A stretch of 37,094 nucleotides of DNA from Methanosarcinales archaeon (lineage in GTDB: Archaea > Halobacteriota > Methanosarcinia > Methanosarcinales > Methanogasteraceae). Location: the NCBI GenBank assembly GCA_030625165.1, contig DAOURL010000006.1:1-37094 (forward strand), in the 5' to 3' direction. Shown here one piece after another: positions 1-37,094 of the stretch. Below the pieces are notes generated by a model. The model was given only the letters and a program-made list of their open reading frames with translations. It had not been told where the DNA came from and did no database searches. Each line of letters opens with the position of its first letter. Within the stretch, counting starts at the first letter, position 1. A program made the position numbers and the translations under genes.

Positions 1-1288
1 CGCCTGCAAGCACGTCACCGGTTCCGCCAACAGTCATCCCGGGATTTCCGGTCTGGTTGATTCTTACCGCTCTTCCGTCTGATATAACATCAATATCCCC
101 TTTAAGCAGCGTAACAACATGGTTTCTCGCAGAAAAATCCATGACCAGTTCGCAGCGCTCATCAAGATCCGCTGACACTTCTCCGCCAAGCATCCGGAAC
201 TCGCCAGCATGTGGCGTTATGATCGGTGGCGTCCCCTCCTGCATCGGTGTCTGAAGCGCATGGAGCGCATCTGCATCGATCACGAACCGCGCATCAGGAT
301 TTGACCCGATGATCTCGGAAACTGCCTCCGCGGTCTCGCTCTCGCGTCCAACCCCCATCCCAATAACGGTCACGTCGTGCTTCCGGATCAAAGCGTTGAT
401 CGTATCGATGTCGTCGCGGGCAAGATACCTGCCAGATAACGGATGAACGATCAGGTCAGGCGAGAAACCTGCGATCGTCCCTGCAACGCTATGCGGTGCA
501 GCTACTGTCACCCAGTCAGCACCTGCCCGGAGTGCGGCAAGCGCGGCAAGCGCAGGCGCTCCTGTAAACGCGCCGCCCCCGATCACAAGCACCCTGCCGT
601 TATCGCCTTTGTGCGATCTCACATTCCTTGCTGGCGGCAGGTCTCCGGTCCCGACGATCAGGGTAGCCCGCGTAGGAATGCCGATGTCAGCAACCTCGAT
701 CTCACCAGTAATCTCAGGATGTCCGGAAAGCCCCTCTTTCATCCGGTGATTCGTGATTGTCAGGTCTGCATGGACTGCATTATCGAAATTATCAGGATTG
801 AATCCGGACGGGACGTCTATTGAGAGAACAAACGCGGAAGAAGCGTTTATGATGTCGATTGCGCTTGCCACCGGCTCACGGACGCTCCCGCGCACGCCTG
901 TGCCGAGCATGGCATCGATCACGATGTCAGCATCCAGTTCCGAGAGTTCTGACGAATCCCTGATCTCCCTGAGATCTGCGCTGAGATTCTCCAGTATCTC
1001 CCAGTTCCGGCGGGATTCCTCGGTTGCAATGTCGCGGGCGCGTCCGAGCAGCAGTATCACAGGATTATAGTCCAGAAGGTGCCGTGCAGCGACAAACCCG
1101 TCGCCGCCGTTGTTGCCGCTGCCTGCGAGGACTACGATACTGATCTCTGTGCCCTCTGGAAACCGTGCGCGAATCGCGCGTGCAACAGATGCGCCAGCGT
1201 TCTCCATCAGCTGGAGCGGAAGTAGACCGAGGTCACTACAGTTGGCATCGACCCTGCGCATCTCGGATGCAGTGATCTCGGTGTTCAT
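1..1288 (-). CDS. nnr: Bifunctional NAD(P)H-hydrate epimerase / ADP-dependent NAD(P)H-hydrate dehydratase (YjeF/Nnr family), 3' end outside the window
   Basis: Minus-strand translation near position 1 gives GMTVGGTGDVLAG, the YjeF C-terminal domain signature. Start ATG at 1286-1288 (MNTEITASEM...). Open to the window edge. Confidence 0.85.
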   Translation of the reverse strand, partial: MNTEITASEMRRVDANCSDLGLLPLQLMENAGASVARAIRARFPEGTEISIVVLAGSGNNGGDGFVAARHLLDYNPVILLLGRARDIATEESRRNWEILENLSADLREIRDSSELSELDADIVIDAMLGTGVRGSVREPVASAIDIINASSAFVLSIDVPSGFNPDNFDNAVHADLTITNHRMKEGLSGHPEITGEIEVADIGIPTRATLIVGTGDLPPARNVRSHKGDNGRVLVIGGGAFTGAPALAALAALRAGADWVTVAAPHSVAGTIAGFSPDLIVHPLSGRYLARDDIDTINALIRKHDVTVIGMGVGRESETAEAVSEIIGSNPDARFVIDADALHALQTPMQEGTPPIITPHAGEFRMLGGEVSADLDERCELVMDFSARNHVVTLLKGDIDVISDGRAVRINQTGNPGMTVGGTGDVLAG

Positions 1289-1294
1289 CTCCAG

Positions 1295-1459
1295 CTATCT
1301 CTTTACGGTGATTGGAAGCACGCCCTCTTCCAGTTCCCGCATCGCTATCTCGATCGGGTCTCCGGTGTCGGGTCTGATCAGTACCGGTGCTCCAAGCGAG
1401 ATCTGGAGCGCTCGTGCGCCGATGATGCGGGCGCGTTCATATCGTGTGTATCGTTCCAA
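1295..1459 (-). CDS. rpoK: DNA-directed RNA polymerase subunit K (Rpb6-like)
   Basis: Minus translation [57 protein letters not shown] start with AGGAGG upstream. Too short for the supplied ORF track. Confidence 0.88.
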
Positions 1460-1521
1460 TGTGGTTACATCCTCCTGTTCTTGTGTATGGGCTTATTTGG
1501 GATAAGTACCTTCGCACTTTG

Positions 1522-3477
1522 TCATATATTTCCGACCGCGGCTTGCAGGATCATGAGAGCGTCTACGGATGTGAGTCTGCCGTCTCCGTTCATGTCGCCC
1601 AGCATTCGTCCCTTGCCATCCGAATCGGTCCAATAACCAGCAGGGGTATCTGGCTCTTTGTCCCATGCATAAGGTACGCCGTCGCTATCAAAGTCCGTGA
1701 CTGGAACGGTCATATCTAGCGGTGCTCCGCCGAATGGGTAGAATCGGAGAGTAGTATCATTATCCGCAATCGTGAAGTATATATTGCCCATGATGTGCTT
1801 CTCATCATCCTTGTCAAGATCGATGGGGCAGTCGTTTCTGAGAATGACGTGTGAGGAACTTGCAGTCTTCACTTCCATCGCGCCATACGTCTTGCCAGTG
1901 TTGATACCCAGAACCTTGTTGTCGATCAGGAAGACGTACTTGATCTGCACGATGCCATGCTCTTTGAAGATTCCATCCACGTAGCAGGAGAAGACCTGGA
2001 CATCATATTCTCCCCCGATATTTGGGGTGTAGGTGTATACTTCACCTGATGAGACAACTCCATAATCGAGTCCCTCTCCATCTTTGCTCAACTGGAACCA
2101 TACCTTCTTTCCCTCATAATCGATCTGTGCTTCAAGTGCAAATCCACCGCCCATCTCCCAAGCCTCGCCAACGTCCAGTGTCTTCTTCTCATCGTCTTCA
2201 AACTCTACGAGCAGTTTGCAGAGTTTATTAGCTCTGTTATTGATCGCCACATACGCATCTCCAGTCCATCCTTCAAGATAGTATCCTGTGTGTCCATCAA
2301 CGGTCAAGCCCTCATTTTCATAGAGTTCGTACTCCTGATAGACAGGGGAGGTCTGGTATGTCAGGCAATCCTCATCGATGGTTCGGTCGGTATCAGGTCC
2401 AGTCAGTGTGCTGGCAGCAAGCGTCAGCGTCTCGGTCATCTGATCGCCATCCAGATCATACCATAATGCAGCAAAGTTGTATGCATCCCATGTTATGTCT
2501 GTAGGTTGCGCACCGACCAGATTCTGAACCATTCCACGGATCTCGCATCTCTCTGTATTGGTGCGCTCAACGAATGGGTGAAACCTGATCGCAGTGCCAT
2601 CATCCGCCGCTTTGAAATACATGTTTCCCATGATCCTCTTGGTGGAACCCAAATCCAGATAGACCGGATTATAGTTTCTAAAAGTAACCTGCAAGGGACT
2701 TACACTCACCACACTCATAACATCATACCAGTGATGCGAGTAACCAACATAGATATCCAGCACATCATCATTGATCAGGAAGACATACTTGATCTGCACG
2801 ATGTTGGCGTCTCTACCTCTGAACATATCGTCCACATAGCACGAGAAGATTGGAACATCTTCACCGTCTCCGATATCTGTGGTGTATGTGTATACTTCGC
2901 CGACTGAAACGACTTCAGTATCGAGCCCTACTTCATCTTTGCTCAAACTAAACCATACCTCTCCTCCTTCAAGATCGATCTGAGATGCAGTAAGACTGAA
3001 TCCTCTACCAAGATTCCATTCCTCACCAGTCGCCAATGTCTTCCTATCACCATCCTCAAACTCTACCAAGAGTTCACAGATTTCATCTGCAGTGCCATCG
3101 ATTGCCACATATCGTTCTCCTGCCCATCCCTCAAGATAGTATCCGGCATCTCCACCAACGGTTAATCCCTTGTTTTCATAGAGTTTGTACTCTTGATAAA
3201 CAGGAGATGTCTGGTACGTCAGGCAATCCTCATCGATGGTCCGGTCAGCATTTGGTCCGGTCAGTGTGTTGGCAGCAAGCGTCAACATCTCACCCATCTG
3301 ATCATCATCCGGACCATACCAGAATGCAGCGAAGTTGCCTGCATCCCATGTTATCGCGGAAGGTTGTGCACCGATTAGCTGCGCAACCTCACCGCGGATC
3401 TCAATCGTCTCAGCGCTTGCAGGCATGACAGAGATCACAGCCACAATCGCGATCAAGATAACTTTTTGTTTATTCAT
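1522..3477 (-). CDS. Secreted S-layer-family protein (two tandem Methanosarcina-type S-layer domains) with C-terminal dockerin-like repeat
   Basis: Signal peptide MNKQKVILIAIVAVISVMPASA; two homologous halves (TLTGPNADRTIDEDCLTYQTSPVYQEYKLYEN / TLTGPDTDRTIDEDCLTYQTSPVYQEYELYEN); C-terminus LGDMNGDGRLTSVDALMILQAAVGNI. SD AAGGAGTG before ATG at 3477. Confidence 0.85.
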   Translation of the reverse strand: MNKQKVILIAIVAVISVMPASAETIEIRGEVAQLIGAQPSAITWDAGNFAAFWYGPDDDQMGEMLTLAANTLTGPNADRTIDEDCLTYQTSPVYQEYKLYENKGLTVGGDAGYYLEGWAGERYVAIDGTADEICELLVEFEDGDRKTLATGEEWNLGRGFSLTASQIDLEGGEVWFSLSKDEVGLDTEVVSVGEVYTYTTDIGDGEDVPIFSCYVDDMFRGRDANIVQIKYVFLINDDVLDIYVGYSHHWYDVMSVVSVSPLQVTFRNYNPVYLDLGSTKRIMGNMYFKAADDGTAIRFHPFVERTNTERCEIRGMVQNLVGAQPTDITWDAYNFAALWYDLDGDQMTETLTLAASTLTGPDTDRTIDEDCLTYQTSPVYQEYELYENEGLTVDGHTGYYLEGWTGDAYVAINNRANKLCKLLVEFEDDEKKTLDVGEAWEMGGGFALEAQIDYEGKKVWFQLSKDGEGLDYGVVSSGEVYTYTPNIGGEYDVQVFSCYVDGIFKEHGIVQIKYVFLIDNKVLGINTGKTYGAMEVKTASSSHVILRNDCPIDLDKDDEKHIMGNIYFTIADNDTTLRFYPFGGAPLDMTVPVTDFDSDGVPYAWDKEPDTPAGYWTDSDGKGRMLGDMNGDGRLTSVDALMILQAAVGNI

Positions 3478-3620
3478 ATCTATCACTCCTTGTGCAAACA
3501 TTAAATCTACATCCATTTCATGTGTTCACACACATAAGTTTACCCTCGCAACTGGGTTATCAAACCGATGGATCTGGAGAAAGATACACAATCTCGCGGT
3601 CATGAGACCCTACAAAAGCA

Positions 3621-4331
3621 TCAACCCACCATTCCCAACCTGAAATAAATCCTTCTATTATTCTTCCCCTTATTTTCCGCCTTCACGACTTCAATCCTCC
3701 CGATCTCGCCGGTATTCCGCACATGCGTGCCGCCACATGCCTGCGCATCAAAGCCCACGATGTCGATGATGCGTATCTCCTCCATCTCAGGCAGATCCAT
3801 CTTCAATTTCACAATTGACGGAATCTTAAGCGCCTCTTTTGCAGGAAGAATCTTTATCTCCACCGGAATCTCCTGATCGATGATCTCGTTTGTCTTCTCT
3901 TCAAATGACTTGATCTGCGACCTGTCAAAGTCCTTAAGACTGAAATCCACCCGGGTCTTTGCCTCCCCGATCTGGTTCCCTGTGATGAGCGCACCGGTCT
4001 CCTTGTTAATCACAGCGGAGAGGACGTGACATGCAGTATGCGACCGCATGAAGAGATGCCTTCGATCCCAGTCGATCCGTCCAGTGACCTGATCGCCCAC
4101 CATAAGCCCGGGATCTGCGATCTCGTGGCTGATCAGGTCATCCGTCTTCCGCACATAAACTACCGGATATTCGCTTCCATCCCGGACCAGGACACCGAGA
4201 TCGTTCGGCTGTCCGCCAGCATTGGGATAGAATGCGGTCCTGTCGAGGATCACGAACCGATCATCGGTAACATCCTCGACCGTCGCTTCAAATTCCTTCA
4301 AATAACAATCCTTCAGGTACAGTGCATCCAT
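3621..4331 (-). CDS. alaX: Alanyl-tRNA editing protein AlaX
   Basis: AFYPNAGGQPNDLG, HTACHVLSAV and QACGGTHVRNTGEIG motifs of the AlaRS editing domain; no aminoacylation domain. Confidence 0.9.
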   Translation of the reverse strand: MDALYLKDCYLKEFEATVEDVTDDRFVILDRTAFYPNAGGQPNDLGVLVRDGSEYPVVYVRKTDDLISHEIADPGLMVGDQVTGRIDWDRRHLFMRSHTACHVLSAVINKETGALITGNQIGEAKTRVDFSLKDFDRSQIKSFEEKTNEIIDQEIPVEIKILPAKEALKIPSIVKLKMDLPEMEEIRIIDIVGFDAQACGGTHVRNTGEIGRIEVVKAENKGKNNRRIYFRLGMVG

Positions 4332-4337
4332 TTTGCA

Positions 4338-5732
4338 TCACTCCGCCGGAGCGACTTGCTCTCCGACCATCGCATCCATCAATTCAAGAAACTCATCCTT
4401 TGCGCCATCCGGGATGGTCGCGCCTGCTGCGATGTTGTGCCCGCCGCCCATGCCGCCGACCTTTGCTGCACAGGCTTCGAGCGCATCTGCAAGGTTAAGC
4501 CCCCGCCGTACAAGGTCCTGCGTACCGCGTGCAGAGACCTTGGCGCCTCCGTCGCTGTCTGCGAATGCGAGCATCGGCATATCCCGCTTTCTGCGGTTTG
4601 TCAGACTCATGCCTGCAACGATGCCGACGATCGTGTCCTTGATCGAACTGCCTGCATCGAAGTACTGGATGTGATCCAGTTCGGTTATGCCCTGTTCCTT
4701 GACGAGATTGAGTCCGTCCACAAGGTTCTTTCGATGCCCTGCAAGCAGTTCTTTTGCTCTTGCAAGTTCCTTGTCACGATCGCCGAGACAGACCGCAAGA
4801 CCGATATCTGCGAAGCCGTATCTGCCTGTGGCGTTTAACAGGGTGGAGTATTCGGACGCATCCCGCATCTCGGTGCCTTCCTGTTCACGGGCAAGCGTAT
4901 AGACCTCTGTGACCAGCCGCTGGATGTGGTACGACGACATCCGCTTCGAGATGCAGTACTGGACCAGCGATGAGACGACCTTCTGCCTCTCGCCTTTGTC
5001 GAGGTCGATCCACCGCTTCCACCGCTCGCCAGATGAGTTTATGCCGACTTTCTTCAAAAACACGATGCTTGCGCTCTCGTTTCCTGTAAGACCTGGCAGA
5101 TACGGATCAGAGGAATACTGGAGCAGTTTGAACATCTGGCGGGTCTGCTTCCCAAAGAGCGAAAGACCCTTTCCGTAACTGATGACTCCGTGATCCGCAC
5201 CTGCCCGGAGGATCGCCCGGTTGCATCCGACCAGTCTCCCGGATTTCCTTGCCTGCAAGTCCCCAACAGCACCCACGATCGCGAGATCAGCGAGATCACG
5301 GTTCTCGCCAAGCGACTGCGCAAGTATGTACGCACAACCCGCACCGCTAAGCTCAGTCGAGCCATCGATGCCAAAGAGATGCGGATTTAGGTGATGTAGG
5401 TTCTGGTGATCGACCTGACGGCGGTCGATCTGGTGATGGTCAACAACAACTATCTCGATATCAAGCGGCATCTCTGATAGCATTCCGCTCCCGAGATCCG
5501 TAAAGATCGTCGGGACGTTCGCATCAGCAACCTCTCCGAGAACCATTCTGTCCAGTTGCTTCACACACCTGACATCATGCTCGATGCCGCACCGGTCGAG
5601 GGCGCGGGACATGATCGCGGCAGCAGTCAAGCCATCGGCATCGAGGTGGGATACGACCTGCACTCGATCGTGCCTCTTGATTGCGGCAGCGCAGGCGCAA
5701 GCCCGCTCTTTCATCGAAGGGTAATCACTCAT
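4338..5732 (-). CDS. DHH-family phosphoesterase, archaeal RecJ-like single-strand exonuclease
   Basis: VVSHLDADGLTAAAI, VVDHHQID (DHH), C-terminal GGMGGGHNIAAGATI (DHHA1). Confidence 0.87.
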   Translation of the reverse strand: MSDYPSMKERACACAAAIKRHDRVQVVSHLDADGLTAAAIMSRALDRCGIEHDVRCVKQLDRMVLGEVADANVPTIFTDLGSGMLSEMPLDIEIVVVDHHQIDRRQVDHQNLHHLNPHLFGIDGSTELSGAGCAYILAQSLGENRDLADLAIVGAVGDLQARKSGRLVGCNRAILRAGADHGVISYGKGLSLFGKQTRQMFKLLQYSSDPYLPGLTGNESASIVFLKKVGINSSGERWKRWIDLDKGERQKVVSSLVQYCISKRMSSYHIQRLVTEVYTLAREQEGTEMRDASEYSTLLNATGRYGFADIGLAVCLGDRDKELARAKELLAGHRKNLVDGLNLVKEQGITELDHIQYFDAGSSIKDTIVGIVAGMSLTNRRKRDMPMLAFADSDGGAKVSARGTQDLVRRGLNLADALEACAAKVGGMGGGHNIAAGATIPDGAKDEFLELMDAMVGEQVAPAE

Positions 5733-5751
5733 GTTACTCGTCCGCTATCTC

Positions 5752-7419
5752 TCACTCCAGCATATCCCTGATCACCCTTCCATAAACAGGTCTTGCAATC
5801 AGAACGCCGATCAGAACGCCTACGATCGTGGTGATGGCAAACCCTTTCAGTGCGCCGAATCCTAATCCCACAAACACATCAAGAAATCCCGCAAGTGGTA
5901 ACATCGCGACGATGGTGGTTGCCGCGGCAGCGAATATGATCGCAAACGCCTTGGATATGCGGGATAGGTACACCTTTAGGGATGGTATTTTCCCCTCGTA
6001 AAGCACTTCATCAGTAATGATTACCAGGTGGTCGATTCCAGTTCCGATAACAGCGATAATTCCTGCTATAGCTGGCAGATTGAGTTGCCACCCCACCATC
6101 GGAAGCGCAGCAAAACCAAGAATCATGAAGACCTCGCTTAACGATGTTGCAAGCATCGGGATCAAGATATTCTTCTGCCGGTATCTTAAGAATATGACGA
6201 GAGCAACGGTTAGCAGTGCAAACAGACCCGCGATCAGTGCCTGCTCCTTGAACTGGGCACCGAGTGATGCCGGGACCTGCTCCGAACCGATCACAGTCAC
6301 TTGCACCGGAAGCGCTCCTGCACTGAGATGCACCCGAAGTTGCCTCGCCTCAATCTCTCCTTCATCGCCAGAGCCGGTGTTCGCAATCAGATCTTGAGGG
6401 TGCCAATCGCCGTCCTCACCATATATGTCATACAGCCCTTTGAGATTGCTTGCCAGAGTAGGGTTTAGTGGTGCCGAATAGATCTCCTCATCATCGAGCA
6501 GCATGAGTAGTTCATGCGCATCCGGGTTGTCAGTGGCACCATATTTGACCGCTGCGACTCCGAATTCTCCAGATCCTTTGCTGTTCAGCTTGAAATTGAC
6601 GCCCCATGAACCTTCCCGCATCTCCGGGATGCCCACTGCGGTGATGCAGTCACCCCACAGCACATGCTCTGATGTGTTGTTCGTTGTCTGGATGCGGATC
6701 TCGAACTTTCCAGGCGTTGTAACGATATCCCGCGCTGTACTAAGATCGGTTCCGGCAAGGTCAACCATAAGAATATTTGATCCGACAGGGGTGATCTCAA
6801 TCTCCTTAAGACCCCAGATGTTTAATTTCTCGTTTAATACATCCTTCGTCAGCTCCTGGGTCTCTTTTGTCACCTCCTCCTTAAATTCGGGCTTGCCCTG
6901 TATGTCCTTCTTGATCGATCCGCCGACACCGGCGAGCAGATCTGATAATTCGCTATCGGCAACCTTTGACCTGATCTCATACGTATCGCTGCCGAGATAG
7001 ATCACTTCGCAAGTCAGATGCTTTGAGAGGTACGTCCGGATCACGTACGGCTTGTTTATGGTGAGTGTGACCTCGTTACCCCTTATGCGCCCATTTCCGT
7101 AACCAACCGCATTTATCGCATCCTCAACAGGTGGTTCTGTCATCCTGAATGTGATCTCGGTATCTGAGTGGTCAACGATCTCAACATCTCCAAACGTATC
7201 AGAAAACTCACTCTTGATGATCTGCACCGGATCGGCATCGATGCCTGCGATCACTCCATCCAACTGAAGTATCAGGGATGTCCCGCCATCGAGATCGAGC
7301 CCGTATTGCAGATTGGATGTGAAACCCTCCTCAGAGTTATAACTCGGGTGAATCGCTAGAAGCGCGATTAGCATGGCGAGAACAAATACGATTATCCTGA
7401 AGTCCTTGTACAATTTCAT
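5752..7419 (-). CDS. secD: Preprotein translocase subunit SecD
   Basis: YGLDLDGGTSLILQLDG motif and the multi-TM C-terminal SecD domain; ATGA overlap with secF. Confidence 0.92.
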   Translation of the reverse strand: MKLYKDFRIIVFVLAMLIALLAIHPSYNSEEGFTSNLQYGLDLDGGTSLILQLDGVIAGIDADPVQIIKSEFSDTFGDVEIVDHSDTEITFRMTEPPVEDAINAVGYGNGRIRGNEVTLTINKPYVIRTYLSKHLTCEVIYLGSDTYEIRSKVADSELSDLLAGVGGSIKKDIQGKPEFKEEVTKETQELTKDVLNEKLNIWGLKEIEITPVGSNILMVDLAGTDLSTARDIVTTPGKFEIRIQTTNNTSEHVLWGDCITAVGIPEMREGSWGVNFKLNSKGSGEFGVAAVKYGATDNPDAHELLMLLDDEEIYSAPLNPTLASNLKGLYDIYGEDGDWHPQDLIANTGSGDEGEIEARQLRVHLSAGALPVQVTVIGSEQVPASLGAQFKEQALIAGLFALLTVALVIFLRYRQKNILIPMLATSLSEVFMILGFAALPMVGWQLNLPAIAGIIAVIGTGIDHLVIITDEVLYEGKIPSLKVYLSRISKAFAIIFAAAATTIVAMLPLAGFLDVFVGLGFGALKGFAITTIVGVLIGVLIARPVYGRVIRDMLE

Positions 7420-8372
7420 GCTCTCCGCCTCCTTGGTCTCTGTAGATGCCATTTCAGTATTCCGGTATTAAGCATCCATGTATTCATCAAATCGGCTAAT
7501 AGACCGAATATTAGCACGATCGAGATGTCGCTTATGATGCTGATCTGTGGCAACGATGGTATGATGAGGTGCGAGTACGTGGCAATAAGATACATGACTA
7601 TGATTGCGGCAAGCGTTGTACCTGTCATCGTAAGTCCTGTCGTCATCGCATTCGTAACCTTGTCATCGAGATTACCACGCCGTTTGAAAAGCCGTGTCGT
7701 TAAAAGGATGTCGCTGTCCACCGAATATCCGATCAGCATCAGGAGGGCTGCGACTGTTCCGAGCGATAGTTCGATGCCTGCAACAGCTATGAATGCGGCT
7801 GCGATCGCGATATCTGAGAATGCGGAGAGCACGACCGCAACAGAAGGCACGAATGTCCGGAATATCAAAAAGACGATCACCGCCATCAGGCAGAACGATA
7901 CCACGATCGCCTTGAGTGCCTGCGACTGTAGCGATTTCCCATATAGTGCGCCTGCCTGCTTGATCTCAGGAGCTGCGTACCCATAATCAGTATTAACCAT
8001 CTCCGTCAGCGAATCCTGTTTATCCTCGCTCATCGGACCGAACTTGATCATCCTGCGGCTGCCTGAATCCCGCACATAGATCACCGGATAATCCGCGAAT
8101 TTCTGTTGCAACATATCATGCGAATCTGTGGTGGCAAGGGTGATGATCGTGCCGCCCTCGAACTCAAATCCGAGACGCACTGGTGAACCTGTAGTCACAT
8201 ACATCCCGCCAAGAACGATCAATGCTATTACAAGCATGATCAGCGGTGGAATTACCAGTTGCACCGGTTTGTGAGTTCTTATGTACGAATCGAACCTTGA
8301 TATGATATCTGTTAACGCCTTCGGCGTCGACGCCTCCCTCTTTTCCGATCTTGAGTGCGTTATCTGTTTCAT
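7416..8372 (-). CDS. secF: Preprotein translocase subunit SecF
   Basis: RLGFEFEGGTIITL and LLMLIGYSVDSDILLTTR; directly upstream of secD. Confidence 0.92.
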   Translation of the reverse strand: MKQITHSRSEKREASTPKALTDIISRFDSYIRTHKPVQLVIPPLIMLVIALIVLGGMYVTTGSPVRLGFEFEGGTIITLATTDSHDMLQQKFADYPVIYVRDSGSRRMIKFGPMSEDKQDSLTEMVNTDYGYAAPEIKQAGALYGKSLQSQALKAIVVSFCLMAVIVFLIFRTFVPSVAVVLSAFSDIAIAAAFIAVAGIELSLGTVAALLMLIGYSVDSDILLTTRLFKRRGNLDDKVTNAMTTGLTMTGTTLAAIIVMYLIATYSHLIIPSLPQISIISDISIVLIFGLLADLMNTWMLNTGILKWHLQRPRRRRA

Positions 8373-9244
8373 TGTTTTATTGTTTCTCCTTCGAATATAT
8401 TCGCGATCAGTTGCGCCACAGTGACTACGCTTACGCTTCTGTCAAGCGTATCGGTTGCTATGATCCCTTCCACGCCCGCGGCAAATATGCGCAGTACGGC
8501 ATTTCGGACAAGCACCGGATGGATACATGCCGCAAATACCCTCTTTGCACCGTTCTCCTTTAACAAACGAGTTGTCTCCACGATCGTGCCCCCGGTTGAG
8601 ATGATATCATCCAGTATAACGACATCCCTTCCCGAAACGTCCGGTTCCTTCGTCTTTATCGAGACCTCCTCCCCGCTTATGCGCGTCTTCTCCATGTAAT
8701 CGAAGCCGACGCCGAGATTCTCAGATGTGGACCGTGCGAGATCGATAGCACCCTCGTCCGGTGCAATAATCATCGGATCGTTAAGTTTCATCGATGCGAT
8801 GTACTCCCCGACTGCTGGCGCGGCATTGACGCTGGTCGCAGGCGCATCAAAATACGAAAGCACGCCTGGGTTGTGGATGTTCACTGTGAATACGTGGTCC
8901 GCTGTGATCGCGTGAGCAAGTGCCCGTGCACTCACAGACTCCCCGTCCTTGAACCGTTTGTCCTGCCTTGCATACCCGAAATACGGGATGACGACGTCGA
9001 TCCGATCAGACGTGTCGCAGGCATCGATAAGTTGCAGAAGCGAGATGTAATCGGAATCGGTCGGTGTTGACTGTACGATCACGACATGATCGCAGGAATC
9101 GATGTTATGCACACGGAGGTATCGCTCGCCATCAGGAAATGTTGAAAATTCGGTGTCTGCAAGGTGGCATCCCAGCGTACGCGCAACTCTCCCTGCCAGT
9201 ACTTGGGATGAGGGTCCGGATACAATACTTATTGACGTTTTCAT
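8369..9244 (-). CDS. prs: Ribose-phosphate pyrophosphokinase
   Basis: MKTSISIVSGPSSQVLAGRVARTLG, TFPDGERYLRV, YFGYARQDKRFKDGE, VVILDDIISTGGTI. Internal ATG at 9244 preferred over the ORF-track start. Confidence 0.92.
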   Translation of the reverse strand: MKTSISIVSGPSSQVLAGRVARTLGCHLADTEFSTFPDGERYLRVHNIDSCDHVVIVQSTPTDSDYISLLQLIDACDTSDRIDVVIPYFGYARQDKRFKDGESVSARALAHAITADHVFTVNIHNPGVLSYFDAPATSVNAAPAVGEYIASMKLNDPMIIAPDEGAIDLARSTSENLGVGFDYMEKTRISGEEVSIKTKEPDVSGRDVVILDDIISTGGTIVETTRLLKENGAKRVFAACIHPVLVRNAVLRIFAAGVEGIIATDTLDRSVSVVTVAQLIANIFEGETIKQ

Positions 9245-9434
9245 TCCATATTCATGGAATTGTTGATCTGAGGACATTAATACCTTTCGTTTGCGAGGGG
9301 GCTGTCCTGCCTTGTGACGTTGGTGAGGGGTTGACATCAGCCGGTTGCGTACGGCGAAGGTGTTGCCGTATGCATACTGTTTTCTTTTGGATCAATGAGA
9401 TATTGTCGCTTGGTACTTGCATCCGTGGTCACGT

Positions 9435-9620
9435 TTACAATTCTACGTTCTCGACCGCCGGCTGCGGGATCATCAGCGCGCCCGGGGAGGTGACCTGTCT
9501 GTCGCCGCTCACGCCCGCGGCGGCGAGCGTTGCGCCATCATACGAGGCGGAACCGCCGGCTGCGAGCCGGAGCGCTACGCACGTGTCTGCGGGGGAGAGA
9601 GTACCGTCGCAGCCCGAGGT
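9435..9620 (-). pseudogene. Decayed dockerin-like fragment (orphan)
   Basis: Minus translation CDGTLSPADTCVALRLAAGGSASYDGATLAAAGVSGDRQVTSPGALMIPQPAVENVEL* aligns to GDMNGDGRLTSVDALMILQAAVGNI of the S-layer protein at 1522. Key Ca-binding and helix positions are replaced by R, P and G. Confidence 0.65.
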
Positions 9621-9652
9621 TGCAACGTAGTGACAAGCCACGCACAGAGGGC

Positions 9653-9928
9653 TCAAACAGAAATGCCATGAATTGGGGCGCCATAGCTTATCCTGTATGT
9701 ATGCCCCATTATGTGCAGCCCCTCTAATGCTTCCTGATCCATTGCATGCAACTCGATATCTCTGAGCCTATCAACAACTCCTGGCGGATAATATCGCTCC
9801 CCACAGCCCACGCATACGCCTGCTACGACATTCTCCACCACAACGAAGTCATTTTCGATCCTCACTGCTTCACTGACCTCTCTTTCTTCAACTTTTCCGC
9901 CGCATATCGCGCATTTTGATACTATCAT
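9653..9928 (-). CDS. YgiT-type zinc-finger protein (MqsA N-domain-like antitoxin)
   Basis: CAICGGKVEEREVSEAVRIENDFVVVENVVAGVCVGCGERYYPPGVVDRL: two CxxC motifs with YgiT spacing. Confidence 0.82.
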   Translation of the reverse strand: MIVSKCAICGGKVEEREVSEAVRIENDFVVVENVVAGVCVGCGERYYPPGVVDRLRDIELHAMDQEALEGLHIMGHTYRISYGAPIHGISV

Positions 9929-10147
9929 TTAAACCCTCCTTCTGTAATCGATCCATCTAATCACATCTGGTTCATAAGTTGTTATAATTATTGCCGCATC
10001 ATCCTCCTTTGAATACGCACAGACTACATGTATAGGTCTGTCTTCCATAGTTCTTCCGAATATGATGCAGCTTGGGAACGGCTTATCATCTGTATAGTTC
10101 TCTATTTGGAAAGGCTCAACACATCGCGTACAGTTGTGAAATTTCAA
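9929..10147 (-). CDS. DUF4258-like putative toxin, apparently N-terminally shortened
   Basis: KPFPSCIIFGRTMEDRPIHVVCAY...IIITTYEPDVIRWIDYRRR is typical of DUF4258; TTG start; abuts the YgiT antitoxin (TAA ATG). Confidence 0.7.
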   Translation of the reverse strand: MKFHNCTRCVEPFQIENYTDDKPFPSCIIFGRTMEDRPIHVVCAYSKEDDAAIIITTYEPDVIRWIDYRRRV

Positions 10148-10271
10148 GCGTAAAAACCTTGCACATCACAATTCTGCCCGTCTCCGCACCGATCACATCC
10201 CGGATCGGATCGCTCAGATAAACGAAGCATTCGTCCGGAGTCGGTTCCGTCAACTCGTTCTGCCGAATCAC
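10116..10271 (-). CDS. Possible 51-aa protein translationally coupled (GTGA) to the upstream kinase gene
   Basis: GTG start overlaps the TGA stop of the 10268-10822 gene: MIRQNELTEPTPDECFVYLSDPIRDVIGAETGRIVMCKVFTLEISQLYAMC*. Not in the ORF track (<60 aa). Confidence 0.4.
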   Translation of the reverse strand: MIRQNELTEPTPDECFVYLSDPIRDVIGAETGRIVMCKVFTLEISQLYAMC

Positions 10272-10822
10272 CGGTCATAATCGAAGTTAACCAGGCACGA
10301 GGCTTCCGATTCCAGCCAGTCGACCGATCCGGGCTCGTATCCATCGATCTTGATTCCGCGACCGATCGCATCAAGAATCCCTTGGATCGCATCAGCGACC
10401 TCCTCCACTGTCTTGCCGGTCGTATCGATCTCATACACCTTATCGCACCAGTCCAATGCCTCGACAAGGATCACATCGACCGCCTCTGCAAGTGCGTTCT
10501 CAGAGATCTTTGCCCCGGAATACCCCCGCGCCATAAGCCGCTTCTCGAGTTCATCGGGCGCGAGACGGAGCACGATCGCGGAATCGCTGACATGGTGCGA
10601 GAGATGCCCCTCGATGACGAGATTCCCATCCCGCACATCAGCAATCCCGCAGACACGATCGTACACCGCATCCATATCAGCGACCAGGGAGTCCCGCGCT
10701 TCATCGATTCCGCGATATAGCCCCCCGTCCTTGATGAGTTCATTCAGATCGAGCACGCCCCCTATAAGAGCGGATGCAGACGTCTTCCCGGTTCCGGGCG
10801 TGCCTGTAATCCCGATGATCAT
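10268..10822 (-). CDS. Archaeal adenylate kinase AK6/Fap7-like P-loop kinase
   Basis: MIIGITGTPGTGKTSASALIG; DLNELIKDGGLY; VIEGHLSHHV. Confidence 0.85.
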   Translation of the reverse strand: MIIGITGTPGTGKTSASALIGGVLDLNELIKDGGLYRGIDEARDSLVADMDAVYDRVCGIADVRDGNLVIEGHLSHHVSDSAIVLRLAPDELEKRLMARGYSGAKISENALAEAVDVILVEALDWCDKVYEIDTTGKTVEEVADAIQGILDAIGRGIKIDGYEPGSVDWLESEASCLVNFDYDR

Positions 10823-11709
10823 GGTCGTGACCGAATCTTTCGTACCAGGTCCCGAAGCGCATCCGCGACCTCGTAGCCGGACGCGGCCCAGTGCACGACC
10901 ACGCCATCGATGCCGTTAATCTCGACGAGCCCGGACCGCTCGGACTGGCAGCACCGTGCGATGAATGGCTTTGTGATCTGGTACAGGTTTGATGTCCGCG
11001 AGCAGATGTTAGTGAATTTGTAGTCGAGGCCAGGAAAACGCTCCTCAAGGATCATCTTCGAGATGTCGCACCCGATCAGGGTGGCGGGCGCCGTTATCTC
11101 TTCGCTATCCAGGTATCTCCCGGATAGACCTGACGTGAAGCATGGGAAGACCGCATCCTCGCTTTCGAACTGCCGCAGGTCCAGGATGTTCTCGGTGAAC
11201 ACGACACCGAGTTCGCCGAGCAGACAGCTGTTGAGTTGCCCGACTATGTATGTGAGCCAGCCCGGAACAGGCGGGATCACATCGATCACATCGATCTCGA
11301 GGAGGTCGCCCGGATCGGGTCTGTGCACAAATGTGAGATGCTGGTCCACGCTTTTGAAGATGACTGTGTTTACCGCATCCGTGCAGCATCCGTGCGCTGT
11401 TTTCACAAGTTCGGTGCGGTTGTGCATATTTACCAGTTTACCGTATTGTACAACCTCTTCTCCGGATGCAATCCGGGCAAGCGATGTTACCGTCCTGAAT
11501 AACCCCTCTCCTTCGCTTGTCACACTGTAGACCGCGCAGCCGTCTGCCGCAAAGATGAGCAGGTACTCTGAGAGGAAGTATATCTCAGACTCCGCGGCCC
11601 GACTGGTCTTGCGGCGCAGAAGTTCATCTTGCGCGTCAGAGAGCGTATCATCGGTGCGGATCGCGCCCACGCATTTGTATTCGGCTGGGAAGATCATATC
11701 AGCATCCAT
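10819..11709 (-). CDS. Conserved archaeal protein of unknown function
   Basis: Long ORF, ATGA overlap with the kinase gene; ATG at 11709 (MDADMIFPAEYKCVGAIRTDD...). No domain recognised with certainty. Confidence 0.7.
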   Translation of the reverse strand: MDADMIFPAEYKCVGAIRTDDTLSDAQDELLRRKTSRAAESEIYFLSEYLLIFAADGCAVYSVTSEGEGLFRTVTSLARIASGEEVVQYGKLVNMHNRTELVKTAHGCCTDAVNTVIFKSVDQHLTFVHRPDPGDLLEIDVIDVIPPVPGWLTYIVGQLNSCLLGELGVVFTENILDLRQFESEDAVFPCFTSGLSGRYLDSEEITAPATLIGCDISKMILEERFPGLDYKFTNICSRTSNLYQITKPFIARCCQSERSGLVEINGIDGVVVHWAASGYEVADALRDLVRKIRSRP

Positions 11710-11841
11710 CCTTGTTGTCTGGTTCTCTACCTGCCAGATGAACAGATAACGGACGCTCTGGTCAATAAATCTTTGTGTTGGAGCCGTACATCCATATACC
11801 GGCACTGTCTAAAAATCCGAGTGTTTTCCGCCGATTTACTC

Positions 11842-11918
11842 GATTCGTGCCATTCGTCCAAACGTGACATTCGCGATAAAATCACGAATGGCAACGAATA
11901 TCGCGAATTACACGAATC
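11842..11918. repeat. ATTCGTG-family imperfect inverted repeat (hairpin)
   Basis: GATTCGTGCCATTCGTCCAAACGTGACATTCGCGA ... TCACGAATGGCAACGAATATCGCGAATTACACGAATC. Confidence 0.8.
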
Positions 11919-11962
11919 TCGAAACCACAACATTGATAGGAGATCACGCCATCACTGATTTG

Positions 11963-12319
11963 ATGAGCAAAAAAAAGATTGCAAGACAAACTGCGGAAGA
12001 GAACGAATCCGCTGAAGCTGTCACACCGCCAATCGACCGGCATAAGCGGCACGTCGATGGCATCAAGAAGACCGTTATATCATCTATTCTCGGCATAGCA
12101 TCCGGCGTAATATGCTATCATTTCCTGGATCCACAATCGAGTAATTTCTCATACCTGATACTGCTGCTGGCATTCTACATCCAGAAGCCCATTTATATAT
12201 ACTTGGGAATGGATGCAAACCAGTTTACATGGAAAGACTGGTTCTATATAGCGTTCATGACTATGATCCTCTGGTTCGTATCGTGGACATTGCTCTTAAC
12301 TCCATGTCAGATCGGATGA
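11963..12319 (+). CDS. EMC6-like small membrane protein
   Basis: MSKKKIARQ... with TM segments VISSILGIASGVICYHFL, SYLILLLAFYIQKPIYIYLG and WFYIAFMTMILWFVSWTLLL. Confidence 0.65.
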   Translation: MSKKKIARQTAEENESAEAVTPPIDRHKRHVDGIKKTVISSILGIASGVICYHFLDPQSSNFSYLILLLAFYIQKPIYIYLGMDANQFTWKDWFYIAFMTMILWFVSWTLLLTPCQIG

Positions 12320-13302
12320 ATAAAAGAATCCTTGCCGTTCTGCTGGTTCTTGTAGTCGCAGCATCCGGGTGCATAAACACCCACCGCATCGAGGATACCA
12401 GGGTTTCGATGAACACCGATGTGACCATCACGGTGATGCACCCTGATGTATCCGAAGCGGACCGTGCCATCGGTCGCGCGTTTGCGGAGGTCTACCGGAT
12501 CGAGCATCTGATGAGTTGTACCGAAGAAGGAAGCGAGGTTACAAGACTGAATAATAACGGGTCCCTCCCGAACGCATCTTCTGATTTGCGATATGTCGTT
12601 ACCAAATCGGTCGGGTATTCGGAATTAACAGGTGGATCGTTCGACATCACTGTTTTACCGGTTATAAATCTATGGAAAGATAGAATGCGTGCCGGATCGC
12701 CCCCGACCGATGATGAGATAAACGAGACACTGGAACTGGTGAATTATGAAAATATAACGATTAGAAACAGCAGCATCTCATTTAGTCAGGGATCGATGGG
12801 GCTCACTCTCGGCGGCATTGCAAAGGGGTACGCGATCGACCGGGCGATCGAGGTGCTAAAGGAGCATCATATAAAGCATGCGCTCGTGAATGCCGGTGGC
12901 GATATCCGGGCGATTGGTTCCAAGACGGAAGATGAGCCATGGAATGTCGCTCTCCGTAATCCGAAGAACAGAACCGAGTATATAACCGTCTTAAACCTGT
13001 GCGACATGTCTGTTGCAACGAGCGGGAATTATGAACGGTATTTCAGCGAGGAGGCGCGGGCATCGCACATCGTCGACCCGAAGACCGGATATGCAACCGA
13101 TGAACTGTTAAGCGCGACGATCATTGCAGAGAGCGCAACCGATGCCGATGCACTGGCGACTGCTGTATTCGTGCTCGGTGAGGTGGATGGCATGGAACTG
13201 ATCGAGCGTCTGGATCGGGTCGAGGGGCTTATCATCACCCGGGACCGACGTATTCTGCGATCGAGCGGGTTTGAGGAGTTTGAGGATCGCGGTATGTCGT
13301 GA
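12316..13302 (+). CDS. apbE: FAD:protein FMN transferase (ApbE), lipoprotein
   Basis: Lipobox LVVAASGCINT; LGGIAKGYAIDRAI; NAGGDIRAIG; SHIVDPKTGY. ATGA overlap with the upstream gene. Confidence 0.92.
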   Translation: MNKRILAVLLVLVVAASGCINTHRIEDTRVSMNTDVTITVMHPDVSEADRAIGRAFAEVYRIEHLMSCTEEGSEVTRLNNNGSLPNASSDLRYVVTKSVGYSELTGGSFDITVLPVINLWKDRMRAGSPPTDDEINETLELVNYENITIRNSSISFSQGSMGLTLGGIAKGYAIDRAIEVLKEHHIKHALVNAGGDIRAIGSKTEDEPWNVALRNPKNRTEYITVLNLCDMSVATSGNYERYFSEEARASHIVDPKTGYATDELLSATIIAESATDADALATAVFVLGEVDGMELIERLDRVEGLIITRDRRILRSSGFEEFEDRGMS

Positions 13303-13419
13303 GATCGCTTTGGGGGTGTAGTTCTTGCGGATGATTGGTGCATGAGCCGTAGAAGCGCGGATGAATTTATGTGATTGCACGCGCTATAGTATGAATCATA
13401 GTGCAAAGGAGGAGAAAGT

Positions 13420-15522
13420 ATGGAGAGGAAGAGCCCCACAATCGTTGTTACTGGAGATGTCTGCATTGACTGGCTGCAATGGCCCACAAAACCGGAAGAC
13501 AAGGGGCTAAACTGGAAACTTTACGCAGGAACGCGCATGTCCGCAAAACCCGGAGGTGCGCTTCTTTTAGGAGATTTTATGCGCACTGCAACCGGCATCA
13601 CTGTGGTTTCGCCGCAGTTGAAGGATATAGGTAAAATTTCTCCGAAAGTCCTCCTTCACTCAAACGCCGAATTGGAGCTTTTCCCATATTCATCGGACCG
13701 CAGGGAGATGGACAAAGACCGGATGGTTTACCGAATCGGGCGTTGCAGAGGGTTTACAGGACCAACTGAAGACTTTCCGGTGCCGCTTTCTTTCGAAGAT
13801 GACGATCCTCGTGCGGATATGGTGGTTCTCGATGATGCAGGGAACGGATTTCGCGATGATAAAACGAGATGGCCTTTGGCGATACAGGACGAAGGGGAAA
13901 ACCCCGTCGTGATATGCAAGATGCACCGCCCTCTTGCTTCCGGTGATCTGTGGGAGCACGTCTCAAAGAATCATTCCGAAAGGCTGGTTGTGGTCGTGAC
14001 CGCGGACGATCTGCGTGCAAGCGGCATGAACATCAGTCGCTCTCTTTCATGGGAGCGGACCGCCAAGGAATTCGTCTGGCAGATGGCATACAACGCAGGA
14101 ATAGGGCTTACAGACTGTACAAATCTCGTGGTTCGCTTCGGTCTCGAAGGCGCGATCCATTATACATTGGTGGGCGACCGCGCAATATCCCGGCTGTACT
14201 TCGATCCGACCATGAGCGAGGGTGACTTTACGCACAACTACCCCGGAAAGATGCAAGGAATCTCTTCCGTATTCGTTGCCGCACTTGCAGCAAGGATTAC
14301 AGTCCAGTGTGATCAGGGGGATCCACTCTCTGATGCAGTGGGAAGGGCTGTGCGTGATGGGCTGAATGCTTCTAGAGAACTTGTCAGACGCGGTTTTGGA
14401 AAGGACGCTGAACGTGAACCTGAATATCCCTACCCCGTAGCTGGTATCTTTTTAGCCAGTGAACAGAGAGGCGATCACATCGCTGATGTGGCAATATCTG
14501 GTCAGAACACGGCAGAGGATGCGGACCCGCACTCGTGGTGCATCCTTAAAGAGATAAACGATCCCGTGCTGGAGCATATCGCTTATGGAATTGTAAAGGA
14601 AGGGGAGACTGCTGCACTTAACAACGTCCCAATAGGTAACTTCGGGAAGTTAAAGAGTGTTGACAGGAATGAGATTGAGAGCTTTCACAGTATAAAGAAC
14701 CTGATGCGGGAATATATCGAATCAGAGAGCTGTACACGCCCACTTTCAATAGCGGTCTTTGGTTCACCCGGTTCTGGCAAATCCTTTGGCATAACCGAGA
14801 TCGCAAAGAGTATCGCTTCAGGTAGGATTGAGATAGTGAAGTTCAATCTTTCCCAGTTCGATTCAAAGTCTGATCTGATCAGCGCGTTTCATAAAGTCCG
14901 CGACCTTGCACTGGAGGGGAAGATTCCGCTCGTCTTTTTTGATGAGTTCGATTCGGATTTTAATGGGAAACTTGGCTGGCTGAAATACTTTTTAGAACCG
15001 ATGCAGGACGGAAAATTCATGGAACGGGAGACGATGCATCCCATCGGCAGATCGATCTTTGTCTTTGCAGGCGGAATAAACAACACATTTGAAAGATTCT
15101 CGGGAGACGGTGTCGATGATGCCGCTACCATGGACCCTGAAGAAGAGAGGGCGTATAAAGATGCGAAAGGACCCGATTTCACAAGCCGTCTGCGCGGTTA
15201 CGTAAATATAAGGGGACCTAATCAGAGGGGGTCCGACGATACGGTATTTCTAATCAGGCGGGCGATGCTACTTCGTTCACTACTCGAACAGAAGGTAGAT
15301 AACCTCTTTGACAGCAGAAAACATCTCAGAATCGATGATGGCGTGCTGCGAGCACTGATCAACGTCAAAAGTTATAAACACGGCACACGTTCGATCGAAG
15401 CCATCATCGAGATGAGCATGTTAAACGGGCGCAGGTCATGGGAACAGGCATATCTTCCTGCAAAGGAGCAGCTCAAGCTGCATCTCGACGAAGAGTCGTT
15501 CTCGCGTCTTCTGGGTGGGTGA
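13420..15522 (+). CDS. PfkB/ribokinase-like domain fused to AAA+ ATPase
   Basis: N-term TIVVTGDVCIDWLQW and KPGGALLLGDF (ribokinase-like); C-term Walker A FGSPGSGKSFG, Walker B LVFFDEFDSDF, sensor-like IFVFAGGINNTF. AAGGAGGAG SD before ATG. Confidence 0.8.
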   Translation: MERKSPTIVVTGDVCIDWLQWPTKPEDKGLNWKLYAGTRMSAKPGGALLLGDFMRTATGITVVSPQLKDIGKISPKVLLHSNAELELFPYSSDRREMDKDRMVYRIGRCRGFTGPTEDFPVPLSFEDDDPRADMVVLDDAGNGFRDDKTRWPLAIQDEGENPVVICKMHRPLASGDLWEHVSKNHSERLVVVVTADDLRASGMNISRSLSWERTAKEFVWQMAYNAGIGLTDCTNLVVRFGLEGAIHYTLVGDRAISRLYFDPTMSEGDFTHNYPGKMQGISSVFVAALAARITVQCDQGDPLSDAVGRAVRDGLNASRELVRRGFGKDAEREPEYPYPVAGIFLASEQRGDHIADVAISGQNTAEDADPHSWCILKEINDPVLEHIAYGIVKEGETAALNNVPIGNFGKLKSVDRNEIESFHSIKNLMREYIESESCTRPLSIAVFGSPGSGKSFGITEIAKSIASGRIEIVKFNLSQFDSKSDLISAFHKVRDLALEGKIPLVFFDEFDSDFNGKLGWLKYFLEPMQDGKFMERETMHPIGRSIFVFAGGINNTFERFSGDGVDDAATMDPEEERAYKDAKGPDFTSRLRGYVNIRGPNQRGSDDTVFLIRRAMLLRSLLEQKVDNLFDSRKHLRIDDGVLRALINVKSYKHGTRSIEAIIEMSMLNGRRSWEQAYLPAKEQLKLHLDEESFSRLLGG

Positions 15523-15552
15523 CGCGATACTTAGTGCGTCGCGGGAAACTGA

Positions 15553-15663
15553 GGTAAGACCCTGCACCACCCAGCAAAATCCACAAGAATAAAGACCGCC
15601 CGCGTCTTCGTCTCCTCGACATTCAGCGATATGCATGCGGAGCGGGACTACCTCAACCGATTC
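15553..15663 (+). pseudogene. N-terminal stub of a DUF4062/STAND-type protein
   Basis: In-frame PAKSTRIKTARVFVSSTFSDMHAERDYLNRF, the hallmark DUF4062 N-terminus (RVFVSSTFxDMxAERDYL), then unrelated sequence. Confidence 0.7.
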
Positions 15664-15836
15664 GGATGCAAGCGAGCGGTTGCCCTGATGGCAACAAAAT
15701 GCCATGATGGCTACACCCATTGTCTAAATCCCATCAACCGTGTCAACCACAGCTTATGTTCACGGCTGATCGCCCTTTCTGTATATTCCACAAGTTTGAC
15801 AAGTTCGTCTTCATCCGAATCAGTTTCATCCATTCC

Positions 15837-16064
15837 CTAAAGCAGTTCAATCAGATCATCCTTCTCAAGTCCGGTCTGTTGGAGAATGTCGAGAAGTGTG
15901 CCTTTTGCAAGTTCCCTATGCAGTGGGACAACGGTTTTATAGGTTATTCCATGGGCGACCTTTTGAAGTGACACATGGCCCCCCCTCTGCCGCACTTCGA
16001 TAAAACCAGCTCGTTTCAGTGCAGCTATAAGTTTTTTACCCGATATGATGGGGAGCTTACGCAT
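15837..16064 (-). CDS. hicA: HicA-family toxin (putative mRNA interferase)
   Basis: MRKLPIISGKKLIAALKRAGFIEVRQRGGHVSLQK...VVPLHRELAKGTLLDILQQTGL. Confidence 0.92.
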   Translation of the reverse strand: MRKLPIISGKKLIAALKRAGFIEVRQRGGHVSLQKVAHGITYKTVVPLHRELAKGTLLDILQQTGLEKDDLIELL

Positions 16065-16272
16065 GGGCAACTTCAACTGTGGTCCAGAACGGTGTGGATG
16101 TCCCACTGGGCAGGTCATCTACACCAAAACTCTCGATATAAAGATCTATGGCTTCCTTGATGTTCGCCTGCGCTTCTTCAATGGACTCGCCCTGAGAAGT
16201 CACACCGAGCGCGGGGCATCTCGCAATAAAGAACTTGTCTTCCTTCACGATGGATACAATGAATGTTCCCAT
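16057..16272 (-). CDS. hicB: HicB-family antitoxin
   Basis: FIVSIVKEDKFFIARCPALGVTSQGESIEEAQANIKEAIDLYIE; overlaps hicA by 8 nt. Confidence 0.92.
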   Translation of the reverse strand: MGTFIVSIVKEDKFFIARCPALGVTSQGESIEEAQANIKEAIDLYIESFGVDDLPSGTSTPFWTTVEVAHA

Positions 16273-16493
16273 ATCAACCTCTGATTCTGTTATGGGGCTA
16301 TTCTGACCCCGTTATAGATTAACCTTGCTCTTCGATCTCTTATGATATCCGGGATCCGCAATTCCCATAGACACCCAACTTGTATAGAGTCAGAACCCGC
16401 AACATACCTGTCGCAGGAACATGGACCTCTGATCGCTCTTTCTTCAGTCATAAGCTGACCTTTCCATGAATACATGAATCGCTCGAGAAATCC

Positions 16494-16895
16494 TCACAGA
16501 CCATCCAGATCCCGCTTCAACACAGCAATCCACCACCATCTCGCTATATCTACAAGATCCTTACTAAACTGTCCTGATACCCGGTAGACCCCTTTCTTAT
16601 TCGTGATCATTCCGGAACCGAGCAGTTTGTTCCGCATGGCATAAAATGATGATCTGCTGACCCCTAACTCGCAGAGCAGTTCTGCCCACTCGGTCGTCCG
16701 TATCGGATTTCCGGATGCCTCCCGTTCGAGGATCATCTCAAGGAATCTCTGCCCCCTAATAGCGGTGCTCTCGTCCTGGAAGAGCCGGCGCATCAGTTCA
16801 TAGAACGGATCGCGGGATGCGGTGACTCTCGCGTTTGCGTCTGATCTGATGATAAAACTGGTCGAGGTGCGCGGAGCATCCTTCACCAGCGTCAT
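16494..16895 (-). CDS. Winged-helix/HTH-like protein
   Basis: TTEWAELLCELGVSRSSFYAMRNKLLGSGMITNKKGVYRVS; ATGA overlap with the upstream DUF2551-like gene. Confidence 0.6.
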   Translation of the reverse strand: MTLVKDAPRTSTSFIIRSDANARVTASRDPFYELMRRLFQDESTAIRGQRFLEMILEREASGNPIRTTEWAELLCELGVSRSSFYAMRNKLLGSGMITNKKGVYRVSGQFSKDLVDIARWWWIAVLKRDLDGL

Positions 16896-17224
16896 GTCGC
16901 AGTCTGGGTTTTTGCGTCTACAGATCTTCGCAGCACCGATCTCACAAGATCGACATACTCATCACGCAGCGTGTAGACGATATGCGTCTTGTATGACTGC
17001 TTCTGCGCATGGAGAATGCCAAGTTTGGATTGGATATATCCAACCATCGATGCAACGGTCTTGTGGGTGACCTTGAATTTCTTGGAGAGAGCGTCATGCA
17101 GAAGATCTACGGTTATCCGTTTAACCTTCAGTATGGTTTTCATAACGGCATAACGAATCCCATCGGCATCCAGCTCAAGATACCGCTCCAGTCTCCTCTT
17201 GATTTTTGTTCGAAATGAACTCAT
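16892..17224 (-). CDS. DUF2551-like archaeal protein
   Basis: MSSFRTKIKRRLERYLELDADGIRYAVMKTILK...VASMVGYIQSKLGILHAQKQSYKTHIVYTLRDEYVDLVR matches the DUF2551 pattern. Confidence 0.75.
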   Translation of the reverse strand: MSSFRTKIKRRLERYLELDADGIRYAVMKTILKVKRITVDLLHDALSKKFKVTHKTVASMVGYIQSKLGILHAQKQSYKTHIVYTLRDEYVDLVRSVLRRSVDAKTQTAT

Positions 17225-17274
17225 GCATACCATCCCATAAATTATATCTCAAATATATGGTATATATATCTTTC

Positions 17275-18525
17275 TCACAGTTGAGCGAATCTCGCTGCTT
17301 CGCCAAGTTCCTCTTCGATCCTTAAGAGTTGGTTGTACTTGGAGGTGCGCTCTGACCTGGCAGGTGCTCCGGTCTTTAAGAGATCCGCGCCGATTGCAAC
17401 AGCAACATCAGCGATCATCGAGTCGCAGGTCTCGGCAGACCGGTGACTCACCACAACCCGGTATCCGTTCCTGTGCGCCAGATTTGCAGCATCAAACGCC
17501 TCTGATACCGTTCCGATCTGGTTTAACTTCAGTAGCAGCGCATTCGCGGCTTTCGAATCGATCCCGCGCTGCAACCGCTCGATGTTGGTCACAAAGAGAT
17601 CGTCACCGATGATGACCCTGTCCGTTGCCGCGGTCAGTAGGGCGAAGTCCTCGAACGCCTCTTCGTGGAACGGATCCTCGATTAAGAAGATCGGATACGT
17701 CTTCAAGAGGTCAAGATAGTAATCGACCATCTCGCTGCCGTCGAGTTCTGTACCGTCGATCCGATACTTCCCGTCTTTGAAGAACTCGGATGCAGCGGCA
17801 TCGACCCCGAGTGTGATCTCTGCGGTGGTGTAACCTGCCTCTTCGATGGCGGAGGCGACCGCATCGAGCGCCTGACTGGTATGATCCATCGGCGGCGCAT
17901 ATCCGCCCTCATCGCCGACATTGCCTGCGCCTGATCCGTACTTCGCAGTCAAGATGCCTTTGAGTTCGTGATAGACCTCCGCCCCGATCCGTATCGCTTC
18001 CGCGCACGTTGATGCGCCTTTCGGCTGGATCATAAACTCCTGGATCGCAAGGTCGTTTCCGGCATGTTCGCCACCGTTTAAGACGTTCATGGTCGGGCAG
18101 GGCAGCACACACGCCCGGATGCCTCCCAGATACGCATACAATGGCAGACCCGCGGAATCCGCGGCAGTCTTTGCAGCAGCCATCGAGACGCCGAGTATGG
18201 CATTCGCGCCAAGCTTCGACTTGTTCGGCGTACCATCGAGATCGATCATCGTCTGATCGATCGCGCGCTGGTTCCGCACGTCCATGCCGATGATCTCGTT
18301 TCTGAGTGCGGTGTTCACGTTCTCCACCGCCTTCAAAACACCCTTCCCTTGATACCGATCACCGCCGTCCCTGAGTTCGAGCGCCTCGTTTGTGCCTGTT
18401 GACGCGCCCGAAGGCACGCCAGCGCGCCCAAAGCCGCTTGGCGTCTCAAGATCAACCTCGATTGTAGGATTCCCGCGTGAATCCAGTATCTCTCTTGCGT
18501 GAATATATTCGATTGTGTATGGCAA
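17275..18525 (-). CDS. eno: Enolase (phosphopyruvate hydratase)
   Basis: [46 protein letters not shown]. Start assigned to TTG at 18525 ([12 protein letters not shown]); the upstream extension is not enolase-like. Confidence 0.92.
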
Positions 18526-18673
18526 GAATACCACCGTTTCCACGATTGTACTTCGAGTATTTGGGTTTCTGGTATTTAATGGTGACGGCTGTGAGATCGA
18601 CACATTCTTATTGCATGACATTCATCCAATAATAAAATACAAACTAAAATACAAACAGGAGAGATAGTTAGAA

Positions 18674-20716
18674 ATGGACAACACATTATATCTTGCGCCC
18701 GTGGCAGGCATTATCAGTCTGGTGTTTGCGGGCGTGTTTGCGTATCTCGTTTTGAAACAACCGACGGGTACAAAAGAGATGCAGGAGATCGCAGCGGCGA
18801 TACAGGAGGGTGCGATGGCGTATCTGAACCGCCAGTACAGAACGGTTGCAATCGTTGCGATCATACTTGCCGTCCTGATGTATGCCATGCTTGATGATGG
18901 GGCAAAGATCGCTTTCGGGTTCCTTGTCGGCGCAGTAGCATCCGCGTTGGCAGGATACATCGGCATGAATGTCTCGGTTCGCGCGAATGTGAGAACCGCA
19001 AACGCTGCAAAGGACGGTCTTGAAAAGGCACTCTCGATCGCATTCAGGGGTGGTGCGGTGACAGGGCTTGCAGTGGTTGGTCTTGCACTGCTCGGCACAA
19101 GCGGTTTTTACATACTGTACGGCGGGGTGCCGGAAAACGTCGATCTGATCGTCGGCTTTGCCTTTGGCGCAAGTCTGATCAGTCTCTTTGCGAGGGTCGG
19201 AGGCGGGATCTACACGAAAGCCGCTGATGTCGGCGCTGATCTCGTCGGCAAGGTGGAGGCAGGAATTCCGGAGGATGACCCCAGGAACGCGGCTGTGATT
19301 GCAGATAACGTCGGGGACAACGTCGGGGACTGCGCGGGTATGGGCGCGGATCTCTTCGAGACGTATGTGGTCACATCGCTTGCCGCGATGCTTCTTGGAG
19401 CGATTGTGGTCGCACAATACCCTTATGCGGTCACGTATCCACTGATTCTCGGATCGGTCGCGATTCTTGCATCGATAATTGCAATATTCTGCGTCAGACT
19501 CGACAAGAGCAAGAATATCATGCGTGCCCTTTACAAGGGTGTGGCGGCAGCGGCACTGATCTGTCTTGTGGCGTTTTATTTCGTAACCGAGTGGATGATG
19601 GGCGATATCAGATTCTGGTATGCGTCGATCGTCGGAATCGTGATCATGGTGCTGATCGTAATCATCACCGAGTATTACACAGCACTCAATTTCAGACCTG
19701 TGAAGGCGGTCGCACGCGCAGCTGAGACCGGTGCGGGCACAAATATCATATCAGGGTTAGCTATTGGTCTCGAAAGCACAGCGATGCCGGTTATCGTGAT
19801 CTGCGCAGGCATCCTGGCATCGTTTGCTGTGGTTGGCGGGATTGCAGATCCTGCGATCGGCGTGTATGGCATTGCAATAGCTGCGGCTGCGATGCTCTCC
19901 ACGACAGGGATCATCGTTGCCCTCGATTCGTACGGACCGATCACAGACAACGCAGGAGGCATCGCAGAGATGGCTTCGCTTCCAGCGAGCACGAGAGACG
20001 TGACCGATAAACTCGATGCCGTCGGAAACACCACGAAGGCGGTGACGAAAGGGTATGCGATCGGATCAGCCGCTCTTGGAGCGCTGGCGCTCTTTGCTGA
20101 TTACAGGCACAAGGTAGGGCTTGGTCCCGGCGAACTCGGTCTTGACAACCCGCTGGTACTGGTCGGGCTCTTCATTGGAGGACTCCTTCCGTTCCTGTTC
20201 AGCGCAGTTACGATGAATGCGGTCGGGAAAGCCGCTTTTAAGATCGTGGAAGAGGTAAGAAGGCAGTTTCGAGAGATCCCCGGAATCATGGAAGGGACGA
20301 CGAAGCCGGAGTACGGGAAAGCGGTTGACATCGTGACAAAAGCAGCGATCAACTCGATGGTGATCCCGGGCATCCTCGCAATCGGCGTTCCATTAATCGT
20401 CGGGATCTTGCTCGGCAAGGTTGCGCTCGGCGGTTTTCTGATCGGGATTATTGTTGTCGGGCTTTTGATGGCGCTATTTATGGCAAACAGCGGCGCTGCA
20501 TGGGATAACGCCAAGAAGTTAATCGAGGACGGTGCGCACGGCGGCAAGGGCTCTGAGGCACATAAGGCAGCGGTCGTTGGTGATACGGTCGGCGATCCGT
20601 TCAAGGACACGTCAGGACCTGCGCTAAATCCGCTCATCAAGGTGGTCAACATCATCGCGATACTCTTCGCCGCGATGTTCGGAACCGGACTTCTGTTTGG
20701 AGGAGGAATCCTCTGA
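18674..20716 (+). CDS. hppA: Membrane-bound proton-translocating pyrophosphatase, K+-independent type by motif
   Basis: [61 protein letters not shown]. Confidence 0.95.
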
Positions 20717-20801
20717 ACAGTCTTTTTTTCTGAGCGGGAAACCGTGTCGTGGACCTCAGAAGGTTCATATACCACTCCGTAAGCGCGATTTGGAATTCTA
20801 A

Positions 20802-20809
20802 CATTTCAG
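20802..20809. repeat. 8-bp target-site duplication, left copy (CATTTCAG)
   Basis: Perfect direct repeat with 21044-21051. Confidence 0.75.
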
Positions 20810-21043
20810 GTAACTACTCAGGTATGCTGATTGGTCTCCCGATTGCGATCCTGTATTTTCTGGCAAGAAAAATAACCGCGGAGGGCGCAAAGGAACGCAG
20901 AGCATTTAACCTGTTATCCCCCCTCCGCGCCCCTCTGCGTACTCTGCGGTTATATTCCGTGTTTGGTTACAGTATGCCTATGTCCCGGGTAGTTCCTGCA
21001 TAGTGAAGTCCCCCGATAGTGGTTTAGGTACTTGAGTAGTTAC
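20810..21043. mobile_element. Non-autonomous MITE-like element with IS66-like ends
   Basis: Terminal inverted repeats GTAACTACTCAGGTA (20810-20824) / TACTTGAGTAGTTAC (21029-21043), 14/15 identical; flanked by CATTTCAG duplications; no credible coding capacity. Confidence 0.75.
20872..20953. repeat. CGCAGAG-family imperfect inverted repeat
   Basis: ATAACCGCGGAGGGCGCAAAGGAACGCAGAG ... CTCCGCGCCCCTCTGCGTACTCTGCGGTTAT. Confidence 0.8.
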
Positions 21044-21051
21044 CATTTCAG
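21044..21051. repeat. 8-bp target-site duplication, right copy (CATTTCAG)
   Basis: Perfect direct repeat with 20802-20809. Confidence 0.75.
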
Positions 21052-21125
21052 AACATAGTTTTAGAGGACGGGATTGTTCATGCGAAATGATTTTATGCCT
21101 TCGTCGCTGTTCGCTACACCCACAG

Positions 21126-21161
21126 TCACGAATGCTCACGTTTAAACGAATCTCACGAATG
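21126..21161. repeat. ATTCGTG-family repeat, partial copy
   Basis: TCACGAATGCTCACGTTTAAACGAATCTCACGAATG. Confidence 0.7.
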
Positions 21162-21251
21162 TAGGGGGGTTGGTTGGCTATGAATGATCCGGACCGTGTT
21201 TGATGCATAAAGCAATCAATGCGCTGCCTGCACACACAACCATTCGACGTG

Positions 21252-21606
21252 TCAATAACCAAAATCAAGAGTCGTTTCCGTTTCTTGCAAGAAATCGACC
21301 CCGAGTATCGCTTCAACACCCTCATCATCGATGTCATCCGTCCCAAACGGCTTATCCGAAACGCCAACCGTCATTATGATCTCAAACCCGCTCCACAGTT
21401 CCCTGATCGTTACATCAGCATACTTTCCTTCCAATATAGTATCAGACGCACAAATCGCCTTGAAAACTCCGTATAAGTCAGAATTAACTTTACCTGCCAA
21501 CCGTCCGCTAATCACGGTTTCCATCAGCACCGGTATCTATAATTGCGACAGTCGTGGCTTTCCGATTGCCATATTCAATCTCAACCGGTCGGTAAATCCT
21601 TCCCAT
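21252..21606 (-). pseudogene. Retropepsin-like clan AA aspartic protease, frameshifted
   Basis: MGRIYRPVEIEYGNRKATTVAIIDTGAD then, after one extra base near 21522, ETVISGRLAGKV...ILGVDFLQETETTLDFGY*. Span of 355 nt = 3n+1. Confidence 0.72.
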
Positions 21607-21802
21607 GTTTGCCACCACTCATTATCCATAATATTCTACTTCTTCTTTTGTAGTTATGCAAATCGCCCCGGACACCAACAAAATCCCCTTCTGTGAATAT
21701 ATCGAGTTGGTCTCTGTATAATTCCTTCAATCGGGATATTACACCCCCTCTTCGCTCTTTGTCCACTTCGTATTTGATCTCCTTGATCTCAATCGTTCTC
21801 AT
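21581..21802 (-). CDS. Small conserved-looking protein upstream of the aspartic protease
   Basis: MRTIEIKEIKYEVDKERRGGVISRLKELYRDQLDIFTEGDFVGVRGDLHNYKRRSRILWI... overlapping the protease start. Confidence 0.45.
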   Translation of the reverse strand: MRTIEIKEIKYEVDKERRGGVISRLKELYRDQLDIFTEGDFVGVRGDLHNYKRRSRILWIMSGGKHGKDLPTG

Positions 21803-21823
21803 CACCATGGTGGTTTTTTTGTC

Positions 21824-21931
21824 TGTCTGGTATATGGGAGTTGCTATCTGCCCGTACATGGATCGAAGAAGATCAAGCCGCTTGATCGTTCCAAAATGGA
21901 TGAGCGGGGTGGAATCGCTTACAGTGATCAT
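21824..21931 (-). pseudogene. Truncated DUF3368/PIN-domain toxin
   Basis: MITVSDSTPLIHFGTIKRLDLLRSMYGQI is the PIN/DUF3368 N-terminus; homology ends after about 30 residues and reads into another ORF. Confidence 0.62.
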
Positions 21932-21985
21932 CCAAGATCCTCTTCGAGTTCTTCCATTCCGTATCTCAGATACACGCACCAAGCT
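21928..21985 (-). pseudogene. C-terminal remnant of a UPF0175-type antitoxin
   Basis: YLRYGMEELEEDLG* with ATGA overlap to the PIN fragment; no N-terminal HTH in frame. Confidence 0.42.
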
Positions 21986-22098
21986 CCTCAAGAGTTTTTC
22001 GCATTCGTTTTCTCCTGATTCTGTATGTACAGCCCCACAACCGTCCACGCGGGCGGAAACCTGCACCATTATGTACACCTGCGCACACATAATCATCC

Positions 22099-23451
22099 AT
22101 GACCTGCCTGATCTTCGATCCATTCATGGGCGCATCCGGGGACATGATCATCGCGTCCTTAATCGATCTTGGAGCAAATCCCGTGCATATCAAAGAGATC
22201 ATGGAATCGGTGGCGCCAGTCACCGTGGATATCGAAAGGACTACGAAGAAAGGGATCTCTGCAACGCAGGTCCGCGTGTCAGAGATTGCAGACAAATCAA
22301 AAACCAGCACATATCCTGAGATCGTAGCAGATATCCGGTCGTCGGGATTACCAGATCCCATCACCAGAGACGCTCTCGCCATCTTCAGCCGCATCGCCTC
22401 GGCAGAATCGAGGGTTCACGGTGTAAGCGAGGACGAACTCCATCTCCACGAACTCGGGCAGGCAGATGCCATAGCAGATGTGGTTGGCGCATCTGCCGCG
22501 ATCCACGATCTCGCGCCTTCGAAGGTCTTCTGCGCCAGGATAGTTGCAGGCAGGGGGTTTGTGGATACTGCGCACGGGAGATGCCCGGTGCCGGCACCGG
22601 CAACGCTCGAGATCCTCGCAGGTTCCGGGCTTTCGTGGGAGTACGGGAGCATCGAGCATGAATTGCTGACCCCGACCGGTGCTGCGATACTCGCGCATCT
22701 GGCAGATCGGGCAGAACCCGGTGGCAGTGGGGGCAGTGGTGGTGGATGCGTCGCAACCGGTATCGGGTATGGGGCAGGGAAGGCGGATCTCGAGATTCCG
22801 AACGTACTGCGCGTCATCCGGTGCGAAGATGAGTGCCGGGGTCAGGGGCAGGGTCATGTCCATGGGCATATCCCTGGCAGGGGTGCGTATGCAGATATGG
22901 ATCGGGGCGGGGACGCATCCCTCGGGTGGGATGGTGTGGAGGTGCTCGAGACATCGGTCGATGACGTGACCGGTGAGGTGCTCGGCAACCTGATCGATGA
23001 ACTGATGGCGATGGGCGCTAATGATGCGATCGTGATCCCTGCGACGATGAAGAAAGGACGGAGCGGGCATCTGATCCAGGTGATCGCAAAACCCGGGGAC
23101 TCGGCACGGATCGCACGCAGGATCATCGAGGAGACCGGTTCGCTTGGCGTGCGGATCTCAGCCACCAAGCACAGGTTGATCGCAAAGCGGAGGATGGAGT
23201 CGGTCAGGATCGAGATCGATGGCGCGGAGTGGGATGCCGCGGTCAAGATAGCGACCGATGAAGACGGCTGCATCCTTTCCATATCAGCCGAGTTTGAGGA
23301 TGCGAAGACGATTGCGCAGAAGACAGGCGTGCCTGTGCGCGAGGTGATGCGCAGGATCGTGGATCTTGCATGGATCGTGAGAAAGCCCACGCCATCGGGG
23401 CGGAGTGTCACATTGCGCGGTGTTGAATCAATCACGAATGGGCACGAATAA
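22099..23451 (+). CDS. larC: Nickel-pincer cofactor biosynthesis protein LarC
   Basis: FDPFMGASGDMIIASLIDLGA; TDE-type LETSVDDVTGEVLGNLIDELM; VIPATMKKGRSGHLIQVI. LarC1 and LarC2 regions in one continuous frame. Confidence 0.9.
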   Translation: MTCLIFDPFMGASGDMIIASLIDLGANPVHIKEIMESVAPVTVDIERTTKKGISATQVRVSEIADKSKTSTYPEIVADIRSSGLPDPITRDALAIFSRIASAESRVHGVSEDELHLHELGQADAIADVVGASAAIHDLAPSKVFCARIVAGRGFVDTAHGRCPVPAPATLEILAGSGLSWEYGSIEHELLTPTGAAILAHLADRAEPGGSGGSGGGCVATGIGYGAGKADLEIPNVLRVIRCEDECRGQGQGHVHGHIPGRGAYADMDRGGDASLGWDGVEVLETSVDDVTGEVLGNLIDELMAMGANDAIVIPATMKKGRSGHLIQVIAKPGDSARIARRIIEETGSLGVRISATKHRLIAKRRMESVRIEIDGAEWDAAVKIATDEDGCILSISAEFEDAKTIAQKTGVPVREVMRRIVDLAWIVRKPTPSGRSVTLRGVESITNGHE

Positions 23452-23512
23452 ACGAATGTCACGAATCGGAACTGGTAAATTCGTGTTATTCGTCAATTCG
23501 TGACATTCGTGA
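23432..23512. repeat. ATTCGTG-family imperfect inverted repeat overlapping the larC stop
   Basis: TCACGAATGGGCACGAATAAACGAATGTCACGAAT ... ATTCGTGTTATTCGTCAATTCGTGACATTCGTGA. Confidence 0.85.
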
Positions 23513-23619
23513 TAAAAACTGTCATGTAAAATCTTTAAAACCGTAGTAACACCAGACGACGTGACAGTTCATGCCATCAGGAAACACTTAAATCAAGTAC
23601 GCTGTAACATAGAACCAAC

Positions 23620-24078
23620 ATGGCACGAATGTATTCACGACGGAAAGGAAAATCAGGATCGACGAGACCCTACCGGAAGGAAAATCCGCCATGGGTCGAC
23701 ATGGGTGCAGAGGAGCTTGAGCAGATCATCATCGACCTGTGGAAGCAGGATAAATCCACGAGCGAGATCGGGATGATTCTCCGGGACCGGTACGGCATCC
23801 CAGACGCCACATTGATCACGCAGAAGAAGATCATGCAGACGGTTTCGGATCACGACATGGCGCCGAACGTTCCTGAGGGGATGCGGAACCTCATCGTAAA
23901 AGCGCTCAGGTTACGCACGCATCTTGCAGAAAATAAGAAAGACGTTCATAACAAGCGTGCGCTGCAACTGACCGAATCCAAGATACGAAGACTTGTGAAG
24001 TACTATCGCAGAACAGGTACGCTTCCCAAGGACTGGGTGTACCGGGCAGATACCGCAGAGATGCTGATTACACGGTAA
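23620..24078 (+). CDS. rps15: 30S ribosomal protein S15 (archaeal)
   Basis: [17 protein letters not shown]...[36 protein letters not shown]. Confidence 0.93.
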
Positions 24079-24080
24079 CG

Positions 24081-25361
24081 ATGGTAATCTACAAAAATTA
24101 CGACGATCTTCCGATGATAGAGCTTCCTCTCGGGCAGGAGGTATTCATCAGCGACAGCACGATCAGGGACGGCTCGCAGATGCCGGGCATTGTGATGAAA
24201 AGGAGGCACAAACTCAAGATCTACGAATTTTTACACGAGATCGGGATCGAGAAACTGGAGACGTTCGTTTTCCAGAAGCGGGATCGGGATGTCATCAAAG
24301 CCATGCAGGATATCGGATACGAGTGCCCTGAGATCACTGGATGGGCTCGTGCTCTGCCTTCTGATATCGATTTCGTGCTTGATGTGGACGGTATTGCCGA
24401 GGCGGGAATGCTGATGTCGGTCTCTGATTCGCACATCTTTGATAAGATGCAACTTAACAGTCGGGAGGAGGCGAGCGAACGGTATCTGGATGCACTCCAG
24501 TATGCGGTCGATCACGGGCTACGCACCCGCGCACATCTCGAGGATGTGACCCGTGCCGATATGTCAGGGTTTGTATATCCTCTGGTAAAGGAGATCATCG
24601 ATATCGATCCTGATTGCACAGTTCGAATATGCGACACTCTCGGTTTTGCGGTTCCGTTCACAGATGCGTGTGAACCATACAGCATCCCGAAGGTCGTGTC
24701 GACATTCAGGGAACTCGGCGTGAAGAACATCGAGACGCATATCCATGATGATTTTGGGCTCAGCGTCTCATCAGCGCTTGCAGGATTCTGGTATGGCGCG
24801 AACTGGTCGAGTCTGACGTTTCTCGGGATCGGGGAGCGGAGCGGAAATACGGAACTCGAGAAGATCCTACTATTCCTCGTAAGGAGGGTTGGAGGATTCG
24901 AGAAATACGACCTCTCCTGCATGGTACAGTTTGCAGAGTATATGGAACATCACGTAGGGATCAGGATACCGAGAAACAAGTCGATCGTTGGCAGGAACGT
25001 CTTCGTGCACGAGAGCGGGATACACACCGCCGGTGTAATCAAAAATCCCTTCACGTACGAACCGTATCCGCCCGAGATCATCGGTGCAGAGCGGCAACTC
25101 TTGATCGGGGACTCATCCGGCAGGGAGGTAGTCCGGCACAAGGTCGAGGAGGCGCTCCATGAACTGATGCAGGTGAAGGTCAGCATCGAGAAGAACGACC
25201 CGAGAATCGCAGAGATCCAGAAGGACATTCAACGGCTGTACGACGAGGAAGAGCGGGTTTCATGCATCTCGGATGAGGAACTGACACGGTATGTCGAGAA
25301 GTATTTCATGCTCGCCATGATCGTGGATGGCGAAGAGGTGCGCGATATCGAGGAGGAATAA
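24081..25361 (+). CDS. HMG-CoA lyase-like/isopropylmalate-homocitrate synthase family protein
   Basis: ISDSTIRDGSQMPGIV; THIHDDFGLSVSSALAG; GERSGNTELEKIL; VHESGIHTAGV. No C-terminal LeuA regulatory domain. Confidence 0.82.
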   Translation: MVIYKNYDDLPMIELPLGQEVFISDSTIRDGSQMPGIVMKRRHKLKIYEFLHEIGIEKLETFVFQKRDRDVIKAMQDIGYECPEITGWARALPSDIDFVLDVDGIAEAGMLMSVSDSHIFDKMQLNSREEASERYLDALQYAVDHGLRTRAHLEDVTRADMSGFVYPLVKEIIDIDPDCTVRICDTLGFAVPFTDACEPYSIPKVVSTFRELGVKNIETHIHDDFGLSVSSALAGFWYGANWSSLTFLGIGERSGNTELEKILLFLVRRVGGFEKYDLSCMVQFAEYMEHHVGIRIPRNKSIVGRNVFVHESGIHTAGVIKNPFTYEPYPPEIIGAERQLLIGDSSGREVVRHKVEEALHELMQVKVSIEKNDPRIAEIQKDIQRLYDEEERVSCISDEELTRYVEKYFMLAMIVDGEEVRDIEEE

Positions 25362-25371
25362 GACCCCTGGC

Positions 25372-26496
25372 ATGGATCAGGGGACGATACTTCTCGTGGA
25401 TATGGACGGGTTCTTCTCGTCCATCGAAGTGGTCAGGCATCCCGAACTTGCAGGGCTGCCAGTGGTGGTCGGCGCGGACCCAAAAGGGGGCGCGGGCAGG
25501 GGGGTTGTTAGTACCTGTTCTTATGAGGCGCGGGAGTATGGCATCCATTCAGGAATGCCGATCTCCAGGGCATACCGGTTGTGCCCTGACGCAAGGTTTC
25601 TGCCGGTTGATATGGCTCTGTATCAGGCGGTCTCCGGACGGATCATGAAGATCCTTGCGAGCTACGCAGATACGTTTCAGAGAGTCAGCATCGATGAGGC
25701 GTTTATCCGGGTAAAAACGGATGATCCGGAAGATGCCATCGAAACGGCACAGGATATCAAAAAAGAGATACTCGCGAAGGAAAGACTGACGTGTTCCATC
25801 GGGATGGGTCCTAATAAACTTGTAGCGAAGATTGCATCCGATGTCCGGAAGCCTGATGGCTTGACCGTTGTCGCGCCTGACGAGGTATACGAGTTCCTTG
25901 ACCCGATGCCTGCAAAAAAGATTCCCGGCATCGGGAAGAAGACAGGACAAGTGCTCAAGAGTATGGGAATCGAGACGATACGTGATCTCAGGGAGTGCGA
26001 TGCCAGAAAACTTGTTTTGAGGTTTGGAAAGTGGGGGTACCGGATGCATGATCTTGCATGCGGCATCGATAGAAGCGAGGTAAAAGAAGACCACACAGTC
26101 AAATCGATAGGTAGGGAGCTGACATTCGAGGAAGACACATCCGATCCGGGGCTTATCTACGATTCGATCGATGCACTCGCCGATGCGACGCACCGCGCCC
26201 TGTCAAATGCCGGATACCTATTCCGGACCGTGTCTGTGAAGGTCAGGTTCGAGGATTTTGATACGCGTACACGATCAAGGAGCATCGGATTCCCAAGTTC
26301 CGATCCGGAACTGGTTAAAAACATCTCAAAGAACCTGATAAGCGAGTTCACAGGAGTTGCGAAGATACGGCTGATCGGAATAAGATTATCGAATCTCCGG
26401 ATGGCGGATAATGGATCGTCAGGAGCGACCCATCGGTGTCACGCCTCCCGGGCAGGCATTACGAGACAGACTTCGATATACGAGTTTATCCTGTGA
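25372..26496 (+). CDS. dinB: DNA polymerase IV (Y family) with C-terminal PIP-box-like motif
   Basis: LLVDMDGFFSSIEVV; VSIDEAFI; CSIGMGPNKLVAKIASD; terminal QTSIYEFIL. Confidence 0.93.
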   Translation: MDQGTILLVDMDGFFSSIEVVRHPELAGLPVVVGADPKGGAGRGVVSTCSYEAREYGIHSGMPISRAYRLCPDARFLPVDMALYQAVSGRIMKILASYADTFQRVSIDEAFIRVKTDDPEDAIETAQDIKKEILAKERLTCSIGMGPNKLVAKIASDVRKPDGLTVVAPDEVYEFLDPMPAKKIPGIGKKTGQVLKSMGIETIRDLRECDARKLVLRFGKWGYRMHDLACGIDRSEVKEDHTVKSIGRELTFEEDTSDPGLIYDSIDALADATHRALSNAGYLFRTVSVKVRFEDFDTRTRSRSIGFPSSDPELVKNISKNLISEFTGVAKIRLIGIRLSNLRMADNGSSGATHRCHASRAGITRQTSIYEFIL

Positions 26497-26567
26497 TCCG
26501 GATTTTCTGGCAAACCCGGTCCCGGAACAGGCATCCGAACGCATGCAAGAGCTCCTGGATCTCCGGA

Positions 26568-28547
26568 CTACCCCCAATCGATCCCGAGTTTCTCCACCAC
26601 CTTCTCAGGAGTGGATTCATAAGCGTGGATGATCGTTGCTATCGCCTTAAAATCATTGATCTTGTTATCGATAAGGTATTCGAGAACCTTCTGCCGGCGT
26701 ACCAGTTCCGCTTTTAATTCATTAGCGGTCCAGCCCCGCCTCGCCTCTATGTCCTTGAGCGCCTTTGACTCGCCGACACGTTCGATCACGTCATTCATAG
26801 GATTCCACACAAAGATATCGTTCGTCCTGATGTTTTTCGTGACCGGATCGATGTCAGTAATCTCCACAATCTTTGTGGACCTGCGGGTACGCTGCCCTTT
26901 CACGTATATCTGCGCCTGGATGCTTATGATATCGAGAGCCTGGATCATCGTTCTCGGTACACTGATCGGAGGATTCTCGAGACGGTGTATCGCTGATGCA
27001 ACGGAATCGGCATGCATCGTCGAGAACGTTGTGTGCCCTGTACTCATCGCCTGGAACAGTGTGAGCGCCTCCTTGCCCCTGACCTCGCCGACCAGCAGAT
27101 ACTCAGGGCGCTGCCTGAGCGCGGCTTTGAGGAGGTCGTACATATCGATCGCACCGCGCTCATCGGCGGTGAACGCATCCCTCGTCACCCCCGGAATCCA
27201 GTTCGGATGCGGGAGCTGCAGTTCCCTTGTGTCCTCGAGCGTCACGATCTTTGCCCTCTCTGGCATAAAGAGCGATACTGCGTTGAGTGATGAAGTCTTC
27301 CCGGACGCTGTTCCGCCTGCAAAGATCAAACTCTTGTTGTTCTCGATGCATACCCAGAGATAAGCCATATTTTCGGATGAAAACGTCTTCCAGTTGATCA
27401 GATCGATTGGCGTTAATGGAACGTCCTTGAACTTCCGTATCGTAAACGTGCTGCCATGTGCGGTCACTGCCGTTCCAAGCGTCATCTGGATTCTTGAGCC
27501 GTCCGGCATCGCAGCATCGACCATCGGCTCTGCTATTGAGATGTGCTTGCCGCTGCGCTGCGCAAGTCTGATGATAAACGAATCCAGTTCCTCCTCTCCG
27601 AAGACGACTGACGTAGGGATATTCAAATATTTTTTATGATATAAATAAATTGGAAGATCAAATCCGTTGCATGATACATCCTCGATGGTGCTGTCATGCA
27701 TCAGCGCATCGAGTTTTCCGAACTTGATAAAATCTCTGACGGTATAATACAGTATCTTTTCAAGCGTCGGGACATCTACATCGATCGCATAGTCGCGCAC
27801 GATCGATCTAACATTTTTAACAAGAATCTCTTCCTTATCTTCCTCTCTTTTGATATCCTCTACCAAAAGCGCATCCCTGAGTCGGGATCGGATCTCTTCG
27901 AGGAAATCCCTCTCGAATCCGCCCAGATGCGGTTCAATCACCTGGTACCACAGGTTGTCCCGCTCATTATTGTGGAGGACCACAACAAACGCATAAGGCT
28001 CATTCACCCAGTATCTATCGATCTCGTCATATCCTTCCTTCCCATCAAATAAAACGAGAGGGCCATGTTTTTCCGGATCGTATGGCTCAAATCCCACTTC
28101 TTCCTTTTTGAAAAGATTCGTAAGCCTGTCCATGATCGACGGCTTCTCCTTTTCAGAGAGATCGTCCTGTTGTTCCTTGAGTCTCTCAATATCCTCCTCG
28201 AGATGATGGATCAGTTCCTCTTTAATGATCTCTTCGGCACCACTACCTTCATCTGGCTTTGTTTCACCGGGATCTGTGTCGGGCTTGGTTGGAATCTCGA
28301 GTTCCCCCGGCATCTCCAATATCTTTTCCGACCCCTCTGCTTCTGCCATTTCAGAGGGCTCACCCTGTTGTTCCCTGAGCCTCTCAGTATCCCCCGTGAG
28401 ATGATGGATCAGGTCATCTTTAATGACCTCTCCGGCATCAGTACCGTCATCCGACTTTGTTTCACCGGGATCTGTGTCGGGCTTGGTTGAAATCTCAGAT
28501 TCCCTAGCCATCTCCAATATCTTTTTCATCCCCTCTGCTTCTGCCAT
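26568..28547 (-). CDS. Type II/IV secretion system (archaellum/pilus-type) ATPase with duplicated N-terminus
   Basis: IFAGGTASGKTSSLNAV (Walker A), VTLEDTRELQLPHPNW, RPEYLLVGEVRGKEAL, MSTGHTTFSTMHADS. Confidence 0.93.
   Translation of the reverse strand: MAEAEGMKKILEMARESEISTKPDTDPGETKSDDGTDAGEVIKDDLIHHLTGDTERLREQQGEPSEMAEAEGSEKILEMPGELEIPTKPDTDPGETKPDEGSGAEEIIKEELIHHLEEDIERLKEQQDDLSEKEKPSIMDRLTNLFKKEEVGFEPYDPEKHGPLVLFDGKEGYDEIDRYWVNEPYAFVVVLHNNERDNLWYQVIEPHLGGFERDFLEEIRSRLRDALLVEDIKREEDKEEILVKNVRSIVRDYAIDVDVPTLEKILYYTVRDFIKFGKLDALMHDSTIEDVSCNGFDLPIYLYHKKYLNIPTSVVFGEEELDSFIIRLAQRSGKHISIAEPMVDAAMPDGSRIQMTLGTAVTAHGSTFTIRKFKDVPLTPIDLINWKTFSSENMAYLWVCIENNKSLIFAGGTASGKTSSLNAVSLFMPERAKIVTLEDTRELQLPHPNWIPGVTRDAFTADERGAIDMYDLLKAALRQRPEYLLVGEVRGKEALTLFQAMSTGHTTFSTMHADSVASAIHRLENPPISVPRTMIQALDIISIQAQIYVKGQRTRRSTKIVEITDIDPVTKNIRTNDIFVWNPMNDVIERVGESKALKDIEARRGWTANELKAELVRRQKVLEYLIDNKINDFKAIATIIHAYESTPEKVVEKLGIDWG
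28152..28547 (-). repeat. Tandem in-frame duplication, two 198-nt (66-aa) units
   Basis: MAEAEGMKKILEMARESEISTKPDTDPGETK... repeated as MAEAEGSEKILEMPGELEIPTKPDTDPGETK... Confidence 0.88.
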
Positions 28548-28675
28548 ACTTAACCGACCTCCATTTAACTATTGTGTCAAGCATTCTAATAAATCTTCGG
28601 TATCTACTTTTTCGGATGCTTCTATGCTTGAGCGGTACTAAGTAGATCCAAACAGATACATTACACCAAACTATA

Positions 28676-29017
28676 ATGACCCGAAAACACCGGAAGAGAT
28701 GGATCAAGAACATTGCCGGGCAGCAGATAAAGCGGCTCTTCGAACTCGCCGAATTGGTATCAGAAGCGCGCCCGCCCATGGCTGACCGTTACGTCCACAT
28801 AGCAAGACGGATCGGGATGCGGCATCGCGTACGCATCCCCGCGCACCTGAAGCGCAGGATGTGCAAACACTGCGGAAAGTATCTTGTTCCAGGCAGAACA
28901 TGCCGGGTGCGGCTGAACGGCACCTGCGTGGTCGTGACATGTCTTGCCTGCGGAAAACAGACCAGATATCCATATCACCATGACCGCAATCATACTCCCA
29001 ACAAAGAACGAGAGTGA
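28676..29017 (+). CDS. rnp4: Ribonuclease P protein component 4 (Rpp21/Rpr2)
   Basis: AGQQIKRLFELAE; YVHIARRIGMRHRVRIPAHLKRRMCKHCGKYLVPGRTCRVR...CLACG. Confidence 0.9.
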   Translation: MTRKHRKRWIKNIAGQQIKRLFELAELVSEARPPMADRYVHIARRIGMRHRVRIPAHLKRRMCKHCGKYLVPGRTCRVRLNGTCVVVTCLACGKQTRYPYHHDRNHTPNKERE

Positions 29018-29645
29018 ATCCATCAGGGGGACCATCGACCGCATACGAAGCGTCTGCTCTGACCGGATCGTGGTGGTCGATGGGCACTCTGCCGATGGAA
29101 CCGCCAAGATCGCAAGGCAGATGGGCGCCATAGTCATATCCGACAACGGGAAGGGGAAAGGGGATGCGCTTCGGGTTGCTTTTGAGTACGTGGACGATGA
29201 CGTCATCTTTGTGGATGTCGATGATACGTATCCGGTCGAGCGCATCCCTGAATTTATCGATGCGCTCAAAGATTACGATCTTGTGATCGGCGAGCGCACG
29301 GAATTTACCACAGGTTCGCTTCCGCTCCTGCTCAGGATCGGTGACTGGATGTCAAGGACCGCGTTTCTGGTGCTATATGGTGTGAGACTCGACAATCTCT
29401 CAGGATTCCGCGGCATTGCAAGGGATGCGATCTCGCAGATGAAACTTGAGTCTGATGGCTTCGGGATCGAGACCGAGATCACGGCAAAGTCTGTGCGGCT
29501 TGGTCTGCGGATTAGGAAGATCCCGATCGCATATTCGGTACGGGAAGGAAACTCGAAATTCAATCCGATCCGGGACGGGATTGCTGTGGTGTGCGCGATG
29601 GTGCGGTACCGGTTCTCACGGAATCTGTCGTGCCGTCAGGTTTAG
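28980..29645 (+). CDS. Family 2 glycosyltransferase (dolichol-phosphate mannosyltransferase-like)
   Basis: MTAIILPTKNESESIRGTIDRI...RIVVVDGHSADGTAKIAR...FVDVDDTYP. Confidence 0.88.
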   Translation: MTAIILPTKNESESIRGTIDRIRSVCSDRIVVVDGHSADGTAKIARQMGAIVISDNGKGKGDALRVAFEYVDDDVIFVDVDDTYPVERIPEFIDALKDYDLVIGERTEFTTGSLPLLLRIGDWMSRTAFLVLYGVRLDNLSGFRGIARDAISQMKLESDGFGIETEITAKSVRLGLRIRKIPIAYSVREGNSKFNPIRDGIAVVCAMVRYRFSRNLSCRQV

Positions 29646-29713
29646 GGAATCCCCAAAAATTAATATACCAATCATAGTTTATTTCAGTAGATAGTATATA
29701 AAAATCTGGTCAA

Positions 29714-29751
29714 AATCACGAATGGCACGAATAAACGAATATCGCGAATGT
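29714..29751. repeat. ATTCGTG-family repeat, partial copy
   Basis: AATCACGAATGGCACGAATAAACGAATATCGCGAATG. Confidence 0.75.
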
Positions 29752-29818
29752 TGAAACAGACCAAATTCCCGACAAACCCCCTGAACCAGAGCGGGGCGAG
29801 TTGGATAAAATGATCGCC

Positions 29819-30901
29819 TCACTTACGTAGCACCAGGATATACCGCGTCAAACTCCGGTGAACACGGTTTTTATAGAGTCCGGTCACGACAAAGCCGACC
29901 TCATCAGCCCACGGCAGTTCAAAGTCAGAGACCACCACTGCCCGCCCGCCCTTCTTCATTACGCGATATATCTCCAGAAGAGCATTCTTGTAGAGCGATT
30001 CGACGGATTCTGCCATGACAACGACAGATCGCCCATAAGGCGGGTCAGTGACCACTGCATCGATCGACCCATCCTTAAGCGGCAGATTGCAGGCATCCCC
30101 GGAAGCCAACCGGTATTCAAATCCGTGAGATCTGAGATTCGTGTCCGCTCCGCGCACCATCGATTCCTGCACATCGATCCCGAGCACCCGGGCGCGGATC
30201 ATGCCTGCTTCGAGCAGGATGCCGCCGGTTCCGCAGAACGGATCGAGGACAAGATCATCCGTGCGGATTTCGCAGAGATTTACGATTGCACGAGCTATAT
30301 CCGGAGAAATCGCTCCCGGATAAAAGAACGGCTTCTTATGTGGCTTTCGATCCCAAAACTTCCCCCGGTCTATCGATGCGAGGACTTCCCCGAAGACGCA
30401 TGAATCTTTTGTGACGATTGCACGGAACCTGTGATCCGGATTGGCTAAATCTACCTTTGCCCCAATATTTCTTTCAAAAATGACCTTGCCTATGAGCCGT
30501 TCCATGCGGGTGGACCGTATAAAGGAGCCTTTTATCTGCTTTACCCTGACGCTGAATGTTTCTCCTCTGGGTACGGTTATCTCTGCGGCTCGAACCGATT
30601 CAAGGATGCTTGACTCCAGCGGATCGGATTTCAGGATGACTGAGACGATATGATGCGTCATAGCAAGTCTCGTTGACAACATCTTTGATATCTCGCAGGG
30701 ATCGTTTCCAATATTTAAGAGCAGGCACTGTTCCCCGCTTTTCACGATGTCGTGCTCGATCTCGAGCGCACGCATACATGCGAGCACCTCACCTTCTGGC
30801 AGGGTCTCGTGCTCACCAGAGAGTTCGAACGCCAGTAACGCCTCTGGCGTCGACGCTTGCGTTAACCGCTTCGCATTCGGCGCTTGCGTCATCGTCTTCA
30901 T
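29819..30901 (-). CDS. trmG10: tRNA (guanine(10)-N2)-dimethyltransferase (THUMP/Trm11 family)
   Basis: VLDPFCGTGGILLEAGMI...VLGIDVQESMV; VVTDPPYGRS. Confidence 0.88.
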   Translation of the reverse strand: MKTMTQAPNAKRLTQASTPEALLAFELSGEHETLPEGEVLACMRALEIEHDIVKSGEQCLLLNIGNDPCEISKMLSTRLAMTHHIVSVILKSDPLESSILESVRAAEITVPRGETFSVRVKQIKGSFIRSTRMERLIGKVIFERNIGAKVDLANPDHRFRAIVTKDSCVFGEVLASIDRGKFWDRKPHKKPFFYPGAISPDIARAIVNLCEIRTDDLVLDPFCGTGGILLEAGMIRARVLGIDVQESMVRGADTNLRSHGFEYRLASGDACNLPLKDGSIDAVVTDPPYGRSVVVMAESVESLYKNALLEIYRVMKKGGRAVVVSDFELPWADEVGFVVTGLYKNRVHRSLTRYILVLRK

Positions 30902-30906
30902 GGCTT

Positions 30907-31680
30907 TCAGGTCTTGCCGCCTGCCCGCGGCGGAGCATGTCGCTTGTGCTCGCTTGTGCGGATCAGGTCGGTTATGTGAGAGACATCATCCTCTGGTACA
31001 CCGCGTGCCACGACCTCTTCCGCACTCAGGTTCTCATCAACAAGCATCCTTAAGATCCGGTCGATCTCCTGATACCGCATCCCGAGTTCCCCTTCATCGG
31101 TCTGCCCTGCCCAGAGTCTTGCAGACGGCGGTTTTTCGATGATCCGTTCCGGAACCCCGAGGTATCTGGCAAGTTCGAACACCTCGGTCTTGTATAGATC
31201 GCCGAGCGGCTCTATGTCCACGCCTGAATCGCCGTATTTCGTGGCGTATCCGAGAAGAAGCTCTGTCCGGTTTCCAGTTCCGATTACAAGCCGATTCAGG
31301 AGATTTGCATAATAATAGAGCACGCACATCCGGGTTCGTGCGATCAGGTTCCCGTTCGAAACGGCTGCACCCAGATCGTAGTCGGGAATAAAACCCGAAA
31401 ATGACTGCAAAACGCCGCTGATCTCGATCACCCTGTACTCGATCCCGAGCTGATCCGCAATATCGATGGCATCATCCCCATCTTGTTCTGGTGTGAGATT
31501 CCGCACAGGAAGCAGGATGCCGAGCACGTTCTCATGCCCGATCGCGCAAGCGGTTAGATATGCCGTAACCGTTGAATCGATGCCGCCGCTAAGCCCGATG
31601 ACTGCACCGCTTGCACCGGATTCTTTCAGCTGGACGCGGATGAATGAGGTGATTGCATTCTTGATGTGGTCTGGGTTCAT
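30907..31680 (-). CDS. nadE: NAD+ synthase (ammonia-dependent)
   Basis: VIGLSGGIDSTVTAYL; VIGTGNRTELLLGYATKYGDSGVDIEPLGDLYKT. Confidence 0.94.
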   Translation of the reverse strand: MNPDHIKNAITSFIRVQLKESGASGAVIGLSGGIDSTVTAYLTACAIGHENVLGILLPVRNLTPEQDGDDAIDIADQLGIEYRVIEISGVLQSFSGFIPDYDLGAAVSNGNLIARTRMCVLYYYANLLNRLVIGTGNRTELLLGYATKYGDSGVDIEPLGDLYKTEVFELARYLGVPERIIEKPPSARLWAGQTDEGELGMRYQEIDRILRMLVDENLSAEEVVARGVPEDDVSHITDLIRTSEHKRHAPPRAGGKT

Positions 31681-31823
31681 GAGTGTGTGGGGATGTGTGG
31701 ATTTGCGGTGCCATGAGGCTGGACTGAAGAAGGATCGACGGTCCGTCGCTCTTAAAGTTTTTTGGGGTGTCGGGGTGGCTTTTTAATTTCTTCTGGATGG
31801 ATATCGGGTTATGGCAAAGAAGA

Positions 31824-31918
31824 TTAACCACAGAGGACGCGGTCTGCGAAGCAGCGCCGAAGGCAGGACACAGAGGGTTGCTGTTTTCTTTACGTCCTCT
31901 GTGCTCTCTGTGGTTTTT
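31824..31918. repeat. CACAGAG-family imperfect inverted repeat
   Basis: TTAACCACAGAGGACGCGG ... GTCCTCTGTGCTCTCTGTGGTTTTT. Confidence 0.8.
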
Positions 31919-31969
31919 CCAAAACCTGATTTCAGAAGATAACAAAAAGTCTCTGTCAGGGGTGCCGCA

Positions 31970-32605
31970 TTATTGGACGTGTTCATAGATCTCGCCTGAG
32001 ATCTCTTTGATGCTGCCGCTCCCATCGATCGTCGTAAGTAGCCCCAGATTCTCATAATAATCGATAAGTGGCTGTGTCTCTCTTTTATACACCAGGAGGC
32101 GGTTCTGAACAGATTCCTCTGTATCGTCATCGCGCTGGTACAGTGCCCCGCCGCACAGGTCGCATACCCCTTTCGCCTGCGGCGGATTAAACGTCAACTG
32201 GTATGTAGCCCCGCATTCGCATACACGGCGCGCTGATAGGCGGGTGATCAACCGATCATCAGGCACATCGATGTTGATCACGAGATCGATCCGCAGGTCA
32301 AGTCCCGAAAGGATGCGGTTGAGCGCATCTGCCTGCGGGATCGTTCTCGGATAGCCATCGAGGATGCAGCCTGATGCGCAGTCTGGCTTTGCGAGCCGAT
32401 CCTCGATCATCGCGATCAGTATCGAGTCAGGGACGAGTTCGCCCCTGTTCATGTATTCAGAAGCACGGTCTCCGAGTTCTGTTTCTTTTGCTGCCCGCAG
32501 GATGTCGCCTGTGGAGATGTGCGGAACCCGGATCCGCTCGGCAAGCAACTTTGCCTGCGTGCCTTTTCCAGACCCGGGCGGTCCAAGGAGTATGATGTTT
32601 GTCAT
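31970..32605 (-). CDS. adk: Adenylate kinase, bacterial-type with Zn lid
   Basis: LLGPPGSGKGTQAKLLAERI; ILDGYPRTIPQADAL; lid CECGATYQLTFNPPQAKGVCDLCG. Confidence 0.93.
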   Translation of the reverse strand: MTNIILLGPPGSGKGTQAKLLAERIRVPHISTGDILRAAKETELGDRASEYMNRGELVPDSILIAMIEDRLAKPDCASGCILDGYPRTIPQADALNRILSGLDLRIDLVINIDVPDDRLITRLSARRVCECGATYQLTFNPPQAKGVCDLCGGALYQRDDDTEESVQNRLLVYKRETQPLIDYYENLGLLTTIDGSGSIKEISGEIYEHVQ

Positions 32606-34071
32606 GTGCCACCGAAGAACTGCCGCATCATCGGATGCATCTCCATCATCTGCTCGGATGCGAGATCCTCGTACAATCGGTAGACGATGCTCACTGCGAG
32701 CAGAAGTCCGGTACCGCCTGCGCCGCCAACCGTCCCCAGCATCGATGCTACGAGCGTGAGCGCGCCGATCAATGCTCCACCGATGATCGTTACCTTTGGC
32801 ACGTACCGTTCCATGACTCGCTCGATGCTCTGCGGACTTCGTCTGAACCCGGGAATCTGCATTCCGGACTGGAACACGTTCTGCGCCACGTTCTTTGCGC
32901 CCATGCCGGTAGTCTCGATCCAGAAGAGAGCAAAGATGATGCCGCCGACGATCAGCATCGTGGCATCACAGAATACATGGAGCCCGATCTGCCAGATTTC
33001 CGGCGACGCCGCTGCAAGAGCCGGTGATGAATAATTCGCCGCGACAAGCGATGGGATCCAGTCATGCGGGCTATTGATCGGTGCGAGATAGTACATGACC
33101 CCGCCAAGCGGTGTGGTTCCGCTGAATTCCCCGAGTATCGTGATCCCTTTATTGGATAGCATCATACCGATCATCTGGACGTTTGCCTGAAGCGCCCGCA
33201 CAAGGATCATCGGAAGCACGCTTGCATATATAAGTTTTATCGGAAATCTCCCTCTTGCACCACGAACCGCGCTATGCGCAAGCGGAATCTCTATCCTGGT
33301 ACTCTCCACAAATACGACGAAGAGGAAGATGACGATGGTTGTGACCAGCGCAAGGATTCCTGTGTCGATCAGGATACTGATAAGGTCTGTTGGCAGTCCG
33401 GTCTGCGCAAGATACACCCACCGCGGAAGCAGCCCGATCGGAACATTTCCGCCCGGTTCAGCTATCCAGCTGAACAGCCCTGTTATGATCTGCTGGGAGA
33501 CGCCGGCAACGATGAAGAGCCCCACACCTGACCCAATGCCCCACTTGGAGACGATCTCGTCCATAAACAGGATCAGGACGCCGCCGGCGCATATCTGGAT
33601 CAAGAGAAGGAGTACGATTGTAGACGGGTCAACGCCAAGTTCAGCCGCAACGATGGTCGATGGTTTGATGTACCCGCCAAGCACCTGCGGAAGTGCTGTG
33701 AATAGGATCATCGCGAAGACGAGCAGCTTCTGTGCGCCCTGGAATAACGACTGATCATGCGGATCAGACATGTCGAGATTTATGACCTTTGCACCAACAA
33801 GCAGTTGCAGGATGATCGAACCCGTGACGATCGGACCGATTCCGAGAAGCATCAGTGTTCCGCCCTGCCCTGCAAAGAACGCACGGTACATGTGGAACAT
33901 ATCGACCGATTCAGACGACATGCCAAAGAGCGGGACGTTCGAGAGCGCGAAATATAAGGCGAGAATGCCTGCAGTCCATGCAAGCTTCTTCTTGAGGTGC
34001 ACATGCCCCTCAGGGCTTGTGACTGCTGGCAATCTGGCAAGGATCGGTTCGAGAGCTCCTCTGAAACTCAT
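32602..34071 (-). CDS. secY: Preprotein translocase subunit SecY
   Basis: MSFRGALEPILARLPAV...; LLGIGPIVTGSIILQLLVGAK; GSGVGLFIVAGVSQQI; GFRRSPQSIERVMERYVPK. Confidence 0.95.
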   Translation of the reverse strand: MSFRGALEPILARLPAVTSPEGHVHLKKKLAWTAGILALYFALSNVPLFGMSSESVDMFHMYRAFFAGQGGTLMLLGIGPIVTGSIILQLLVGAKVINLDMSDPHDQSLFQGAQKLLVFAMILFTALPQVLGGYIKPSTIVAAELGVDPSTIVLLLLIQICAGGVLILFMDEIVSKWGIGSGVGLFIVAGVSQQIITGLFSWIAEPGGNVPIGLLPRWVYLAQTGLPTDLISILIDTGILALVTTIVIFLFVVFVESTRIEIPLAHSAVRGARGRFPIKLIYASVLPMILVRALQANVQMIGMMLSNKGITILGEFSGTTPLGGVMYYLAPINSPHDWIPSLVAANYSSPALAAASPEIWQIGLHVFCDATMLIVGGIIFALFWIETTGMGAKNVAQNVFQSGMQIPGFRRSPQSIERVMERYVPKVTIIGGALIGALTLVASMLGTVGGAGGTGLLLAVSIVYRLYEDLASEQMMEMHPMMRQFFGGT

Positions 34072-34093
34072 TGCAACACCACTAACCACTTAA

Positions 34094-34513
34094 TTAAATC
34101 TGAATCACTGTTCCGCCTGCGTTCTCGATCTTTGTGACCGCGTTTACCGAAAACGCTGGTGCGGATACTGCCAGTGCCCTGTTCACCCTGCCAGTGCCAA
34201 GAACCTTGTCGATACCGAGTATGTTAACATCGATATGCACCGCGCCGTCCTTCTCTTCGGCAAACCCTGCGCGCAGCAGTTCAGGCACTCTTGAATCGAG
34301 TTCGCACACGTTGATAGTGTTCGTGCTGACAATGATTTTTTGGGGGCGTGTGAACCCGTGCTTCCCATACACATATCCGCGCAGCAGTGCTCGCGTCGCA
34401 TGGTGTTTGCATGCACCACACTTACCGCGTCCGCCCCGGTTTCCTGCACCGCGCCGGTTCTTGTGAGTGCCTCCGCCACATGTGCGTGACCCTCGAAATT
34501 TTTTTGTATTCAT
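34094..34513 (-). CDS. rpl15: 50S ribosomal protein L15 (uL15)
   Basis: [35 protein letters not shown]; linked to secY. Confidence 0.94.
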
Positions 34514-34605
34514 CCTTGCTTAATCTCCGTGTTTATCAAATTGTGCGCAACGATAATAAATTTATGTAAATGTTGATTAAACCTGTTACTGAGATTCCGT
34601 ATCTA

Positions 34606-35196
34606 TCACTTCCCTACGGGAGTGCCGGTAATCTCTGTTTTCAGAATTTCAACCCTGCGCATCGGGTATATGGTTTTGATACTGCGGTAAACCTTTGCGG
34701 AAAGCTTTCCGTTCACGACCTCTTCGATTAACTTTTCGAAATCAAGTTTCCTTGCGCGATCGTAGATAAGTTCTTCTACACTCTTGCGTACCGCCTCGAT
34801 CTGGCTTGTTTTTGCACGGTGCGTCGTGAAACAGGTTGGTTTTATCCGCATCCGGTACCCATCCTTCGTATATACTTCCAGATTTGCATCGATGCGTGAC
34901 GTCTGGCGCTTGATCAACGATCCGATGTAATCGTTCGTCATCTGATGCCCGGTGAATGACGTGCCTGCCGTATCTCCACTCACCTCAGTGATCTTGAAGT
35001 GTAGTTTGGTGTTCTGTTTCGAGTAATCCTTGACCATATCGCCTACCGTGACACTGAACGTCCGTCCGATCAGTTTCTCTGGCGCATCTGCAAACGTCTC
35101 GCCTATGGCCGCCCTGCCAAAGATCTCAGGAGCTACGATCTGGTACCATTTCTTTGTCTTCCAGCGATCAGTCTTTCTTACCGTTTTTCTTGCCAA
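34606..35196 (-). CDS. rps3ae: 30S ribosomal protein S3Ae (eS1)
   Basis: KKWYQIVAPEIFGRAAIGETFADAPEKLIGRTF; GHQMTNDYIGSLIKRQTSRID. Confidence 0.94.
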   Translation of the reverse strand: MARKTVRKTDRWKTKKWYQIVAPEIFGRAAIGETFADAPEKLIGRTFSVTVGDMVKDYSKQNTKLHFKITEVSGDTAGTSFTGHQMTNDYIGSLIKRQTSRIDANLEVYTKDGYRMRIKPTCFTTHRAKTSQIEAVRKSVEELIYDRARKLDFEKLIEEVVNGKLSAKVYRSIKTIYPMRRVEILKTEITGTPVGK

Positions 35197-35273
35197 TGTT
35201 TTTCCTCCGGATGATGGTTATGTTGCTACTTTCGTGTTATAAAGATTATGTACTATGAGGCCAATCTGATCTT

Positions 35274-36197
35274 ATGCTGATGGAACTCCTGATTCTCATA
35301 TCATCCGCTGTTTTCCTGGCGTATTCGAGCGACTGGTTCACTGGCGGCGCATCAAAACTCGCAAAAGCGGTCGGGGTGTCAGAGTTCCTGATCGGGGTGA
35401 CCGTGTTGGCGATCGGAACCTCGCTTCCTGAGATCGTCGTGTCCGTGTACTCAGCATTCACAGGTAATCCCGAGCTTGCCGCCGGAAACGTAGTCGGAAG
35501 CAACATCACCAACGTCGCGCTGGTGCTTGGTGTGGCATGTATAGTCAGCCCCATCGTCATCGATCGCAGTATTTATCGTGATGTGAAGATCCATGTCCTG
35601 ATACTTGCAATGGTATCGTGCTACTTCTTATATGCCGGCAGGATTTCGTGGGTGGCGGGGCTGCTGCTTGTCATGGTGTACGGGTGGTATATCTGGGACG
35701 GATACACCAGACATCGGTCTACACACCCGGTTCCTGAGATTCGCGGTAACAGAAAGGATCTTATGCGGTCTCTCGGGCAGACCATTGCAGGGGGTCTTGG
35801 CGTGTTCGTGGCATGTAATTTCCTGGTGGACGCTGCCATCGGTATCGCATCAGAACTGGGAATCTCCACAACGGTCATCGGACTGACGCTGGTAGCACTC
35901 GGCACATCGCTTCCCGAACTTGCAGTATCGATCGCAGCCGCCCGGAAACGGTGGGGTATGATGGTCATTGGAAACGTTATCGGAAGCAACATCGCAAACA
36001 TCCTGCTTGCTCTTGGAATCAGCGCGGGATTCTGCACCATTCCACTGGCAGATGCAATCGTGGACAATGTCGTCCTGATGGTCTTCCTGGCGATGGCAAT
36101 GGTGATATTCGTGAGATATCGCGGGGTATTTGATAGGAGGGTCGGCACACTGTTTGTTATGGTCTACGTGGCATTCATTGCGATGATCTTTATGTAG
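35274..36197 (+). CDS. Sodium/calcium exchanger (CaCA family)
   Basis: Duplicated alpha repeats: VTVLAIGTSLPEIVVS...AAGNVVGSNITNVALVLG and LTLVALGTSLPELAVSIAA...VIGNVIGSNIANILLALG. Confidence 0.93.
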   Translation: MLMELLILISSAVFLAYSSDWFTGGASKLAKAVGVSEFLIGVTVLAIGTSLPEIVVSVYSAFTGNPELAAGNVVGSNITNVALVLGVACIVSPIVIDRSIYRDVKIHVLILAMVSCYFLYAGRISWVAGLLLVMVYGWYIWDGYTRHRSTHPVPEIRGNRKDLMRSLGQTIAGGLGVFVACNFLVDAAIGIASELGISTTVIGLTLVALGTSLPELAVSIAAARKRWGMMVIGNVIGSNIANILLALGISAGFCTIPLADAIVDNVVLMVFLAMAMVIFVRYRGVFDRRVGTLFVMVYVAFIAMIFM

Positions 36198-36412
36198 GTG
36201 GCGCTTCGCTTCGGAGCGGTTGGGGGATGTGGCTTATGTGGCTTACAACTGCCGATATGCCATAAAGGAAGAGAAGGTTTGCCATGGCTCTGTGGTGTTG
36301 CTGGAGATTCCACGAAGATACTCCAGGCGAATTGTGGGTGGTGCAGGTGTTTAGGTGCAAATCGGTTCGCAGTTATCAAAAAAGAGATTAGGGGTGGCGG
36401 CAATTACCTGAT

Positions 36413-37094
36413 ATGCACCCCCCCGACCCCCAGCGCCCGGACAGCGAGAGCGACGAGAAGGTGCTGATCCTTCCGCTTGGCGAGGAGTCCAAGAAGATCA
36501 CGCAGACTCTCTCAAACGACTCTGCACGGCAGGTGCTCGAATTGCTCGCTGATGAGCCGATGTCAGCATCGGATATCGCCGAAAAACTGGAGATTCCCCT
36601 CACGACCGTCAAGTACAATCTGGATGCGCTGATCGAGTCGGGGCTTATCACGATCAAACAGACAAGGTGGAGTGTCAAGGGCAGAAAGATCAAGGTATAC
36701 GCACCGATACGGAAGCTAATCGTCGTTGTTCCCGACAAAACAGACAGGAAATCGGTTGCTGATATTCTGAGGAGGTATCTCGGCGTGGTGCTCGGTGCGG
36801 CTGGCATATCCGCTATCATCGAGTGGTGGCACCAGCCATTGCTCGCTGGCACAGAGAAGGTGGTCAGGAATGTAGCAGAGGAGGCGGAATCGGGAATTCC
36901 ACCCGCAACAATACCGACGTCAACGCCTGCGCCAATGATGGTAGATGGCGCATCGCCAGCACCTGTGTATGCGCCAACACCGGTCGGTATCACCGAAAGC
37001 AAGGCAGTCGCTGGCGGGTGCGTGACCGATATGCTCTCGGATACACAGGAAGCGGCTATGGATGGAGTAGCCCCGGCATACACGCCAGCGCAGA
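36413..37094 (+). CDS. ArsR-like winged-helix regulator with predicted C-terminal TM segment (partial)
   Basis: DSARQVLELLADEPMSASDIAEKLEIPLTTVKYNLDALIESGLI; hydrophobic YLGVVLGAAGISAIIEWW then a Pro/Thr-rich tail. Open to the window edge. Confidence 0.82.
   Translation, partial: MHPPDPQRPDSESDEKVLILPLGEESKKITQTLSNDSARQVLELLADEPMSASDIAEKLEIPLTTVKYNLDALIESGLITIKQTRWSVKGRKIKVYAPIRKLIVVVPDKTDRKSVADILRRYLGVVLGAAGISAIIEWWHQPLLAGTEKVVRNVAEEAESGIPPATIPTSTPAPMMVDGASPAPVYAPTPVGITESKAVAGGCVTDMLSDTQEAAMDGVAPAYTPAQ

Follow-up and report, generated by a model that had tools for sequence, protein, structure and literature searches.

We examined a 37,094-nucleotide stretch of DNA from a Methanosarcinales archaeon (the window), in which the hppA gene (18674–20716; Pfam H_PPase) is followed, beginning 93 bp downstream, by a 234-bp element at 20810–21043. 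Elsewhere in the window lie a HicA-type toxin gene of a toxin–antitoxin pair on the minus strand (15840–16118; Pfam HicA_toxin) and a nickel insertion protein gene on the plus strand (22099–23448; Pfam Ni_insertion). Read directly from the sequence, the element and the repeats flanking it span 20802–21051 in the order CATTTCAG, GTAACTACTCAGGTA ... TACTTGAGTAGTTAC, CATTTCAG. The left TIR, GTAACTACTCAGGTA, occupies 20810–20824 on the plus strand, and the right TIR, which reads GTAACTACTCAAGTA on the minus strand, occupies 21029–21043; the two are identical at 14 of 15 positions, and both ends begin with 5′-GTAA. On either side of the element stands a perfect 8-bp repeat, CATTTCAG, with its left copy at 20802–20809 and its right copy at 21044–21051, as expected for a target duplication (TSD).

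At 234 bp, which is below the ~600 bp that roughly bounds MITEs, and with no transposase gene inside, the element has the make-up of a non-autonomous MITE, an assignment that the comparison of copies described below also supports. The sole long plus-strand ORF that runs across it, of 84 amino acids (20749–21003), has no Pfam match. A first-pass annotation of the locus, made from the sequence alone, had claimed 15-bp TIRs matching at 14 of 15 positions, a perfect 8-bp direct repeat and the absence of an internal transposase; our reading of the sequence and of the crossing ORF bears out all three.

The MITE is nested within an older dispersed repeat of ~160 bp downstream of hppA, which was the target of its insertion and which it divides into a left part (20768–20809) and a right part (21052–21168), both on the plus strand. 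This repeat has 28 matches in the host genome, many of them partial, and is matched in all eight of the eight genomes of the genus. Its 3′ half (GATTTTATGCC...CACGAAT) constitutes a sub-repeat that is more abundant than the whole.

A high-copy MITE family in the host and its relatives

The host assembly comprises 2.3 Mb in 258 contigs and is 86% complete. The exact TIR occurs in it at 101 ends, 48 in the forward and 53 in the reverse orientation, whereas the reversed control pattern does not occur in either (0 + 0). BLAST of the element against the host genome returned at least 45 matches, and at least 38 complete copies could be extracted, mostly of 234–237 bp. Mean pairwise identity was 91.5% among 15 aligned host copies, and the TIRs were conserved over 24 aligned copies. 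Both flanks could be read in 34 host copies; among these, the flanking octamers matched at all eight positions in 17 and at seven positions in 5; when flanks from different copies were paired as a null, 0.27% of the pairs reached seven or more matches. The octamer sequence itself differs between copies. Every mid-contig unpaired TIR that we examined in the host was accounted for by truncated and intact MITEs. Given the TIR counts (48 and 53 against none in the control), the TSD statistics and the empty site described below, the window element is not a chance arrangement. It belongs to a MITE family of high copy number; the search for further copies with the same ends, which the first-pass annotation had proposed, turned up many of them in the host and in its relatives.

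We also recorded the setting of 20 host copies that have long ORFs on both sides. As judged with a crude ORF caller and without a proper control, none lay between divergent ORFs, 8 and 7 had tandem ORFs, and 5 lay between convergent ORFs. The uncontrolled count of 0/20 divergent settings hints that promoter regions are avoided by the MITE or that insertions there are selected against.

In a survey of 188 genomes from the order, the exact TIR was present in 15 of the 17 genomes of the host family and in 3 of the 171 others, with 1–2 matches each; one of these three, G036, has a recognisable partial copy of the MITE. The MITE family is thus all but restricted to a single archaeal family, which we infer from the named records of its members to be ANME-2c. 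Copies in G016, which belongs to another genus, are 94–96% identical to those of the host. In a relative, G013, we noticed a second repeat that has the exact TIR GTAACTACTCAGGTA and a different interior (TACTAATCGAGGATGA...) and that breaks contigs. It was seen at contig ends only (L164:2208, L165:2484, L166:2454 and L167:1–59), and may represent either a further MITE or the autonomous partner that is missing.

IS66 elements with matching ends

An HMM search did not detect the IS66 transposase (PF03050) in the host assembly, which is 86% complete, and the same search detected it in 12 of the 17 genomes of the host family. Searching the host at the protein level with a single IS66 transposase likewise returned nothing; this search had no positive control and adds little. 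Complete IS66 elements in the relatives encode a single transposase, which has DUF6444, zf-IS66 and DDE_Tnp_IS66 domains, and the IS66 elements of sister genomes have GTAACTACTCA at both ends, which is the same as the first 11 bp of the MITE TIR. One of them, of 1537 bp (L157:2911–4447), is flanked by a perfect 8-bp TSD, AATAATTT; several complete IS66 elements in the relatives have no clean TSD. An 8-bp duplication agrees with what is known of the family, as IS66 that had transposed in Frankia left 8-bp repeats at its insertion sites, and IS66 ends beginning GTAAGCG have been cited (PMC11946415).

The likeness is confined to the outermost bases. Positions 12–15 of the TIR are GGTA or AGTA in the MITE versus mostly CCCC or CCTA in the IS66 elements, and when the MITE was compared with six complete IS66 elements, the match was restricted to 11–12 terminal bp and the interiors were unrelated. 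Since no similarity extends past the terminal bases, the MITE did not arise by deletion from any of the IS66 elements seen, and we rejected its origin as an internal-deletion derivative of these elements. We found no autonomous element carrying the exact 15-bp TIR, and IS66 elements of other subgroups (L082–L084, L086, L089 and others) had no recognisable paired GTAA ends with a TSD. The first-pass annotation had raised the prospect of a full IS66 copy with the same TIRs. This held in part: elements ending in GTAACTACTCA do exist in sister genomes, one of them with an 8-bp TSD, but what they have in common with the MITE is 11 bp and not 15.

The first-pass annotation had also regarded the element as mobilised by IS66, a proposal that the 11-bp ends and the 8-bp TSD favor and that the unrelated interiors and the lack of a detectable IS66 transposase in the host assembly weaken. 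On balance, the sequence features argue strongly that IS66 would have mobilised the MITE, and we infer cross-mobilisation through the outer bases as the most economical reading. We consider it very probable that this is a high-copy MITE of ANME-2c-type archaea and that an IS66-type transposase recognises its ends in trans, with 8-bp duplications as the result. A single-gene (TnpC-only) IS66-type DDE transposase would recognise the ends of the ~234–237-bp MITE in trans and would make an 8-bp staggered cut at insertion, giving rise to the 8-bp target duplications. Matching of the outer ~11 bp alone would presumably suffice, and the enzyme may have been lost from the host by now or may be located in the unassembled ~14% of its genome. 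It is an evenly balanced question whether, beyond this, the IS66 enzyme of ANME-2c reads a very short end (~11 bp) and the MITE has persisted longer or spread further than the autonomous elements in this genome.

Another transposase family that also gives 8-bp duplications might instead have moved the MITE, its 11-bp likeness to IS66 then being convergent or incidental. Such a history would fit the full 15-bp TIR without an autonomous partner, the failure to detect an IS66 transposase in the host and the differing subterminal sequences of the MITE and the IS66 elements; moreover, at least one further DDE transposase (PF01609, IS1634-like) is encoded by the host. However, the 11 identical bp stand exactly at both IS66 ends, in the same archaeal family and together with an equal 8-bp duplication, which makes coincidence very unlikely. 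Nor does the PF01609 transposase qualify as the partner: its gene is not surrounded by GTAACTACTCA ends, and its contig has just a truncated MITE further on. We thus regard movement by another family as improbable. As a separate observation, host contig C185 has fragments (L072:1680–2427) that resemble the reverse transcriptase of a group II intron and are adjoined by an IS1634-like transposase (L072:244–1689) and a truncated MITE copy.

Empty sites and the internal hairpin

For 11 host copies, we joined the flanks, removed one TSD and searched the relatives with the resulting sequence. Eight of the sites (L048, L034, L037, L042, L043, L049, L056 and L058) were found uninterrupted with a single TSD at 90–99% identity. 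The insertion at L048 splits a gene with SLFN_AlbA_2, HATPase_c_4 and winged-helix domains (an AlbA_2-type regulator), whose halves continue in frame once the flanks are joined; the uninterrupted site lies in a genome of a different genus and is 97% identical. The insertion at L056 appears to sit in a stretch that resembles an IS200/IS605 transposase gene.

For the window copy, no empty site emerged when the region 3′ of hppA was compared directly with sister genomes, since similarity between the intergenic sequences ends ~40 bp short of the insertion. The enclosing dispersed repeat, by its copies in same-genus genomes, supplied one: there it continues across the site, where L215 has one CATTTCAG and L214 has AATTTCAG. 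An empty site bearing CATTTCAG once, as foreseen by the first-pass annotation, is thus present in a genome of the same genus, and the total of empty sites, the window copy included, is nine.

An imperfect internal palindrome, ATAACCGCGGAGGGCGC ... CTCTGCGGTTAT (20872–20955), forms the core of a long hairpin, and the element folds far more stably than shuffled sequences do (z = −5.4 as RNA and −5.2 as DNA). This fold, together with the position 93 bp downstream of hppA, would suit a non-mobile intergenic RNA or regulatory element, such as a hairpin terminator of hppA, that had been spread or inherited as a conserved sequence. Against it, the 8-bp duplications vary among copies, relatives have empty sites, one insertion is intragenic, and two sister genomes (L143 and L146) have no such element directly downstream of hppA. 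Covariation over 24 copies, moreover, lends no support to selection on the RNA fold: of the 58 pairs predicted, just one has a two-sided compensatory change. The empty sites refute an RNA or regulatory element as the main explanation, and we give it hardly any credence; a secondary effect of the MITE on transcription is possible. Stretches of the palindrome of ~80 bp also occur without MITE ends (L070:773–850 and L071:4791–4869), and given these stand-alone occurrences the MITE may have taken up an independent palindromic repeat of the CCGCAGAG type. Finally, an assembly or binning artefact, in which a repeat was randomly joined to contigs, might be suspected from the many listed TIR places near contig ends, which are typical of assembly-breaking repeats, but it is extremely unlikely, as copies inside contigs have intact and differing TSDs and relatives that were assembled separately share the MITE family and contain the corresponding empty sites.

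Relation to known MITEs and IS66 elements

Although the element is genuine and thoroughly documented, it belongs to an ordinary class of mobile DNA and leaves the understanding of how MITEs work unchanged. What it adds is a clear record, for uncultured methane-oxidising archaea, of a family-wide MITE, with a likely transposase family, IS66, to name. Its copies help to account for breaks in metagenome assemblies of ANME-2c-type archaea, and its insertions are markers of recent insertion between close ANME-2c lineages. Our literature search on MITEs and IS66 in archaea and on MITEs or transposition in ANME-2c found no prior description among the papers searched.

Prokaryotic MITEs that have been reviewed include those of Sulfolobus, Haloquadratum and Acinetobacter, and IS66 is unmentioned in that review (PMC10969869). 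Like the window MITE, prokaryotic MITEs are short and transposase-less, have TIRs and target duplications and reach tens of copies; they are mobilised in trans, as the window MITE very probably is. The present host, by contrast with those of prokaryotic MITEs generally, is an uncultured methanotrophic archaeon of the ANME-2c type.

The IS66 elements of ANME-2c genomes are TnpC-only and, in their organisation, ISBst12-like. These single-gene elements (for example, L157:2911–4447) resemble the MITE in their GTAACTACTCA ends, their 8-bp duplication and their occurrence in the same host family. They differ from it in their length of ~1.5–1.8 kb, in having a transposase gene, in bases 12–15 and in their interior. 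Classic three-gene IS66 elements were not seen in this analysis. As known from Proteobacteria, they are like the MITE in their 5′-GTAA ends and 8-bp duplications (PMC11946415), but unlike it they have three genes (TnpA/TnpB/TnpC), ends of the form GTAAGCG... and different subterminal ends.
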